From contig CANRLR010000013.1 of assembly GCA_947631505.1 (NCBI GenBank), forward strand, positions 1-64,000: a DNA stretch of 64,000 bases, in the 5' to 3' direction. Below, piece after piece: positions 1 to 64,000 of the stretch. The DNA is from an uncultured Lachnospiraceae bacterium. Lineage in GTDB: Bacteria > Bacillota > Clostridia > Lachnospirales > Lachnospiraceae. Each line of letters opens with the position of its first letter. Positions within the stretch are counted from its first letter, which is position 1. The notes under the pieces were generated by a model, which saw only the letters and a list, made by a program, of their open reading frames with translations, was not told the DNA's origin and did no database searches. A program made the translations under genes and the position numbers.

Positions 1-131
1 TCTGAGCGATTTATCGCGAAGAACCGCACGAGAAATCTCGAAGAGTTTCTCGTGTCGGATCAAAGCTATTTGTTTTCACTCAGAAACAAATAGCCGTGTG
101 AAAAATATGCTATCGAGCATATTTTTCACAC
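1..131. repeat. Multi-hairpin intergenic repeat, copy A
   Basis: Positions 1-94 match 14197-14290 with only a handful of mismatches. The copy has three successive hairpins: ACGAGAAA/TTTCTCGT (29-53), GCTATTTGTTT/AAACAAATAGC (65-94), and a long one with 16-bp arms at 96-131. The third hairpin is different in the other copy. The element lies downstream of secG on the minus strand, beyond that gene's terminator, and may continue past the window edge. No reading frame accounts for the conservation. It looks like a structured RNA or DNA repeat; its function is unknown. Confidence 0.75.
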
Positions 132-160
132 TAATCTCCATTCCAAGAACTCCTAATATA

Positions 161-195
161 ACACAAAACACTCCCTCATAACATGAAGGAGTGTT
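161..195 (-). terminator. Rho-independent terminator after secG
   Basis: Read on the minus strand, an AACACTCC/GGAGTGTT stem (about 8 bp, arms 167-174 and 188-195) is followed by TTTTGTGT. It lies just past the secG stop codon and would end the ftsZ-secG transcript. Confidence 0.7.
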
Positions 196-218
196 CATTC
201 ATCGCTTAATTCTTCCCA

Positions 219-461
219 TTAACCTAACCAGGTCGTACAAAGAACAATAGAAAGAACAATAAATAATGCTGCCAAAACGGCTGTAAGCTTCACCTTAATT
301 CCCTCAGAAGAACGACCTTTGTTCTTTGACCAATAGGAATCAGAAGCCCCGGACAAAGCACCCAGTCCAGAATTTTTTCCCTCCTGCATCAATACAACAA
401 TCACAATCGCCACACAAATAAGAATGTAGGCAATCATCACGATAGTTTTTAATGTACTCAT
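219..461 (-). CDS. secG: Preprotein translocase subunit SecG
   Basis: Small inner-membrane subunit of the SecYEG channel; it assists SecA-driven export. The 80-residue protein has the family layout: a first membrane helix at about residues 5-25, the LMQEGKNSGLGALSG loop typical of Gram-positive SecG, and a second helix at about 58-78. A strong AGGAGGG site precedes the ATG. It starts only 6 bp after the ftsZ stop codon, so it is probably co-transcribed with ftsZ. In many Firmicutes secG instead sits beside rnr and smpB; what follows here lies outside the window. Confidence 0.93.
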   Translation of the reverse strand: MSTLKTIVMIAYILICVAIVIVVLMQEGKNSGLGALSGASDSYWSKNKGRSSEGIKVKLTAVLAALFIVLSIVLCTTWLG

Positions 462-467
462 TTAAAA

Positions 468-1733
468 TTAACCCTCCTGTTTCTTATTTTGGATAAAAGT
501 AGGAATTTTTATTCCTTCCATACCCTGTTTATCATTGGAACCGGAATTTGCCGAATTCCGTGGAGTAATAACTGACATTTCTTCATTCAGGGAACGGGAT
601 GTTTCCATTGGCTTCACAGCCTGAACTCTTGAAACCGGACTGTTCATCTGGCTTCCCATTCCATCTAAGAAACTAAGTCCGCTTCTCTGCGGAGCTGTGG
701 ATGTACTTTTGCTAAGAAAACTTGGTTTTGATGCTGTACCGAACTTAGCATTAAAACTGCTCATCGCACTGGCAGGAGCACCGCCCTCCAGTCCGGTGGC
801 AATCACCGTAATTGTTACCGTATCGGAACTTGACTCATCATACATAGCACCAAAGATAATCGTTGCCTCTTCTCCTGCAAGTTCCTGAACATAGGACGCT
901 GCCTCATTTGCCTCAATCAAACTTACCTCACCGGAAACATTGATGATAACATGCGTAGCCCCATCAATTGTTGTTTCCAGCAGAGGACTTGTGATCGCCT
1001 GCTTAACAGCTTCAATACATTTATCATCGCCCTTACCCGTACCAATTCCAATATGAGCAATTCCTTTATCTTTCATAACCGTCTGAACATCTGCAAAGTC
1101 AAGATTGATCAGTGCCGGCGTATTAATCAGATCCGTAATTCCCTGAACACCCTGTTGTAATACTTCATCTGCCTTTCTCAATGCCTCCGGCATGGTTGTC
1201 CGGCGGTCACAAATCGCTAATAATTTATCATTCGGAATTACAATCAGTGTATCAACACACTCTTTCAGCTTCTCTACCCCGCCAAGAGCATTGGTCATAC
1301 GGTTTTTTCCTTCAAAACTAAATGGTTTCGTTACAATACCTACCGTAAGCTTCCCCATATCTTTCGCAATCTTCGCCACAACAGGAGCAGCTCCTGTTCC
1401 GGTTCCGCCGCCCATACCGCATGTAACAAATACCATATCGGCATCTTTTACCACTTCTGCCAACTCTTCTTTGCTCTCTTCTGCTGCTTTCTCTCCGATT
1501 TCAGGTTTTGCACCGGCTCCCAGCCCTTTCGTCAACTTCTCACCAATCTGAATACAGATCGGAGCTTTACACCGCTTTAATATTTGCTTATCCGTATTAA
1601 CACAAACAAATTCAACGCCTTTGATCCCCTCATCTATCATTCGATTGACAGCATTATTTCCGGCTCCACCGACACCAATTACAAGCAAATTGGCTGCCAT
1701 GTTCTCTGCCTCACTGGTCATAATCTCTAACAC
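468..1733 (-). CDS. ftsZ: Cell division protein FtsZ
   Basis: Tubulin-like GTPase that forms the Z-ring at midcell and recruits the divisome. The GTP-binding signature GGGTGTG is at residues 108-114, the N-terminal [13 protein letters not shown] nucleotide loop at about 20-32, and the catalytic T7-loop motif (NLDFADV) near 215. A variable serine-rich linker leads to the C-terminal peptide IPTFIQNKK, the usual docking tail for FtsA, SepF and similar partners. Length (421 aa) is slightly above the family norm because of the linker. The start is GTG at 1731-1733, 7 nt after an AAGGAGGA site. It has its own promoter upstream and is followed closely by secG. Confidence 0.98.
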
Positions 1734-1788
1734 TACAGTTCCTCCTTCTATATAAATAGAAATACTTATACATGGTCACATATATTAT

Positions 1789-1817
1789 ATAATACTTTTT
1801 TTTCAATAAATAATCAA
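1789..1817 (-). promoter_or_regulatory. Sigma-A-type promoter for ftsZ
   Basis: On the minus strand, -35 TTGATT (1812-1817) and -10 TATTAT (1789-1794) are separated by exactly 17 bp, with a TATAAT-like sequence overlapping the -10. It lies in the AT-rich 134-bp gap between divIB and ftsZ, so ftsZ-secG can be transcribed separately from the upstream dcw genes. Confidence 0.6.
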
Positions 1818-1867
1818 GTGTAAATTTACAAAATCTATCAAATTATAGATGAAATTCCTATTTTCCA

Positions 1868-2590
1868 TTACTTCATATCCGAACGCTTAAAAATAACATC
1901 CCCTTTTACCTTATAATCTGTCATATCAATTTCACCCTTAAAATTCTTTTTCCGGGACTGTTCCAGCAAACTCGCCAAAGCAGATATCGCTTCGTCATAA
2001 TTCTCCTTCTTCCCAAGTGTTACTTTTATATTTCCGCTATATAAAAAAGCGGCATTCTTATCATCGAACTGAACCTTATCCCAAATGACACCATAATGTT
2101 GAAAAAGATTGGCAAGATTCATAATCTGTGCCAGCAATGACTCATCCTCCATAGCTACCTTATTATACAGAGAAAATGTAGTGACCGTCTTTGTTTCAAA
2201 TAATGGAATTCCTTCCATTGGTTTATCCGAACTTTTTAATACCATACCATCCTTATCAAAATAAATATATTGATTCGTATAGGCAATTCCTGCTACAATG
2301 GTCTTTTCATAAAGTTTTATATGCACCTCATTGGGTGACGGATAGCTTACCTCATACTCTCTGACAAACGGAATATCTGGTGTCAGTGACAACTTGTCCA
2401 ATAGCCAGAACGAGAGAAGATTTTTTTCAAACAGGTTGGTTTGAAACATCTCTCCCATCTGCTTTTCACCATAATAAGTGTTTCCCTCAATTGACACCTT
2501 TTGCACTTTAAAAAAGAATACGCAAAATAAAATGACTGCAAAAATAACAGCGACCGTTATCCATTTGTATCGTTTTTTTCTGTTCTCCAT
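1868..2590 (-). CDS. divIB: Cell division protein DivIB/FtsQ
   Basis: Bitopic divisome protein that links early and late division proteins and works with FtsL and DivIC. It has a short basic cytoplasmic start, one membrane helix at about residues 10-28, then an extracellular POTRA domain beginning at VQKVSIEGNTYYG, followed by the FtsQ beta domain. The 240 aa length is normal for Firmicutes DivIB. The ATG follows a GGGAG site. It lies between murA and ftsZ, the expected dcw position. The family diverges quickly, so the call rests on architecture and position as well as the POTRA start. Confidence 0.88.
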   Translation of the reverse strand: MENRKKRYKWITVAVIFAVILFCVFFFKVQKVSIEGNTYYGEKQMGEMFQTNLFEKNLLSFWLLDKLSLTPDIPFVREYEVSYPSPNEVHIKLYEKTIVAGIAYTNQYIYFDKDGMVLKSSDKPMEGIPLFETKTVTTFSLYNKVAMEDESLLAQIMNLANLFQHYGVIWDKVQFDDKNAAFLYSGNIKVTLGKKENYDEAISALASLLEQSRKKNFKGEIDMTDYKVKGDVIFKRSDMK

Positions 2591-2612
2591 TGGTTTCTCC
2601 CTTTTATTTCAA

Positions 2613-3875
2613 CTACCGCACAATAACCCCAAGTTCCCGCAATGTTTTTTCAACCTTTTCATAACCACGGTAAATATATTCCTCCTGTTCCACAACGGTC
2701 TCTCCCTCTGCCATCGCAGCCGCAATGAGAAGCCCCGCACCGCTTCTTAGATCATCGGCATATACTTTTGCCCCATGTAATTTTGTCACTCCGGTAATCC
2801 GTGCACGGTTACTGACCGTATCAATATCCGCCCCCATTTTTTTTAACTGGCTAATCATTCGCAGACGGTTTTCAAAGATTCCCTCTTCAATCGTACTGAC
2901 ACCATTTGCCCGGCTGAGAACTGCCATGAGCGGTGACTGTCCATCCGTTGGAAATCCGGGATAAGGCTTCGTGCACAAATAGGGTATCGCTCCAATCGGC
3001 CCCTCTTTTCGGATATGAATTCCCTTTTCTTCTTTCTCAATCAGACAGCCTATTCGCAAAAGCACTTCCTCCTCTGCCAGAGGAATATTTTCTCTTGTGC
3101 GGAAAAAAGCATCTCCGCCACATCCTGCAACAAGCATCGAATAAGAAAATAAAGCAATACGGTCTGAAGACAGATACCACATAACAGGATGAAGTTTCTT
3201 TACACCCTCAATGCGGATTTCCTTCGTCCCCGCCCCTTCAATTCTAGCCCCCATGTCACACAGGAAATGACAGAGCTCTACAATTTCCGGTTCTCTTGCC
3301 GCATTTTCAAGTATGGTTATTCCTTCCCTTTTTACTGCTAATAACAGAACATTCTCTGTCGCCCCCACACTGGGAAAGGCAAGGGAAACCCTTTTTTCTC
3401 TTATCTCTTTCCCGGTAAAAGGAAAATTCTTTTCTTCTCTGCACTCAATGTATTCTTCCCCTTCTCTCGTCTTGATCCCTAATGTCCGGAATGCTTTCAA
3501 ATGTAAATCAATCGGACGGCTTCCAATGGAACAGCCACCAGGATATTGAATCTGGACCGTTCCAAAACGGGAGAGCATTGCTCCGAGCAGAAGCACCGAG
3601 GCACGTATCTCTTTTACTGCCTTCTCCTCCACAGAAGAACTCTCGACGGAGCCGGAAAAAATTTTTAATTCCCCTTTCTGGAAGGTCACTTTTCCTCCGA
3701 TTCCCCGTATCACTCCAGCCATTGCATGGACATCTGTAATATCCGGACAATGCCGGATAACCGTTTCTCCATCACAAAGCAATGCGGCCGCCATCATAGG
3801 CAGCACTGCATTTTTAGAGCCTTGAATTTCAATCTCGCCCTGTATCCGATTACCACCACAGATTTCGATTGCCAC
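2613..3875 (-). CDS. murA: UDP-N-acetylglucosamine 1-carboxyvinyltransferase
   Basis: First committed step of peptidoglycan synthesis: transfers enolpyruvate from PEP to UDP-GlcNAc in the cytoplasm. The substrate-binding KN pair is at 21-22 in GSKNAVLP. The catalytic cysteine is Cys115 in GGCSIGSRP, exactly the E. coli numbering, so fosfomycin should be able to alkylate it. The 420 aa length matches the family. The start appears to be GTG with a weak ribosome site. In this cluster murA stands between ftsW and divIB, where many bacteria carry murG and murB. A second MurA copy elsewhere cannot be excluded. Confidence 0.96.
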   Translation of the reverse strand: MAIEICGGNRIQGEIEIQGSKNAVLPMMAAALLCDGETVIRHCPDITDVHAMAGVIRGIGGKVTFQKGELKIFSGSVESSSVEEKAVKEIRASVLLLGAMLSRFGTVQIQYPGGCSIGSRPIDLHLKAFRTLGIKTREGEEYIECREEKNFPFTGKEIREKRVSLAFPSVGATENVLLLAVKREGITILENAAREPEIVELCHFLCDMGARIEGAGTKEIRIEGVKKLHPVMWYLSSDRIALFSYSMLVAGCGGDAFFRTRENIPLAEEEVLLRIGCLIEKEEKGIHIRKEGPIGAIPYLCTKPYPGFPTDGQSPLMAVLSRANGVSTIEEGIFENRLRMISQLKKMGADIDTVSNRARITGVTKLHGAKVYADDLRSGAGLLIAAAMAEGETVVEQEEYIYRGYEKVEKTLRELGVIVR

Positions 3876-3942
3876 TGATTCACCATACCAATATGTTCTT
3901 AACCTTATTGTATGTGAGTTCCTCCTGCAAGTGCAAAACTCT

Positions 3943-5073
3943 TTAAGTATTTTTACACCGGGAAGATATGCCGAGCACCAGCCCCATCTCAGCCATCAAT
4001 ATCATAACGGATGTACCACCATAACTAATGAATGGCAGCGGAATACCTGTCGAAGGCATGGAGTTTGTGACTACCGCTATATTTAAAATAACCTGTGTTG
4101 CAATATGAATCATAACACCGGTACAGAGCAGGGAAGAAAAGAGATCCGGTGCTGTCATAGCCGTATTCAATACCCGCCACAACAGAAAAATAAACATTAT
4201 AATTACAATACCTGCTCCAACCATTCCCAATTCCTCACATATAATGGCAAAAATCATATCGTTGTGAGATTCAGGAATAAATCCGAGCTTCTGCATACTT
4301 TCACCCAGACCGCTTCCGAAAATACCGCCAGAAGCAATCGCATACAGTCCTTGCAAGATCTGAAATCCCTTTGGATGGGTTTCCACATTGAGCCATATAT
4401 CGAACCGCCCGGAACGAAACGAGTCACCAAAGAAAACATATAGGGCAATCGCCCCCACTCCAATCAGTCCCAATAATACATACAGCCGTTTCCTTTTTGC
4501 TGCCACAAAACACATGCCAAAGGCAATAACAAACACAACAATGGCGGTACTTAAATTTTCCATAGCTACCAAAACAATAAGAAGTCCGACAGGAATGAAC
4601 ACTCTGGCAATTCCGGCAATGGAACTCATATCCTTTGGCCGCTTTTGGATAAAATAGGCGGCGATGAGAATAACAGCAATTTTTGTTATTTCTGAGGGCT
4701 GGATGGAAATTGGGCCAAGGAATATCCAACGCTTGGCACCATTTTTCTCTGTACCGATAAACAGGACCAGTATTTGCAGCACAACTGCCACAAAATAAAT
4801 AAAAGTAATGAACCGAATACGAATTAACGGTAAATGTGCCAAATACTTTTTATACGAAAAACGACTGACAATAAACATTGCCACGACACCAGCTGCTACT
4901 CCGACTGCCTGCTTTTTGAGAAAAAAAGCAGAGTCATGATATTTCACCTGCGAAGTATAAGAACTGGCACTGTATATCATCAGCATGCCAAAGCCCACCA
5001 GACACAGCGTAATCAACAACAAACTGTAGTCAAAAGAACTATGTACGGTGTCTTTCTTTTTCGGTGTCTGCAC
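3943..5073 (-). CDS. ftsW: SEDS glycosyltransferase FtsW/SpoVE
   Basis: Polytopic membrane enzyme of the SEDS family that polymerises lipid II into glycan strands, paired with a class B PBP. About ten hydrophobic segments are visible. The conserved stretch with FGSGLGES and [10 protein letters not shown] (about residues 250-275) is a SEDS signature, and the C-terminal PFISYGGTS motif is present. It begins with GTG after a G-rich ribosome site, 15 bp downstream of murD. Position in the dcw cluster favours FtsW; the sporulation paralogue SpoVE has the same appearance, and sequence reading cannot separate them. Confidence 0.93.
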
Positions 5074-5088
5074 GGACTAACCCCCCTT

Positions 5089-6417
5089 TTATAGATTCTT
5101 AACGAAATCTTTGAACATACATCCCCTCTGTTCATAGGAATCGAACATATCCCAGCTGGCACATGCCGGGGACAATAATACAGCATCCCCGTCTACGGCA
5201 AGCTCTGCTGCACGTTTTACTGCCTGTTCCAGACTATCTACCAATTCATATTCCGTAAAACCGTTCCTCTCTGCTGTTTCTGCAATTTTTTCTTTTGTTT
5301 CACCCATTAACAATAATTTCTTTACCTTTCCATCGAATGCCTGAATCCATTCATCGAACTCACCGCCCTTATCATAGCCTCCGCCAATTAATACGGTCGG
5401 TCTGCTCATGGACTGAATCCCCTTAATCGCCGCATCCGGGTTCGTCCCCTTGGAATCGTTGTAATATTCCACGCCCGCTACGGTCTTCACATATTCCACA
5501 CGATGTTCTACCGCTTGAAAACTTTTTACTGCCTTTATAATTGTATCCATTGGCACGCCCATCTCTCTTGTCATCAGAATGGCCGCCATAATATTTTCAC
5601 AGTTATGGTCGCCCGGTATGCTGCTCTCTGACATATTCATCAGAACCTCTCCGGTAGCACCATCCACTATATCTTTCTCTTCATTTTGATACAGACCATT
5701 TTGAATTTTTTGCTTACTGCTGAAAAAAGCTACCCGGCATGGCAAAGACGAAGCACGGGTCCGAAGCACATCATCCTCATAATTCAATACACAGAGTTCT
5801 TCCCTTGACTGATTTTTCGTAATGTCCAATTTCGTATTAATATAGCACTCCATCGTTTTATGGCGGTTTAAATGGTCTGGTGTAATATTTAACACTGCAC
5901 TGACCTTGGGACAGAATGTATCAATCGTCTCCAGTTGAAAACTGCTGATTTCTGCCACTGTCACGGAACGCTCCGTGCTCTTCTCTACTTCCTTCGTGTA
6001 AGGGTTTCCAATATTTCCTACCACAAAAGTCTCTTTATTATAGGCTTTCATAATTTCTCCCACAAGAGTTGTTGTGGTTGTTTTACCATTGGTTCCGGTA
6101 ATTCCCATTACCGTTCCTTTTTCCATTAAAAAGGCTAATTCTATTTCTCCGATAATCGGAATATTCTTTTCCCTCAGTGCCTCCGCCAGTGAAATTGTGA
6201 GAGGGACACCCGGACTAAAAACAGCACAGTCAAGAGTAACCAGAACATCTTCTGGAATCGATCCCAAATACACAGGAACATCATATCCGGAGATATCTAA
6301 ATCTTCCTTCCCGTCATAAAGACAAACGTTTGCTCCCATCTTGTTCAGTAATTCATAAGCTGCCAAACCACTTTTTCCAAGTCCGACAACTACTACATTC
6401 TTCTCTGCTAATGTCAT
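5089..6417 (-). CDS. murD: UDP-N-acetylmuramoyl-L-alanine:D-glutamate ligase
   Basis: Cytoplasmic ATP-dependent ligase adding D-glutamate to UDP-MurNAc-L-Ala. It has an N-terminal Rossmann-type UDP-binding domain (VVVVGLGKSG), the Mur ligase P-loop GITGTNGKTTTT at about residue 105, and the C-terminal ligase domain with YNDSKGTNPDA. I place the start at the ATG opening MTLAEKN because a GAGAGAGG site lies about 10 nt before it. An in-frame ATG 21 nt upstream has no comparable site. It follows mraY directly. Confidence 0.96.
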   Translation of the reverse strand: MTLAEKNVVVVGLGKSGLAAYELLNKMGANVCLYDGKEDLDISGYDVPVYLGSIPEDVLVTLDCAVFSPGVPLTISLAEALREKNIPIIGEIELAFLMEKGTVMGITGTNGKTTTTTLVGEIMKAYNKETFVVGNIGNPYTKEVEKSTERSVTVAEISSFQLETIDTFCPKVSAVLNITPDHLNRHKTMECYINTKLDITKNQSREELCVLNYEDDVLRTRASSLPCRVAFFSSKQKIQNGLYQNEEKDIVDGATGEVLMNMSESSIPGDHNCENIMAAILMTREMGVPMDTIIKAVKSFQAVEHRVEYVKTVAGVEYYNDSKGTNPDAAIKGIQSMSRPTVLIGGGYDKGGEFDEWIQAFDGKVKKLLLMGETKEKIAETAERNGFTEYELVDSLEQAVKRAAELAVDGDAVLLSPACASWDMFDSYEQRGCMFKDFVKNL

Positions 6418-6444
6418 CTTTATCCATCCTCTCTCCATCTACTT

Positions 6445-7413
6445 TTATCGCAATGCCATCATACCGATCAGACATAATAACGCAGTTACAATGCTAAATG
6501 CTGCCACCACCTGAGTTTCCGAATATCCGCATAATTCAAAATGATGATGAATGGGAGCCATTTTAAAAATTCGCTTTCCATGGGTTATTTTAAAATAGGT
6601 CACCTGAATAATTACAGAAAGTACCTCTACCAAATAAATTAATCCAACAATCACAATAAACAACGGCATATGAAGCATTAGTGCAATAGACGCAACAAAT
6701 CCGCCTAAAGCAAGGGAACCGGTATCTCCCATAAACACCCTTGCCGGATAGGTATTGAATAATAAAAAGCCAAGCAGGCTTCCAATAACAGCAGTGATAA
6801 TCGGTGTCATGTTCGCATTCACAGATAAGGCGGCAATCGCAAAAAAGGTTGCTACAATAACCGTTACACCAGATGCCAGACCATCTAGACCATCCGTAAA
6901 ATTCACACCATTTACCGTACCAAGCACAACAATGAAAACAAATACAACAAAAAGCCACGTTGGCATGCTATATCCCGTTCCATCTACAAAAGGAATCTTA
7001 ATGCTGGTATCTAATCCTGCCACGTTAAAATAATAATAAATAAACACGACGGTCACAAGAATCTGCAGTGACATTTTCTGAATCGGTGTCAGACCTAATG
7101 AGCGTTTCTTCACTACCTTAATATAGTCATCTAAAAATCCAATCAGACCAAAACCGAGAGTCATAAAAAGAACAGGAATAATATCGGGGTACTTTTTTAC
7201 ATAAATCAAAGACGTAATAAGGATACTTGCCAGAATCACAAGGCCTCCCATCGTAGGAGTTCCATTTTTCTTGAGATGGGATTCCGGTCCCTCGTCACGG
7301 ATTGTCTGACCAAATTTTAGTTTCTGCAAAAACGGAATGATGACCGGACACAATACAACACTAACTAAAAAAGAAATAATGACCGGCATCAATACACTCA
7401 AATTCAAATTCAT
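6445..7413 (-). CDS. mraY: Phospho-MurNAc-pentapeptide transferase
   Basis: Integral membrane enzyme that makes lipid I from UDP-MurNAc-pentapeptide and undecaprenyl phosphate. There are about ten membrane segments. Hallmarks are the aspartate-rich loop GFLDDYIKV near residue 90, the NFTDGLDGLASG motif near 175, and the HHHFELCG histidine motif near 290. Length 322 aa is typical. An AGAGGTG site precedes the ATG. It sits between murD and the PBP genes, as expected for the cluster. Confidence 0.97.
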   Translation of the reverse strand: MNLNLSVLMPVIISFLVSVVLCPVIIPFLQKLKFGQTIRDEGPESHLKKNGTPTMGGLVILASILITSLIYVKKYPDIIPVLFMTLGFGLIGFLDDYIKVVKKRSLGLTPIQKMSLQILVTVVFIYYYFNVAGLDTSIKIPFVDGTGYSMPTWLFVVFVFIVVLGTVNGVNFTDGLDGLASGVTVIVATFFAIAALSVNANMTPIITAVIGSLLGFLLFNTYPARVFMGDTGSLALGGFVASIALMLHMPLFIVIVGLIYLVEVLSVIIQVTYFKITHGKRIFKMAPIHHHFELCGYSETQVVAAFSIVTALLCLIGMMALR

Positions 7414-7496
7414 ATTTTACACCTCTTTTTATCTTATTAGGTACGTTTACGCACGTGTCTATTTTATACCATTACGGCTTTCACCGCAAGTCTTTA

Positions 7497-9218
7497 TTAT
7501 TTGCTTTCCAGCAGATACGGCAAAATATTGGAATAAAGAGTAGAGATTGCCGGAGCCGCCACCGTTCCACCATAATATAATCCCTGCGGTTCATCAATTC
7601 TTACCAGTGCAATCACTTGCGGATTCTCAACTGGTGCAAAACCAATCGTAGAAGCAATATACTTTCCATTGCCCCGCGGAAGTTTCTGACTGGTTCCCGT
7701 CTTTGCTCCCACTGTATAGCCTTCTACTCCGGCATTTTTACCGGTTCCCTCAGATACCACTTTTCCCAGCGCCTCTCTCACCAGATCAGATGTTTTCTTG
7801 GAGACCACCTCATCTCCGCCCTCATACTTAAATTTCCTCATACACGAGCCATCTGCACTTACCGCACTGACTCCAAAATGAGGAGTAATGCTCTTTCCTC
7901 CATTAATAATGGATGCCGCACAGGTAATCAAGCGGATTGGTGACATCTGAAAAGACTGTCCAAAGGAAATGGTTGCCAGCTCCACAGCTCCTACATTTTT
8001 TTGCTTATGCATAATGGTTACTGCCTCTCCCGGCACATCAATACCTGTTTTTTGCAAAGCTCCGAATTTCGTCAATTCTTTATAAAAATTCGATACCCCC
8101 ACCCGGGCACCTACTTCCATAAAAACAGGGTTACAGGAATTCATGATTCCTTCTAAAAAAGTTTCACTGCCATGTCCTGTTGTTTTGTGGCATCGAATCC
8201 GCCGGTCCTCTACCATTTTATATCCCGGACAGTGAAAACGGTCTGACATGGTGACTACCCCTGTTTCCAGTGCTGCCGCAGTTGTCAGAATTTTAAAGGT
8301 CGAACCCGGTTCATAGGTATCGGATACACATTCGTTCCGCCACATGGCATTTAATTGTTTATTCTTTTCCTGTGCTGATAAAGCTCCCATCCCCTGTGGC
8401 AACGTATAAGGATCGTTCAAATTAAATTCGGGTGCTCCTACCATCGCATAAATCTCACCGTTATTGGGATTCATAATTATAATTTCCACACTTTTTGCCT
8501 TTTTCTTTTCCATTAATGTGTCTGCCACCTGATCCGCATACTCCATCATGGTCAAGTCAAGACTGGTATTTAACGTCCAGCCTCCTACCGGCTCGATTCG
8601 GTCCTCTGCACCATTTTCAATTTCCGTTCCATTCGCTGTTGTCATCGTAAGAATGGAGCCATCCATTCCTTTCAAATAAGATTCATAAGTAACTTCAAGG
8701 CCAATAATTCCCTGATTATCACTGCCGGTAAATCCAAGAACCTTGGACGCCAGAGAATCATATTGGTATTCCCTTTTATAGTCTTCATCGACGGTCACTC
8801 CCGCCAATTTATAGTCACGTATTCTATCTGATGTTTCTTTATCCACATTGGACTTTACTTTCTCACGGGAAGAAACTTTCTCCACTTTTTTTCGGAGCGT
8901 CTCCTCATCTAATTGCAATTCCCTGCTCAATAAGCGGATTACTTTTTCTGGTTCCTTTATTTGACTATGAATAACGGATATCGTTGATACGGAACGATTA
9001 CCGGCAAGAATTTTCCCGTTTCTGTCAAGAATTTTCCCTCGTTCTGCTTTAATCTTACGTTCTCTTTCGTGAAGTTCTTTCGCCTGAACTCCAAAATAAT
9101 CTGCACGCCAGATCATTAAATACCCTAGGCGCACAAAAATACATACAAGTATCAGAGCGAAAACAAAAAATACCAAAAGCATGTTTTGCCGTTGGTATGT
9201 TTTGTGCCGATTCCACAT
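7497..9218 (-). CDS. Class B penicillin-binding protein (FtsI/SpoVD-type)
   Basis: Membrane-anchored D,D-transpeptidase that crosslinks septal or spore peptidoglycan. One N-terminal helix (about residues 15-35) precedes the dimerisation domain and then the transpeptidase domain, with its three active-site motifs: STFK near residue 305, SCN near 360 and KTGT near 505. There is no C-terminal PASTA domain, unlike Bacillus SpoVD/PBP2b. The chosen ATG has a GGGGTGG stretch just upstream; a TTG six codons earlier is an alternative. It lies directly downstream of a second, related PBP gene. Which of the two serves vegetative division is undecided. Confidence 0.92.
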   Translation of the reverse strand: MWNRHKTYQRQNMLLVFFVFALILVCIFVRLGYLMIWRADYFGVQAKELHERERKIKAERGKILDRNGKILAGNRSVSTISVIHSQIKEPEKVIRLLSRELQLDEETLRKKVEKVSSREKVKSNVDKETSDRIRDYKLAGVTVDEDYKREYQYDSLASKVLGFTGSDNQGIIGLEVTYESYLKGMDGSILTMTTANGTEIENGAEDRIEPVGGWTLNTSLDLTMMEYADQVADTLMEKKKAKSVEIIIMNPNNGEIYAMVGAPEFNLNDPYTLPQGMGALSAQEKNKQLNAMWRNECVSDTYEPGSTFKILTTAAALETGVVTMSDRFHCPGYKMVEDRRIRCHKTTGHGSETFLEGIMNSCNPVFMEVGARVGVSNFYKELTKFGALQKTGIDVPGEAVTIMHKQKNVGAVELATISFGQSFQMSPIRLITCAASIINGGKSITPHFGVSAVSADGSCMRKFKYEGGDEVVSKKTSDLVREALGKVVSEGTGKNAGVEGYTVGAKTGTSQKLPRGNGKYIASTIGFAPVENPQVIALVRIDEPQGLYYGGTVAAPAISTLYSNILPYLLESK

Positions 9219-9289
9219 AAGCCACCCCGAATGCAATCATCCCTATAGTTTATTGCATTCTCTCTCATGATATGCTTAATAATGAACAA

Positions 9290-11128
9290 TCATTTTGGGG
9301 AAGCATATTGTCCCATAAACGGAAGAACCTTTTTCATAATCTTAGACGAAAATTCCGTTGCATAGGTACTATGTGCCTGATCCTTTACATGGGGCTCATC
9401 CATAATAACATAAATTGCCACCTCCGGATTATCTGCCGGAACACATCCAATAAAAGATACCAGATATTTTTTCTTGCTGACCGGACGTTTTTCTGCTGTA
9501 CCGGTTTTTCCACCAATCAAATATCCCTTTACCTTTGCCGGAGAAGCAGTACCCTCTTCGACTGTAGATTTTAAATAACTGCGCAGCTTTGAACTGGTAT
9601 CTTCTGACACAGTTTTCTTGATAATAACCGGATTTATTTTTTCTACTACTTCTCCATCGCTGTTTTGAATTTCTTTCACCACATGCGGCTGATAATAACT
9701 GCCTCCGTTAATGAGCGAACAAAATCCTCCCAGCATCTGTACCATTGTCATAGTCTGTGTCTGTCCAAAACTGCTGGTTGCCAGTTCGACCGGATTCAGC
9801 CCCTCTTCTTCGTGAATTATACCGGATGCCTCTCCTGGCAGATCAATTCCGGTTCTCTGTCCAAAACCAAACAATTTATTATATTCACTTACCTGTTTTC
9901 GGTTCATTTTAAATGCTATATCCATCATTGCCACATTGCAGGATTCCATCAGTGCATGACGTAAATCCAGCACACCATGCCCGGAACGGTTACTGCAGTG
10001 AATATCCCGGTCCGCCACTTTCTTTACCCCTTTACAATTAAAGGTTGAGTTGTCCTCAATCAGATTCTCATCCAATGCTGCCGCAATCGTAAACGGTTTA
10101 TAAGTAGAACCCGGTTCGTAAGCAGAGCCAATGCAGAAATTCGACCACATCTCCATGAGATTATTTTTCTTCTCATCCTCACTCATGGCATTTATCTCCT
10201 TTTCCGTATACGTGAGGCTCATGTCCCTTGGATTGTTCAGGTCAAAAGTAAAATCGGATGCCATGGCAAGGACTTCTCCATTGTTCGGATTCATCATCAT
10301 CACTGCCACTCTCTCTGCTCCTACACCATTCTTTTGAAAATCTGCTATTTCCTGCTCTACGATCTGCTGGACATTGGCATCTATCGTTAAAATAACAGAA
10401 TTTCCATCCTTCGCTTCTTTTATTGTACGCTGCAGATTCATATTCGCATCGAAATAGCCGTATTCCCTGCCGGTAGTTCCGCATAGCACATCATTATAGC
10501 TCTCTTCCACCCCATAGGTGCCACTATTTTCGGATGACATAAAACCTATCAAGTTACACCCTACCGTATGAAGTGGATAATCTCTCGTATATGTCTCTTC
10601 AAACCAGACGCCCTGAATTTTCTTTTCTTTCTTCATTTTTTCTTCAAATGCTTCTACGGTTTTGGAATCTAAATTCCTCAATTCATCCAAATGCTCATAC
10701 ATAGAATTGGGCCTATCAGCAATCACCTCATCCAATTTGGTCTTATCGACCCCAAAGTGCTGTACAATCGCATTGACTGTTGTAATTTTATTTTCATCAT
10801 CCGTATTTAATGTTCTTGGCTCCAAAACAAGATTATATTTTCTTATACTAACTGCCAGCGTCGTATTATTACAATCTTTAATCGCTCCACGCTGATAATT
10901 TAACACCGTATTTGTGTAAGACTGCTGGGACAAGGCTGCTTTTTTATAGCGGTCACCATTTTTATCATTAATCAAATAGATTCGTACCAAAAAAGCCAGA
11001 AAAGCAAGCAAAAAAAGGACAAAAAAAGCAAAGAGTGTGATTCTCATTCCTCTGGTAAATCGCTTTGTCTTTGCTTTTCTCCGTCGTATTCTCCTACGGG
11101 TATAGGGTGTTCTGTTGTATGTACTCAT
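9290..11128 (-). CDS. Class B penicillin-binding protein (FtsI/PBP2b-type)
   Basis: Second of two tandem class B transpeptidases. A very basic N-terminal tail (RRRIRRRKAKTKR) leads into one membrane helix at about residues 28-50, then the PBP dimerisation domain and the transpeptidase domain, with STYK near 344, SCN near 394 and KTGT near 541. Length is 612 aa, with no PASTA repeats. It follows ftsL by 17 bp, the usual place for the divisional PBP that partners FtsW and FtsL, so this is the better candidate for FtsI. The downstream PBP may be specialised, for instance for sporulation; that is inference. Confidence 0.92.
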   Translation of the reverse strand: MSTYNRTPYTRRRIRRRKAKTKRFTRGMRITLFAFFVLFLLAFLAFLVRIYLINDKNGDRYKKAALSQQSYTNTVLNYQRGAIKDCNNTTLAVSIRKYNLVLEPRTLNTDDENKITTVNAIVQHFGVDKTKLDEVIADRPNSMYEHLDELRNLDSKTVEAFEEKMKKEKKIQGVWFEETYTRDYPLHTVGCNLIGFMSSENSGTYGVEESYNDVLCGTTGREYGYFDANMNLQRTIKEAKDGNSVILTIDANVQQIVEQEIADFQKNGVGAERVAVMMMNPNNGEVLAMASDFTFDLNNPRDMSLTYTEKEINAMSEDEKKNNLMEMWSNFCIGSAYEPGSTYKPFTIAAALDENLIEDNSTFNCKGVKKVADRDIHCSNRSGHGVLDLRHALMESCNVAMMDIAFKMNRKQVSEYNKLFGFGQRTGIDLPGEASGIIHEEEGLNPVELATSSFGQTQTMTMVQMLGGFCSLINGGSYYQPHVVKEIQNSDGEVVEKINPVIIKKTVSEDTSSKLRSYLKSTVEEGTASPAKVKGYLIGGKTGTAEKRPVSKKKYLVSFIGCVPADNPEVAIYVIMDEPHVKDQAHSTYATEFSSKIMKKVLPFMGQYASPK

Positions 11129-11145
11129 TTCATTTCTCCTGCTTA

Positions 11146-11595
11146 CTATTCTTCCGGAATCGTTCCATGCTGGCGGACTTGTGTGCTTTTTCTGCTTATA
11201 TAGGTACAGATCTGATCCTCTCTTGCCTGTTTCATACCAAGCTCTTTTGTTGCTTTCTCATAAATCTGGGTCAAACTCAAAGAATGATCCAATTCCAGCA
11301 TAGCTGCCGCATTTTCCTTTTCCATATTTACTACTTCACTCTGTAAGTTTACCACATTTTTACTCAAATAGGTAGACTGAAATTGTAAGTGAATATAGGA
11401 GATTCCTACAACCATTACAGTGAGAAAGGTAAGACAGGTCAAAAGAACTGCCACTTTATCTACTTTTTTCTTTGGCTGCGGTTTCGGCTGAACGCGCTTT
11501 CTTCTGCGTATTTCCTCTTCTCTTCTTGGGAGCGGCCCAGCCTCTAAATTATGGGCTGCACTTCCATATACATAAGCCGCTGTCTGTCTTGCCAT
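11146..11595 (-). CDS. ftsL: FtsL-like cell division protein
   Basis: Small bitopic divisome protein expected to form a coiled coil with DivIC/FtsB and DivIB. A basic proline- and lysine-rich cytoplasmic segment is followed by one membrane helix at about residues 48-70 and then a predicted coiled coil (LQSEVVNMEKENAAAMLELD). The start is placed at MARQTAAYVYG, behind a GAGAGG site; a longer frame reaches back to overlap the rsmH stop. The family has almost no sequence signature, so the call rests on topology and on the position between rsmH and the PBPs. Confidence 0.82.
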   Translation of the reverse strand: MARQTAAYVYGSAAHNLEAGPLPRREEEIRRRKRVQPKPQPKKKVDKVAVLLTCLTFLTVMVVGISYIHLQFQSTYLSKNVVNLQSEVVNMEKENAAAMLELDHSLSLTQIYEKATKELGMKQAREDQICTYISRKSTQVRQHGTIPEE

Positions 11596-11630
11596 TACTT
11601 TGTTTTCCTCTCTTTCTGCACCTTTCGGCA

Positions 11631-12575
11631 CTACTTACTTACTCTTCGCTCGAACACTCTTAATTTTGCACTTTTCGCTCTTGGATTGTGCTCCAGTTCT
11701 TCTTGTGCAGGAAGAATTGGTTTTCTCGTTATTACTTTACCTTTTGAAACGTTTCCGCACACACATACCGGGAAATCAGGAGGACAAGTACAGGGATTTT
11801 CATTTTTACGAAATGCCTGTTTTACCATTCTGTCCTCTAGCGAATGAAATGTGATAATACACAATCTCCCCTGGTCGTTCAATAATCCAACCATCTCATC
11901 CAACGCTTCCCGCAGCACCTCCAACTCGCGATTGCATTCAATCCGAATTGCCTGAAATGTCCGTTTTGCCGGATGGCCTTTTCCATTCTTTGCTTTCGCC
12001 GGCATGGAACGGCGGATAATATCGACGAGTTCAAAAGTTGTTTCTATTGTTTTTTTCTTCCTCTCAATGCAGATATTTCTTGCAATACTTTTGGCATACC
12101 GTTCCTCACCATATTCCTTTATAATCTGATACAGTCTGGATTCTTCATACCCGTTAATAATCTCTTTTGCACAAATTGTCTGTTCCCTGTCCATCCGCAT
12201 ATCCAGCGGGGCATCTACCATATAAGAAAATCCCCTCTCCGCATTATCGAGCTGATAGGACGATACACCTAAGTCCAGCATAATGCCGTCTACTTTTGTA
12301 ATACCAGCATCAGCAAGAACTTCTTTCATATGTACATAATTGCTTTTTATAATCCGAACTTTCTCTCTGAACCCCTCCAAACGCCTCGTTGCTGTCACTA
12401 TGGCATCCATATCCTGATCGATTCCGATAAAGCGTCCTTTATCACTCAGTCTTTTGCAAACTTCACTGGCATGTCCGGCCCCTCCCAGCGTTCCATCCAC
12501 ATAAATTCCATCTGGCTTTATCTGCAATTCCCGTATCGTCTCCTCTAACAGAACAGAAATATGTTTAAATTCCAT
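11631..12575 (-). CDS. rsmH: 16S rRNA (cytosine1402-N4)-methyltransferase
   Basis: SAM-dependent enzyme (formerly MraW) modifying C1402 in the ribosomal P site. The SAM-binding motif [14 protein letters not shown] is at about residues 27-40, with the [11 protein letters not shown] motif near 105 and the [17 protein letters not shown] region near 240. The 314 aa length is typical. The ATG follows GGAGG by a good spacing. It lies 22 bp after mraZ, the standard mraZ-rsmH head of a dcw operon. Confidence 0.97.
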
Positions 12576-12597
12576 CTTTTTCCTCCATTTTCTCCTG

Positions 12598-13026
12598 TTA
12601 GAAACTTAGTCCGAATTCTGACATATGCTCTGCAATATCATCGATGTTATCATAGTCATCATTTTCTTCCCAACGTTCCTTGCTCCAAATTTCAATCTTA
12701 GAAAGTACACCTACAAAAACAATGTCTTTTTCCAATGCTGCGTGTTCTCTTAGCTTTGCCGGAATCAATGCGCGCCCCTGCTTGTCCATCTCACAAGGAG
12801 CAGCATTCGCCATAAAATGCCGCTGTAACATTCTGGCTTCTTTCGTTCCCGGAAGCTCTTTCAGCTTGTCGATGAACCCTTCCCATTCTTTCATTGGATA
12901 TGCAAACAGGCAGCCGTCAAGTCCTAATGTGACCACAAAAGACTCTCCAAGGTCTTCACGAAGCTTTGCTGGTACAATAACTCTTCCCTTTGTATCCAGA
13001 CCATGCTCATATGTGCCCATAAACAT
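12598..13026 (-). CDS. mraZ: Transcriptional regulator MraZ
   Basis: First gene of the dcw operon. It carries two SpoVT/AbrB-like swapped-hairpin domains, each with the DxxGR signature: [13 protein letters not shown] near residue 11 and [13 protein letters not shown] near 81. Members form ring oligomers that bind repeated GTG-containing boxes upstream of their own gene and control the dcw operon. Exactly such boxes occur upstream here at 13082-13121. The length of 142 aa is normal. Two possible ATG codons lie two residues apart. Confidence 0.96.
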
Positions 13027-13081
13027 ATTGTTTCACCAACTTCCGTAACATGGTTTTCAGTTTGGAGGGACGGACACAAAA

Positions 13082-13121
13082 TCACCACTTTGTGTCACTA
13101 TCCACCACTTTTCACCACTTT
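13082..13121 (-). promoter_or_regulatory. MraZ boxes: four 10-bp-phased repeats
   Basis: Read on the minus strand, four consecutive 10-mers occur: AAAGTGGTGA, AAAGTGGTGG, ATAGTGACAC and AAAGTGGTGA. Each centres on an AGTG core with exact 10-bp periodicity, so all face one side of the helix. This agrees with characterised MraZ operators (tandem GTG-containing boxes before mraZ). They begin immediately downstream of the -10 element, so MraZ bound there should block initiation or promoter escape. A related GGTGGTG lies inside the spacer of the promoter. Confidence 0.8.
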
Positions 13122-13128
13122 TAATACT

Positions 13129-13157
13129 AATATACACCACCTTTGGGAAATAAGCAA
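13129..13157 (-). promoter_or_regulatory. dcw operon promoter before mraZ
   Basis: On the minus strand, -35 TTGCTT (13152-13157) and -10 TATATT (13129-13134) are 17 bp apart. The start point would fall at about 13122, at the edge of the MraZ boxes. It lies just downstream of the lgt terminator, so the dcw operon is transcribed independently of lgt. Confidence 0.7.
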
Positions 13158-13202
13158 GTATTTTTTAAACAGGAAAGAGGGTACAAAGAACCATTTTTCG
13201 GC

Positions 13203-13250
13203 AAAAAAAAAGAACTATGTCACCACACCTTGTGGCATCCCAGTTCTTTT
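13203..13250 (-). terminator. Rho-independent terminator after lgt
   Basis: On the minus strand an AGAACTGGGATGCCAC arm pairs imperfectly with GTGGTGACATAGTTCT around a short loop and is followed by eight or nine T residues (13203-13210). It separates lgt from the mraZ promoter. Confidence 0.88.
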
Positions 13251-13300
13251 CTTTTTCAAAACACAACATATTGTTTTTTTCTTTTTATGATTTTTTGTAA

Positions 13301-14182
13301 TCAGGCAGGATTTTTCACATTTTTCTTTTTTTTCTCTTTTAGAATTCGATATATATAGTATCCGGTTCCCCCAATTGCCAGTATACCGGATAAAACCTGC
13401 GATACCGCAATCCCTGTGCTTCCGATTTGCAGCTGGTCCGTCCGCAGCCCTTCAATAATACAGCGTCCTATCCCATATCCAATGAGATAAATCAGAAAAA
13501 TCTCTCCATCAAAGGCTTTCTTCTTCGTGCGAAGAAGCATAATGACAAGAACCATGACGTTCCATACCGATTCATACAAAAAGGTAGGATGTACCTGAAT
13601 ATAGCCGGTTCCATCTATATATTCCATATTTTCCCGCATCGTATCTGTTATATTGGAAGCAGCAACCTGCTCTGCTTTTAATCGCATGGCAAAAAGAGAA
13701 TCTGTGTACTCACCGAATGCCTCCCGGTTCATAAAATTACCATAGCGCCCTATGATCTGCCCAAGAATCAGACCGACCACCGCAGTGTCCGCAAACAAAG
13801 AAAACTTATATTTTTTTATGCGGCAGTACACGATAGCGGTAATTACCGATGCTATAACACTACCATAGATTGCCATTCCGCCCCCCCGGATATTAAAAAT
13901 CTGCCATAAATTATCCTTGTAGTTTTCCCAGGTAAATATCACAAAGTACAACCTAGCACCGATAATGGCAAAAACAATACCATAGAGGGCAAAATCCATA
14001 TACAGTTCCGGATTCTGTCCGGTCCGCTTTGCCTGCCATCTGGCAAGAAACAAACCACCGATCATTCCTAAGGCAATAATAATTCCATAAAATGCGATTG
14101 TAAATCCACCAATCGTAATCCCTTTTGGTAAATTAGAAAAGTAAATTCCCAAATGCGGAAATGCCACATCTGCACCATTCAT
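13301..14182 (-). CDS. lgt: Prolipoprotein diacylglyceryl transferase
   Basis: Membrane enzyme that attaches diacylglycerol from phosphatidylglycerol to the lipobox cysteine of prolipoproteins. About seven membrane helices are seen. The signature GRYGNFMNREAFGE (near residue 145) carries the conserved Arg and Glu, and the C-terminal GRCIIEGLRTD matches the second conserved arginine region. Length 293 aa is normal, with a lysine-rich tail. A GAGG site precedes the ATG. It stands between a hairpin repeat (upstream) and its own terminator (downstream), so it appears monocistronic. Confidence 0.96.
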   Translation of the reverse strand: MNGADVAFPHLGIYFSNLPKGITIGGFTIAFYGIIIALGMIGGLFLARWQAKRTGQNPELYMDFALYGIVFAIIGARLYFVIFTWENYKDNLWQIFNIRGGGMAIYGSVIASVITAIVYCRIKKYKFSLFADTAVVGLILGQIIGRYGNFMNREAFGEYTDSLFAMRLKAEQVAASNITDTMRENMEYIDGTGYIQVHPTFLYESVWNVMVLVIMLLRTKKKAFDGEIFLIYLIGYGIGRCIIEGLRTDQLQIGSTGIAVSQVLSGILAIGGTGYYIYRILKEKKKKNVKNPA

Positions 14183-14196
14183 TTTAATTCCTCATT

Positions 14197-14310
14197 TCTG
14201 AGCGATTAATCACGAAGAACCGCACGGGAAATCTCGAATAGTTTCTCGTGTCGGATCAAAGCTATTTGTTTTCGCTCAGAAACAAATAGCCAACGTGAAT
14301 AAATTCACGT
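14197..14310. repeat. Multi-hairpin intergenic repeat, copy B
   Basis: A close copy of positions 1-94. The A-to-G difference in the first hairpin (ACGGGAAA against TTTCTCGT) converts an A-T pair to a G-T pair and so still allows pairing in an RNA. The second hairpin, GCTATTTGTTT/AAACAAATAGC, is identical. TCTGAGCGA at the left end can also pair with TCGCTCAGA inside the element. The third hairpin (ACGTGAAT/ATTCACGT type) differs from copy A. It fills the gap between ychF and lgt and could act as a transcript end or stabiliser; this is inference. Confidence 0.75.
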
Positions 14311-14328
14311 ATGAAAAATATCGTCCTT

Positions 14329-15426
14329 TTATACATTGAAACGGAATAAGATAACATCTCCATCCTGCACAACATAATCCTTTCCCTCTGAACGAACAAG
14401 TCCCTTTTCTTTTGCCCCGTTCATTCCGTCATACTTTACAAGATTTTCATAACTGACCACTTCTGCCCGAATAAATCCCCGTTCAAAGTCTGTATGAATT
14501 TTTCCTGCCGCCTGTGGTGCTTTCGTTCCCTCTGTTATCGTCCACGCTCTCGTTTCATCTGGTCCTGTTGTAAGATAGCTGATCAATCCAAGAATATGAT
14601 AGCTGGCACGAATTAATTTTTCCAATCCTGATTCCGTAAGGCCTAAATCTTCTAGGAACATTTTCTTCTCATCCTCTTCCAATTCAGCAATTTCCTGCTC
14701 GATCTGGGCACAAATAACAAACACTTCCGATTTTTCTTCCTTGGCAAATTCACGAACCTTTTCCACCTGTACATTGGAAGCACCATCCTCTGCCAAATCA
14801 TCCTCAGCTACATTCGCTGCATAGATAACCGGCTTCGCAGTGAGAAGATTATACTCATGGAACCACTCCTCCTCGTCCTCATCCTGAAGTTCAAAGTTCT
14901 TTGCCAAATGCCCATCTTCCAAAAACGCTTTCAACCGCTGTAACAATTCTACTTCTTTTGCCAATTTTTTATCATTTTTTGCACCACGGGAACTTTTGGC
15001 AATTCGACGCTCTATAATTTCTACATCCGAAAAAATCAACTCCAGATTAATCGTTTCAATATCACGAAGTGGATCAATACTTCCATCTACATGAACAATA
15101 TTACTATCCTCAAAGCAGCGCACAACATGAACAATAGCATCCACTTCACGAATATTGGATAAAAACTGGTTGCCAAGCCCCTCTCCTTTGGATGCACCTT
15201 TAACCAATCCGGCAATATCTACAAATTCAATCACTGCCGGAATCGTTTTCTTGGAATCATGCATTTTCGTCAATACATCTAATCTCTCATCCGGCACCGG
15301 CACAACCCCTACATTGGGATCAATGGTACAGAATGGATAATTTGCTGATTCCGCTCCTGCCTTTGTTAATGAATTAAATAATGTACTTTTTCCCACGTTC
15401 GGGAGTCCTACGATTCCTAGTTTCAT
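14329..15426 (-). CDS. ychF: Redox-regulated ATPase YchF (Obg-family)
   Basis: Universally conserved P-loop NTPase of the Obg/TRAFAC class that prefers ATP and associates with ribosomes. The Walker A motif [15 protein letters not shown] is at residues 6-20; the switch [12 protein letters not shown] motif follows near residue 68. A coiled-coil insertion (about 130-200) and the C-terminal TGS domain ([13 protein letters not shown] near 305) complete the family layout. Length 365 aa is standard. AGGAGG precedes the ATG. It is flanked by long non-coding stretches on both sides. Confidence 0.97.
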
Positions 15427-16134
15427 TTTTCTATATTCCTCCTGAAATTCCTTTTGTTTTACGGCTTTTCTGACATACCCTCATTGTCAGGTGCACCATT
15501 TAGTGCACCAATTTATGGGGTAAAGTGTAATAATCTATCAGAATAACCGGCAGTGTCTTATTTTGGAAATCTATATCATCCCACTTTAAGGCAACTCCGA
15601 TATGTATAGATTTTACCTCTGACAGCAATATTTCCCTGATACAGTAATTTATATATTACCATATAACAGCCCATAAGTCTAGAAACAAAAATAGATGTCT
15701 ATAAAACATACTATATCTTATCTGTTCTGCTTCAATATGGTAATTCAATGTAGATTTCATGTTATACCTGACCGACTTCCATTTTTTCCTGTAACATCAT
15801 GTAGTACAGTTCACGATGCTCTTCTGGCAATTTTAATGCATTCATACGTTCTTCCTCAGATAATTCCAAACTATCCATCAAATTCCATTGTTTTCGTCAT
15901 TGCCACATCAAACTCATTCTTTAAGATTATTTGACAATACCTTATCCGACAAAAGAACAGGTATCAACGGGCTACGCACTTCTGAAAGAAACTACCGATT
16001 TTCGTAAAAACAACCAAAGTACAAAATCCGTGTAAAATATGTTAAAAAACCATTAAGATTGGCAATCTACGAGCACACCATAGCCAAAGTCTGCCTCCGT
16101 ATAGAAATCTATTGTTTTCACCATAACATGTCTT
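15427..16134. other. Long gap upstream of ychF with decayed coding traces
   Basis: About 700 bp without an intact gene. A perfect 7-bp inverted repeat with a 6-nt loop (GGTGCAC/GTGCACC, 15490-15509) lies in the ychF leader and could be an operator or small hairpin. The middle holds an apparent gene remnant (listed separately), and a 23-codon frame at 16053-16124 on the minus strand has no convincing ribosome site. No good sigma-A promoter for ychF was found by eye. Confidence 0.5.
15762..15930 (-). pseudogene. Unrecognised gene remnant
   Basis: On the minus strand two adjacent frames encode protein-like sequence: NEFDVAMTKTMEFDG, then after a stop and frame change MDSLELSEEERMNALKLPE, continuing EEHRELYYMMLQEKM to a stop at 15762. 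Composition (charged, helical) is unlike random frames in the rest of the gap, suggesting the C-terminal part of a decayed gene. The family was not recognised with confidence; a PD-(D/E)XK-type (Rpn) transposase-associated nuclease tail is one guess. It could be chance. Confidence 0.3.
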
Positions 16135-17115
16135 TTACCGTATAATTGCATATACTGTATAGCCAATATACATAGCTACCATGAGTCCCCCTTCAAAACG
16201 GTTTACTTTCCTGCCAGAACATACAAAAGCAAAGGCAATCAGACTGACTCCAAGCAAAATTCCTAAATCCACAAAGGAAGCCATCGTAATGCGAATCGGA
16301 TGTAAGGAGCTGGATACCCCTAGAATTAATAGAAGATTGAAAATATTCGATCCGACTACATTTCCGATTGCCATGCCATTCTGCCCTTTTGATGAAGCCA
16401 CAACAGAGGTAACCAGCTCCGGCAGGCTTGTCCCAATGGCAACAATTGTGAGTCCAACCAGCGTTTCACTCATCCCCCATGCCAGTGCCAATGCCCTGGC
16501 GCTGTTTACCACCAGTTGTCCCCCTACAATAATCGCAATGAGCCCAAACACAATAAATGCAATGCTTTTACCCAAAGAAACCGTTTCTGCCTCATCTTCC
16601 CCCGTCCTGTTCCTCATTGCAATACGAATCGTATAAAGCAGGTACAGAATAAAGACAGCAACCAGAAACAAACCGTTCCAGCGGAACAACTCTCCTGCTG
16701 TTGCGTTCACATCATGAATGTCCTGACATTTTCCGGAAAGTACCAGATTTCCGGCAAGCACTCCCACAAGCAAAGTAGCTGCAAGAGAAATCGGAAAATC
16801 TCTTTTTTTAATTCCCGAATCCACTGGAAGTGGCTTCATCACAGCACAGACACCCAGCACAACAAGAAGATTAAAAATGTTGGAACCCACTACATTGCTG
16901 ACTGCTATCGCATTGGAGCCACTCAGTCCGGCAGAAACACTTACTGCCAGCTCCGGCGCACTGGTTCCCATGGCAACAATCGTAAGCCCGATGATAACTC
17001 CGGGCACTTTGAAAAATCTGGCAATCGCTGCACTGCCCTCCACAAAATAGTCGGCTCCTTTAATCAGTGCCACAAAACCAACAATTAAAATAAAACAATT
17101 CCATACTATCTGCAT
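16135..17115 (-). CDS. Ca2+/Na+ antiporter family (CaCA, YrbG-type) exchanger
   Basis: Membrane cation exchanger of the CaCA superfamily. The two inverted alpha-repeats are clear: GTSAPELAVSVSAGLSG with SNVVGSNIFN (about residues 50-85), and GTSLPELVTSVVASSKG with GNVVGSNIFN (about 225-265). The acidic residue in each GTS-PE motif binds the ion. About ten membrane helices are present, with a short central loop. Length is 326 aa. The leader carries a yybP-ykoY (Mn2+) riboswitch with a terminator, so the physiological substrate may include Mn2+ export rather than only Ca2+. Monocistronic as far as seen. Confidence 0.93.
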   Translation of the reverse strand: MQIVWNCFILIVGFVALIKGADYFVEGSAAIARFFKVPGVIIGLTIVAMGTSAPELAVSVSAGLSGSNAIAVSNVVGSNIFNLLVVLGVCAVMKPLPVDSGIKKRDFPISLAATLLVGVLAGNLVLSGKCQDIHDVNATAGELFRWNGLFLVAVFILYLLYTIRIAMRNRTGEDEAETVSLGKSIAFIVFGLIAIIVGGQLVVNSARALALAWGMSETLVGLTIVAIGTSLPELVTSVVASSKGQNGMAIGNVVGSNIFNLLLILGVSSSLHPIRITMASFVDLGILLGVSLIAFAFVCSGRKVNRFEGGLMVAMYIGYTVYAIIR

Positions 17116-17142
17116 ATTTACACCTCTTTCTTTTAGTTTGTA

Positions 17143-17199
17143 TATAAAAAGAGACTTTTATTGCAACATTAATAAATCTAATGTTACAATAAAAGTCTC
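17143..17199 (-). terminator. Riboswitch expression-platform terminator
   Basis: On the minus strand GAGACTTTTATTGTAACATT pairs almost perfectly with AATGTTGCAATAAAAGTCTC and is followed by TTTTTATATA. The 5' arm contains the sequence that would close the riboswitch P1 helix, so terminator and ligand-bound aptamer are mutually exclusive: Mn2+ binding should turn the exchanger gene on. Confidence 0.82.
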
Positions 17200-17292
17200 G
17201 CTTCTTACAATATGTACCGGAGTCCTCCGACTCGTGTATTGACGATAGCATATTACGCCCCAGAGACGCAAGCTACTCCCCTTTATTTTTAA
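17186..17292 (-). ncRNA. yybP-ykoY (Mn2+) riboswitch aptamer
   Basis: The minus-strand leader of the cation exchanger contains the family landmarks in order: AAAGGGGAGTAGC at the 5' side, a central CGTCAATACACGAG loop region, CCGGTACA, and the closing GCGAGACTTTTAT that pairs with ATAAAGG. This class senses Mn2+ and commonly precedes Mn2+ and other cation exporters. The call is by eye from conserved blocks; an Rfam covariance search was not possible. Confidence 0.8.
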
Positions 17293-17322
17293 TAAATAAA
17301 GCGTATTTAGTTTCTGAAATGA

Positions 17323-17351
17323 ATCATATCACAACATGTTCTTTAAATCAA
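17323..17351 (-). promoter_or_regulatory. Promoter of the Mn2+-riboswitch/exchanger transcript
   Basis: On the minus strand, -35 TTGATT (17346-17351) and -10 TATGAT (17323-17328) are separated by 17 bp. Transcription would start near 17316, about 25 nt before the riboswitch. Confidence 0.7.
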
Positions 17352-17387
17352 GCCTATTTTAACTAAAACTGAATATATATCCTTGCC

Positions 17388-17690
17388 TTATTCTTTTATT
17401 GTCATCGGAATATGCCTCCATGCCTGTCTGGTAGCATAATCAAGATACATTGTAACAATCTCATTCAGTTCCTGCATCTCGTCTACAGACAAATTCAGCC
17501 CCATATATTCCTTATTATAGTCTGCCCTCTCTACAATGACCTCTGCTGCAGTATTTCCATGAACCGCATAATGCATTTTATTCTGAGCCGCAGCAAAAAA
17601 CATCTGGTTATCTGACTGTCCAGCACAAAAACCTGCTTTGTAAAAGTATCTAATACCTTTGCATCATTTTTTTCGTTTCGCCACCACGAC
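17388..17690 (-). pseudogene. RhuM-family protein remnant
   Basis: A frame open from about 17690 down to the stop at 17388 contains FFAAAQNKMHYAVHGNTAAE, VIVERADYNKEYMGL and IVTMYLDYATRQAWRHIPMT, the conserved C-terminal blocks of RhuM (virulence RhuM / Fic-associated, island-borne) proteins. The roughly 20-residue block that normally joins MGL to the LNEIV helix is missing and there is no N-terminal half, so this is a deleted fragment. It abuts the 3' end of the sortase gene in another frame. Any product would start at MFFAAAQN (71 aa) without a good ribosome site. It suggests a lost mobile island. Confidence 0.7.
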
Positions 17691-18458
17691 AAAGCGCCCG
17701 TCCTCTACATGATAGGCACAGGTGGAAAGTGTCAGGAATACATCACCGAACTCAGCCTTCACACCTGTGTCATACAGTGAGAGTTTTTTAATATTTCTGT
17801 AAAAATCATCAAACTGTTTCTTTGTATCTGCCTGATAGAACTGATAATATTTGAACACATCATCCTCCTTTTTATAGACCTGTGACCGGAACACCGCCAC
17901 AATCTCATACATCCTTTCTTCGTAGAGCGTATCAAAGGAAATCGTGGGATGTTTTCTATAAAAATCCTTCTGCAAATAACGGTCCAAATCCCCGAACATA
18001 GAACCGTCCCTCATATTGTGACCGTAAATGATGAAATTTGTTCCCTCTGCCAAATCCGCCTCTTCTTTTACATAAAGACAGCCGTATTTGCTTTTCTCCC
18101 TATAAAAATCATGGTAGAGATAATATTCGTTATCGTCACACTGCATGACCGGATAATCTATGTTCGTGCCTTTCACCGTAATCCAGCCTGCCATGTCGTG
18201 GTTTGCCTTGTATAATTTTCTATACTTCTTCAAAATGACAGGTTCGGCTTTTTCCCCATCTGTCTCTTCCAAATGTTCCGTCTCCTGTTTGTTATCCCTG
18301 TCTGTTTCCTCGGTAAACTGTTTGGACTGTATCAGATCCTCCTGCTGTCTGTGCTGTCTTACAGACTGGAAATATGCCTGCCCCAGTCGGATCAAGCACA
18401 AGAAGACAATTCCAAGAAGAATCCAACGCAGGTACTTGTATTTCTTTTTATTCTCCAT
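17664..18458 (-). CDS. srtB: Class B sortase
   Basis: Membrane-anchored transpeptidase that attaches surface proteins to the cell wall. One N-terminal helix is at about residues 10-28, followed by an acidic linker and the sortase barrel. The catalytic residues are visible: His147 in YGHNM, Cys247 in TLSTCAY and Arg255 in DGRFVV; the TLSTC and DGRF pattern and the long N-terminal region point to class B. It is downstream of the giant surface protein, whose C-terminus carries a PETG sorting motif, and of a sensor kinase. The giant protein is its likely substrate, though class B enzymes often prefer NPQTN-like motifs, so a second sortase is possible. Confidence 0.93.
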   Translation of the reverse strand: MENKKKYKYLRWILLGIVFLCLIRLGQAYFQSVRQHRQQEDLIQSKQFTEETDRDNKQETEHLEETDGEKAEPVILKKYRKLYKANHDMAGWITVKGTNIDYPVMQCDDNEYYLYHDFYREKSKYGCLYVKEEADLAEGTNFIIYGHNMRDGSMFGDLDRYLQKDFYRKHPTISFDTLYEERMYEIVAVFRSQVYKKEDDVFKYYQFYQADTKKQFDDFYRNIKKLSLYDTGVKAEFGDVFLTLSTCAYHVEDGRFVVVAKRKK

Positions 18459-18520
18459 ATACTTGTTTCCAATCTATGTTTAATCTCTTACCAATATCTC
18501 CACTTATTATTTAATTAATT

Positions 18521-19831
18521 TCAATTAATCGTATTATTTCGCATCTTTTCACGCTTCGACCTCACCATCACATCCAGCACAAAATTCCCACTATCCGTGT
18601 AAGCGAACATATCTCCGTCAAGTGCTGCCGACGCTTCCTGTATCGTGGCAAGGCCAAAACCATGTCCCGGCTCTTTCTTGCTGCTTCCCGGCACGATTCC
18701 TTTTTTCACAGACAAATCTCTCTGACATTTATTTTTTATCCGGATCAGCAGGTATTCCCTGCTGTATTTCATCTGTACCGATGCCTCCCGCTCTTCCGTG
18801 GGAAGTTCTGCTGACGCCTCCCATGCATTTTCCAGTCCATTAGAAAGAATCTGGCACAGCTCCATGTAGGGGAGTTCCTCCTCACCTACCTGAATCTCCA
18901 GATGCAATTTCATATCCAGCTCTTGAAATTTCTGAAAATAATGGCTGAATACGGCGTTTAAATACATATTTGTACAAAACGGCTTAATAACCGGCTCCAT
19001 CTCGGATTCCAAACTTTTTAAGTATATGACTACTTCCTCTATTTTCCCTGCTGCCAAAAGCCCCGACAGGGTAATGGCATGGGCCTTCATATCATGCTTT
19101 AATTTCCGTATCTCATGCTGGCTCTCAAGCTGAAGCTCCAGAGAATGCTTCTGTTCCGATAAAATTCTCTCACTCTGCTGCTTCCTGTTTAAAAGGAGCT
19201 GCCGGTAAAGGGCGGTAAACATCGTCGCATAAGTAAAAAACATCAAAAGCAGTATCAGCACACACACCGGAGCATCCTCCGGGCGTTTGTCAATATTGGT
19301 GGGAAAAGTCGACACAACTGCAATCAGTACATAGTAAAGCATGGTCAATCCTGCAAAAATGCCCCAGCCTTTATCTACTGCCTCCTGAAGTTCCAGATAA
19401 GGCTTTCTGAAATACCGGTACACAACATATTCCAAAAGGGGATACAGAATCAGCCTGCTTACGAACATCAGCACATACTGCCCGCCTCCCAAAAAAGTAT
19501 CTAAAAGATTCGTCGCTACCAGCACCCACAGACAGCTTGTGTCCGCAAGACAGAAGGTAAGCAGAAATTCCCCTTTCCTGTCCTTAGAAAGTATCCAAAA
19601 ATAAATGAAACTTGGCAGTGAACAGGTTAAGAGTAACAGTTTTCCCATCTGATCTCCCAGCACTGCCAGTCCGATCCCGTTCAACAGCATCAGGACTCCA
19701 ATCCCGGCTCCTGACAGTATCCATGTTTTTTTTCTGCTGAAACGTGACCGGAACAGCATAACAAAAATCAATGCAACATGTATCATACACCAATAAACGG
19801 ACAAATCCCGAAGCAGTATATTTCCCATCAC
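18521..19831 (-). CDS. Sensor histidine kinase, GHKL (AgrC-like) type
   Basis: Membrane sensor kinase. Six or seven hydrophobic helices (residues about 5-215) form the input domain, as in peptide-pheromone receptors of the AgrC/ComD class. A coiled coil then carries the phosphoacceptor histidine in KLKHDMKAH (about 245). The GHKL ATPase domain has the N-box LSNGLENAWEA (about 330) and the G-box GHGFGLATI (about 400). No response regulator gene is adjacent, so its partner (probably LytTR-type) is elsewhere. It lies between the giant surface protein and the sortase, suggesting control of the surface module. An RBS-like GGAGGTGG precedes the ATG. Confidence 0.88.
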   Translation of the reverse strand: MMGNILLRDLSVYWCMIHVALIFVMLFRSRFSRKKTWILSGAGIGVLMLLNGIGLAVLGDQMGKLLLLTCSLPSFIYFWILSKDRKGEFLLTFCLADTSCLWVLVATNLLDTFLGGGQYVLMFVSRLILYPLLEYVVYRYFRKPYLELQEAVDKGWGIFAGLTMLYYVLIAVVSTFPTNIDKRPEDAPVCVLILLLMFFTYATMFTALYRQLLLNRKQQSERILSEQKHSLELQLESQHEIRKLKHDMKAHAITLSGLLAAGKIEEVVIYLKSLESEMEPVIKPFCTNMYLNAVFSHYFQKFQELDMKLHLEIQVGEEELPYMELCQILSNGLENAWEASAELPTEEREASVQMKYSREYLLIRIKNKCQRDLSVKKGIVPGSSKKEPGHGFGLATIQEASAALDGDMFAYTDSGNFVLDVMVRSKREKMRNNTIN

Positions 19832-19893
19832 TCCACCTCCTCAAACAGATTTCCCAGTACCGTTCTCTGACCCCGCCATAATAGCGTCTGAAC

Positions 19894-19912
19894 ACCGGAG
19901 CCGCCCTCCGGT
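19894..19912. other. GC-rich hairpin between surface protein and kinase genes
   Basis: A 7-bp perfect stem (ACCGGAG/CTCCGGT) with a 5-nt loop lies in the 127-bp gap. There is no following T-run, so it is not a standard terminator. It might attenuate or protect the long upstream mRNA. Confidence 0.45.
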
Positions 19913-19958
19913 TCACATTTATATATCATAATAACACACTTTCTTTCACTGTGAAATA

Positions 19959-22900
19959 TTAATCTCTCTTTTCCATTTTTTTCTTCCTGCCAAAAAAGAC
20001 TACTCCAAGACCGCTAAGCACCGTAAGCAGGAAATACAAAAATGTTCTGCTCTCGTCACCGGTTTCCGGTGCTTCCTCAGCCTGTGGGTTCCGCTTGGCT
20101 GTATTTGCTTTCTGCCCACTGCTGCCGCCGGCCGCATCCTGCCCGGCCATGTCGTTGTTCGGTGCTTGGCTATTATTCCCAGTATCAGACTTATTATTTT
20201 TCCTCTCCCCAATTGCGGAAATCTTTTCTTTTACGACATCTCCACAAGCCATGCAGTATTTCTCCCGCTCACCGCTTGTCGTATCCGTCGCTTCTTTTAC
20301 CACCTTCCATTCGCCGTACTTATGCCCGGTGGCAGGAATCGCCTGTACGTCCTTCACTTCGCTGCAATACTTACAATGAACAGATTTGCTTCCTTCTTCC
20401 GTACACGTTACCTCCTTGTCTACCGTAGCGGTCTCTTCCCATGTATGATTGCCTCCGGCACAGACAGAAACATCCTGATAGATAATCGCATATACGGAGA
20501 ACCGGTCTGTCTCAAAGGTCAGCTTTCCGTCTTTTTCCTGAGTAGGCAGAGCATCTATTTCTGTTCCGGCACCGCTCTCATGTATACGAACCACTGTGAA
20601 TTTCCTCTTATATGCTTCCGATTTCGGATTTCGGATGCCGGCCGGTATACCAAGTGTGATGGTAACGGCTTCCTTCACTTCATGCACGTCTTCTACAGTT
20701 TTTTCTGTACTCGTAGTCACAGTGCCGCTTTCCGGATCTGTTTTCTTTCGGATAGCAGTTATCTTCTTGTACATGGATAAATCCACATATACTAACCCCG
20801 GTTCACCCGACAGTTCTTCATCGCTTAAAGAATCCGCGCTCTTTATCTCCTCTACTGCCTTTTTAATAACTTTCTCCCGTTGTGTTCCATCCGGCTCCTT
20901 GTCCGGATCCACACGGTTCACCTCAACAACAATCTCAATGTCGGTTCCTTCCTCCAGAACAGCCTTGCGCTCATCCTCTTTCAGCACCACTTCCTGAAGT
21001 TCAGAAACGTCCTGCTCTACAATGGCTTCCGTTACCGGTGCTTTCTCCTCTACTTCTACTTCCTTCGTGACACTCCCGGAGGCTTCACTTCCACCTGCAG
21101 GAATCAGACCCCATTTCAGTTCTCTGCCACAAACCGTGCAGATTTTTTTCTTCTTGCCGGCTTCTGTTTGAGAGGCTTCCTCCTCGATGATCCAATCGCT
21201 TTCCATATGGACCGCCTTGTCTAAAGCCAATCCGCAGACATTGCATATATGCCAATGTTCTTTCGCCTGACATAGCCATGCTTTTCCCGGCTTATGCCCC
21301 ATAGCAGGAATGATTTCCGTATCTTTCGTTACACTGCATCTGCTGCAATGGATGGATTTGCTTCCGTCTTCCGTGCAGGTAGCCTCTTTATCAATCGTTG
21401 CCTGACTCTCCCATGCATGGTCTCCGGCAGTATTTTCCGTTTCCACCATACCGCACTTCTCACAGACACGGGTCTTAACGATACCGGTACATTCGGATAC
21501 AGTTTCTGTCCATTTTCCAAAGTTATGTCCGGTGGCAGGAAGCGTTCTCTCATTCTGCGTTGCTGAACAGATCCTGCAATGCTGAGATTCCATGCCTTCC
21601 GTCGTACATCCATTCTTTTTATCCAAAGTATATTTTATACTGCCTTCTCGGGTTGTTTCCCAAACATGTGCTGCCGGAATATCTTCGGTTTCCACCTTCC
21701 CGCATAACCGGCAGATATGTTCACGCAATCCGGCTTCTGTGCAGGTCCCCTGCATTTTCGTAGCCCATTCCCCATAAACATGATTCTCGGATACCATTAG
21801 AGATATACTGCTCTCATTTCCTGCTCTGTCTACTGCAGCCAAAGTTATTTCACCCTTTGCCGGCAGAAAATAAGTGCCATTCTTATCTGTCAGTTCTTCC
21901 GTCTTTTCCGTTCCATTGAAACGATAGGATACGGCTACTTTATCCAGATTCGGTTCCTCCATGGTAAATGTAACTTCCGTGCCGCCCTCTGCACAGTATT
22001 TTCCTCCATCTGCCACACCGATAAAGACCGGTGCCGTTGCATCCAGTACCACGCCGTCTGAATTCATGTAGGCTGTCCTTCCAGAATTATCCGTTATTTT
22101 TGCATAGATAACCGCATTCTGATCCGGGTCAATGGAAAAAGTCCCGCCACTTGCAATCTTCGTCCATGCACTTTCCGGAATCTCGCTTACCTCTGCTCCG
22201 GTCAATTCTTTTTCGGACACATAATAATGAATGTCTTTCAGTCCGCTTTCACCCTCACCGTCTTCTCCTGTAATGGTAACATCCTTCGTTTCGTTAAAGA
22301 ACAGACCGAACGTCAGGGCATTCCAGAATTCTGTCCAACTGTTATCCTCAATCACAATCGCTCCGAATGGGTCATTCGGGTCCGTAATATACCATATCAG
22401 TTCCACGTTTCCTGTGTAATTTCCGGTTCCGTGCACGCTCAGACTGTATGTGCCATAATACTTTGCATCAACCGTTCCGTCAATCGTATAGTCTGTATCC
22501 TGCACAAGCAGTGCAGCTTCCTGACCACTCGTAAGAGCTTCGTCCCTCACCGTGACCTTCGGCGTAATATCACTTCCGTTGTAAGGATAACTGTTATCTG
22601 AGCTGTCTATAAAAATCTTAATGTCTTCTGACGTCAACGGCTTTTGCAGAATTACAAAATCTTTTTCATTCCCGGCATCCGGCAGCTTATAGTTACTGTT
22701 GGAAAGAGAAGCTGCAGCAGCCGTATAACTTCCGGCAGCCGTCTGTTCCCCGGTCACTGCTACAGTGCATGTATCCTCATTGCAAAGGTTCGTTACCTTA
22801 GCAGACGGAAGGCAGGCCATGCCGCTGTATGTAAACTCCAGATTGCTGAATTCCAGTTGTACCTCTTTTTGTGCAATCGTAAATGAAGTTGTCAGACCTT

Positions 22901-25900
22901 CCTTTGGCAGTTTATAGTTTTCTGCATCCTCACCATTTAAACTACTTGCTGTAGCAGTATAACTTTCTTGTGCCGCCTTTACGCAGCTGTCCTTTTGTCC
23001 ACCGCTTACCTGAATAACCACATTGTCATTTCCTACGATATTCCCGACTTTTGCCACAGGTGCCTGCTCGGTTCCGTTATAGATAAATGCTGTCTCGCCC
23101 CACAGAATGTCCGTCGTTCGCTTCGCTATCGTAAAATCAGCCGTTGCACTTGCCGGTGCGAAGTCCTGTGTTGCGCGATAAGTAAGCCGCACGGTGTAAT
23201 CTCCGGCTCTTTCCGGTACTGCTTCCGTATATGTACTGTCTGCGGCATCTTTTTTCTTATATTCATAATTCGCCATATAATCTTCATGGCTTTCGGCGTA
23301 TGTATCATAATCGCCCGTTTTCACTTCCGCCGTCGGCAGGACCGGCTTGTCTCCGTAAATCCATCCGTCTCCCGGAATCGTGACAGAAACCGACCCTGCC
23401 GCCTTATCAATAATGAAATCCTTTGTAATCTTGTCTTCCTCTTTTGGCAGTCTGTAATTTTCATTAGAAAGCCCGTTTGCTTTCGCAACATAGTCCCCAA
23501 ACTTCACTGCTGTTCCGTCTGCTGACAGCGCGCTTCCTTCCTTTGCCGAAACGTGCACTGTCACTTCGCAGACATCTTTTTTATTTCCCTGACTGCAGAG
23601 GTTCGTCACCTCGGCTGCCGGCACCTTTGCCGTACCGTCATACCCGAATTCACCACTGTCCCAAAAGATCTCAGCCTCTTTCTGGGCAATCACATAGGTC
23701 GTAGAAACCGTATCTGAATTTTCCGCCAGACAATAATTCGCATTGTCAAGTGCCGCTGCCGTTGCCGAATAGCTGCCCACGCCTGTCTTTACACATGCGT
23801 CTGTCTGTCCTCCGTCAATGACTGTTACCTTACAGGTATCCCCCTCAATAAGGCTGCCTGCGTTTACCGTGGCAGTCGGACTCTGCTCCGCTCCATTATA
23901 AATCAGCTCCTGATCCGTCCATGTAAGCGTTACCGGCTTCGGTGCAATCGTAAATGCATGTGTGTTTGCGCCCGGCAGCTTATAATTGGCCGCATTTGAC
24001 CCATCTGTTCCAGTCAGTTTGCTTGCCGTGGCGGTATATTTTTCCACCCCCGCCTTCTGACAGCTGTCCTTCTTCTCTCCGGTCACAATAACCGCAAGCT
24101 TTTCTTCTCCCACAAGTCCTGTCGCCGAAGCAGCCGGCACCTGTGATGCTCCGTTATATGTAAAGGCTGCACTGCCCCATGAAAGCCCGATTTCCTTCTG
24201 TTGAATTGTGATGTCAAAGGTATGCTCTGCACTTCGGAAATAATTCGTTTCATCCTGTGCCACGCTGACTTTCACCGTATAGGTCCCGGCATCTTTCGGA
24301 AGACCAACCACGTATGAATTGTCTGCAGCACCTTTCTTTTTATACTGATAGCCCGGTGTTTTTCTTGAGCCGCTCACAGCCACCTTAAAATCTGTCCCTG
24401 CCGCTACTGCACCTCCGTCATAAACCGGAGATTTAATATCGCTGATTGTAATACCGGAATTATTGTATACCCGGAAACTGTAAGTTCCCTCAGATGTATT
24501 TCCCGCATGGTCTGTCACGTTGACGGTAATATTCACAGCTCCATCAGGGATTTCGCCTGCCGGAATCGTAAACGTATCATCTGTTATAGTTTTCGACGCA
24601 TAATTATGGTCGACCGTCTTTTTAGCGGTGGTTCCCACTTGATAGCTGACTGATTTGATTCCACCGGAAATGCCGCTGTCATTTAACTTGACCGTAATGT
24701 CCGGCGCATCCGGATAAGCTTTCCCAGAGACTGCCGTTTTTCCATCGACTTGAAATCCTACCGTAACCTTTTTTGTATCGATCTGAATCGGTCCTACAAA
24801 GCCCTCCTTTTTGTTCGCTTCCCTTCCTATCGTGTCGTCACCGGCATTGTCATAGAATTTATAATACAGATAGCGATTGACCGGCCCGCTTACTGTTATA
24901 CTTTCTCTTGTGCTCGTGCCAGCAAATTCCGTAAGCCCCGTCGTCGGGATTTCGTCCTTAGAGCTCACATACTTATAATACCCCTTTCCCACACCACTTT
25001 GGCTGTCACTGACAGAAAAGCATATCGTCTGGTCGGTGTTCTTCCAGCCGTCCGGCACGCCCGTGACCGTTACGTCTGGCGGCGTAAGATCAAGCTTATC
25101 CACCGTTACGGAAGCGCTGTTTTTTGCCCCGTAGGTCTTATCCTCCACGGTCACTGTGTACGTCCCGTTCTGGGTTGCCAAAAGATTTCCCTTATTCGCC
25201 ACGCTGGTCCGGCCATCCGGCAGGGTTACCAGATAATCCTTCCCTGAATAGCTTCCAAGCGTCCAGATCAGAGTCGCCATATCATTCGTCCATTTGGTCG
25301 GCGCCCCTGTTATGGTAATCGTCGGCGGAGAATTCTTCACGGTAGTCTGTGAAATCACCTGATAAGCGGCGGAGCAGGTCGTGTACGTATGATTCACATT
25401 GTCCGTGACCTTGATGTGCAGATACTTTTTCGTCAGTGTGCTTTCAGCTGCCGTATAAGATACCGTCTTTGCACCGCTCGAAAGTGTCTTCCACGTAGTA
25501 GGAGTAACCGCGCTGTCTGTCCAGTTATACCGTACCTGCTTTACTCCCGACTGCGCATCAGCATAGTCCACCGGCAGGACAAGCGTTGTGTAAGCGCCGC
25601 CTTTGGATGATTCAACTGAAGCATCTGCCGGCTCTCCGACAGAAGCCGTCGGATTGTCCGTGTCAATTCGTTCAACCTGAACGACTTTGTTGATCGTAAT
25701 ATCTCCCGCTGTCAGCATGAACGTATAAAAACCATTTTTGTAAACCGTAAGGCTCGTTGCTGTTTCATTCATCGTCTCCCACCCAGTGGAACCCGGTCTG
25801 CGGAATTGAAGCTTCTCCGCCCCCCTTGCCGCAATACTTATACTTCTGCTTGTAGCCCAGCTTGTGTTGTCAGCCGTAACGGTAAGCGTGGGCGATGTGC

Positions 25901-28900
25901 TTCCTGCGGCGGGACTGGTTTTCGTGCCGAAGTCAAGACAGGCCTTTTTGTAATCCGAGGCTCCTGTTGTTCCGTATATCCCTTTCACATGGAGATACCA
26001 CTTACCATTGCTCGCACCGCTGCCCGGCTCCTTGCGAATCGAAAGCGGAAGTCCCGAAGAACTCTTTGCAGTCGTAAGCTCTGCAGCCGAAAGCTCCACC
26101 CAGCCATTTGCCGGCAGGTTCGCAGAATCTGACCAGGCGTAGCTCATGCCCGTGGTTTTCGTCTGATCTGCATCTACCGTGATTGTCGCCTTGCCTGTGC
26201 CGTTTGTAATGCCGTTCGCGGTAACCGTGAAATTCGGCGCGGATTTATCAACGGTCGCGGTTGTGTTTCCACTGCCGCTTGATGTTAGCGTTGACCCACC
26301 GTCGCACATATCCCTGATATCACTCGGGTTCGTAATGCTGTTTACGCCAAGCTTTGTTTCTGCATTTGACGCTATTTTTCCCGTAAAATAGAGAACGTTT
26401 GTGTCGGCGCCGCCTGCATAAGAAACCGTTCCCCAAGTCGTCTTAATCTTAACGTTTGAAAGACTGCTGTTTTTGCTGTCAACGATCTCATCGAAAATCA
26501 GAGACACGGTAAAGGTATCACCGACCTTGTATGTGCCGCCCGCCATCGGAGCGACTTTGACGAGCTGGGGTTCTGTGGTGTCGCTGACCTTCAGCCAATC
26601 TGTGTAAGAGTTTACATGCCATATATTGTCAGCACCTCCTGTCGCCGTAAACCACACTTGCGCTGTATCCCCCGGGTCAAAGAGCACATAACCGTCACTC
26701 ACTCTGCCACTTCGTTCGGATTGCTTTGGCCATGTCACTCCACTTGCACCGGGAAAATACCCTGTCTCATCTCCTTCCGAGTGCCCCTTTATTTCCCATC
26801 TTGCCGTGTAGTATGCTTTGCCAAATTTGCTGTCGTCCAGACTGATCGTATCACCGTGCGCATTCCTGCCATCAAGGTCGTCTGGTTGGTGATTTGATAT
26901 CCAAATATGCTCATAGCCGCCTGCCCAGCTATGCTCTGTCATAGCTACTTTCAACTTATAAGAATACCTGGTCGCTGTCTCTTTGAGGTAATCGTTCTCA
27001 TTGGCAGTCCCGACGTCTATTGATCTCTGGACATTGAAATTTACATGACCATTGGCTGCGTTGTAATCACCACGGTTATTAATGAAAGAGACCTGCTTTT
27101 CTTTCACATCGCTCCTGTCTACAACATATTTGTTATCTTCATTCACAGCGACGGATCTGGATTTTTCCGTCGTATAGACGCTCCTGCTCACATCATACGC
27201 ACTGTCCCTATTCATCGTCCTTTTTGCACTTCTATTATTAACGTTATCGTCAAGCTTTGCGCCGCCCGTGACATGGTAGAGCTCCACAGAGTAGGTTCTG
27301 TGGACGTTCGTGTAGGCAGTAGCAGGTTTGCCGGTGTATGCCGTGTTTGCACTCTTTTCGTCTATCGTTATGGTTCTTTCTTTTACTCCGGGACCAAAGA
27401 CCAGCGTGCCATTTGCATGTTTAAAATGCGTACCCCCCACCGCCGAGCCGTTTACCGTGCGGTAGTAGACGGTCTGCGTCCCCTCGCTGCCGTCTCTTGT
27501 GACCGTAAAGGTGCTGCTGCCATTATTACTTATCGTAAAAGTGCCGTATTTGGGCAGACCAAGCCCAATCTCTTTTTCCTCGCTGTAATAAGTAATACCT
27601 CCTGCGACAATATACGCTCTGGCATAGTAAGTCACGCCCTTTTGCAGATTATCCGCCGTAACGGAAATCTTGTCGCCCACCTTGCTGGCCGGCGCAGTAG
27701 TTTCTGCCCTGCCGTTATTTACGGTAAGGCTCGGCGAGTTCATTACTCCCCACACAAAGCCGCTTTTCGTGATTGCGTCCGTGCCGGGATTGTTCAAAGT
27801 TGAGGTGAGATTTTTCGTGCTTTCCGTGAAAACAGGCTTTGAAATATCCACATAGGAAGCAACATAGACGGCTAAGCTCTTTGTGGTGATATTGCCCGCC
27901 TTGTCTTTTACAGTCACGGTAACATTTTTATCACCCGGCGTTTTGGTAAAGTTTGCGGGTACTGTGACCGTGACATTACATTCCGAGACAGGCTCGTTGT
28001 CCGTGATCGTGAGTGCAGCTTTTACTGCACTTTTCACGGTTTCGTCGCTGTCGCCCGTCATAACCTGAACAGGCGTATAAGCAACATTCGGCGGCTGGCT
28101 ATCCTTCCACTGTGCCAAAAGCTTTAAGTCCTGCGTGAGCCTGACGCTGGCACCTTTCTTGTATGCAGCACCGGTAAGGGAATCCTTCCAGTTCTGGAAC
28201 GTATATCCGCTGCGCACAGGCACCGTACTGCTAAGTGTCAGACTGTTTCCCTGCCATGTGGTCTGAAGTGCGGGAACCTTCGTCACACCCTCTGCATTTC
28301 CATTATATATAACAGTCAGGGGACACTGGAACTGCGTCGTGATCTTATTCCCCTCGCCGTCTTCGACGGTAATGTTTACCCGGTCGGATTTTGGATCCGG
28401 AACCTTGACGGTATAGCTGGACGGAGCCAGCCTGATCGTCTTTCCGCCATGGGAGATCTTTACCGTATAGTCGGCAGGATTATTCGAGCCCTTTTTCCCG
28501 ACCTCATTTAATGTGGCAGACACGTCCAGCCAGGTCAATGCCGCCGTCTCATAGGAATAGGCGTATAGAGGCCCTGCATTCAGTGCGCCTCCTCCATAAC
28601 AGAAATAGCGGTATTCGGTAGGAGTGCCGCTATTTGGCACTTCATACAGACCTCCCTGCGGACAGCCGTCAAATCCCTTTCCTGCCTTCACGACATCTAC
28701 ATAGACCTTTACCGTTGTACTCCCATACCAACGATAAATATACATCATACTGTTATTTTTCTCAGCCTTGGCTTTTAAGACCGCACCAGAGCCAAGCATC
28801 GTGACCGCATCCTCCGGACCGTAGACCCCATCCAGAAATGCATAGGTCATCCCCGGCACAAAGTTCTTAACCTCGTTAAAATGATAGTACATAAATGCTT

Positions 28901-29219
28901 TTCCGCTGCCGGACAGCCGCTTTAAGTCTACACTGTCAGAAGCCGCATAGACCTCTTCCTCCTGTTCTTTGTCGATATCTACTCCCAGATAGGAAAACAT
29001 ATCCAGCGGTCCCATCTGCAGAAACAAAAGCCCCGCCATAAGAACACATACCAGACGCCTGCGGAATTTATTCTGGGCAAGCTTATCGCATGTGTCCCGG
29101 ATGACATAATATATTGTCAGCACCAGTGCAAGTGCTGCTATGACCGGCACTGTCCATCTCCTGTGCCGCTTTCCGTAATTTACAAATCTTTTTCTAATCT
29201 TTTCTTTTATCTGGTTCAT
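19959..29219 (-). CDS. Giant mosaic cell-wall-anchored surface protein
   Basis: A protein of about 3,086 residues from the ATG that follows GGAGGG (another ATG lies five codons earlier). Two hydrophobic stretches near residues 28-48 and 62-80 suggest an atypical signal region. Modules in order: an N-terminal unrecognised domain; an InlB B-type repeat (about 306-375); Ig/HYR-like domains; a Calx-beta domain (about 560-660); many Ig-like domains introduced by PP-V or AP-F motifs; about eight MBG-like repeats (about 1590-2290) marked by FTYNG or FIYNG and NYKLP; a bridging domain; about eight CxxC-containing GH-W type repeats (about 2485-2710 and 2925-3010); then PETG (near 3060), a hydrophobic helix and a RKKK tail. 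The ending is a sortase signal. Likely adhesin or scaffold; ligand unknown. Confidence 0.9.
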   Translation of the reverse strand: MNQIKEKIRKRFVNYGKRHRRWTVPVIAALALVLTIYYVIRDTCDKLAQNKFRRRLVCVLMAGLLFLQMGPLDMFSYLGVDIDKEQEEEVYAASDSVDLKRLSGSGKAFMYYHFNEVKNFVPGMTYAFLDGVYGPEDAVTMLGSGAVLKAKAEKNNSMMYIYRWYGSTTVKVYVDVVKAGKGFDGCPQGGLYEVPNSGTPTEYRYFCYGGGALNAGPLYAYSYETAALTWLDVSATLNEVGKKGSNNPADYTVKISHGGKTIRLAPSSYTVKVPDPKSDRVNITVEDGEGNKITTQFQCPLTVIYNGNAEGVTKVPALQTTWQGNSLTLSSTVPVRSGYTFQNWKDSLTGAAYKKGASVRLTQDLKLLAQWKDSQPPNVAYTPVQVMTGDSDETVKSAVKAALTITDNEPVSECNVTVTVPANFTKTPGDKNVTVTVKDKAGNITTKSLAVYVASYVDISKPVFTESTKNLTSTLNNPGTDAITKSGFVWGVMNSPSLTVNNGRAETTAPASKVGDKISVTADNLQKGVTYYARAYIVAGGITYYSEEKEIGLGLPKYGTFTISNNGSSTFTVTRDGSEGTQTVYYRTVNGSAVGGTHFKHANGTLVFGPGVKERTITIDEKSANTAYTGKPATAYTNVHRTYSVELYHVTGGAKLDDNVNNRSAKRTMNRDSAYDVSRSVYTTEKSRSVAVNEDNKYVVDRSDVKEKQVSFINNRGDYNAANGHVNFNVQRSIDVGTANENDYLKETATRYSYKLKVAMTEHSWAGGYEHIWISNHQPDDLDGRNAHGDTISLDDSKFGKAYYTARWEIKGHSEGDETGYFPGASGVTWPKQSERSGRVSDGYVLFDPGDTAQVWFTATGGADNIWHVNSYTDWLKVSDTTEPQLVKVAPMAGGTYKVGDTFTVSLIFDEIVDSKNSSLSNVKIKTTWGTVSYAGGADTNVLYFTGKIASNAETKLGVNSITNPSDIRDMCDGGSTLTSSGSGNTTATVDKSAPNFTVTANGITNGTGKATITVDADQTKTTGMSYAWSDSANLPANGWVELSAAELTTAKSSSGLPLSIRKEPGSGASNGKWYLHVKGIYGTTGASDYKKACLDFGTKTSPAAGSTSPTLTVTADNTSWATSRSISIAARGAEKLQFRRPGSTGWETMNETATSLTVYKNGFYTFMLTAGDITINKVVQVERIDTDNPTASVGEPADASVESSKGGAYTTLVLPVDYADAQSGVKQVRYNWTDSAVTPTTWKTLSSGAKTVSYTAAESTLTKKYLHIKVTDNVNHTYTTCSAAYQVISQTTVKNSPPTITITGAPTKWTNDMATLIWTLGSYSGKDYLVTLPDGRTSVANKGNLLATQNGTYTVTVEDKTYGAKNSASVTVDKLDLTPPDVTVTGVPDGWKNTDQTICFSVSDSQSGVGKGYYKYVSSKDEIPTTGLTEFAGTSTRESITVSGPVNRYLYYKFYDNAGDDTIGREANKKEGFVGPIQIDTKKVTVGFQVDGKTAVSGKAYPDAPDITVKLNDSGISGGIKSVSYQVGTTAKKTVDHNYASKTITDDTFTIPAGEIPDGAVNITVNVTDHAGNTSEGTYSFRVYNNSGITISDIKSPVYDGGAVAAGTDFKVAVSGSRKTPGYQYKKKGAADNSYVVGLPKDAGTYTVKVSVAQDETNYFRSAEHTFDITIQQKEIGLSWGSAAFTYNGASQVPAASATGLVGEEKLAVIVTGEKKDSCQKAGVEKYTATASKLTGTDGSNAANYKLPGANTHAFTIAPKPVTLTWTDQELIYNGAEQSPTATVNAGSLIEGDTCKVTVIDGGQTDACVKTGVGSYSATAAALDNANYCLAENSDTVSTTYVIAQKEAEIFWDSGEFGYDGTAKVPAAEVTNLCSQGNKKDVCEVTVHVSAKEGSALSADGTAVKFGDYVAKANGLSNENYRLPKEEDKITKDFIIDKAAGSVSVTIPGDGWIYGDKPVLPTAEVKTGDYDTYAESHEDYMANYEYKKKDAADSTYTEAVPERAGDYTVRLTYRATQDFAPASATADFTIAKRTTDILWGETAFIYNGTEQAPVAKVGNIVGNDNVVIQVSGGQKDSCVKAAQESYTATASSLNGEDAENYKLPKEGLTTSFTIAQKEVQLEFSNLEFTYSGMACLPSAKVTNLCNEDTCTVAVTGEQTAAGSYTAAAASLSNSNYKLPDAGNEKDFVILQKPLTSEDIKIFIDSSDNSYPYNGSDITPKVTVRDEALTSGQEAALLVQDTDYTIDGTVDAKYYGTYSLSVHGTGNYTGNVELIWYITDPNDPFGAIVIEDNSWTEFWNALTFGLFFNETKDVTITGEDGEGESGLKDIHYYVSEKELTGAEVSEIPESAWTKIASGGTFSIDPDQNAVIYAKITDNSGRTAYMNSDGVVLDATAPVFIGVADGGKYCAEGGTEVTFTMEEPNLDKVAVSYRFNGTEKTEELTDKNGTYFLPAKGEITLAAVDRAGNESSISLMVSENHVYGEWATKMQGTCTEAGLREHICRLCGKVETEDIPAAHVWETTREGSIKYTLDKKNGCTTEGMESQHCRICSATQNERTLPATGHNFGKWTETVSECTGIVKTRVCEKCGMVETENTAGDHAWESQATIDKEATCTEDGSKSIHCSRCSVTKDTEIIPAMGHKPGKAWLCQAKEHWHICNVCGLALDKAVHMESDWIIEEEASQTEAGKKKKICTVCGRELKWGLIPAGGSEASGSVTKEVEVEEKAPVTEAIVEQDVSELQEVVLKEDERKAVLEEGTDIEIVVEVNRVDPDKEPDGTQREKVIKKAVEEIKSADSLSDEELSGEPGLVYVDLSMYKKITAIRKKTDPESGTVTTSTEKTVEDVHEVKEAVTITLGIPAGIRNPKSEAYKRKFTVVRIHESGAGTEIDALPTQEKDGKLTFETDRFSVYAIIYQDVSVCAGGNHTWEETATVDKEVTCTEEGSKSVHCKYCSEVKDVQAIPATGHKYGEWKVVKEATDTTSGEREKYCMACGDVVKEKISAIGERKNNKSDTGNNSQAPNNDMAGQDAAGGSSGQKANTAKRNPQAEEAPETGDESRTFLYFLLTVLSGLGVVFFGRKKKMEKRD

Positions 29220-29252
29220 ACGACTTCCCTCCAAATACCATTTTCCTTTTCC

Positions 29253-29951
29253 TTACTCCTGCCTTTTAACAAATGGGACAATAAAATTTTTTTCACTCAA
29301 TGAAGCAGACAGGCACCCCTGTGCCAAATAGTAAAGAAGCCAGTTCACGGATTGTATTTCTTTTGGCATTCCGATTCCAAAAAGCCAAAAAAGCAACAGG
29401 ATATCCGAGAGCAGAAATAAAATACTCCCTGCTATAATCATGGATACAGCCCTCTCTCTCCCCTGACGGCACCGCCAAAGAGAGAATGCCTTCATGACCA
29501 TAAAAGAAATGACTGCCGCATACCCTGTCAATACAGGAAACAATCCCTGAAAATCAAAATTTCCAACACACAGAATCAACATTTCTACTCCAAATATAAG
29601 GAACATTCCGACAAAATCTGCTTTCTTTATCACAGATGCCCTACAGAATGCAATGGAAAACATAACATGAGCAAGAGCAAAACTGACAACCCCCAAAACA
29701 AATAGAATACCTTCATTTTTGTCCAAGGCAAGGAATACATCCCCTGCCATGGAACAAAATAATGCAAGTATCATATTTCCGGAAATTTTTTTATTCTGTT
29801 TTCGTTTTATGTAGCCGCAAAGTCCCGCGAGAACAAAAAAGAGACTCGTAAGGGATTTTAGCAAAATTGTCCATCCGATAAGATCATTTTGGAATACAGC
29901 AATCAACCCTGCCAATGAAATCATCATCAAGATCTCTAATATGAGATACAT
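29253..29951 (-). CDS. YhhN-family membrane protein (lysoplasmalogenase-like)
   Basis: Polytopic membrane protein of about 232 residues with seven or eight helices. The YhhN/TMEM86 pattern is present: MAGDVFLAL near 80, LGVVSFALAHVMFSIAF near 95, and SILFLLSDILLLFW near 180. Characterised members hydrolyse the vinyl-ether bond of lysoplasmalogens; plasmalogens are common in Clostridia, so that role is plausible but unproven here. The ATG chosen has GGAGG 8 nt before it and lies 13 bp after the chemoreceptor stop; an ATG seven codons upstream would overlap that gene. The giant surface protein gene follows closely. Confidence 0.82.
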   Translation of the reverse strand: MYLILEILMMISLAGLIAVFQNDLIGWTILLKSLTSLFFVLAGLCGYIKRKQNKKISGNMILALFCSMAGDVFLALDKNEGILFVLGVVSFALAHVMFSIAFCRASVIKKADFVGMFLIFGVEMLILCVGNFDFQGLFPVLTGYAAVISFMVMKAFSLWRCRQGRERAVSMIIAGSILFLLSDILLLFWLFGIGMPKEIQSVNWLLYYLAQGCLSASLSEKNFIVPFVKRQE

Positions 29952-29964
29952 CCCGATCTCCTCC

Positions 29965-31467
29965 TCATCCATTTAATTTACTCAGTTCCAGCAGCTCTTT
30001 TGCGATTTGCTCAACATGCGAAAAAGTTTCTTCTGTCATACTTGTGATTCTTCCTTGATTGTTCGCTTTTTCTACAATAGAACTTGCCCGGACCTGTGAG
30101 TTCTTTACGAGTTCTTCCATCTGTTCGGACATTTCCTGCACATCCTGACTGCACTGCCTTGTCTGGTCACAGTCTTTCGCAATCTGCTCTATCCTCGTTC
30201 TGGAGTCTGCCTGAAGCTGCCCCAGATCCACTGCCTCCTGTCTTGCATTGGAAATCTGCTTGATTCCTGCGTCCACAGAAGAAATGTTCCGCTCATTTGA
30301 AAGCTTAACATCATTCAGCATTGCAATCATTTTTGAAACCATGGAAGTAATGGAACTATTTGACTGTTTGGAGCGTTCTGCCAGCACACGGACTTCATCT
30401 GCAACAACAGAAAAACCCTTGCCCTGTTCTCCGGCACGTGCTGCTTCAATGGAAGCATTCAGTGCAAGGAGATTGGTCTGTCCGGTAATTTCAGAAATTT
30501 CATTGGTAAAACCGGAGATTTCCATGATGCTTGCTTCCAAATTTTGAATCGCTTCTTCCGTTAAGTTTACTGCTTGTTCAATTTCTTTCATATCTGTCAC
30601 CGCATAATCCATAACATCCACATAATTCTCCATATGCTGGCAGATTTCATCCGATATTACCATCACATTCTTCGTACTCTCATCAATTGATTCCGAAGCT
30701 TTTACCATTTCGGAAACAGTATCATGCATGGAACTGACATGGGAAAGGCTTTTCATGCAGTCCGCAGTTGTATCCTCCGCGGAGGATACAATCGTTTTAT
30801 TTGTGACTCTTGATTCCTGCACATTGTCTGCCAGATCATCCATCATTGTCACCAGCTTTGTGGAAACTTCCTCACATTTGGATACAACGGCTGCTACCTG
30901 TTCCGTGCTGTGCAGATTTTCTAACAGTTTTCTAGAAGCACCTGCGATATTGATAAATACTACACTCATAACTACCTGTTCTATGGTAAATCCCGCTGAA
31001 CGGGTCAAAAACCATTCCATATTTGTCGGATATTCAATCTGCTGAACATTTTGTGACCGCAGAAACAGGGACAGAAGCAGACAAAAATAGCTTATAATTG
31101 AAATCTGCTTTGTGAATTTCTTATCAAAAAACATACAGCTCATCAACATCGCAAGTCCATACGTCATATAAATACCGACTGCCGAGTTTCCACCTAAAAG
31201 CATAACGATCAGACCAACGGAAATGATACTGACATATTTCATGACCCGAACGGGTAATCCGATTTTTTCGAGAATCCCGGGACCAAGGGTGCAGATACAT
31301 CCAAGTACAGAAAGAACTGCCAGATCATTATATTTAATCTGAAATATCCCGGCTGCCGTTGCCAAAAACAGAACGGGAAAAACCAACGTCATCCAACGAA
31401 GTACCTTTATTAATTTTTTACATACCTTTGCATCATTTTGTTCAAAAAAATCTTCTTGTGTATCCAT
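29965..31467 (-). CDS. Methyl-accepting chemotaxis-like protein, membrane-embedded sensor
   Basis: The N-terminal half (about residues 25-190) has six closely spaced hydrophobic helices with almost no extracellular domain. The C-terminal half is the cytoplasmic MCP signalling coiled coil with the conserved hairpin tip: [20 protein letters not shown], then [17 protein letters not shown] (about 340-375). No HAMP domain is recognisable. Such receptors sense changes in the membrane or small hydrophobic signals. No other che or flagellar gene is in the window. It is the first gene of the apparent run into the YhhN and surface-protein genes. Confidence 0.9.
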
Positions 31468-31609
31468 AGCCTATACCCATCCTTTCTTTCATTCTCCTAC
31501 TTTCTTTTTTCATACTTTTTTCATAATATAACAGTTCCCGTTCGGAAATTCTATATAAGCGGAATAATCCGCACTTTTTTGGGTATAGATTGCATTTTTC
31601 GATTAACAG

Positions 31610-31662
31610 CGGAACACAAACAGCCAGCTGCTCTCCAAAATGGATGAACAACTGGCTGTATT
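31610..31662 (-). terminator. Probable terminator after the acetyltransferase gene
   Basis: On the minus strand CAGCCAG (with further pairs) folds to CTGGCTG across a loop of about 22 nt and is followed by TTTGTGTTCC. The T-tract is interrupted, so strength is doubtful. The rest of the 271-bp gap to the chemoreceptor gene contains only AT-rich sequence and a small GCGGA/TCCGC hairpin at about 31560. Confidence 0.5.
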
Positions 31663-31738
31663 CTCAAATACAATAATTCATTTGAGCGGATTTCAAAAAG
31701 AAACTACAGATTTAACCGCAAGCCAAAAATTCTTTCTC

Positions 31739-32500
31739 CTAATTGATTGCATAACTCATCTCATGCCATTGTTCCCCGCCCCACGTGGAATTTGCTATCC
31801 CTTCATCATGAAACCCCATCTTCTGATACATCTTTATCTTCGCAGGCAGACAAGTCAATACTACCATCTGCCTATTCTTTTCCTGTTCTCTGCGAAGGTA
31901 TTGGTACATCAATTCCCTTGCCAGCCCCTGCTTGCGGTACGCAGGAAGCACATCCAGTCCGAGCAGCATAATGTTCCTTCCATTCTGGTCATGTAAATCT
32001 GCATCCCAAAAAAATTCATCCCGAAAACAATTCTCATCTGTCGAAATTCCGCTCAAAAATCCAGCCATTTCTCCCGTCTGTCTATCCTCTGCTACAAGAA
32101 ATAATTCCGGTGCCTTTGCAATACGTGTCAGCATCATTTCCTGCGAACACGCTTCATTTGGCGGAAAACAGGTATTTTCAACAAAAACTGCCTGTTCTGC
32201 CTCTTCCTGTCTGATATTTCTAAAAACAAACCTTTCATACAGTTCCTTATCCGACAATTGATAAGTCTGCAGGAGTTCTCTTGCATATGCCTTTCCCTTT
32301 TCTGTCATGTAGGCATATTTACTCTTCTGCGTCTGTATAAGCAGTCCACTTTCCTCGAACTGATTCAACACCCCAAATTCATACTCTTTCGATGATAATT
32401 CCTGATATCTGCAAAATTCATTATTATTCTGAAATCTCGTCAGATACATCAGCATTAATGATAATTCTTTTATTGCTTCTTCTCTCGTCTTTTTATTCAT
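31739..32500 (-). CDS. GNAT N-acetyltransferase with N-terminal helical domain
   Basis: Two-part protein of about 253 residues. Residues 1-95 form a small helical, winged-helix-like domain (LMYLTRF, LNQFEESGLL, YMTEKGKAYARELL) resembling the DUF6429 pattern. Residues 100-253 are a GNAT domain of the aralkylamine/spermidine-like type, with ENTCFPPNEAC near 120 and the acetyl-CoA loop VLPAYRKQGLARELM near 200. Substrate unknown. The start is set at MNKKTREEA behind GGAG; an ATG four codons upstream is an alternative. It is divergently transcribed from the TauE-like gene, with overlapping promoters. Confidence 0.85.
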   Translation of the reverse strand: MNKKTREEAIKELSLMLMYLTRFQNNNEFCRYQELSSKEYEFGVLNQFEESGLLIQTQKSKYAYMTEKGKAYARELLQTYQLSDKELYERFVFRNIRQEEAEQAVFVENTCFPPNEACSQEMMLTRIAKAPELFLVAEDRQTGEMAGFLSGISTDENCFRDEFFWDADLHDQNGRNIMLLGLDVLPAYRKQGLARELMYQYLRREQEKNRQMVVLTCLPAKIKMYQKMGFHDEGIANSTWGGEQWHEMSYAIN

Positions 32501-32528
32501 AAAAATCTCCATTCCTTTATTCCTTTAT

Positions 32529-32557
32529 TTGACAAATATCAATAGATTCCGTATGAT
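32529..32557 (+). promoter_or_regulatory. Promoter of the TauE/SafE permease gene
   Basis: A consensus -35 TTGACA (32529-32534), a 17-bp spacer and -10 TATGAT (32552-32557). The start codon follows about 30 bp downstream behind GGGAGG. Confidence 0.85.
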
Positions 32558-32558
32558 T

Positions 32559-32588
32559 ATATTAACAGATCCATTGGGAGGTTATCAA
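32559..32588 (-). promoter_or_regulatory. Possible divergent promoter of the acetyltransferase gene
   Basis: On the minus strand, TTGATA (32583-32588) and TAATAT (32559-32564) are 18 bp apart, just downstream of and partly interlocked with the plus-strand promoter. Suggestive only. Confidence 0.4.
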
Positions 32589-33359
32589 ATGTTATTCAAA
32601 TTTATTATCTGTTTTATCGCCGGAATCGGTGCAGGTCTGGGAACAGGTTTTGCCGGCATGAGTGCTGCCGCCGTAATCAGTCCTGTACTAATTACATTTC
32701 TTAACATTCCGGCTTATGAAGCAGTAGGAATCGCACTGGCAAGCGATGTCCTCGCGAGTGCTGTAAGTGCTTATACCTACGGAAAAAATAAGAATCTTGA
32801 CATCATAAATGGTCTTGTAATGATGTGTACCGTTTTACTTTTCACACTGGCGGGAAGTTATCTGGCCAACCTCGTCCCTAATACTACTATGGGCAACTTC
32901 TCTGTTTTTATGACACTGCTTCTTGGTATTAAATTTATCCTAAAACCAGTTATGGTCACGAAAGAAACCATGCAGTCTGTGGATGCCAAAAAACGGCTGT
33001 TACAATCTGTCGTCTGCGGCACCATGATTGGATTGATCTGTGGCTTTATCGGTGCAGGCGGTGGCATGATGATGCTCTTGATTCTTACAAGTGTACTTGG
33101 CTATGAACTCAAAACTGCTGTCGGCACGAGTGTCTTTATTATGACATTTACTGCTCTGACCGGTTCCATCAGCCACTTTGTAATCGGCGGTATGCCAGAT
33201 TTTTGGTGTCTGCTTTTCTGCATTTTATCCACACTGCTCTGGGCGAGAATTGCCGCGAAACTGGCAAATAAGGCGGCTCCCAAAACATTGAACCGGGTTA
33301 CCGGTCTTGTTCTTGCAATACTTGGTACTGTTATTTTGGTGGTAGGCAGCCTGAAATAG
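32589..33359 (+). CDS. TauE/SafE-family anion permease
   Basis: Membrane transporter of about 256 residues with eight or so helices and two inverted halves. Glycine-rich repeats AGIGAGLGTGFAGMSAA (near 10) and GLICGFIGAGGGMMMLLIL (near 140) are the family signature. Characterised members move sulfite, sulfonates or other organic anions out of or into cells; no sulfur-metabolism gene is adjacent, so the substrate is open. The start chosen (MLFKFIICF) has GGGAGG 7 nt upstream; the frame continues 20 codons further but across the promoter. It converges on galK with only 18 bp between stops. Confidence 0.9.
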   Translation: MLFKFIICFIAGIGAGLGTGFAGMSAAAVISPVLITFLNIPAYEAVGIALASDVLASAVSAYTYGKNKNLDIINGLVMMCTVLLFTLAGSYLANLVPNTTMGNFSVFMTLLLGIKFILKPVMVTKETMQSVDAKKRLLQSVVCGTMIGLICGFIGAGGGMMMLLILTSVLGYELKTAVGTSVFIMTFTALTGSISHFVIGGMPDFWCLLFCILSTLLWARIAAKLANKAAPKTLNRVTGLVLAILGTVILVVGSLK

Positions 33360-33377
33360 AGAACGTCATTCTCATGA

Positions 33378-34661
33378 TTATATCACCTGACATCCGCCTT
33401 CTGAACGGATATTCAGAATATAACTGCATCCTTCTCCAAATAAATTCTCCATTGCTTTTTGATATTCTTCTGCCCGTTCGTTCGGAACAAATGCCTGTAT
33501 TGTACCAGCAAAACCACCACCATGCACCCGGAATGCACCTTGTTTTCCAAGAATTCTTTCACTCACCATCAAGGCAAGAGGAATTCCCTGTTCCGCCGGC
33601 TTTTTTGTTGAATACAGATTCTGTAATAATTCCGCTGATGAACGTCCGGATTCTTTTACTAATTGCAAAAAACCGTCAAAATTTTTCTCTTTTAACATTT
33701 TTACCTGCTTTTTTACTCTCTCATTTTCTCCATAAAAATGTGACGCTCTCAAAATTGCCCGGTCAGAACAAATTGTTCTCAGTTGAGACAGGGATTCATA
33801 GAACTTCTCCGGCTCAACTTCCCTTAGAACTGACTTGCCGAACTGAGCTGCAATCAACTTCATTTCTGACGGCACGGATACATAATCATCCGTCAGATCT
33901 GCATGGCTTCCTTTGGTATCTGTTATAATCAGCTTTAGCCCCCCTTCTGCAAAATCACATTCATATTTTTCAATCACCGGATTTGTGGCATCCTTAAAAT
34001 CAATGAACACAAAACCGCCAACCGATGACACCATCTGATCCATCAGACCACTGTCTTTTCCAAAATACGTATTTTCGGCATATTGTCCCATCTTCGCAAT
34101 TTTTACCGCACCTGCCTTCCCTCCATTGTAATGCCAATCAATAATATTGCCGATCAGCACCTCAAATGCTGCCGAAGATGATAATCCGCTGCCAGATAAA
34201 ACATCCGAAGTAACAAATGCATTAAACCCGCCAACTTCAACCCCCAGATCATGAAATTGGGAGACCATGCCCCGTATCAGTGCACTTGAAGTTCCTTTTT
34301 CCTCCTGTTGGATCTTGAAATTATCCAACAGGATATCTTCCTGTTCATAGCCGGTAGACTGAAGCCGGATTACATGTTCATTATGAAAGGAAACTACTGC
34401 AATTGCATCCAGATTTACTGCTGCTGCTAATACACAACCGTACTGATGGTCGGTATGATTTCCACAGACCTCTGTTCTTCCCGGAGCAGAAAAAATTGAA
34501 ATATCTTCACTTCCCGGATACAGTTCTTCAAAATTCTTCACCGCCTGTATATATCTTTCTTTTTGAGCTTTTAACACATCCTCGCTGCTCCCATATAATT
34601 TTATAAGAGAATCATTTAATCCGTCATTTTCAATCTTATTGATGAATTCCATACAATTCAT
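33378..34661 (-). CDS. galK: Galactokinase
   Basis: GHMP-family sugar kinase making galactose 1-phosphate in the Leloir pathway. Motifs: the galactokinase signature GRTEVCGNHTDHQ (about 61-73), the GHMP ATP-binding motif LSGSGLSSSAAFE (about 155-167), and the third motif RVHGGGFAGTIQAFV near 390. At 427 aa it is longer than E. coli GalK (about 380), mostly at the N-terminus, as in several Firmicutes. No galT or galE is adjacent. It has its own promoter and AGGGAG site. Confidence 0.94.
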   Translation of the reverse strand: MNCMEFINKIENDGLNDSLIKLYGSSEDVLKAQKERYIQAVKNFEELYPGSEDISIFSAPGRTEVCGNHTDHQYGCVLAAAVNLDAIAVVSFHNEHVIRLQSTGYEQEDILLDNFKIQQEEKGTSSALIRGMVSQFHDLGVEVGGFNAFVTSDVLSGSGLSSSAAFEVLIGNIIDWHYNGGKAGAVKIAKMGQYAENTYFGKDSGLMDQMVSSVGGFVFIDFKDATNPVIEKYECDFAEGGLKLIITDTKGSHADLTDDYVSVPSEMKLIAAQFGKSVLREVEPEKFYESLSQLRTICSDRAILRASHFYGENERVKKQVKMLKEKNFDGFLQLVKESGRSSAELLQNLYSTKKPAEQGIPLALMVSERILGKQGAFRVHGGGFAGTIQAFVPNERAEEYQKAMENLFGEGCSYILNIRSEGGCQVI

Positions 34662-34705
34662 AGAACTTCTCCCTTCTTCTGCTCATTTACTGAGCCGTCA
34701 GCTCC

Positions 34706-34734
34706 AGTATAAATCCAATCAATCGTGAAGTCAA
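34706..34734 (-). promoter_or_regulatory. galK promoter
   Basis: On the minus strand, -35 TTGACT (34729-34734), 17-bp spacer and -10 TATACT (34706-34711). It lies immediately beside the conserved tail of a structured repeat (34741-34780), so transcription of galK starts just past that element. Confidence 0.75.
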
Positions 34735-34740
34735 TGCAGC

Positions 34741-34918
34741 TGTAAATTGAATTAATTTCGCTGTAAACATTTTCACTGAGGGCGGGGGCACAGACAGTGA
34801 CGATTCGTACACGCTTCCGCTTGGAAAAAGGCGTAACGGTACATAAGGCCGCAAAATACGCAGCCTAAGTACCGACGCCTTTTTAACAGTACTCATCCGT
34901 CACTGTCTGTGCCCCGCC
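34741..34918 (-). repeat. Structured palindromic element P4 with conserved tail
   Basis: A near-perfect outer stem of about 22 bp joins 34781-34802 and 34897-34918. Inside, on the minus strand, are GGCGT, a hairpin (GGTAC-AGGC/GCCT-GTACC), then TT, then ACGCC, and after about 10 nt AAGCGGAAGCG. This core order is the same as in the elements at 61759-62476. The flank at 34741-34780 (TTAATTTCGCTGTAAACATT, continuing to the stem) recurs almost unchanged at 61858-61892. Short frames through it are not believable genes. See the findings for covariation. Confidence 0.8.
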
Positions 34919-34966
34919 TTCTTCGATCCTGTTACCGCGTATTTAATTCTTCTTACAGTTATGAAC

Positions 34967-35022
34967 AAAAACGCCACAGAAAATACGATGAATCCGTTGT
35001 TTCCTGTGGCGTTTTATTTTTT
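34967..35022. other. Terminator-like hairpin with no obvious upstream gene
   Basis: CGCCACAG-AAA pairs with TTTCCTGTGGCG (one bulge) around a loop of about 17 nt. T-runs follow in both directions: TTTTATTTTTTA on the plus strand and TTTTTGTT on the minus strand. It lies between the divergent galK and GH43 genes, where neither needs a terminator. It might end a short non-coding transcript from the repeat next to it. Confidence 0.55.
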
Positions 35023-35104
35023 ATGGGGTCCCACAGTCCCTTGTTTATCAGCGTTTCAGAACAGCGAAAAGCAGAAAAAATCATATTTAGAACAATTCCT
35101 ATCA

Positions 35105-35134
35105 TAGACTTCCTTTTACGCTGCACGATATAAT
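35105..35134 (+). promoter_or_regulatory. Promoter of the GH43 gene
   Basis: A consensus -10 TATAAT (35129-35134) with TAGACT (35105-35110) 18 bp upstream as a moderate -35. An AAAGGAGGAA ribosome site follows, 7 nt before the ATG. Confidence 0.6.
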
Positions 35135-35164
35135 GTTCCTATAAAATAAAAAGGAGGAACCTTT

Positions 35165-37501
35165 ATGAGCAAGAAATGCAAAAAACAAATTGCCTTGATG
35201 ATGGCATTTGTCTTGGCAATGATGCCTTTTTCAGCCTCTACGGCACAGGCGGCAAAGAAAAAGACAATCTCATTGAACAAGAAAACGATACAGGTGAAAG
35301 TGAAAAAAAGTAAGAAAATCACCATACGGAACACATCAGGGAAAAAAATCAAAAAGGTAAAATGGTCTGTCACAAAGGGCTCATCCGTAATAAAGCTTAC
35401 GAAAAAGTCCAGATCCAGCGTGACCATAAAAGGAAAGAAAAAAGGAACTGCTGTTGTCAGAGCAAAAATTACAGCTGGTTCTAAAACGATTACCAAAAAA
35501 GTAACCGTTACCGTCACAAAACCGATTACAAAGAAAACACTGAAATTAAGCAAAACAAACCTGAGTCTTGCTGCCGGAACCAGTCAGAATCTGGAAATAA
35601 AAAATACGACCGGTCTGAAAATAAAACGTGTGACATGGTCTGTCACCAGTGGAAGTGACGTAGTCGTTTTATCCAAGAAAACCAAAAAGTCAGTCCTGAT
35701 TCAAGGCAGTAAACAGGGAACCGCTGCTGTTCAGGCTAAGATTAAAACAGCAGATGGAACAACTACGAGAAAAGCCACAATAACCGTTTCTGCCAAGTCC
35801 GGCAATACGGTCACTCCAAATGAAGATACGGCAAAAGCTGTAGAAATGCTGCACTACAATATGACTTGCAGTAAAGATGGTAAATATCTATTAGACCAGT
35901 CCGGAAACGGCAACCATGCTGAACTGGTAGGGGTTGATTCAACGCTGAAGGAAAATCAATCCTTATTCCTTGAAAAGAATGGCTACATCAAGCTTCCTGA
36001 AAAGGTTTTTGCCGGACAGGATACAATGACAATCTCAATTTGGTTAAAAAATTACAGCGGTGCTGTGAATACGAGTGCCATGTTCGTGGGAACAAAAGAA
36101 AACCTTCCCGTATCTTACTGGTTATTAAACCCAAGCAATCTGCAGGGCCGGATGAAATCCGTTATGACAAATGCGGTAAACGCATCAGCTCCTTATAATA
36201 CGGAGGTCGGAATCAGTGCTTCTCTCGCATCAAGGGGAGTAAACGGCCCATTCACCGGAACGGAATGGAATCATTATGTTACTGTGATCAAGCCAGACAG
36301 CATTACCGGGTATTTCAATGGTAAAAAGGTCGGAACATCAAAGCTGAGCAGAAAATTCAGTGACTTTGGAAATGATCTGGTTGCTTATATCGGAAAATCA
36401 TCTTACCCGGATGTTACCTACACAGGCTTTGTCCGGGAAGTACAGGTATATAAAGGAGCAAAAACCGATACGGAGATAACACAATTATATGAAACAAGCA
36501 AGGGAACCGGAATGACAGCTACCGGTACAAAATCGGATATCTTTATCAAAGACCGGGCGGACCCATACATTACACGCGGTGAAGATGGATATTACTATTT
36601 TACAGCCTCTTATCCAATGTACGGTGGTGCGGATAAAGAAGGATATGACCGGATAACTTTAAGAAGATCTAAAACCATCGACGGATTGAAAGATGCAGAA
36701 GAAAAAACAGTATGGGATGAGAGCGAAAGCAGTATTTCCTATCGCTTTATCTGGGCACCGGAATTACACTATATTGGTGGCAAATGGTATCTCTATTATG
36801 CAGCAAGCGGTTCCTCCAACAATATTTGGGACATTAACTGCCATGTACTGATGTGTACTGGAGATGATCCGTATAACGACAGCTGGGTAGAAAAAGGGAA
36901 ATTCCAAGCAGCCGATGGAGATAACATATCGTTTACCGGTTTCTCTTTGGATATGACATATTTTGAGTGTAACGGCAAATCTTATGTTATTTGGGCACAG
37001 AAGGTCGGAAATTCAAATTTGTATATGGCTGAAGTTAATCCTGCCGAGCCATGGAAAACAACAACAAAAGCAATGCTTTTAACCAAACCGGAATATTATT
37101 GGGAATGTGTATCTATTCCGGTCAATGAAGGACCATCTGTATTAATTCACGATGGAAAAGTTATCGTAGCTTACTCTGCTTCTGCGACCGGGCCGGAATA
37201 TTGTATCGGTTATATGTATGCCGATGAGAAAGCAGATCTAATGGATATCAGTTCATGGACCAAGCAGAAGACCCCTGCCCTTACTTCTGAAGATTTAATT
37301 GATGAATATGGACCTGGACACAATTCCTTTACGAAAGACGAAAATGGAAATTATATCTTCGTATATCATTCCCGCTCCAAAGAATGCTACGAAGGAAACT
37401 GTGGTTACGGAAATGAAGACCCACTCTATGATCCATGCCGAAGTGCCAGAATACGAACGGTTCAATGGGATGAGAACGGATTACCTATTTTGAACCGGTA
37501 A
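35165..37501 (+). CDS. Secreted GH43-family glycosidase with Ig-like and LamG domains
   Basis: Exported polysaccharide-degrading enzyme. A signal peptide (about residues 1-30, ending AQA/AKKK) is followed by two very lysine-rich bacterial Ig-like (BIG2-type) domains (about 33-120 and 125-215), a LamG/concanavalin-like domain (about 240-440), and a C-terminal five-bladed GH43 domain (455-778). GH43 catalytic candidates are Asp near 461 (RADPYITR), Asp near 596 (SLDMTYF) and Glu near 655 (NEGPSVL). The fold suits arabinan or arabinoxylan side chains, but the exact substrate is not readable. There is no sortase signal; the basic Ig domains could hold it at the wall electrostatically. It is monocistronic with its own promoter and terminator. 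Confidence 0.9.
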   Translation: MSKKCKKQIALMMAFVLAMMPFSASTAQAAKKKTISLNKKTIQVKVKKSKKITIRNTSGKKIKKVKWSVTKGSSVIKLTKKSRSSVTIKGKKKGTAVVRAKITAGSKTITKKVTVTVTKPITKKTLKLSKTNLSLAAGTSQNLEIKNTTGLKIKRVTWSVTSGSDVVVLSKKTKKSVLIQGSKQGTAAVQAKIKTADGTTTRKATITVSAKSGNTVTPNEDTAKAVEMLHYNMTCSKDGKYLLDQSGNGNHAELVGVDSTLKENQSLFLEKNGYIKLPEKVFAGQDTMTISIWLKNYSGAVNTSAMFVGTKENLPVSYWLLNPSNLQGRMKSVMTNAVNASAPYNTEVGISASLASRGVNGPFTGTEWNHYVTVIKPDSITGYFNGKKVGTSKLSRKFSDFGNDLVAYIGKSSYPDVTYTGFVREVQVYKGAKTDTEITQLYETSKGTGMTATGTKSDIFIKDRADPYITRGEDGYYYFTASYPMYGGADKEGYDRITLRRSKTIDGLKDAEEKTVWDESESSISYRFIWAPELHYIGGKWYLYYAASGSSNNIWDINCHVLMCTGDDPYNDSWVEKGKFQAADGDNISFTGFSLDMTYFECNGKSYVIWAQKVGNSNLYMAEVNPAEPWKTTTKAMLLTKPEYYWECVSIPVNEGPSVLIHDGKVIVAYSASATGPEYCIGYMYADEKADLMDISSWTKQKTPALTSEDLIDEYGPGHNSFTKDENGNYIFVYHSRSKECYEGNCGYGNEDPLYDPCRSARIRTVQWDENGLPILNR

Positions 37502-37537
37502 CTTTCCTATACAAAACGTGCGTCGCTAGGCGCACGG

Positions 37538-37584
37538 GAAAACAGGGAATATCCTCACATGCGAAAGGATATTCCCTGTTTTTA
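37538..37584. terminator. Bidirectional terminator between GH43 and rpe
   Basis: A perfect 15-bp stem, AACAGGGAATATCCT/AGGATATTCCCTGTT, with an 11-nt loop. On the plus strand TTTTTAT follows, and on the minus strand TTTT follows, so it can end both converging transcripts. A small GTGCG/CGCAC hairpin precedes it at 37519-37536. Confidence 0.9.
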
Positions 37585-37613
37585 TGTATTCATTCGTTCT
37601 TGTTATTTTCTCT

Positions 37614-38285
37614 CTAATGATAATCTTTGCCTTGTTTAAACTTTTCTTTAAAATCCCTTACATTTTTCTCTACATCACCAATGAACACTTTTGTTCCGGC
37701 TACGAATACATTGGCTCCGGCCTGCATAATTTCTTCTACATTATTAAGATTTACACCGCCATCCACCTCAATGTCTACCTCTAAGTTCTTTTCCGTAATT
37801 ATGGTCCGCAGCATACGAACCTTTTCAAAAGTTTCTGTAATAATCGTCTGACCGCCGTATCCAGGATACACCGTCATAACAAGAACCATGGATACTTTGC
37901 TTAATACCGGCAATATTTCCTGAATTCCTGTATCCGGGCTAATAGCAACCGCCGCCTGCTTGCCATGAGCAAGTATTTCATCAATTGTTGCATCCAGATC
38001 CTGACATGCCTCTACATGGACAGTAATCCCATCGGCTCCATCCATGGCAAAACGCTCCACGTAACGGATGGGATTCTGTATCATTAAATGTACATCAAAA
38101 AATATATCTGATTTTTCCCTCAATGCCTGTACAACAGGCAGACCAAAAGAAATGTTCGGAACAAATACCCCATCCATCACATCAATATGCACATATTCTG
38201 CTCCGGCCTTCCTAATCGTCTCTACTTCTTCCCCCAGGCGGGTAATATCCGCCGCCAAAATGGAGGGTGACAATTTATATGTCAT
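37614..38285 (-). CDS. rpe: Ribulose-phosphate 3-epimerase
   Basis: Pentose-phosphate enzyme interconverting ribulose 5-phosphate and xylulose 5-phosphate; a metal-dependent TIM barrel. SPSILAADITRLGEE at the N-terminus, the VHIDVMDGVFVPNISFG metal site near 32-48, MTVYPGYGGQ near 140 and EVDGGVN near 175 are diagnostic. 223 aa is normal. Its start overlaps the rsgA stop by 4 bp, so it is the last gene of the long dap-mur-priA operon. Confidence 0.96.
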   Translation of the reverse strand: MTYKLSPSILAADITRLGEEVETIRKAGAEYVHIDVMDGVFVPNISFGLPVVQALREKSDIFFDVHLMIQNPIRYVERFAMDGADGITVHVEACQDLDATIDEILAHGKQAAVAISPDTGIQEILPVLSKVSMVLVMTVYPGYGGQTIITETFEKVRMLRTIITEKNLEVDIEVDGGVNLNNVEEIMQAGANVFVAGTKVFIGDVEKNVRDFKEKFKQGKDYH

Positions 38286-39184
38286 TTCTTATTCCTCCAG
38301 TTTTTTCTTTTCTCGGATTCCGCCAGTTCTTCATACATCTGAACATAATTCTCATAGCGGCTCCGACAAATCTCGCCCTTCTCTAATTTTTCTTTGACCA
38401 CGCACCCCGGTTCGTGGATATGGGAACATGGCTGATATTTGCAAAGTCCATGATAGGACGCAAATTCGGTAAAATATTGGTACAATTCCTCTTTTTCTAT
38501 CTCTGGTACTTTCAAGGAACTAAATCCCGGTGTATCAAACAGAAACGTATCCGTCCCGACATGAAATAATTCCGAGTGCCTTGTTGTATGCTTCCCTCTC
38601 CCGATTTTTTCACTGATATTCCCCGTTTCTGACTTCGCATCGGGATAAATCAGGTTCACAAGACTTGATTTTCCGACACCGGAAGGTCCTGCCAATACTG
38701 TCGTTTTTCCCTGCAGAACTTCTTTTACGCATTCAATCCCCGTCTGTTCCGTATTACTGATTGCTATGACCCGATTCGCACATTTTTCATATATATCCTG
38801 AAACTTCTTCTCCTGTTCTTCTGACACAATATCCTGCTTGCTGAAGCAAATGACCGTATCAATCCCCTGCCATTCCATCATAACAAGAAAACGGTCCAGC
38901 AGATTTAAATTTGGCATTGGCTCCGCCATGGCAAAGACGACCAATGCCTGATCTACATTTGCCACAGCAGGACGAATCAGGAAATTGGTACGGGGAAGAA
39001 TCTCCTCCAGATTCCCCAGCCGCTTTTCCTCATCCAGCACCTGTATTTTTACATTGTCCCCCACAAATGGTTTTACATTTTCTTTCCGAAAAATCCCCTT
39101 TGCCTTGCATTCATAAAGGACAGCATTTTCACACCACACATAATAGAAGCCGGCAATACCTTTTATGATTTTTCCCTTCATCAA
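38282..39184 (-). CDS. rsgA: Ribosome small-subunit GTPase RsgA
   Basis: Circularly permuted GTPase acting late in 30S maturation. An N-terminal OB fold comes first (about 1-70). The G motifs then appear in permuted order: SKQD (G4) near 115, GPSGVGKSSLVN (G1) near 168, and DTPGF (G3) near 218. The C-terminal zinc knuckle is Cys-x4-Cys-x-His-x5-Cys near 245-260. Length 300 aa. It overlaps prkC and rpe by 4 bp at each end, indicating translational coupling. Confidence 0.96.
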   Translation of the reverse strand: MMKGKIIKGIAGFYYVWCENAVLYECKAKGIFRKENVKPFVGDNVKIQVLDEEKRLGNLEEILPRTNFLIRPAVANVDQALVVFAMAEPMPNLNLLDRFLVMMEWQGIDTVICFSKQDIVSEEQEKKFQDIYEKCANRVIAISNTEQTGIECVKEVLQGKTTVLAGPSGVGKSSLVNLIYPDAKSETGNISEKIGRGKHTTRHSELFHVGTDTFLFDTPGFSSLKVPEIEKEELYQYFTEFASYHGLCKYQPCSHIHEPGCVVKEKLEKGEICRSRYENYVQMYEELAESEKRKNWRNKK

Positions 39185-41223
39185 TCTTCTACTTTCCGAA
39201 AATCAACCGAATAAGATTCGATTCGTTTGCCATTCATATATACAAAAATATCTCCTGATGAAGCACTGCTTCCCTTTATATCGGATATGCGATACGGAAA
39301 ATCACTGAACGTCAATGTAACTTCCTTAATCGTTGTTGTCTTACCGTCCTGACTGAGCACGAACTTAAAGGTCGCCGCCGGATCTGTTTCAAAATCAAAC
39401 GGATTATCAATCGTAACCGGATTACTGTAATAGGAATACGTCTTCTGTGGTCCAAGGCTTAATGTAACGTCAACCTTTGTTCCGGTCTTTACTTCTGTTC
39501 CCTCACTCTTGCTCTGAATGCAGACACGGTTCTTTGTTACATTTTCTGAATATGCAGTAGTAACTTTTCCAAGCACGAGGTTCTTCGCTTTTAAAGCCTC
39601 TTTTGCCTGACTCTTTGTCATACCGATTACATCCGGCACTTTCGTTGTCTTCTGTTCTGCACCTTTACTGATATATAAAGTAATGGTAGCACCCGGCAGC
39701 ACTTTGGCACCGCTCTTTGGATCAGTGTATGCCACCAGTCCCTTTTGCACGGAATCACTATATACGCTGCTTCCGGTCTTGACCTCAAATCCAGCTGTCT
39801 TCAGTGCACTCTCCGCATCGTCCTTACTATAACCTACAACCGTTGGTACGCTTACCTTTTTCGGCCCTGAACTGATATATACTTCCACCTGTGTACCTTT
39901 TTCTACCGTAGAACCCTCTTCCGGATTCGTTCCGATCACTTTACCAGCCTCTACCGTATCCGATTCCTGCTCTGTAAATTTATATTGCAGATCATTATTA
40001 TCAAATTCAACAATTGCTGCCTCTTTCCCTAAGTTCTTTACCGCTGGAACTGTCGTCTGCTCATTATCTGCCCCAGCTTTCGGTGTAGCCGTCTGTCCTG
40101 CTTCTACGGAAGGTGTCGGAGTTGCTGTTGGTACAGAATTTCCGCCCCATAGGCCGATAAATTTTCCAAGCATGAAAATAATAACAATTCCGATAATAAT
40201 GGCTACCACAATACTGCCGATAATTAATGCTTTTTCCAATTTCGGATCAACCTCGCCCGTCGATTCCTCTTCCTCTTCTTCTTCTGGATTTTCGGCAACA
40301 TCCATTTTAGCTGATGCTTCTTTTATCTTATTCACATCTCCATTTGAAATAAAAATTGTCTCTGAATTCTCATAAAGAGGCCGGATAACCCCATATTCTC
40401 CCGCCGGATCCTGTAAGAACATTTTCAGATCCGCTATCAGATCTGCCGCTGACGGATAACGAAGTTCCGTCTTTTTTTGCATACATTTAGACACAATATT
40501 GCTCAGGCCGTGTGGAATTGTAGCATCCATGGCAGCCAGCGGAGTAGCATCCTCCTGAATGTGGGCCAGGGCAACCGCCACCGCACTTTCTCCTGTGAAC
40601 GGCAGTGAACCACAAAGCATTTCATACATGGAAACACCCAATGAATATACATCACTCTTCTCATCACTAAATCCGCCTCGTGCCTGCTCAGGAGAAATAT
40701 AGTGTACCGAACCCATCGCACTTGCCGTAATTGTATTTGAACTTGCAGCTTTGGCAATGCCGAAATCCGTTACTTTTGCTGTTCCATCATGAGAAATCAA
40801 AATATTTTGAGGCTTAATATCACGATGAATAATGTGATTGGCATGTGCTGCCTCCAATCCACTGGCGATCTGAAGGGTGATCCCTACCGCTTCCCGTACG
40901 GATAACTTTCCTTTTTTCTCAATATATCGTTTCAAGGTAATGCCTTCTACAAATTCCATTACAATAAAATGCATTCCCTGTTCTTCCCCGACATCGTAGA
41001 CCCCGACAATATTCGGGTGTGAAAGGCGTGCTATCGCCTGTGCTTCCTGCTGAAATTTAGTGACAAATTTTGTATCCTCACTGTATTCATTCTTCAGCAC
41101 CTTTACTGCCACATAACGATTTAATCGGTGGTCTTTGGCACGGTACACATCTGCCATGCCTCCTGTACCAACTTTTTCAATCACTTCATAGCGACTGCCA
41201 ATCATCGTTCCGATATTTATCAT
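39181..41223 (-). CDS. prkC: PASTA-domain serine/threonine kinase PrkC/Stk1
   Basis: Transmembrane Hanks-type kinase that senses muropeptides or lipid II and regulates wall growth, spore germination and translation. The kinase domain (about 10-270) has the glycine loop GTGGMADVY, VAVKVLK lysine, HRDIKPQNIL catalytic loop and DFG motif. A linker and one membrane helix (about 335-357) lead to three PASTA domains (about 395-600) and an unrecognised C-terminal tail of about 80 residues. It is followed by rsgA, a known phosphorylation partner in other Firmicutes, and preceded by its cognate phosphatase, 12 bp away. Confidence 0.97.
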   Translation of the reverse strand: MINIGTMIGSRYEVIEKVGTGGMADVYRAKDHRLNRYVAVKVLKNEYSEDTKFVTKFQQEAQAIARLSHPNIVGVYDVGEEQGMHFIVMEFVEGITLKRYIEKKGKLSVREAVGITLQIASGLEAAHANHIIHRDIKPQNILISHDGTAKVTDFGIAKAASSNTITASAMGSVHYISPEQARGGFSDEKSDVYSLGVSMYEMLCGSLPFTGESAVAVALAHIQEDATPLAAMDATIPHGLSNIVSKCMQKKTELRYPSAADLIADLKMFLQDPAGEYGVIRPLYENSETIFISNGDVNKIKEASAKMDVAENPEEEEEEESTGEVDPKLEKALIIGSIVVAIIIGIVIIFMLGKFIGLWGGNSVPTATPTPSVEAGQTATPKAGADNEQTTVPAVKNLGKEAAIVEFDNNDLQYKFTEQESDTVEAGKVIGTNPEEGSTVEKGTQVEVYISSGPKKVSVPTVVGYSKDDAESALKTAGFEVKTGSSVYSDSVQKGLVAYTDPKSGAKVLPGATITLYISKGAEQKTTKVPDVIGMTKSQAKEALKAKNLVLGKVTTAYSENVTKNRVCIQSKSEGTEVKTGTKVDVTLSLGPQKTYSYYSNPVTIDNPFDFETDPAATFKFVLSQDGKTTTIKEVTLTFSDFPYRISDIKGSSASSGDIFVYMNGKRIESYSVDFRKVED

Positions 41224-41235
41224 ACTCTACCTCCA

Positions 41236-41958
41236 TTATATTCCAATCAAAACAACCGTAATATTATCTTTTCCACCAGCTTCATTTGCCTGTTCTACCA
41301 AACATTTTCCGGCCTGCTCCATGTTCTCTATATGACTTTTCACAATCTGTTCCATTTTCTCATCTTCCAGCATATTTGACAATCCATCGGAACATAACAA
41401 AAGCACGTCCCCTTGCCGGACTTCAATTTCAAAACAATCGGGTTGAACTTCCAAGTCGGTTCCAAGAGCTCGTGTAATAATATTTTTATTCGGATGTGTA
41501 CGCATCTCCTCTTTTCCGATTTCACCGGACTGTACCATTTCTTCTACTAAAGAGTGATCCACGGTAATCTGCTGTAATGTATCCCGCAGCAAATATAATC
41601 GGGAATCACCCACATTCACAATATAAGCAGTCTCGTCCTCAATCGTCACTGCCACCAAGGTCGTTCCCATTCCTGCCAGCTCAGAATTGCTTGATGCCTG
41701 CTCATAAATTGCTCGATTCGCCATTTCTACGGCCCCTTCAAAAACTCCTACCGGTGTTTTCTTATCCGTAGTCTGAATCGACCTTACCACTTGTTCAACA
41801 CACATCTTAGATGCCATATCTCCTGCCTTGTGACCACCCATACCATCTGCCACAAGGAATAGATTCGGAAAACTCCCAACTGCATTTTCTTCACAAAACA
41901 CACTATCTTGATTGTTTGTACGCACACGTCCCGTATCTGTTATAGAAAATGTATTCAC
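41236..41958 (-). CDS. prpC: PP2C-type protein phosphatase PrpC/Stp1
   Basis: Cytoplasmic Mn/Mg-dependent phosphatase that reverses PrkC phosphorylation. Metal-binding aspartate motifs are in order: TDTGRVRTNNQD near 8-19, VADGMGGHKAGD near 37-48, NVGDSRLYL near 115, CSDGLSNML near 190 and GGKDNITVVLI at the C-terminus. The 240 aa length is standard. It starts with GTG after GGAGG. It lies between rlmN and prkC in the conserved order rsmB-rlmN-prpC-prkC-rsgA-rpe. Confidence 0.97.
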   Translation of the reverse strand: MNTFSITDTGRVRTNNQDSVFCEENAVGSFPNLFLVADGMGGHKAGDMASKMCVEQVVRSIQTTDKKTPVGVFEGAVEMANRAIYEQASSNSELAGMGTTLVAVTIEDETAYIVNVGDSRLYLLRDTLQQITVDHSLVEEMVQSGEIGKEEMRTHPNKNIITRALGTDLEVQPDCFEIEVRQGDVLLLCSDGLSNMLEDEKMEQIVKSHIENMEQAGKCLVEQANEAGGKDNITVVLIGI

Positions 41959-41975
41959 AGTTTGACCTCCTCGGC

Positions 41976-43013
41976 TTAATTGTCAGTTCTTTCGATGTAT
42001 TTCTTTCGTAACTGACCACAGGCTGCGTCTATATCGCTTCCCATCTCTCTTCTTATTGTAACATTTATTCGATTATTTTCAAGTATTATCTTGAATCTGT
42101 CAATATCTTCTGCTGTGGAACGCAGACAATCCCGCTCCTTTACCTCATTAAGCGGAATCAAATTGATATGACAGTTCAGGCCTCTGCACCGTTTCGCCAG
42201 TTCCAAGGCATGTTCCTTCTTATCATTTACTCCCCGTATCATACTGTATTCAAAGGTAATGCGCCGTCCGGTCTTTGCAAAATATTCACGGCAGACCTTG
42301 AAAATATCATCCATGGAATAAGTATTTGCCACCGGCATTGTCTGCCTTCTTATATCATCATTCGGTGCATGAAGGCTGATGGCAAGTGTAATCTGCAGCT
42401 GTTCTTCCATTAAATCGCGTATTTTGTCTACCAGTCCGCAAGTTGATACTGTAATGGAGCGTTGACTGATATGTAGTCCATTCTCTTCCGACACAAGGCG
42501 GACAAACTTTACCAGATTATCATAATTATCCAAAGGCTCTCCCATGCCCATTACAATAATATTCGATACCCGCTCACCGGTTTCCCGCTGAATCTCATAG
42601 ATTTGAGAGAGCATTTCTCCTGCTGTCAGATTTCTGGTGAGTCCGGTAAGAGTAGATGCACAAAAGGTGCAGCCCATCCGGCAGCCTGCCTGCGATGAAA
42701 TACAGACACTATTCCCATGACGGTATTTCATCCACACACTCTCAATCACGTTTCCATCGGATAACGAAAAAAGATATTTTGCCGTATCCTTTTTCTTGGA
42801 AATCTGTTTCTCAATTATTTTCATACCGGATATAATATAATCCTCTTTTAATTTTTCTCTTAATTTTTCTGATAGATTGCTCATCTCATCAAAGGTTTCT
42901 GCCTGTTTCCCATGAACCCATTCCATTAACTGTTTCCCACGAAAGGGTTTCTCTCCGTAAGACAGGACAATCTGTTTCATTTCTTCTGCATTACAGCTTC
43001 TAATATCTTTCAT
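41976..43013 (-). CDS. rlmN: 23S rRNA (A2503-C2)/tRNA methyltransferase RlmN
   Basis: Radical-SAM enzyme placing C2-methyl on A2503 of 23S rRNA and A37 of some tRNAs. The iron-sulfur cysteines are C111, C115 and C118 in GCRMGCTFC. MGMGEPLDNYDN near 155-166 and the C-terminal catalytic cysteine near residue 335 (AACGQL) fit the two-cysteine mechanism. 345 aa is normal. The start overlaps the rsmB stop by 4 bp. Confidence 0.97.
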   Translation of the reverse strand: MKDIRSCNAEEMKQIVLSYGEKPFRGKQLMEWVHGKQAETFDEMSNLSEKLREKLKEDYIISGMKIIEKQISKKKDTAKYLFSLSDGNVIESVWMKYRHGNSVCISSQAGCRMGCTFCASTLTGLTRNLTAGEMLSQIYEIQRETGERVSNIIVMGMGEPLDNYDNLVKFVRLVSEENGLHISQRSITVSTCGLVDKIRDLMEEQLQITLAISLHAPNDDIRRQTMPVANTYSMDDIFKVCREYFAKTGRRITFEYSMIRGVNDKKEHALELAKRCRGLNCHINLIPLNEVKERDCLRSTAEDIDRFKIILENNRINVTIRREMGSDIDAACGQLRKKYIERTDN

Positions 43014-44332
43014 GAATTCCCACTTTCCTTTTTCAGACGTGCCACAAAAAATCCATCACTCTTTTGCACTCCCGGCAGCATCTGCAGCATTCCCTCTGCC
43101 GTCATTTTATTTTGCAGGGACTGCGGAAGATAATCATCCAGACTTTCTCTCTTTAATCCAAGATATTCTTCCATCCACATAATGTTTTCTTCATTTTCTG
43201 CCCGATTAATTGTACATGTGCTGTAAATCAGTGTTCCTCCCGGTCTTAACATCGAAAGGGAATTCTCACAAATCTTTTTCTGAAGTGAAACCAGTGTATC
43301 TATTTGCTCCATCGCATGATATTTAATTTCCGGCTTCTTCCCTATGATTCCAATACCGGAGCAGGGAACATCCAGCAGCAGCACATCCGCTTTTTCATCC
43401 CATTCAGAATCCGGCACGGTACCGTCCCAGACCTTACATTCCGCATTGGAATATTTCATGCGGGTCATATTTTCCTTGATTCTATCCACCTTATGTAAAT
43501 GTATATCTCTGGCACTAAGGAAGCCCTCTCCTTTTAAATTCTGTAACACATGAAGAGCCTTTCCGCCGGGAGCACTGCAGACATCCACGACCACATCACC
43601 CGGACAAATCCCGGCACACCATACCGGCAGCATAGAACTTTCATCCTGAACAAAAAAATATCCTTCCTGATAGCCCGGTAAGGAAGCCACATTATGAACA
43701 CCGGACACAATAAGGCATTCCCGGCTATAATATCCTTCACGGCAGCATATATCTGCTTCCTTTAACAGCCCTTGCATTTCATCGGATGAAATCCGGTCGG
43801 TTTGAATGTGAAGAGTGATCTCACCACTTCGATTCAGAAAAGCTGCTCCAATTTTTTTTGCCGTCTTTTTCCCATATTGGTCTGCTAGATGTTCATATAG
43901 CCGTTGAGGCAGACAGACCTTCCCATAATCTTCTTTTACTACAATCGTATCTTTCTGACGAATCAGGTTCCGGAGCACTCCATTCACAAATCCGACTGCT
44001 GAATGCAATTTTCTTCGCTTTACCAATTCTACTGCCTCATGGCAGGAAACCTCCACCGGCACCTGCTCCATATAATAAATCTCATAAACAGCCATCCGAA
44101 GAATGGTCCGTACAGAACAATCCATCTTGTTCACCGGAATACGCGAAATCTGATTCAACCGTATATCCAGTTCCACACATCGTTCTATTGTTCCAAATGC
44201 AAGACGTTTCACAAAATTTTTCTGCTTATTTATTAAATCCTGATTTGTTTTTAATACATTATGAAACAGATGATTGCTATAGCCATCCAATTCCATTGTT
44301 CCATAAACAATTGTATACGCAAGTTCCCTCAT
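43010..44332 (-). CDS. rsmB: 16S rRNA (cytosine967-C5)-methyltransferase RsmB
   Basis: SAM-dependent m5C methyltransferase. An N-terminal NusB-like RNA-binding domain (about 1-135) is fused to the Rossmann methyltransferase domain. Key motifs: the SAM site DVCSAPGGKALHVL near 250, the DVPCSGIG cysteine near 320 and the catalytic STCTINRAENE cysteine near 370. Length 440 aa. Its start overlaps the stop codon of the upstream metallopeptidase gene by one base. Confidence 0.96.
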   Translation of the reverse strand: MRELAYTIVYGTMELDGYSNHLFHNVLKTNQDLINKQKNFVKRLAFGTIERCVELDIRLNQISRIPVNKMDCSVRTILRMAVYEIYYMEQVPVEVSCHEAVELVKRRKLHSAVGFVNGVLRNLIRQKDTIVVKEDYGKVCLPQRLYEHLADQYGKKTAKKIGAAFLNRSGEITLHIQTDRISSDEMQGLLKEADICCREGYYSRECLIVSGVHNVASLPGYQEGYFFVQDESSMLPVWCAGICPGDVVVDVCSAPGGKALHVLQNLKGEGFLSARDIHLHKVDRIKENMTRMKYSNAECKVWDGTVPDSEWDEKADVLLLDVPCSGIGIIGKKPEIKYHAMEQIDTLVSLQKKICENSLSMLRPGGTLIYSTCTINRAENEENIMWMEEYLGLKRESLDDYLPQSLQNKMTAEGMLQMLPGVQKSDGFFVARLKKESGNS

Positions 44333-45078
44333 TAATCTCTATTGTTCCTTCCAAAAATCAGCAGCAAACGAAGAAGCTGTAAAATTGCTGCCGCCGCCGC
44401 TGCCACATAAGTGAGTGCCGCCGCCCGCAGCACCTTCCCCGCAGATTTTCCTTCTTCCATCCCGAGGATTCCTGTATCCTGCAGAACAGCAAGTGCACGC
44501 CGGGAGGCATTGAACTCAACAGGCAGAGTTACAATCTGGAACAGAACCGCTGCACTGAACAGTATAATTCCAATCATGACAAGAGGCCTCATGCTGAAAA
44601 TAAGGCCGGCAATAATAAGGATCCAGCTGGCACCAGAGCCAAAATTGGCAACCGGAACCAAGGCGGAACGAATCGACAATGGTGCATAATTCTTCGCATG
44701 CTGAATAACGTGGCCGCATTCATGAGCGGCTACTGCAATGGCTGCAACGGAATTTTTTCCGTAGACCGTCTCCGATAATGCCACCTCTTTTTTCTTCGGA
44801 TTATAGTGGTCTGTTAAACTTCCGGACACTCTCACAATCGTAACATCATAAATGCCGGCATAGTTCAAAATCCGCTGTGCCACTTGTGCTCCCGTCATTC
44901 CTCCCGCGCTGCGGACATTGCTGTATTTATTAAATGTTGATTTTACTTTGAACGATGCAATCATCGAAATAATAACACCAATCAAAACCAAGAAATAAGT
45001 TGGATCCCACAACATACGAAATCCATGTACACCATATCCACCGTAATACATTCCATAGGATAATGCTGTCAAATGCAT
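44332..45078 (-). CDS. Zinc metallopeptidase, YugP family
   Basis: Membrane protein of 248 residues with a helix near 25-45, a peptidase domain and further helices near 150-195. The zinc motif HECGH (an HExxH) lies at about residue 119 in VAAHECGHVIQ. The YugP family (DUF2268-like neutral zinc peptidase) is common in Firmicutes; substrates are unknown. The gene commonly sits between fmt and rsmB in Clostridia, as here. Starts overlap neighbours by 1-10 bp, so it belongs to the translation/wall operon. Confidence 0.88.
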   Translation of the reverse strand: MHLTALSYGMYYGGYGVHGFRMLWDPTYFLVLIGVIISMIASFKVKSTFNKYSNVRSAGGMTGAQVAQRILNYAGIYDVTIVRVSGSLTDHYNPKKKEVALSETVYGKNSVAAIAVAAHECGHVIQHAKNYAPLSIRSALVPVANFGSGASWILIIAGLIFSMRPLVMIGIILFSAAVLFQIVTLPVEFNASRRALAVLQDTGILGMEEGKSAGKVLRAAALTYVAAAAAAILQLLRLLLIFGRNNRD

Positions 45079-46049
45079 AAGATTTCTCCTTTCTCAACCG
45101 ATACTCCACGCAAAAAACTTCCGGCATCCATTCTTTTTTTGCCCTCCAGCTGTACTTCCAATAGTCTGAGATATCCATTTCCTGTTTTTACAACAAAGCT
45201 GTTTTTTTCTACTTTTACCACCATACCCGGTGTGCTGGTCTCTTTTTCACCGGACAGCTCCCTATCTTTTTTCATGCCGGCGGCTTCTTCCTCTTGTAAC
45301 ACTTCCGCTCTCCACACTTTTAATGTTTTTGTGCGAAAGCCCGTGAAAGCACTTGGCCAGGAATTAAGTCCCCGTATATAACGCTCAATGGTCTCTGCCG
45401 GTTCCTCCCAATTTATTTTACCCATTTCTTTCGTCAGCATACTGGCATAGGTGCTTTCTTCTTCATTTTGCGGAATCGGGGAAATGGTTCCCTCCTGAAT
45501 TCCCTTCAGCGTATCCAAAAGCAGCCCGCTTCCAAGAGCTGCCAGCCGGTCATGCAGACTTTCTCCGGTCTCCTCCGGTGAAATTGCAACTTCTTTTGTC
45601 AAAAGCATATCACCGGTATCCAATCCCACATCCATTTGCATGGTCGTGAGACCGGTTTTTTCATCCCCTGAAAGAATTGCCCACTGCATCGGGGCAGCTC
45701 CCCGCCATCTAGGCAGTAAAGAAGCATGCACATTGATACATCCGAATTCGGGATAATCCAGAATTTCTTTGGAAAGAAGCTGGCCGAACGCAACAACCAC
45801 AATGACATCACAGGGAATTTTCTTTAACTGTTCCACGAATTCCGGTTCTTTTACCCGTATCGGAGTGAAGACCGGAATTTCCGCTTCCACCGCAGCTTCC
45901 TTTACGGGTGTAAAGACAAGCTTTCCGCTTCGTCCCCTCGCTTTATCCGGCTGTGTAATCACGGCCGTAACCTCATGTTCTTCTGAATCCACTAATCCTT
46001 TTAAGACCGGTACTGCAAAATCCGGCGTTCCCATAAAAATTACTCTCAT
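45069..46049 (-). CDS. fmt: Methionyl-tRNA formyltransferase
   Basis: Formylates initiator Met-tRNA using 10-formyl-tetrahydrofolate. The N-terminal catalytic domain begins MRVIFMGTPDFAVP; the catalytic region GCINVHASLLPRWRGAAP (near 105-125) has the Asn-His pair and continues to the DTGD motif. The C-terminal OB-like tRNA domain follows from about 205. I prefer the ATG of MRVIFMG; a GTG four codons earlier overlaps the def stop. The gene follows def, its functional partner, in the same operon. Confidence 0.95.
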   Translation of the reverse strand: MRVIFMGTPDFAVPVLKGLVDSEEHEVTAVITQPDKARGRSGKLVFTPVKEAAVEAEIPVFTPIRVKEPEFVEQLKKIPCDVIVVVAFGQLLSKEILDYPEFGCINVHASLLPRWRGAAPMQWAILSGDEKTGLTTMQMDVGLDTGDMLLTKEVAISPEETGESLHDRLAALGSGLLLDTLKGIQEGTISPIPQNEEESTYASMLTKEMGKINWEEPAETIERYIRGLNSWPSAFTGFRTKTLKVWRAEVLQEEEAAGMKKDRELSGEKETSTPGMVVKVEKNSFVVKTGNGYLRLLEVQLEGKKRMDAGSFLRGVSVEKGEILCI

Positions 46050-46057
46050 TCTTCTTC

Positions 46058-46543
46058 TCACACTTCCTCTTGAAACTCTTCAATATCGTACAGACGGCCT
46101 TCCACCTTTTCTACGTAAAGATGACCATCCAAGTGTTCTATTTCATGAACCAATGCTCTGGCCAGCAGTTCTTCCCCTTTTATCGTAATTGGTTTCATGT
46201 TGATATCAAATGCCTTTACTTTCACCTTATCCGGCCGGACAACAATTCCTACTTTGTCGGGAACACTAAGACATCCCTCGCTGCCCCGCTGTTCTCCCTT
46301 TTGTTCTACAATAACCGGATTAATCAGCACAATTGGCTGGCTGCGGTCCTCCGTCACATCAACAACGGCGATTCTTTTCAGAATTCCTACCTGCGGAGCC
46401 GCCAGACCCACACCATCTGCATCATACATCGTATCCAGCATGTCCTGAATCAATTCCCGATTTTTTTCTGTCATTTCCTTTACTTCTTTACATTTTTTCC
46501 CAAGAATTTCATCTCCCATGACCCGAATGTTTCGAATTGCCAT
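46058..46543 (-). CDS. def: Peptide deformylase
   Basis: Metalloenzyme that removes the N-formyl group from nascent proteins. All three motifs are present: GVGLAAPQVG near 41-50, EGCLSVP (metal-binding Cys) near 88-94, and HEIEHLDG (two metal-binding His) near 130-137. Length 161 aa. An AGGAGG site precedes the ATG. It lies between priA and fmt, the standard order. Confidence 0.97.
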   Translation of the reverse strand: MAIRNIRVMGDEILGKKCKEVKEMTEKNRELIQDMLDTMYDADGVGLAAPQVGILKRIAVVDVTEDRSQPIVLINPVIVEQKGEQRGSEGCLSVPDKVGIVVRPDKVKVKAFDINMKPITIKGEELLARALVHEIEHLDGHLYVEKVEGRLYDIEEFQEEV

Positions 46544-46562
46544 AATTTCCTCCTATATTTTA

Positions 46563-48806
46563 TCAATAACCTGTTAATGGGTTCCAATCATATTGTATAC
46601 TACATGATTGTTCCCACTTTGAATTGTGACTAATCTGTTCCAGCTCCCGTTTTATTTTTAGAATATCGTCCTCGCTCGAGGACTTCACATAAAAGACGAC
46701 CCGGTATCTGTCTTTTGCCTTTGTGAGTCCTGCCTCTGTCGGTCCAATCAGAATCACTCCGGGCATCTTCTGCTTCAGACCCTCCGATAAATCTGTGATA
46801 CACTTCCAAGCCACTCTTTTATCCTCCGACAATACCAATACCGAAAGCATTTGTGAAAATGGCGGATACCCGGTTATCCTGCGATAAGCCAGTTCATTTT
46901 GATAAAAAATTTCCGCCTCCTGCTTTTCTACTGCCTCAATACAATATTGTTCCGGATTATAAGTCTGGATAATGACCTCCCCGGCCTTTTCTCCTCTGCC
47001 GGCCCTGCCACTTGCCTGCATAAGCAGATCAAAGGTCCGTTCATTGCTTCGGAAATCTCCCGCATACATACCCATATCTGCTGCCAGTGCAGCGACCAAG
47101 GTAACATTCGGAAAATCGTGCCCCTTCACAATCATCTGGGTTCCGATTAAAATATCAGCTTCTCCCTGACGAAAAGGATGTAATACCGTTTCATGACCTT
47201 TTTTTCCTGTTGTAGTATCACGGTCCATTCTCAAAATACGGGCAGAGGGAAATTGTCTCACAAGCATCTCTTCTACCTTCTGCGTTCCCAATCCGAAAGC
47301 CGCAATATAAGGGGAACCGCACTTTGGACATTTCTCCGGCATATATATCGTGTGGCCACAATAATGGCACATAAGTGTATCCACATCTCCTACATGGTTT
47401 CTATGTGCTGTCATAGATATATCACAATGAGAACATTTTAACACAAAACCACAGCTTCTACAAGAAACAAACCCGGCATAACCTCTGCGGTTTAAAAAAA
47501 GAATGGTCTGCTCTCCCCTCTGCAGCCGTTCCTCTATCTTTTCCTGCAGAATTCTGCTGAATACGGAGCGGTTTCCCGCCTTTAATTCTTCCCGTAAATC
47601 CACTACATGAACCTTTGGCAGACTGGCAGCTCCGGCACGCCCAGACAACTGCAGCAACGTATATTTCCCAGTCACCGCCGCCTGATAGGATTCCAATGAC
47701 GGAGTGGCAGAGCCAAGTACCACACTGGCACCTGTCATTCCGGCCCGTTCCATCGCCACTTCCCTTGCATGATATTTGGGCGGATTTTCACTTTTATAAC
47801 TGGTTTCATGTTCTTCATCCATAATGATAAGTCCCAGTTTTTGAAAAGGAACGAACAGGGCAGAGCGGGGGCCTACGATAATATCCACTTCTCCGTTCTT
47901 CACCCGCTCATACTGGTCATAACGCTCTCCCTCCGACATCCGGGAGTTCATAATGGAAACCCGGTCTCCAAAACGAATCTGAAAGCGGCCCACTGTCTGT
48001 ACTGTAAGAGCAATTTCCGGAATTAGGACAATCACCTGTTTCCCTTCCTCTAATACCTGCTGTATCATTTCCATATACACTTCTGTCTTTCCACTACCTG
48101 TTACGCCATAAAGCAGATAAGTGTTCCGGATTCCTGCCCGGTATTCACTTCCAAATTGTTCTGCTGCTCTTTTCTGTTCCGTATTTAATACAATCGGAGA
48201 AAAGGAGGGCTTTTCATTTCCTGATAACGGATCGCGATATTTACGTTTATCTGTGACCGATATTATTCCGGCTTTTACCATTCCGTCAATCACCGGCTTT
48301 GTAATACCGTATTTTTTTCTGGCATGACTGGCTGTCATCTGACCGCCCTCCGCCAGCAATCCCTCCAGCAGTCTTGCTTTTGCCTTGTAATGCCGGAACA
48401 GACAGCGATTCAGTTCTTTTTTCACTCTCTCCTCCGGCACAACAAAATTAAGCCAGTGCTCTTCCACTGACTTAATTTGTTTTCTTACCGGAAGGACCGT
48501 TTTTAACGCTTCATTCATCGTGGCTCCATAATGCTCCCGTATCCACGCCGCCAGCTTTAATAACTGGCCTTCCACTGCAATTTCCTTTTCCTCCACTCCG
48601 ATTAAGGATTTTATCTTGTCTTCTTTCCATTTAGCGGTATCCGAAATCCCTACAACAAATCCTGTGATTTTCCGGTTTCCTCTGCCAAATGGTATCGTTA
48701 CCACCGTTCCCAATGTAACAACCGGTTCCAGATTATCCGGTATCCGGTATTGAAAACTGCGGTCCAGTGATTCCACGGAGATATCTACAATTACATCTGC
48801 AAACAC
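46563..48806 (-). CDS. priA: Primosomal replication restart helicase PriA
   Basis: Superfamily 2 3'-5' helicase that reloads the replisome at stalled forks. An N-terminal DNA-binding domain (about 1-105) is followed by the helicase core with Walker A GVTGSGKTEVY near 235 and the DEEH box near 327. The zinc-binding insert has four CxxC pairs (CRSCG, CSHC, CHYC, CPKC) near 450-495, and the C-terminal helicase motifs are present. 747 aa is typical. The start is GTG after GGGAG. Two short tandem hairpin repeats separate it from murF. Confidence 0.97.
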   Translation of the reverse strand: MFADVIVDISVESLDRSFQYRIPDNLEPVVTLGTVVTIPFGRGNRKITGFVVGISDTAKWKEDKIKSLIGVEEKEIAVEGQLLKLAAWIREHYGATMNEALKTVLPVRKQIKSVEEHWLNFVVPEERVKKELNRCLFRHYKAKARLLEGLLAEGGQMTASHARKKYGITKPVIDGMVKAGIISVTDKRKYRDPLSGNEKPSFSPIVLNTEQKRAAEQFGSEYRAGIRNTYLLYGVTGSGKTEVYMEMIQQVLEEGKQVIVLIPEIALTVQTVGRFQIRFGDRVSIMNSRMSEGERYDQYERVKNGEVDIIVGPRSALFVPFQKLGLIIMDEEHETSYKSENPPKYHAREVAMERAGMTGASVVLGSATPSLESYQAAVTGKYTLLQLSGRAGAASLPKVHVVDLREELKAGNRSVFSRILQEKIEERLQRGEQTILFLNRRGYAGFVSCRSCGFVLKCSHCDISMTAHRNHVGDVDTLMCHYCGHTIYMPEKCPKCGSPYIAAFGLGTQKVEEMLVRQFPSARILRMDRDTTTGKKGHETVLHPFRQGEADILIGTQMIVKGHDFPNVTLVAALAADMGMYAGDFRSNERTFDLLMQASGRAGRGEKAGEVIIQTYNPEQYCIEAVEKQEAEIFYQNELAYRRITGYPPFSQMLSVLVLSEDKRVAWKCITDLSEGLKQKMPGVILIGPTEAGLTKAKDRYRVVFYVKSSSEDDILKIKRELEQISHNSKWEQSCSIQYDWNPLTGY

Positions 48807-48822
48807 CCTGTCACTCCCTTAT

Positions 48823-48893
48823 CCTCTGCTCTGCGAACTCGCCTTTGGCGAGACTATTTCCCCTGCCCTGCGAACTCGCCTCTGCGAGACTAT
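48823..48893. repeat. Tandem short hairpin repeat between priA and murF
   Basis: Two copies, 48823-48857 and 48859-48893, of a unit of about 35 bp reading CTGCGAACTCGCC on the plus strand, then a 3-bp or so loop and GCGAGACTAT. Each contains a small CTCGCC/GGCGAG-type stem. The copies differ in loop length and a few bases. The murF stop codon (48890-48892) lies inside the second copy. No T-run follows, so they are not clear terminators; possible roles are mRNA processing or a repeat relic. Confidence 0.6.
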
Positions 48894-50287
48894 ATCATCT
48901 GTTCCACCAGTTTATCCATCTGCATGCCCCGGGAGCCTTTCACTAAAATCCAGTCTCCTGCCACTGCCTGTTCCTGCAAATAAGGCAGTGCCTTTTCTTT
49001 TTCTGAAAAATGGATGGTCTGAATATCGGAATTATCTTTCACAAAATTACTGATATGAGCCGATTCCTGTCCGACTGTCACAAGAAGGGATAATACTCTC
49101 CCCTCTTCTTTTTCTTTCAGAATATATTCACCGATGCCTCGGTGAAGTTCTTCTGACTGTTCTCCTAATTCCAGTACATCCGCCAGCACAGCAATCCGTC
49201 TGCCCTCTCCCGGATACGCAAACAGAGCATGGATATTACTGGTAATGGAATCCGGACTTGCATTATAGGTATCATCAATAATATGAATTCCTCTGACTTC
49301 TTTTACAACACCCCGCATGGCAATTGGTTGATATGCTTTTAATGCCTCTTTTCCCGTTTCCACCGGAACACCGTATTTCAGACCAATGGCAAGTGCCACA
49401 ACGGCATTGCATACGTTGTGAATTCCCATTACTGACAATTCTACCGGATACGTTCCCTCTGGGCTGTGAAAATCAAAGATCTGACCATCTTTTGTTCCAT
49501 GAATATCATCTGCGTAATACTCACATCCCATTTCGGTCCCATAAAATATCGTTTTACAATTCCCCTCACAGCAATCATATGGCACATTTTCGGTGGATAA
49601 TTTCTGTAAATCTCCATTACCACAAATAAAAAGTGTACCCTCTTTTCCAAAATGAGTGAGAATTTTTCCCTTTTCCCTGCATATATTTTCTCTTGAGCCA
49701 AGATTCCCGATGTGGGATACTCCGATGTTGGTCATAACTGCCGTTTCCGGACGGGCAATATCCACCAGCCGTTCCATCTCTCCCGGCATACTGATTCCCA
49801 TTTCAAAGACAGCCATTTCCGTATCCTCCTCGATATGAAACATCATAAGAGAAAGGCCGATCTGACTATTCAGATTCCCAATGGTCTTCAAGGTCCGGTA
49901 TTTGGTCTCCAGCACAGCACTTATCATTTCCTTTGTGGTGGTTTTCCCTACACTTCCGGTAATTCCCACGACCGGAATCGAAAATTTACTACGATACCAC
50001 GCACCAAAATCCTGTAATGCCTTTAAGGTATCTTTCACATAGATCCCCGTTCCCCGTTCTCCCCGGATCGTTTTATCCGAAGTGAACACACAGGCGGCTC
50101 CCGCTTTCAGAACATCTGGAATAAACCGATGGGCGTCCACCCGCTCACCGATAATCGGGACGAAAAGACACCCTTCCTCTGCCTGTCTGGAATCAATCAC
50201 GACCTGACGAATCTTCGCAGTATCTTCCCCCCACAGGACAATTCCAGATACTGCTTTTACAATATCGGATATTTGAATTGATTTCAT
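48890..50287 (-). CDS. murF: UDP-N-acetylmuramoyl-tripeptide:D-alanyl-D-alanine ligase
   Basis: Last cytoplasmic step in making the UDP-MurNAc-pentapeptide. Mur ligase layout: N-terminal UDP-binding domain (about 1-100), P-loop GITGSVGKTTTKEMI near 107-121, and the C-terminal domain with DDTYNASPDS near 330. The final motif LVKGSRGMQMDKLV is characteristic of MurF. 465 aa. It is 15 bp downstream of dapB, away from the dcw cluster, and under the lysine-riboswitch operon. Confidence 0.96.
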   Translation of the reverse strand: MKSIQISDIVKAVSGIVLWGEDTAKIRQVVIDSRQAEEGCLFVPIIGERVDAHRFIPDVLKAGAACVFTSDKTIRGERGTGIYVKDTLKALQDFGAWYRSKFSIPVVGITGSVGKTTTKEMISAVLETKYRTLKTIGNLNSQIGLSLMMFHIEEDTEMAVFEMGISMPGEMERLVDIARPETAVMTNIGVSHIGNLGSRENICREKGKILTHFGKEGTLFICGNGDLQKLSTENVPYDCCEGNCKTIFYGTEMGCEYYADDIHGTKDGQIFDFHSPEGTYPVELSVMGIHNVCNAVVALAIGLKYGVPVETGKEALKAYQPIAMRGVVKEVRGIHIIDDTYNASPDSITSNIHALFAYPGEGRRIAVLADVLELGEQSEELHRGIGEYILKEKEEGRVLSLLVTVGQESAHISNFVKDNSDIQTIHFSEKEKALPYLQEQAVAGDWILVKGSRGMQMDKLVEQMI

Positions 50288-50302
50288 ACTTACTCCAATC
50301 TT

Positions 50303-51064
50303 TTAATTCGCTGCAATCACATCAGACATCTCATAGCGTCCACTTGCTTTCCCTTTGAGGAATTTTGCCGCAGAAACAGCCCCTTTGCCAAATACTGCCT
50401 TACTGTAAGCCGTATGGGAAAAGGTAATGACCTCATCCGTTCCGGCAAAAATTACATCATGGTCTCCCACAATCGTTCCGCCGCGGACTGCTGAAATACC
50501 TAATTCTTTTTTGTCTCTCTTTTCTCTTCTCTGAGAACGGTCATAAATATACTCATACTGGTTCCCCATTGCCTCATTGACCGAATCCGCTAATGCCAGA
50601 GCAGTTCCCGATGGGGCATCTACTTTCTGATTGTGGTGTTTTTCCACAATTTCCACATCGAACCCCTCCGTTGCAAATACTTTTGCGGCATCCTGAACCA
50701 GCTTCAGCAATGTATTAATTCCCAATGACATATTAGCCGATTTCAAAATAGCGGTTTTCTCCGCTGCCATCTCAATCTTAGCCAGCTGCTCTTCAGTATA
50801 TCCTGTTGTACAAAGAACAACAGGAACTTTCCTTTCTTCACTATATGCCAGTAAATCATCTAAAATTTTAGGGGTAGAAAAATCAATTATGGCATCTGCT
50901 TCCACATCACAATCTTTTATTGAGGAAAAAATAGGATACTCGGTATCTCCATGATCAATAATGTCAATACCTGCTACAATTTCAGCCTGTGAATCCTCTT
51001 TTACAATACCGGTAATCATTTTTCCCATGGCTCCGTTACAGCCGCTCATAATAATTCTAGTCAT
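50303..51064 (-). CDS. dapB: 4-hydroxy-tetrahydrodipicolinate reductase
   Basis: Reduces the DapA product with NAD(P)H in the lysine/diaminopimelate pathway. The N-terminal nucleotide-binding motif SGCNGAMGKMI is at residues 7-17. The catalytic segment EKHHNQKVDAPSGTALALA near 140-158 has the His-His and the Lys-x-Asp-x-Pro-Ser-Gly-Thr signature. The 253 aa length is normal. AGGAGG precedes the ATG. It follows dapA by 27 bp, supplying diaminopimelate for the peptide stem built by Mur ligases. Confidence 0.97.
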   Translation of the reverse strand: MTRIIMSGCNGAMGKMITGIVKEDSQAEIVAGIDIIDHGDTEYPIFSSIKDCDVEADAIIDFSTPKILDDLLAYSEERKVPVVLCTTGYTEEQLAKIEMAAEKTAILKSANMSLGINTLLKLVQDAAKVFATEGFDVEIVEKHHNQKVDAPSGTALALADSVNEAMGNQYEYIYDRSQRREKRDKKELGISAVRGGTIVGDHDVIFAGTDEVITFSHTAYSKAVFGKGAVSAAKFLKGKASGRYEMSDVIAAN

Positions 51065-51091
51065 GATATCCTCCTGTGCTTTCCCTTTCTG

Positions 51092-51991
51092 TTATTTCAC
51101 CTGAATTCCTGCTTTTTTCATTTCCTCCGCTAATTTTGCCGTTGATGTCTCTTCCATTTCTGTCAGCGGAAGCCTTAAACTTCCTACTTCCATTCCCATC
51201 AGATTCATTGCCTTTTTCACAGGGATCGGATTTACCTCACTAAAAAGTGCACGAATAAGTGGTATATATTTTACCTGCAGATTCCGGCTCGTTTCCACAT
51301 CTCCTGCCAGATAGGAAGCAACCATATCATGTGTCTCCTGTGGAAGGATATTGGACAGTACAGAAATCACACCAATGCCGCCAAGGGACAGAATCGGTGT
51401 GATCTGGTCGTCATTCCCGGAATACACATCTACCTTTCCCTGTGCAAGGCTCATTACATCAGCAACCTCCGATAAATTTCCCGTTGCATCCTTTACACCT
51501 ACAATGTTCGGCACTTCCGTACACAAATCAACAATCGTCTGCGGAGCCAAGGTGGTTCCGGTACGGCTCGGCACGTTGTACAAAAGAATCGGCACCGAAA
51601 CATTTTCTGCAATCTTTTTATAATGTGCTTTCAGTCCATTCTGAGTTGCTTTATTGTAATATGGTGTTACTAATAACAAGCCATCCACACCACACTCTTC
51701 TGCCTTTTTTGATAAATAAACAGCAGATTCCGTACAGTTTGAACCAGTTCCGGCAATGACAGGAATCCGTTTATTCACTTTCTCACAGGTAAAACGAATA
51801 CATTCCAAATGTTCTTCGTCGGACAGAGTCGATGCTTCACCTGTCGTACCGCAGATAATAATCGCATCGGTATGATTCGCAATTTGAAATTCCAAGATTT
51901 CTTCAAGTTTCTTATAGTTTACGCTTCCATCCTCATGCATCGGTGTAATCAGAGCCACACCTGCTCCTTTAAAAATTGACATAAATTTCAT
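51092..51991 (-). CDS. dapA: 4-hydroxy-tetrahydrodipicolinate synthase
   Basis: Condenses pyruvate with aspartate semialdehyde, the first committed step to diaminopimelate and lysine. TIM-barrel aldolase with GTTGEASTLS near 47-56, the YNVPSRTG tyrosine loop near 138-145 and the Schiff-base lysine in VGVKDATG near 166. 299 aa. Two in-frame ATG codons lie three residues apart; the second is better spaced from AGGAAAGG. It is directly under a lysine riboswitch with a terminator and heads the operon dapA-dapB-murF-priA onward. Confidence 0.97.
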   Translation of the reverse strand: MKFMSIFKGAGVALITPMHEDGSVNYKKLEEILEFQIANHTDAIIICGTTGEASTLSDEEHLECIRFTCEKVNKRIPVIAGTGSNCTESAVYLSKKAEECGVDGLLLVTPYYNKATQNGLKAHYKKIAENVSVPILLYNVPSRTGTTLAPQTIVDLCTEVPNIVGVKDATGNLSEVADVMSLAQGKVDVYSGNDDQITPILSLGGIGVISVLSNILPQETHDMVASYLAGDVETSRNLQVKYIPLIRALFSEVNPIPVKKAMNLMGMEVGSLRLPLTEMEETSTAKLAEEMKKAGIQVK

Positions 51992-52010
51992 CCTTTCCTA
52001 CAACACATTG

Positions 52011-52045
52011 AAAAAGGAGCCGGCACAGACATGTGCCAACTCCTT
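52011..52045 (-). terminator. Attenuator terminator of the lysine riboswitch
   Basis: On the minus strand AAGGAGTTGGCACA folds to TGTGCCGGCTCCTT and is followed by a short T-run (TTTTTC). It stands between the aptamer and dapA; lysine binding should favour this structure and stop transcription. Confidence 0.88.
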
Positions 52046-52065
52046 CCTGATAGTTCCTGTTCTAT

Positions 52066-52230
52066 GAGTAGCACTCCATCTTACAGATGACAGTCATATA
52101 GTTATTCACTATATGCCCAGAAGAAAAATATACAGGAATTTTTCCTCTTCGGCAGGCGTTCCTTTCAAAAGTCTTCCTCCATGCCTGTCATGTCCGACTT
52201 TTTACTGATAAAGCCCGCACCTCTACCTTC
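52066..52230 (-). ncRNA. Lysine riboswitch (L box)
   Basis: The minus-strand leader of dapA carries the conserved L-box blocks in order: GTAGAGGTGCGGGC, TATCAGTAAA, GGAAGACTTTTGAAAGGAAC, GCCTGCCGAAG, CTGGGC, ACTGTCATCTG and GATGGAGTGCTAC. Pairing of the 5' and 3' ends (AGAGGTGC with the GGAGTGCTA region) and the position before dapA agree with the family. It should turn off dapA and the downstream wall, replication and translation genes when lysine is plentiful, unless internal promoters exist. Confidence 0.93.
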
Positions 52231-52237
52231 ATATTCA

Positions 52238-52266
52238 AGAATAACACTGTTCCTATAAAAGGTCAA
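52238..52266 (-). promoter_or_regulatory. Promoter of the dapA riboswitch transcript
   Basis: On the minus strand, -35 TTGACC (52261-52266), 17-bp spacer and -10 TATTCT (52238-52243). The TGA stop codon of the upstream adenosyltransferase gene is inside the -35 hexamer. The start point falls at about 52231, at the first base of the riboswitch. Confidence 0.82.
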
Positions 52267-52757
52267 GCATTATCTTTCCGTAATGTAATTTCGCATATCA
52301 CATCAAGATAAGAAACAAGTTCCTCATCCAAATGATTACCTGTTATAATTAATTTTCGATAATCTCCTTCCAATGTCAGAAGGTCTTTGACATCTGCGGT
52401 ACTAATAATTCCCAAGTCCACAAGGCCAAGCAGTTCGTCCAATATGATGACATCACTTTCTCCGGTTTCAATAACCTTTTTGGAAAAGTTAAAACCATTG
52501 AGAATATTCTGCTTCTCCTCTTCCTTTTCCTGCAATGATAATTCACAATAACTGGTTTCTGACTGGTCAAAACGGAATATCTGAACATCTGGTTCCAATT
52601 TTGTTAATATCTGAAACTCATCTGCTATTTTACCTTTCAAAAACTGTATGATTGTTACGTGCTGTCCGCTTCGGACTTCTCTTAATGCCTGCCCGACAGC
52701 AGCTGACGTCTTACCCTTTCCCTGCCCATAAAACGCCTGTTTCACTTTCGTACCCAT
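52263..52757 (-). CDS. cobO: Corrinoid adenosyltransferase (CobO/BtuR type)
   Basis: ATP-dependent enzyme converting cob(I)alamin-type corrinoids to adenosyl forms. The P-loop GQGKGKTSAAVGQALR lies near the N-terminus, with IIQFLKG after the next strand. VIILDELLGLVDLGII (near 108) is the Walker B-like region and ITGNH near 140 the further family motif. The start is placed at MGTKVKQAF behind an AGGA-type site; the frame extends 13 codons upstream. Length about 164 aa. No cobalamin synthesis genes are adjacent, but the B12-dependent metH lies about 7 kb away. Confidence 0.9.
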   Translation of the reverse strand: MGTKVKQAFYGQGKGKTSAAVGQALREVRSGQHVTIIQFLKGKIADEFQILTKLEPDVQIFRFDQSETSYCELSLQEKEEEKQNILNGFNFSKKVIETGESDVIILDELLGLVDLGIISTADVKDLLTLEGDYRKLIITGNHLDEELVSYLDVICEITLRKDNA

Positions 52758-52818
52758 TCCTGTTTTTTCCTTTCTAGAACTAAATATGGATATCATTATA
52801 TCACATTTTCAGTTTTTT

Positions 52819-53505
52819 TCAAATAGAATCCTCCTCAGCCTCTTCCGAAATCTCGGAAGCCGCTGTAATCTCTCCACTCTCTTCCACGCATTCCAGCTTG
52901 CTGACCGAAATCTCATATGCCACTCTCGTTTCATACTGCTCTTCATCAACCTGCTTCTGATATTCCCTGCTCTGAATACGTCCCCATAACTGAACATGTT
53001 CCCCCACTTCAAAGCCATCCGCATAACGGGCATTTCTTCCCCAGCAGATACATGGGATATAATCGGATTTCCCATAAGGACGGTTCACAGCCATCAAAAG
53101 GTCAGCAATTTCTCTTCCCAGCGGTGTCTTACGGTATACAGGCGGTTTACAAAGATAACCATCTAAGAAAATGTAATTTGGCTTCTCACTTTCCTGCTCC
53201 GTTTCATCCATATGTAAATCTCTTACAAAAACAGAAAGCACCAGGCGGTTCCGGTTCTCCTCATGGCGGTTATAGGAACGGAACTGTCCGCTTGCCTCCA
53301 AAAAGCAGCCGCGATAGTCTTTTGTCACATCAATTAATCGTTCTGAAATCATAAGTGGAATTGTATCATAAACTTTACTGAGTCTCTTTACTGAAAGCTG
53401 GAGCATATAAAACCCCTCTCCGTACACTTCATGGCTGAACGTAAACTCACTTACCACTTCACCATATACATTTACCTGATTGTTTCCTAGAATCTTATCT
53501 GTCAT
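52819..53505 (-). CDS. SSB-like protein with two OB folds
   Basis: A 228-residue protein that appears to contain two single-stranded-DNA-binding OB folds. The first (about 8-100) starts NNQVNVYGEVVSEFTFSHEV; the second (about 108-205) has PNYIFLDGYLCKPPVYRKTP, then GREIADLLMAVNR and VQLWGRIQSREYQ, the latter close to ordinary SSB. A short acidic C-terminal tail (EEAEEDSI) recalls SSB tails but lacks the DIPF-type end. Ordinary bacterial SSB has one OB fold, so this is an accessory paralogue; partner unknown. GGGGG precedes the ATG. No housekeeping neighbours define its job. Confidence 0.75.
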   Translation of the reverse strand: MTDKILGNNQVNVYGEVVSEFTFSHEVYGEGFYMLQLSVKRLSKVYDTIPLMISERLIDVTKDYRGCFLEASGQFRSYNRHEENRNRLVLSVFVRDLHMDETEQESEKPNYIFLDGYLCKPPVYRKTPLGREIADLLMAVNRPYGKSDYIPCICWGRNARYADGFEVGEHVQLWGRIQSREYQKQVDEEQYETRVAYEISVSKLECVEESGEITAASEISEEAEEDSI

Positions 53506-53659
53506 TTTTCATGACCCCCTTCGTTTTTTTGTCTGAAACCAGACTATTTCTCATCTTTACATAATATGTATATGCGGAAACAATCTCTTTTAGAACAAAA
53601 AATTAATATATATTTTATTATTTCTTTATATTTAACGTAAGGTTCATACTATCACAGAT

Positions 53660-54454
53660 TTATAGTTTTTGCAATATCTTTAACACCCCATTTTCCTTAA
53701 AATTTGCACATATTGCATCCGCACGATCTTTCACTTCCGCTCTGGCATTTTCCACTGCGTAACTCTTTCCTGCCAGCGCGAACATCTCAATATCATTCTG
53801 GTTATCTCCAAATACAATTGTCTCTTCCGGTCTGATCTGAAATTTCTTCTGCATGAACGCAACAGCGGATGCTTTTCCTGCATCTTTCGGCACACAATCT
53901 AACCACTGGATTCCCGCTAACGTAAGCTTCACCTTATCTTCCCATTTTGGACGAAACCATGGATTCGTCAATTCCTCTGCTCTGTCTCTGTGATAGACGG
54001 ATATTTTAACAATATCATCCTGAATATTGTTCACTAGATTGCCGACAGCTTCCATATCATAGCCATATCCATCCACCATCCAACGATACAGCTCACTGTC
54101 CCGGCTGCGGCAATAGGCACGTTTCGTTCCGCATACCATAACATCACATGCCTTTAACTTCATGGCATCTTCTATGATCCGGTTCGCGATGTCACGGGGC
54201 AGGGTCTTGGCAAACAAAAGTTCCTCTTTGTCAAATACCAGACTTCCACCGTCTCCCGCATAATAAATTTCTTTTTCTACCGGACGGAACAATTTTGCAA
54301 TACTTAACCGTTGTCTGCCACTGCATGCCATAAATTTTATCCCCCGATTTGTTAATCGTTTAATTTCATCATAATAAGCAGAATCGAGCGCACCTTCCCC
54401 TTGTCCGTCTCCCACTAATGTTCCATCGATATCCGATACAATCAACCTGACCAT
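53660..54454 (-). CDS. HAD-superfamily Cof-type phosphatase
   Basis: Cytosolic sugar-phosphate or cofactor phosphatase of the Cof/YidA class. The nucleophile motif SDIDGTLVGDG is at residues 7-17 (Asp8, Asp10), ACSGR (motif II) near 39, the conserved lysine near 194 (GKASAV) and VFGDNQNDIEMF (motif IV) near 217. A cap domain separates motifs II and III. 264 aa. Substrate cannot be read from sequence. It lies after the ilvC terminator, in its own short unit. Confidence 0.9.
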   Translation of the reverse strand: MVRLIVSDIDGTLVGDGQGEGALDSAYYDEIKRLTNRGIKFMACSGRQRLSIAKLFRPVEKEIYYAGDGGSLVFDKEELLFAKTLPRDIANRIIEDAMKLKACDVMVCGTKRAYCRSRDSELYRWMVDGYGYDMEAVGNLVNNIQDDIVKISVYHRDRAEELTNPWFRPKWEDKVKLTLAGIQWLDCVPKDAGKASAVAFMQKKFQIRPEETIVFGDNQNDIEMFALAGKSYAVENARAEVKDRADAICANFKENGVLKILQKL

Positions 54455-54539
54455 AATTACCCCTCTTTCCTTTTCATGTGAGCGTTACAGATCGCGAGAC
54501 CTCGTTCCGCAAAATGAGGATTTTTCCATAAGATAAATA

Positions 54540-54578
54540 CAGGCAGCTGTCAAGCTGACAGCTACCTGCTTTTCCCCG
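54540..54578 (-). terminator. Terminator after ilvC
   Basis: On the minus strand CAGGTAGCTGTCAG pairs with CTGACAGCTGCCTG-type sequence (arms CAGGTAGCTGTCA and TGACAGCTGCCTG) with a minimal loop, followed by TATTTATCTT. It closes the ilvN-ilvC transcript about 60 bp after the stop codon. Confidence 0.75.
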
Positions 54579-54635
54579 TTAAAATATTTTTATATAATTT
54601 TCGTACCCACAACGATTTCACAATTTCTGCCCGGA

Positions 54636-55670
<1,035 letters not shown>

Positions 55671-55731
55671 CTATAAATTTGTATTAAAAGCCACTGCGGG
55701 TATTCCCCGTGGATGGTTTTCCACTAAAAAA

Positions 55732-56223
55732 TTACTGTTCATCAACAAAACCTCTGGCCAGTCCTGAAATTCCTGTACGAACCAGTTCTTTAATTTCATA
55801 CCCTTCAATTAACTTAATGAATGCATCCAGCTTCGCCTGATTACCAGTAAGCTCAATCATCATAGAATTATCTGCCACATCAACAATCTTCGCACGGAAA
55901 ATCTCAACAATGGCATTAATCGATGGTCTCGCTTCTCTGTCTGCCTCAATCTTTACAAGAATGAGTTCTCTGCATACCGATGCCTCTCCGGTTAATTGCT
56001 TCACCGCTTTCACATCTTCTAATTTGTTTACCTGTTTTTCAATCTGCTCTAACACGATATCATCGCCTGTTACCGATACGGTCATACGGGAGAATGCCGG
56101 ATTTTCCGTCTCTCCAACCGTTAAACTATCAATATTATAACCTCTTCTGCTGAACAGACCGGCAACACGGCTCAATACACCAGAAGTGTTATTCACCAAA
56201 ATGGATAGAACTACTTTACTCAT
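55732..56223 (-). CDS. ilvN: Acetolactate synthase regulatory (small) subunit
   Basis: Regulatory subunit that gives acetolactate synthase its valine feedback inhibition. The ACT domain (about 1-75) begins SILVNNTSGVLSRVAGLFSRRGYNIDSLTVG, split here as SILVNNTSGVLSRVAG and RRGYNIDSLTVG; a C-terminal ACT-like domain follows. I use the ATG of MSKVVLSIL, 5 nt after GGGGGAAGG; an upstream TTG is less likely. About 163 aa. The catalytic subunit ilvB is not adjacent, so it must be elsewhere. ilvN and ilvC form a unit with their own promoter. Confidence 0.94.
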   Translation of the reverse strand: MSKVVLSILVNNTSGVLSRVAGLFSRRGYNIDSLTVGETENPAFSRMTVSVTGDDIVLEQIEKQVNKLEDVKAVKQLTGEASVCRELILVKIEADREARPSINAIVEIFRAKIVDVADNSMMIELTGNQAKLDAFIKLIEGYEIKELVRTGISGLARGFVDEQ

Positions 56224-56258
56224 GAGTCCTTCCCCCTTCTTATTCAAACACTTTTTTC

Positions 56259-56287
56259 ATTTTAACAATATCGTCGTTTCTTGTCAA
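56259..56287 (-). promoter_or_regulatory. ilvN-ilvC promoter
   Basis: On the minus strand, consensus -35 TTGACA (56282-56287), 17-bp spacer and -10 TAAAAT (56259-56264). The TGA stop codon of the upstream LCP gene lies within the -35. The leader is only about 30 nt, too short for a T-box or peptide attenuator. Confidence 0.85.
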
Positions 56288-57315
56288 CTCTTAAAGATGA
56301 ACTTTTTCAGAGCTGCTTTATTCGCTTCCAGATCCGGGACAAGACAATCCTGCCCATTAATGGTCTGACTGGTATAACCTCCTTCGATCGGCAGGGAATA
56401 CTGATGTAATTTGGTCGTTCCCATTTGCACAGCTGTCATAAGATAGGCGTAAATCTCTTTTTTCGATACATCTGTTTTTACATTCGGAAGTACGACCTCT
56501 GCCAGTTTAAATAAATCTCCCGGCGCCATCGTTTTCACCTTAGTAAGAATTGCCTGAATCGTCAGTCTCTGACGTTCTGTCCGGCCATAATCATCTCCCT
56601 TTCCACTTGCCGTATACACTCCCGGATAATGTCCGTCCGGCTGCATTTTACCATGACGGATACGACAGTAGCCCAATGCCTGATAACCGTTAATGGTCTG
56701 TGCTCCTATTTTTAAATTGCGGTATTTTTTACGCTTAATGTAATTTGTATTGTTTAAATTTGTTGCTTCAGATTCGGTTAAATTTACCTCTATTCCCCCG
56801 ATCTGGTCGATAATGTTCACAAAGGCATCAAAATTGACCTCGGCATAGCCATCCATCTTAATTCCGAAATTCTCTGCAATCGTTTTATATAATAATTTTA
56901 TGCCGCCAAAAGAATATGCCGCATTCAGTTTATTCTTGCCATAGCCCGGAATATCGACATACATGTCCCTCATAAGGGATGTAATTTTCAATTTGCTGTG
57001 CTTAATATCCAAGGTGGCTATCATCATAGAGTCCGAACGCCGTTCCGCTCCCTTTTTATCCTGCTCATCCAAGTTCTTATCGGCTCCCACCAATAAAATA
57101 TTTACAACTTCTGTATCTTTGTCCAATTGATACTGGGATAAATCCATTCCCTTCAGACTGTCCTTTTCATCATAATTTATCAGCCCCAGCATAGAATCAC
57201 TTTTATGAACAACCGTAGCTGCCAGACTTCCAATGGATATTGATGAAATCAGCCCTAAGACCAAGAACACCTTTCCGATTATCCTTCCACGTCTTTTCTT
57301 TCTCTTATTTCCCAT
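56284..57315 (-). CDS. LytR-CpsA-Psr (LCP) family glycopolymer ligase
   Basis: Membrane-anchored enzyme that attaches wall glycopolymers (teichoic acid, capsule or rhamnan) to peptidoglycan. A basic start and one helix (about 15-35) precede the extracellular LCP domain with RRSDSMMIATLDIKHSKLKI, split as RRSDSMMIATLD and KLKITSLMRDMYVDIPG (near 90-120), KLNAAYSFGG, and GYCRIRHGKMQPD near 215 with the conserved arginines. 343 aa. Two glycosyltransferase genes lie directly upstream, so the three probably build and attach one polymer. Confidence 0.93.
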   Translation of the reverse strand: MGNKRKKRRGRIIGKVFLVLGLISSISIGSLAATVVHKSDSMLGLINYDEKDSLKGMDLSQYQLDKDTEVVNILLVGADKNLDEQDKKGAERRSDSMMIATLDIKHSKLKITSLMRDMYVDIPGYGKNKLNAAYSFGGIKLLYKTIAENFGIKMDGYAEVNFDAFVNIIDQIGGIEVNLTESEATNLNNTNYIKRKKYRNLKIGAQTINGYQALGYCRIRHGKMQPDGHYPGVYTASGKGDDYGRTERQRLTIQAILTKVKTMAPGDLFKLAEVVLPNVKTDVSKKEIYAYLMTAVQMGTTKLHQYSLPIEGGYTSQTINGQDCLVPDLEANKAALKKFIFKS

Positions 57316-57349
57316 TGAATTCCCTCTTTTCTAACGTTTTTTCATCTGC

Positions 57350-58285
57350 TCACAACAAGAAAAAAAGTCCGATATTACGCATGATTCCGCTTTTCCAAAA
57401 CCCAAATCGAACCAGATCTGCTTTTCTCACAAGCCAGTTTTTGTCATAGAGCAGGGCAAAATGTTCTGCCACTTCTTTTTGGTTCTGTTTCATCTTATCT
57501 CCATAGAGTGCAAAGAAGCTCTTTCCCTGTGCTACCGTATTCCGGAGAGTCTGACGCTGCTTCTGTATCTGGGATATTCTTTTTCTGAAATAGGAAGAAT
57601 AAGAACTTCCTCCTATCATATTCCCGCCGTGCTGACGGTACCGGAGCAAAGGTTCATCCTGATAGCATATTTTCCCAAAATGACAGCATATCAATGCCAG
57701 CCACCAATCATGCACCCGGATTTCCTCCGGTAATTCTTCCAGATAAGAGCGAATTGCACCATTTAACATTATGGTACAGCCAATACACTTATTTTCCATG
57801 AAAAGATGGGCGGTGTCAACCTTTTTTGTATCCAGATGGCTCATTTCATGGAATCTTCCCATGTCTTTTCCCGATTCACTGTCAAAATTCATAGCATCAC
57901 CATAAACAAGAATCGGTACTCCCGCCCCATGCTGTGCCGTTTTTTCCGCCTCCCTCATCCTTTTTAAGGTCTTTGATATTTTATCCTGATACCAAATATC
58001 ATCCTGATCACACAGCATAATATAATCTGCTTTACTCCGGCGTATTCCCTCCATAAAGTTCTTTACATAGCCAAGATTCTTTTCGTTTTGATGGAGTGTG
58101 ATCCGATGTTCTTCTTTCATATATTCCCTGACAATTTCCGTTGTCTTATCCTCCGAACCATCATCACAAACCTCCAAGAACCAGTTTTCATAGTCCTGTG
58201 CCACAATGGAATCCAATTGCTGGGACAGATAGCTTTCTCCATTGTACGTCGCCAGTACAATATGCACAATCGGTGTATTATTCAT
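57350..58285 (-). CDS. Family 2 glycosyltransferase (RgpB-like)
   Basis: Inverting GT-A glycosyltransferase of 311 residues. The nucleotide-sugar fold begins HIVLATYNGESYLSQQLDSI. The diphosphate/metal site is CDDGSEDKT near 40 and the DxD-like CDQDDIWYQDK near 92. LPEEIRVHDWWLAL near 195 resembles rhamnosyltransferases of the RgpB group. The C-terminus has a weak membrane-associating segment. It overlaps the next upstream glycosyltransferase by 8 bp. Donor and acceptor are not determined. Confidence 0.88.
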   Translation of the reverse strand: MNNTPIVHIVLATYNGESYLSQQLDSIVAQDYENWFLEVCDDGSEDKTTEIVREYMKEEHRITLHQNEKNLGYVKNFMEGIRRSKADYIMLCDQDDIWYQDKISKTLKRMREAEKTAQHGAGVPILVYGDAMNFDSESGKDMGRFHEMSHLDTKKVDTAHLFMENKCIGCTIMLNGAIRSYLEELPEEIRVHDWWLALICCHFGKICYQDEPLLRYRQHGGNMIGGSSYSSYFRKRISQIQKQRQTLRNTVAQGKSFFALYGDKMKQNQKEVAEHFALLYDKNWLVRKADLVRFGFWKSGIMRNIGLFFLL

Positions 58286-59228
58286 CCCGCTCTCCTTTGT
58301 CTGTTTTCTCCTTCTTCCAGTACGTTTTGTTCATGGAATATTTCAGAATCTTCTTTTGGGATAATTTTTCATAGTTTTTTCCCTTCCGGTATCCCAGATA
58401 CTTAAATCCGCTCTGCAGAACCAAGTCTGGAATCAAATACCATTTCCCCTTTGAAATCAAATACTTCATTGTTTTTTTCACCAAACGGATTCCCTCCGAT
58501 TCTGATTTGATTCCCTCAAAGACCTCCCGATACTGCTGCTGGGAAACGGCCATATCAAAATTTCTGCTGAACTGCTCCCGGTAAGTATATTTATGGGCAT
58601 GTACCACTTCCGCTTCCGCTACATAGGCAATTTTATATCCTGCCTGAATAATCTTGGATGCCATTATCATATCTTCATTAAAAATGGTATGAAGAACAAA
58701 TCCACCCATTTCCTCATAGACGCTCTTCCGGTATAACGCACATACATTCGAGCAGAAATAGGTTTTAATTCCGAGCTGTTCTAAATCTTCTTTTGCCTTT
58801 AAGCGGCTCTCCTTCGGATAGTTAAATTCCCGTGTATAGCACTCGACAATTCCCACTTCGTCATTAGGCAGCTGCCTGCCATATGCCACTCCGACTTCCG
58901 GATTTTCCATTGCACGTAACAGCTGTTCAATCAAATCTGTTTTTACCGGAACAGCATCCTGCGTCATAAATAGCATATAATCTGCCGTCGACAGGGAAGC
59001 ACCCTGATTTCTTGTTCCGCCGTGATCAAAATCCTTCTTTTCAATCTCCGTTATCACACCGTTATCACACTGCTCCAGCAGTGCCCGAACTTTTTTATCC
59101 TCATTTTCGTCCACTTTTGTCTGCATAAAAAATATATGCTCCGGTGTCACTGTCTGTTCTTTTAGTTTTCCGATCAACCGTTCTAATTTTTCATCCGGAC
59201 GGTATACCGGGATAATAACATCAACCAT
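58278..59228 (-). CDS. Family 2 glycosyltransferase (rhamnosyltransferase-like)
   Basis: A 316-residue GT2 enzyme. It begins MVDVIIPVYRPDEKLERLI; the motif KKDFDHGGTRNQGA near 65-78 and FMTQDAVPVK near 90 are typical of RfbF/WbbL-type rhamnosyltransferases, and FNEDMIMASKI near 182 matches the catalytic ED region. A basic C-terminal tail may bind the membrane. AGGAGG precedes the ATG. Located 12 bp after metH and translationally coupled to the second glycosyltransferase; a role in a rhamnose-containing wall polymer is inferred. Confidence 0.88.
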   Translation of the reverse strand: MVDVIIPVYRPDEKLERLIGKLKEQTVTPEHIFFMQTKVDENEDKKVRALLEQCDNGVITEIEKKDFDHGGTRNQGASLSTADYMLFMTQDAVPVKTDLIEQLLRAMENPEVGVAYGRQLPNDEVGIVECYTREFNYPKESRLKAKEDLEQLGIKTYFCSNVCALYRKSVYEEMGGFVLHTIFNEDMIMASKIIQAGYKIAYVAEAEVVHAHKYTYREQFSRNFDMAVSQQQYREVFEGIKSESEGIRLVKKTMKYLISKGKWYLIPDLVLQSGFKYLGYRKGKNYEKLSQKKILKYSMNKTYWKKEKTDKGERDE

Positions 59229-59240
59229 TCTGGCACCTCC

Positions 59241-61688
59241 TTATTCACTCAGCAGACGATTGACCAATTTTACCGCTTCCCTCGCATCAGCGGAATAACC
59301 ATCGGCTCCGATTTCATCCGCAAAGCTCTGAGTCACAACCGCACCGCCAATAATAATTTTCGCTGCTGCTCCCTGCTCTCTGGCAAGGTCGATCACCTGT
59401 TTCATCTCCATCATTGTCGTTGTCATAAGCGCGGATAATCCAATCACAGCGGCATTCGTTTCTTTCGCCTTATCGATAATCACTTGAGATTCCACATCTT
59501 TTCCCAGATCAATCACATCATAGCCGTAATTTTTTAACATAAGAACAACTAAGTTCTTTCCGATATCGTGAATATCCCCTTTGACGGTCGCCATGACAAT
59601 CGTTGCCAGCTTTTTATCTCCCCGTTCTTTCTCTAACAACGGTTCCAGACGGTTAATTGCTTTTTCCATTGTTTCTGCACTGGCTATCAGCTGTGGAAGA
59701 AAATATTTTTTCTGTTCAAATAGTTCTCCGACATAATTAATCGCAGGAATCAAATGGGTATCAATAATCTCTGCCGGATGCTTTCCGGCATCCAATTCCT
59801 TTTCCACCAATTCAAGAATATGTCCGTCCTTTCCCTTTACAACGGCTGCATATAGAGGATGTCCGTCTAATTCAGCCTCCGTCTGCTTCTGCACTGACTG
59901 GGTTATCGTTGCCTGAGAAACTCCATTTATATAACGGATATCAGCCTCCTCTTTATTTAACAGCAAATCGGAAGCCAATGCTGCATTTGTCAAAAGTGTC
60001 TGAGACGGATTCGCAATTGCCATCGTCAGTCCCTGCCCGATTGCCAGTGTTAAAAATGCCGTATTGACAAATACACGCTCCGGTAACCCAAAAGAAATGT
60101 TGGACAGCCCACATATTGTTGCAAGTTTCAATTCCTCTTTACAATACCGTATCGTCTCAAGAACTTCGAGAGCGGCTCTTTTATTGGCTCCGATTGTTGC
60201 TACCAGACCGTCTACCACAATGTCTTCTTCTGTCATTCCGTGGCGTTTTGCCTCCGCCAGTATGGTATGAATAATCTCCGTCTTTTCCTCCATGTCCTTT
60301 GGCAGTCCGGCATCTGATAATGGCAGAAGAATAAACATCGCACCATATTTTTTTGCCACTGGAATTAACTTTTCAAATTTTTCCGGTTCAAGAGATATGG
60401 AATTAATCAGTGCCCGTCCCGGATAGATTCGCAATGCACTCTCTACTACATCCACATAGCTGGAATCAATACTGAGGGGCACATCCACTGTCATCGTCAG
60501 TTCATAGATAGCCTTACACATCATTTCCTTTTCGTCAATACCGTTCATTCCCATATTGACATCTAAAATTCTGGCACCCTTCTCCACCTGCTCCTCTGCC
60601 ATGTCGCGGACCATATCCAGCCTGCCTTCTCTCAGCTCCGCCTGCAATGCTTTCTTTCCCGTTGGATTAATGCGTTCTCCTACAATCGTAAAGGCTCCGT
60701 CTAAATCAATGGCTGTCACATTTCTCTCTGTCGTAAGCCCTCTCAGCGGAGGATTTTGCAGTCTCTTATATGGTTTATCCCGTGTCACATTTTTTAACTG
60801 CCGAATGTGTTCCGGTGTCGTTCCACAACAGCCGCCTAACACAGTAGCCCCCAGATCGATCAGAGGAATCATACTTTCCGCAAAAGCTTCCGGTTCCATA
60901 TCATAAACCGTCACTCCATCCACTAGTGCCGGAAGACCTGCATTTGGCTTTACCACAATCGGAATATCAGCATACCTTGCCATGCTTTTTACTGCTTCTG
61001 CCATCTTATCCGGCCCGGTGGAGCAATTAATTCCTACCGCATCGGCTCCCATTGCCTGCAATACAATAAGAGCGGTCTCAGGACTTGTACCATATAAGGT
61101 TCTTCCATCCTCCTGATAAGTCAGTGTTACAAGAACCGGTAAATCACAAGTTTCTTTTACTGCCAGCAGAGCAGCACGGCATTCCTGTAAACTCATCATC
61201 GTCTCAATGGCAAAACCATCCACTCCTGCTGCTACGGACAGTTCGACCTGTTTTTTATATATATTAACTAATTCTTCAAAGGGAAGACTTCCGATCGGCT
61301 CTAACTGCACACCTGTCATAGAAATATCACCCAGCATATAAATGTCCCGTTCTGCCCCACTCTGTCGAATTGCTTCTTTCGTCAAACCGATTAATTCATA
61401 AATCAGTTCTTCTTGTTTCTCTTCCAGCCCATACTCTGCCAGCTTAATGCTGGTACTCGTAAAGGTCGGTGTATACAGTACGTCCGAACCGGCTGCAATA
61501 TATTGTTTCTGCAGCTCAATAAAAATATCGGAATGATTGACGATCCATTGTTCCGGACACTCCCCGCTCTTCATTCCCGCCTTCTGTAAATTAGAGCCGG
61601 TAGCTCCATCTAATATGACAAAACCGCGATTTAAAAATTCTCTGAAATCCACCTTAACTGCCTCGCTTTCTGAAAGGAAACAAACCAT
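59241..61688 (-). CDS. metH: Cobalamin-dependent methionine synthase, short form
   Basis: Transfers methyl from methyl-tetrahydrofolate to homocysteine through a corrinoid. Domains: homocysteine S-methyltransferase (about 10-300; zinc cysteines in GINCS and LGGCCGT), pterin-binding domain (about 320-590; GERINPTGKKALQ), cobalamin cap and Rossmann domain (about 610-815; the DIHDIGKN cobalt-ligand motif near 705). At 815 aa it lacks the C-terminal SAM-dependent reactivation domain of the E. coli enzyme (about 1,230 aa), so reactivation needs a separate protein. The start may be this ATG or a GTG 12 codons in, which is better placed from GAGG. It has its own promoter. Confidence 0.95.
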   Translation of the reverse strand: MVCFLSESEAVKVDFREFLNRGFVILDGATGSNLQKAGMKSGECPEQWIVNHSDIFIELQKQYIAAGSDVLYTPTFTSTSIKLAEYGLEEKQEELIYELIGLTKEAIRQSGAERDIYMLGDISMTGVQLEPIGSLPFEELVNIYKKQVELSVAAGVDGFAIETMMSLQECRAALLAVKETCDLPVLVTLTYQEDGRTLYGTSPETALIVLQAMGADAVGINCSTGPDKMAEAVKSMARYADIPIVVKPNAGLPALVDGVTVYDMEPEAFAESMIPLIDLGATVLGGCCGTTPEHIRQLKNVTRDKPYKRLQNPPLRGLTTERNVTAIDLDGAFTIVGERINPTGKKALQAELREGRLDMVRDMAEEQVEKGARILDVNMGMNGIDEKEMMCKAIYELTMTVDVPLSIDSSYVDVVESALRIYPGRALINSISLEPEKFEKLIPVAKKYGAMFILLPLSDAGLPKDMEEKTEIIHTILAEAKRHGMTEEDIVVDGLVATIGANKRAALEVLETIRYCKEELKLATICGLSNISFGLPERVFVNTAFLTLAIGQGLTMAIANPSQTLLTNAALASDLLLNKEEADIRYINGVSQATITQSVQKQTEAELDGHPLYAAVVKGKDGHILELVEKELDAGKHPAEIIDTHLIPAINYVGELFEQKKYFLPQLIASAETMEKAINRLEPLLEKERGDKKLATIVMATVKGDIHDIGKNLVVLMLKNYGYDVIDLGKDVESQVIIDKAKETNAAVIGLSALMTTTMMEMKQVIDLAREQGAAAKIIIGGAVVTQSFADEIGADGYSADAREAVKLVNRLLSE

Positions 61689-61703
61689 TTATCTTTCTAA
61701 TTT

Positions 61704-61752
61704 AAAATCCCCCATTTCACAATAGAATATCACGAAACAGGGGATTTTGCAA
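61704..61752 (-). promoter_or_regulatory. metH promoter embedded in a 45-bp palindrome
   Basis: On the minus strand, -35 TTGCAA (61747-61752), 17-bp spacer and -10 TATTCT (61724-61729). The arms AAAATCCCC-CATTTC and AAAATCCCC-TGTTTC (61704-61748) form an imperfect inverted repeat centred on the -10 element. This is the geometry of an operator; it could instead be a hairpin. No S-box, B12 or T-box leader was found. Confidence 0.6.
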
Positions 61753-61758
61753 TTTTTT

Positions 61759-61852
61759 TCAGGCTCCGCATTTCATGATAAAAGTTTGCTCGTATGGGCA
61801 CTTTCGTTAAATAAGTACGTAAATCTTTTTCATTGAAATGCTGGAGTTCTGA
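61759..61852 (-). repeat. Structured palindromic element P3 (central hairpin missing)
   Basis: On the minus strand the element opens TCAGAACTCCAGCATTTC and closes GAAATGCGGAGCCTGA, giving an imperfect outer stem of about 25 bp. The interior reads TACGTACTTATTTAACGAAA followed by GTGCCCATACGAGC, matching element P2 (62311-62476) with two or three differences. The GCGT-hairpin part present in P1, P2 and P4 is absent, so this copy is internally deleted. Confidence 0.75.
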
Positions 61853-61857
61853 AAAAA

Positions 61858-61990
61858 TTAATTTCGCTGTAAGCATTTTCACCGAAGGCGGGGTGCATAT
61901 TTTAGAAATCCCGGTCTGTCTTTCCATTCATCCGCTCAATCCCGCTCCGCTTCTTGGCTTACAGGCATTTCCTTTTCTTTAATTTCCTCG
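61858..61990 (-). repeat. Truncated structured element P5 and conserved tail
   Basis: The plus-strand segment 61858-61892 (ATTAATTTCGCTGTAAGCAT onward to GGCGGGG) repeats 34751-34786 with only a few changes. On the minus strand it is preceded by AAGAAGCGGAGCGGGATT, resembling the AAGCGGAAGCG core of P4, but no 5' stem partner for GACAGACCGGGATTTC was found. It appears to be the 3' half of another family member. A frame of 65 codons across it (61730-61927) is not credible as a gene. Confidence 0.55.
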
Positions 61991-62050
61991 CCACCCTTGG
62001 TTTTGCATTTTGTGCCGTGTATTCGTTGGCACTTTTTTAATTTCCCATAT

Positions 62051-62183
62051 TTCACACAGAAACAAAACAATGAGAACAGTATTTCAATTGCGTCACTAAG
62101 TGGTGTGCGTGGTCAGCACACCCTTAGTGCTACGTAATTGATTAAGCGGGAGCGGCTGTTCGAGTGTTTTGCTTCTGTGTGAA
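62051..62183 (+). repeat. Structured palindromic element P1
   Basis: Outer arms 62051-62079 and 62156-62183 (TTCACACAGAA and TTCTGTGTGAA at the ends) pair over about 26 positions. Inside, TTGCGT pairs with ACGTAA. They enclose a strong hairpin CACTAAG-GGTGTGC/GCACACC-CTTAGTG (62094-62129) and the unpaired dinucleotide CT. A 3' asymmetric loop GATTAAGCGGGAGCG follows. The order matches P2 and P4 although the paired bases differ. Confidence 0.8.
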
Positions 62184-62310
62184 TTACTGTGCAATTACAG
62201 ATGTGCCTACTTTACCAAACACAAACCTTTTTCTTTGTCTTGCCATACAAATCCAGATAGATTTCTTAGAGATTGTGTACATTTTCATTGACAAGGGGAC
62301 TGGTATCTTT
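62184..62310. other. Spacer between structured elements
   Basis: AT-rich sequence without an intact gene. On the minus strand a 20-codon frame (MARQRKRFVFGKVGTS and four more residues) ends just at P1; it has no convincing ribosome site. Nothing else recognised. Confidence 0.4.
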
Positions 62311-62476
62311 TCAGGATTCCAGCCTCTGTAATAAGAAAAGAATTGCTTGGCATGGGGTTATAAGTGCGTCGGTATGAGGCATCCGTACTTTGGATGCCCA
62401 TACCGCTACGTACTTATTTAACGGAAGTGCCCATGCGAGCAAACTTTTCTTATTACAGAGGCGAACGTGAACCTGA
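62311..62476 (+). repeat. Structured palindromic element P2
   Basis: The best-preserved copy, forming an almost continuous hairpin. Ends TCAGG/CCTGA; perfect 18-bp arms CCTCTGTAATAAGAAAAG (62323-62340) and their complement (62444-62461); then TTGCT-GGCATGGG (62343-62357) with CCCATGC-GAGCAA; AGTGCGT with ACGTACT; and the terminal hairpin CGGTATG-GGCATCC/GGATGCC-CATACCG. The 3' side has the extra unpaired TATTTAACGGAAGT. It lies just beyond the 3' end of the aminotransferase gene, on the opposite strand. Confidence 0.85.
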
Positions 62477-62508
62477 AAAAACACCCCTTGCCAACGAAAA
62501 TAATTCCC

Positions 62509-63645
62509 TTATTGTTCCCGTAATGCCCTCTGAAATTCAACTGCCATATCACACAGACATTGAAATCCCAAATCCTTTAATGTCTTTGAAAGTGCCTTTA
62601 GCATCTCCGTCACATCTTCTGCATTCGCATTATTGCCCATATGTCCTAACCGGATTACTTTTCCCGCCAACACATCAAAACAGCCGGAAATGAGAACATT
62701 GTACTTTTCTTTCATTGTATCGATAATTGCCGTGTCGGTCAGTCCCTCCGGCACATTGATTACAGTAACGGTTGAGGCATCGCCATAATCTAAATATAAA
62801 GAAAGACCTGCTGCCGTCACTGCTTCCCGTACCGCAGCAGCAATTTTGTGGTGCCGTTCCACCCGTCCGGTGTCTTCTTTCACCAGCCGTACCGCCTCTG
62901 CCAATCCATAAATATCACTGATCGACATCGTATAAGGAAACCATTTGTTTCTATAATAATCTTTAAAGGCCAGCAGATTACAGTAAAAGGAAGCAATCGG
63001 TGCTTTCCGGTGTTCCATGACAGCAAAAGCATCCTGACTGACACTGACAAAAGCAAGTCCCGGCGGGGCGGAAAGTGCTTTTTGCGAACCGCCGCAAATA
63101 ATATCAATCTTCCAGTCATCCACCTTTACCTCTTCCCCGAACATTGCTGCCACCGAATCCACTACAGTCAGTATGCCATATTGTTTAAGAAGGGGACAAA
63201 TTGCTGCTATATCATTCCGTACACCGCTTGGGGTATCACAATGAACCACCGTGGCATACTTGAAGTCATGGTCCCTCTCCAAAAATGCGGCCAGCTGCTC
63301 CACATCCACCGGCCGGTGGTAGTCCACGGTATAGCATACCGGTGTACCGCCATAGAGAGAAACAAAGTCAGCAAAGCCCTTTCCAAAAATGCCATTATCA
63401 ATGACTAACACCCGGTCTCCCGGCTCCGTCAAGGAAGCACAGGCCGCCTCCAGTGCAAGGATTCCCTCGCCGCACAAAATATAGACCTCATTCTTTGTTC
63501 CCAGCAGATTGCCGATTTCACCACAAAGACTGTGATATTGCTCGCAAAAATCTGTGTCTACATCAGGATTTCCAAAAGCAAGACTTCTCGCTTTCATTAC
63601 AGAGGGAGCTACCATCGTCGGTCCCGGTGTCATCATTTTATACAT
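62509..63645 (-). CDS. Class V aminotransferase (alanine-glyoxylate/serine-pyruvate type)
   Basis: PLP-dependent aminotransferase. N-terminal TPGPT motif, GEGILALEAACASL near 59-72, VDSVAAMFGE near 162-171 and the PLP-binding lysine Lys189 in GGSQKALSAPPG are characteristic. The 378 aa length is usual. The C-terminal half contains the conserved arginine in IRLGHMGNNA. Possible substrates include alanine, serine, glyoxylate or 2-aminoethylphosphonate. GGGAGG precedes the ATG, which overlaps the stop of the upstream ECF S-component gene by 8 bp, so the two are coupled. Confidence 0.9.
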   Translation of the reverse strand: MYKMMTPGPTMVAPSVMKARSLAFGNPDVDTDFCEQYHSLCGEIGNLLGTKNEVYILCGEGILALEAACASLTEPGDRVLVIDNGIFGKGFADFVSLYGGTPVCYTVDYHRPVDVEQLAAFLERDHDFKYATVVHCDTPSGVRNDIAAICPLLKQYGILTVVDSVAAMFGEEVKVDDWKIDIICGGSQKALSAPPGLAFVSVSQDAFAVMEHRKAPIASFYCNLLAFKDYYRNKWFPYTMSISDIYGLAEAVRLVKEDTGRVERHHKIAAAVREAVTAAGLSLYLDYGDASTVTVINVPEGLTDTAIIDTMKEKYNVLISGCFDVLAGKVIRLGHMGNNANAEDVTEMLKALSKTLKDLGFQCLCDMAVEFQRALREQ

Positions 63646-64000
63646 GGCTCTTTCCTCCCTGAATCTGATTCATAACGATCCTTGTCGCTAATATAAGCGG
63701 CAGAGCAATAACAGCTCCTGTTATAATCTGAATGACATTCCCCGGAATAGAAAGAGCCGGTGTATAAAAGCTTCCCGTAAGAAAAATCTCATAAATGTAA
63801 TATCCTGCAACTTTAATTGCAAGCACTGCTGCCGTTGCGAACAGCAAATTCAAAATGGTCGGTTTCTTTTTTACGATCCAGCCGAATACAAATCCCATCA
63901 GTCCCACAACTACAAATGTCAACGGTGCATAAATGGTCCAGCCTGTCACAAGGTCGCAGAGTGCCATGCCCAGACCGCCGCAAACCGCTCCCACCTTCCT
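63638..64000 (-). CDS. ECF transporter S component (partial, 5' end outside window)
   Basis: Substrate-binding membrane subunit of an energy-coupling-factor vitamin transporter. The visible part has four or more helices and the family pattern GAVCGGLGMALCDLVTGWTI then YAPLTFVVVGLMGFVFG. The frame is open to the window edge with in-frame sequence before the first methionine-like codon, so the true start lies beyond 64000. The substrate is unknown. Coupling to an aminotransferase gene suggests an amine- or vitamin-related compound, but that is speculation. Confidence 0.8.
   Translation of the reverse strand, partial: RKVGAVCGGLGMALCDLVTGWTIYAPLTFVVVGLMGFVFGWIVKKKPTILNLLFATAAVLAIKVAGYYIYEIFLTGSFYTPALSIPGNVIQIITGAVIALPLILATRIVMNQIQGGKSHV

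Follow-up and report, generated by a model that had tools for sequence, protein, structure and literature searches.

A conserved folded core in miniature palindromic elements of Lachnospiraceae, some of which carry ISLre2-type ends

Introduction

Bacterial MITEs and palindromic repeats include the ERIC/RU, REP/REPIN and GTAG- and CGTC-tagged REP classes. Integron attC sites, which invite comparison because the arms of the elements described below vary with pairing kept, have terminal RYYYAAC/GTTRRRY boxes and an integrase. GNRA loops and tandem G.A pairs also form in DNA. To our knowledge, a strongly covarying, RNA-like internal domain common to several transposase systems is not an established feature of bacterial MITEs. 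REPs are 20-40 bp long with an unpaired tag, and those of the CGTC type have stems of 8-9 bp (PMC3733652). PMC3942029 gives the specificity of p-MULT 3 elements as insertion with the -35 box 16 bp from IR-right, in an orientation set by unequal repeats, and describes circular forms through which p-MULT elements pass.

Here we describe elements from a 64,000-nucleotide stretch of DNA (the window) of contig CANRLR010000013.1 in the uncultured Lachnospiraceae assembly GCA_947631505.1. The elements appear MITE-like, are about 100-250 bp long and have one folded core in common, and they resemble bacterial MITEs and palindromic intergenic repeats in being short, intergenic, multi-copy, palindromic and non-autonomous. 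They differ from REPs in their much longer arms, in the pairing of CGT with ACG, and in having a bulge and an internal GNRA mini-hairpin that are conserved across families. An assignment to the CGTC-tagged REPs, which PMC3733652 defines by an unpaired CGTC tag beside a stem of 8-9 bp, was rejected because CGT pairs with ACG in both of our alignments, A3 and A4. With the structured RNAs of Rfam the elements share covarying helices, a GNRA loop and tandem G.A pairs, but no Rfam family matches over a core of these elements. One conserved fold that reaches tens of copies per genome in common gut bacteria and has no Rfam match is unusual.

Results

The original prediction, made on the window, had described four elements of one architecture: P1, P2 and P3, clustered between two genes, and P4, which lies 27 kb away (Table 1).

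Table 1. Positions in the window of the elements, their cores and other features
Feature	Position	Strand	Remarks
Family A element (P1)	62008..62226	+	219 bp; degenerate ends TTTTGTGCC ... AAACACAAAC; boundaries by best match
P1 structured core	62066..62168	+	R1 match, 104.5 bits; P1 is in the R1 training set
P1 GNRA mini-hairpin plus neighbours	62144..62154	+	loop GGGA
Family B element (P2)	62309..62481	+	near-palindrome; ends TTTTCAGG / CCTGAAAAAA; boundaries approximate
P2 structured core	62342..62443	+	R1 match, 111 bits; P2 is in the training set
P3	61754..61857	-	family B copy with a deletion; apical hairpin and 5' strand of the core missing
Family C (P4 type) right-end fragment, adjoining P3	61856..61893	-	sequence match
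Family C element (P4)	34740..34958	-	near-palindrome; boundaries approximate
P4 structured core	34800..34900	-	R1 match, 54.5 bits; family C left out of R1
Flanking gene, putative metH	59241..61688	-	name from the original prediction
Flanking gene, putative aminotransferase	62509..63645	-	name from the original prediction
Lysine riboswitch	52061-52233	-	126.4 bits, Rfam search

P1, P2 and P4 proved to be real and as described: their folds beat 200 of 200 dinucleotide shuffles (z of -8.9, -10.7 and -11.8, respectively), and all three were recovered on the predicted strands when the window was searched with the covariance model R1. The same architecture had been over-read into P3, which lacks the 5' strand of the core as well as the apical hairpin and was not found by R1; P3 is 91% identical to P2 over 47 nt, and its single-strand fold has a z of -6.2 against dinucleotide shuffles. 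Up to an E-value of 10 the window held no R1 match beyond P1, P2, P4 and the antisense of P2 (20.8 bits). The motif WARCGGRAGYG was observed five times in the window compared with 0.35 expected; three of the sites are those of P1, P2 and P4, and the other two overlap each other inside a gene. The gap between the flanking genes is 820 bp in the window, compared with ~10-145 bp in nine of the ten relatives in which the matches to the two flanking genes share a contig, and ~2.5 kb in the tenth (G006). The cluster could be the product of three insertions and one fragment piled up between the two genes.

The fold common to P1, P2 and P4 comprises a stem, a tandem G.A, a junction with a GNRA mini-hairpin of two base pairs, a helix with a two-base bulge and then an apical hairpin. 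We drew up this structure manually on seven sequences, all from family A or B, in which 54 cells showed change on both sides of a pair compared with 22 in shuffles, and built R1 from it with family C left out. R1 found the held-out family C at 54.5 bits (E 5e-10) and 51.3 bits (E 4e-9), i.e. the covariance-model check proposed with the original prediction, run from the families of P1 and P2, recovered P4. In alignment A3, whose 45 distinct rows were picked by R1 score and which leans towards the structure because it was fitted to the model, both-sided change was present in 34 of 36 pairs, with 478 both-sided cells compared with 125 after shuffling and 32-85 in slid controls. A refitted model, R2, was based on 87 matches, most of them from loci found by sequence pattern (the refit drew on 98 sources, including 80 of the listed genome_contigs loci, of which there are at least 119), and its alignment contained 922 both-sided cells compared with 282 after shuffling.

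What had been taken for a CGGRAGYG loop is actually a mini-hairpin, R-C-GNRA-G-Y. GNRA is present in 44 of the 45 distinct A3 rows, a figure that stems from A3 because the pattern scan demands RRYGNRARYG and GNRA conservation in A4 is thus partly imposed. The stems of the mini-hairpin in A3 are mostly GC/GC, AC/GU or GU/AC, with two wobble forms in addition. In 27 of the 45 rows (by position) the outer helix is closed by GA facing GA. If selection acts on the fold of one strand, G.U should exceed A.C; in the core the two stand at 68 vs 13 in A3 and 89 vs 28 in A4, in counts for which a model-fitted alignment leans somewhat to G.U. Together with the covariation and the mini-hairpin, this excess supports, for the core, the earlier reading of a probable folded RNA or single-stranded DNA. 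A subtype, seen at ~18784-18885 of L329 (G274:C8) and in L340 (G431), has an apical stem that starts with CCCCAC instead of CGGT, and G274 also has four pairs of R2 matches, each pair lying within ~200 bp.

At gathering thresholds, the Rfam search of the window returned only the lysine riboswitch, elsewhere in the window. Three loci searched up to an E-value of 5 gave no match, and 16 loci searched up to an E-value of 1 gave five matches, none of them over a core. The literature search returned no published named family for the core, and the earlier statement that it is not a named family stands for Rfam 15 and for the literature searched.

The window's own genome is rich in copies. The 761-bp gap region gave 68 DNA matches in it, and R1 gave 27, which we sorted by eye into family A (that of P1, 19 copies), family B (that of P2, 5 copies plus a core-deleted copy) and family C (that of P4, 2 copies); one more match, on contig C10 (41.4 bits), is unlike all three. 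The 19 copies of family A resemble one another and are near-palindromes of ~219 bp, P1 being one of them and 18 having been aligned beside it, and family C has, besides its two cores, further core-less pieces. A stretch shared ahead of the left end of family C at first resembled the end of a gene, but the sequences upstream of it differ. One interval (L120, G000:C15, 994-5530) is bounded by two core-less copies ~4.5 kb apart, with family A/B-type ends facing inward, and contains two genes that by eye resemble ABC transporters.

Among 61 genomes, R1 matched 16 and none of the 24 that come from other families of the order; the 16 belong to one genus, that of the window, of which 37 genomes were searched with the window's own included. 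With R2, 64 of the 392 order genomes gave a match; they represent 31 of 173 genera, and every one of them falls in Lachnospiraceae, the window's family. The genome counts are lower bounds because copies known from the sequence pattern in GAM79 and Butyrivibrio M55 escaped the whole-genome R1 search. A scan of genome_contigs for the pattern returned at least 119 stretches; among the matches listed, ~94 were labelled Lachnospiraceae or its genera, and the rest Clostridiales, Clostridium and similar, with a few metagenome bins carrying the unconfirmed labels Gastranaerophilales, Bacteroides and Methanoregula. The Methanoregula match and one 'Clostridia' match look like chance. The core fold has so far been found only in Lachnospiraceae. 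We also considered a signal from phages, including single-stranded DNA phages, prompted by short 'Bacteriophage sp.' and IMG/VR matches, and dropped it: four of the five IMG/VR matches lie in ORFs and give no R1 match at an E-value of 0.1, the fifth (L243) matching R1. A plasmid search found nothing. Three fecal sequences labelled Bacteriophage sp. (L368, L369 and L370; MT836938, MT837495 and MT838392) have ORF translations that look bacterial by eye.

The sequence GTTTGTGTCAA is the end of P1's family A and of relatives of P2 (B-type), and a match to a known transposon-end family, which the original prediction had named as a refutation, was thus found in part, these families ending in an ISLre2-type repeat. 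In the relative G005, this end adjoins a gene for an ISLre2-family transposase of 494 aa (NF033529, 228.9 bits, cut-off 200); the element has ACTGTCGTT on both sides as a 9-bp duplication, and its far end matches the near end at just 16 of 23 bases. An ISLre2 gene over the cut-off was present in 5 of 39 genomes of the genus, and the genome of the window had none.

In family A, the right end lay 39 bp (11 copies) or 40 bp (one copy) upstream of a -10 box in 12 of the 13 copies that had no more than 3 mismatches in that end (five of 18 with 4 mismatches were excluded, and C38:1077, one of the 19 copies, was left out), compared with 8 of 1040 other positions as the background for a -10-like hexamer at that distance. 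The exception was P1 itself (L064, 3 mismatches). The gene beyond the right end had the same orientation as the core in 16 of 17 copies. The distance was first noticed on the family A copies and was then met in other junctions, i.e. in 10 of 13 other GTTTGTGTCAAG junctions of the genus (13 scanned of the 42 matches listed) and in all six of the 12 B-type copies that had a recognised end (6 of 7 ends), one of these being in the window's genome. P1 and P2 themselves showed neither this promoter distance nor an ISLre2-type end, P2 and P3 had no GTTTGTGTCAA repeat at their ends, and in each of 29 copies, with boundaries as taken, the 9 bp on the two sides differed at 4 or more positions. P1's family and the B-type relatives share with ISLre2 / TnGBS elements (p-MULT 3, Mutator superfamily) an end that bounds an ISLre2 gene. 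The insertion site is shared as well: the -10 box lies 39-40 bp away and the -35 box, given a 17-bp spacer, 16 bp away (PMC3942029), with mostly one orientation used. They differ in having no transposase gene, in an interior that is a conserved fold, and in a length of ~219 bp rather than ~1.7 kb. From this anatomy we infer that P1's family was moved by an ISLre2-type transposase.

Other elements with the core have other ends. A second group ends in GGYNNTTGCRAAM and is mostly 201-208 bp long, with duplications of 9-11 bp in 10 of 23 distinct elements compared with 1 of 506 in the control; copies in G335 have the ends GTGACAAAAATCTATA. No fixed promoter distance was found for the copies in G398, G329 and G335. 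Because the same core lies inside elements with unrelated ends and duplication lengths, the core does not appear to be tied to ISLre2, or to any one transposase. A search of the collected loci for a transposase belonging to the GGYNNTTGCRAAM ends gave no pair of such ends more than 700 bp apart. A linked autonomous gene was rejected: among 124 loci no gene family held a fixed place beside the core, the two largest protein clusters touching 16 and 14 loci at scattered distances. One insertion is present in G274 and absent in the sister species G431. The earlier suggestion of a mobile non-autonomous element is well supported by copy number, terminal repeats, the fixed promoter distance, the duplications in some groups and this presence/absence case. 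In G274, a second palindromic repeat, approximately GGGGACAGTCCCC or a close variant, adjoins several elements (L309, L311 and L313).

With respect to genes, a cis-regulatory RNA of fixed orientation was rejected, as the named loci showed no strand bias: where the neighbouring genes are in tandem, the core was on the same strand in 25 and on the opposite strand in 28. Only 17 of 121 pattern matches lay inside an ORF call of at least 100 aa, most of these being short ORFs. Two probable chance matches (L172 and L222) are kept among the 121 in the strand-bias count and are dropped from the gene-end counts and the arm mismatch counts below.

The outer arms behaved differently from the core. In an alignment with symmetric scoring, G.U vs A.C in the arms was 167:124 in 109 named copies, 29:30 in 30 from genus relatives and 13:17 in 18 from the window's genome, and by genome it ranged from 10:27 (G335) and 7:11 (G103) to 15:11 (G329), 9:3 (G274), 12:6 (G410) and 40:20 (G398), a mixed picture. 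For the counts that follow, RNAalifold selected the pairs from the very sequences being counted, a procedure that leans towards paired cells. Family A has 18 pair columns that vary on one side only and 5 that are compensated, and in G274 compensation is seen in 18 of the 20 pair columns that vary, with 0 of 312 cells unpaired. Across four orthologous copies of G274 and G431, 217 of 238 pairs are unchanged, 10 show single and 11 double changes, and none is broken. A single element, with hardly any change in its core, accounts for 10 of the 11 double changes; of the 11 pairs that changed at that locus, 10 did so on both sides, and five of these 10 are not simple transition pairs. The arms of L359 have, by eye and outside the counted pairs, one T.T and one A.C.

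Arms derived from the target, i.e. flanks copied into inverted arms at insertion, were rejected on the basis of this G274/G431 ortholog, which has the same core and the same site with arms that are different and still paired; the arms must, at least there, have changed after insertion. The original prediction had taken compensatory change to imply selection on the fold, and for the outer arms this does not hold without qualification, as mismatches there are nearly strand-symmetric and half of the double changes at the one orthologous locus are not simple transition pairs, which is what palindrome correction of the DNA would produce. Since an excess of G.U over A.C is weak or absent in the arms, arm covariation may in part be an effect of the DNA palindrome. 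We infer strand-specific selection on the core, with arms kept complementary at least partly at the DNA level in some lineages.

Discussion

At the level of sequence, the copies combine a conserved fold with strand-specific features, a high copy number and outer ends that differ by lineage. We consider it probable that they are Lachnospiraceae-wide non-autonomous mobile elements with a folded core, moved in trans by an ISLre2-type transposase and carrying an RNA passenger. The families with ISLre2-type ends would have been placed upstream of promoters, in a fixed orientation, by a transposase of the ISLre2 family (p-MULT 3) supplied in trans. The core would be a passenger module, most likely an RNA, made by read-through from neighbouring genes and folding at once; it might bind a host protein or shield both the element and the transcripts next to it. 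Palindrome correction at the DNA level may be part of what keeps the outer arms complementary. As to the function of the core, the folded RNA passenger is the reading we favour, followed by a single-stranded DNA signal and then by no function.

The second of these readings, which we regard as rather unlikely, is that the core acts as a folded DNA strand recognised in replication or in a circular transposition intermediate, e.g. as a primer start or recombination site. GNRA and tandem G.A, which form in DNA, would suit it, as would the absence of strand bias against tandem neighbours and the position of family A upstream of promoters, where the downstream gene's transcript from that promoter would not contain the element. 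So would the circular forms of p-MULT elements (PMC3942029). However, the core recurs in elements with unrelated ends and so is not tied to one transposase, the plasmid search was empty, and the phage-labelled matches look bacterial by eye. The elements might also be ordinary MITE palindromes without function, in which template switching between the arms copies mutations across. The nearly strand-symmetric arm mismatches, the double changes concentrated at one orthologous locus and the compensated columns of G274 are consistent with such copying, but it leaves unexplained the GNRA mini-hairpin (which is local and not formed between the arms), the conserved unpaired bases and the excess of G.U in the core, and families A and G410, which vary mostly on one side, argue against constant correction; we think this explanation unlikely.

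It is also improbable, in our view, that the elements are host-domesticated 3'-end or insulator elements, i.e. hairpins that resemble terminators or stabilise mRNA and that selection on the neighbouring genes maintains locus by locus. The orthologous copies of G274 and G431 do keep their fold, and within 60 nt of 19 copies from the genus and from G274/G431 lie 16 of 23 gene 3' ends compared with 5 of 15 gene 5' ends. In the larger set of 70 named elements, however, tandem copies are closer to the upstream stop in 25 cases and to the downstream start in 24, there is no orientation bias, and family A sits at promoters instead. Returning to the mobile element with an RNA passenger, it is possible, and we propose it tentatively, that the elements represent an undescribed class of selfish structured module, in which one RNA-like (or single-stranded DNA) fold rides in miniature elements of unrelated transposases, with strand-specific selection on the core and arms rewritten in step at the DNA level.

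The elements provide a natural test of how much of the covariation in a palindrome stems from selection and how much from copying between the arms, a question of importance to RNA searches that rely on covariation. They also suggest that miniature ISLre2-type elements target promoters when they insert, and such insertion could alter the regions upstream of many promoters at once. In G013 we noted two solo palindromes of 29 bp, GTTTGTGTCAAGTAAACGTTGACACAAAC and a variant (L251, 183-211, and L261, 3411-3439), each of which looks like a pair of ISLre2-type ends that has lost what lay between them; they still lie 39 bp from a -10 box. A separate locus of the same genome (L090, 1-1142, minus strand, G013:C26) has an IS110-type transposase gene ~360 bp from a B-type element.
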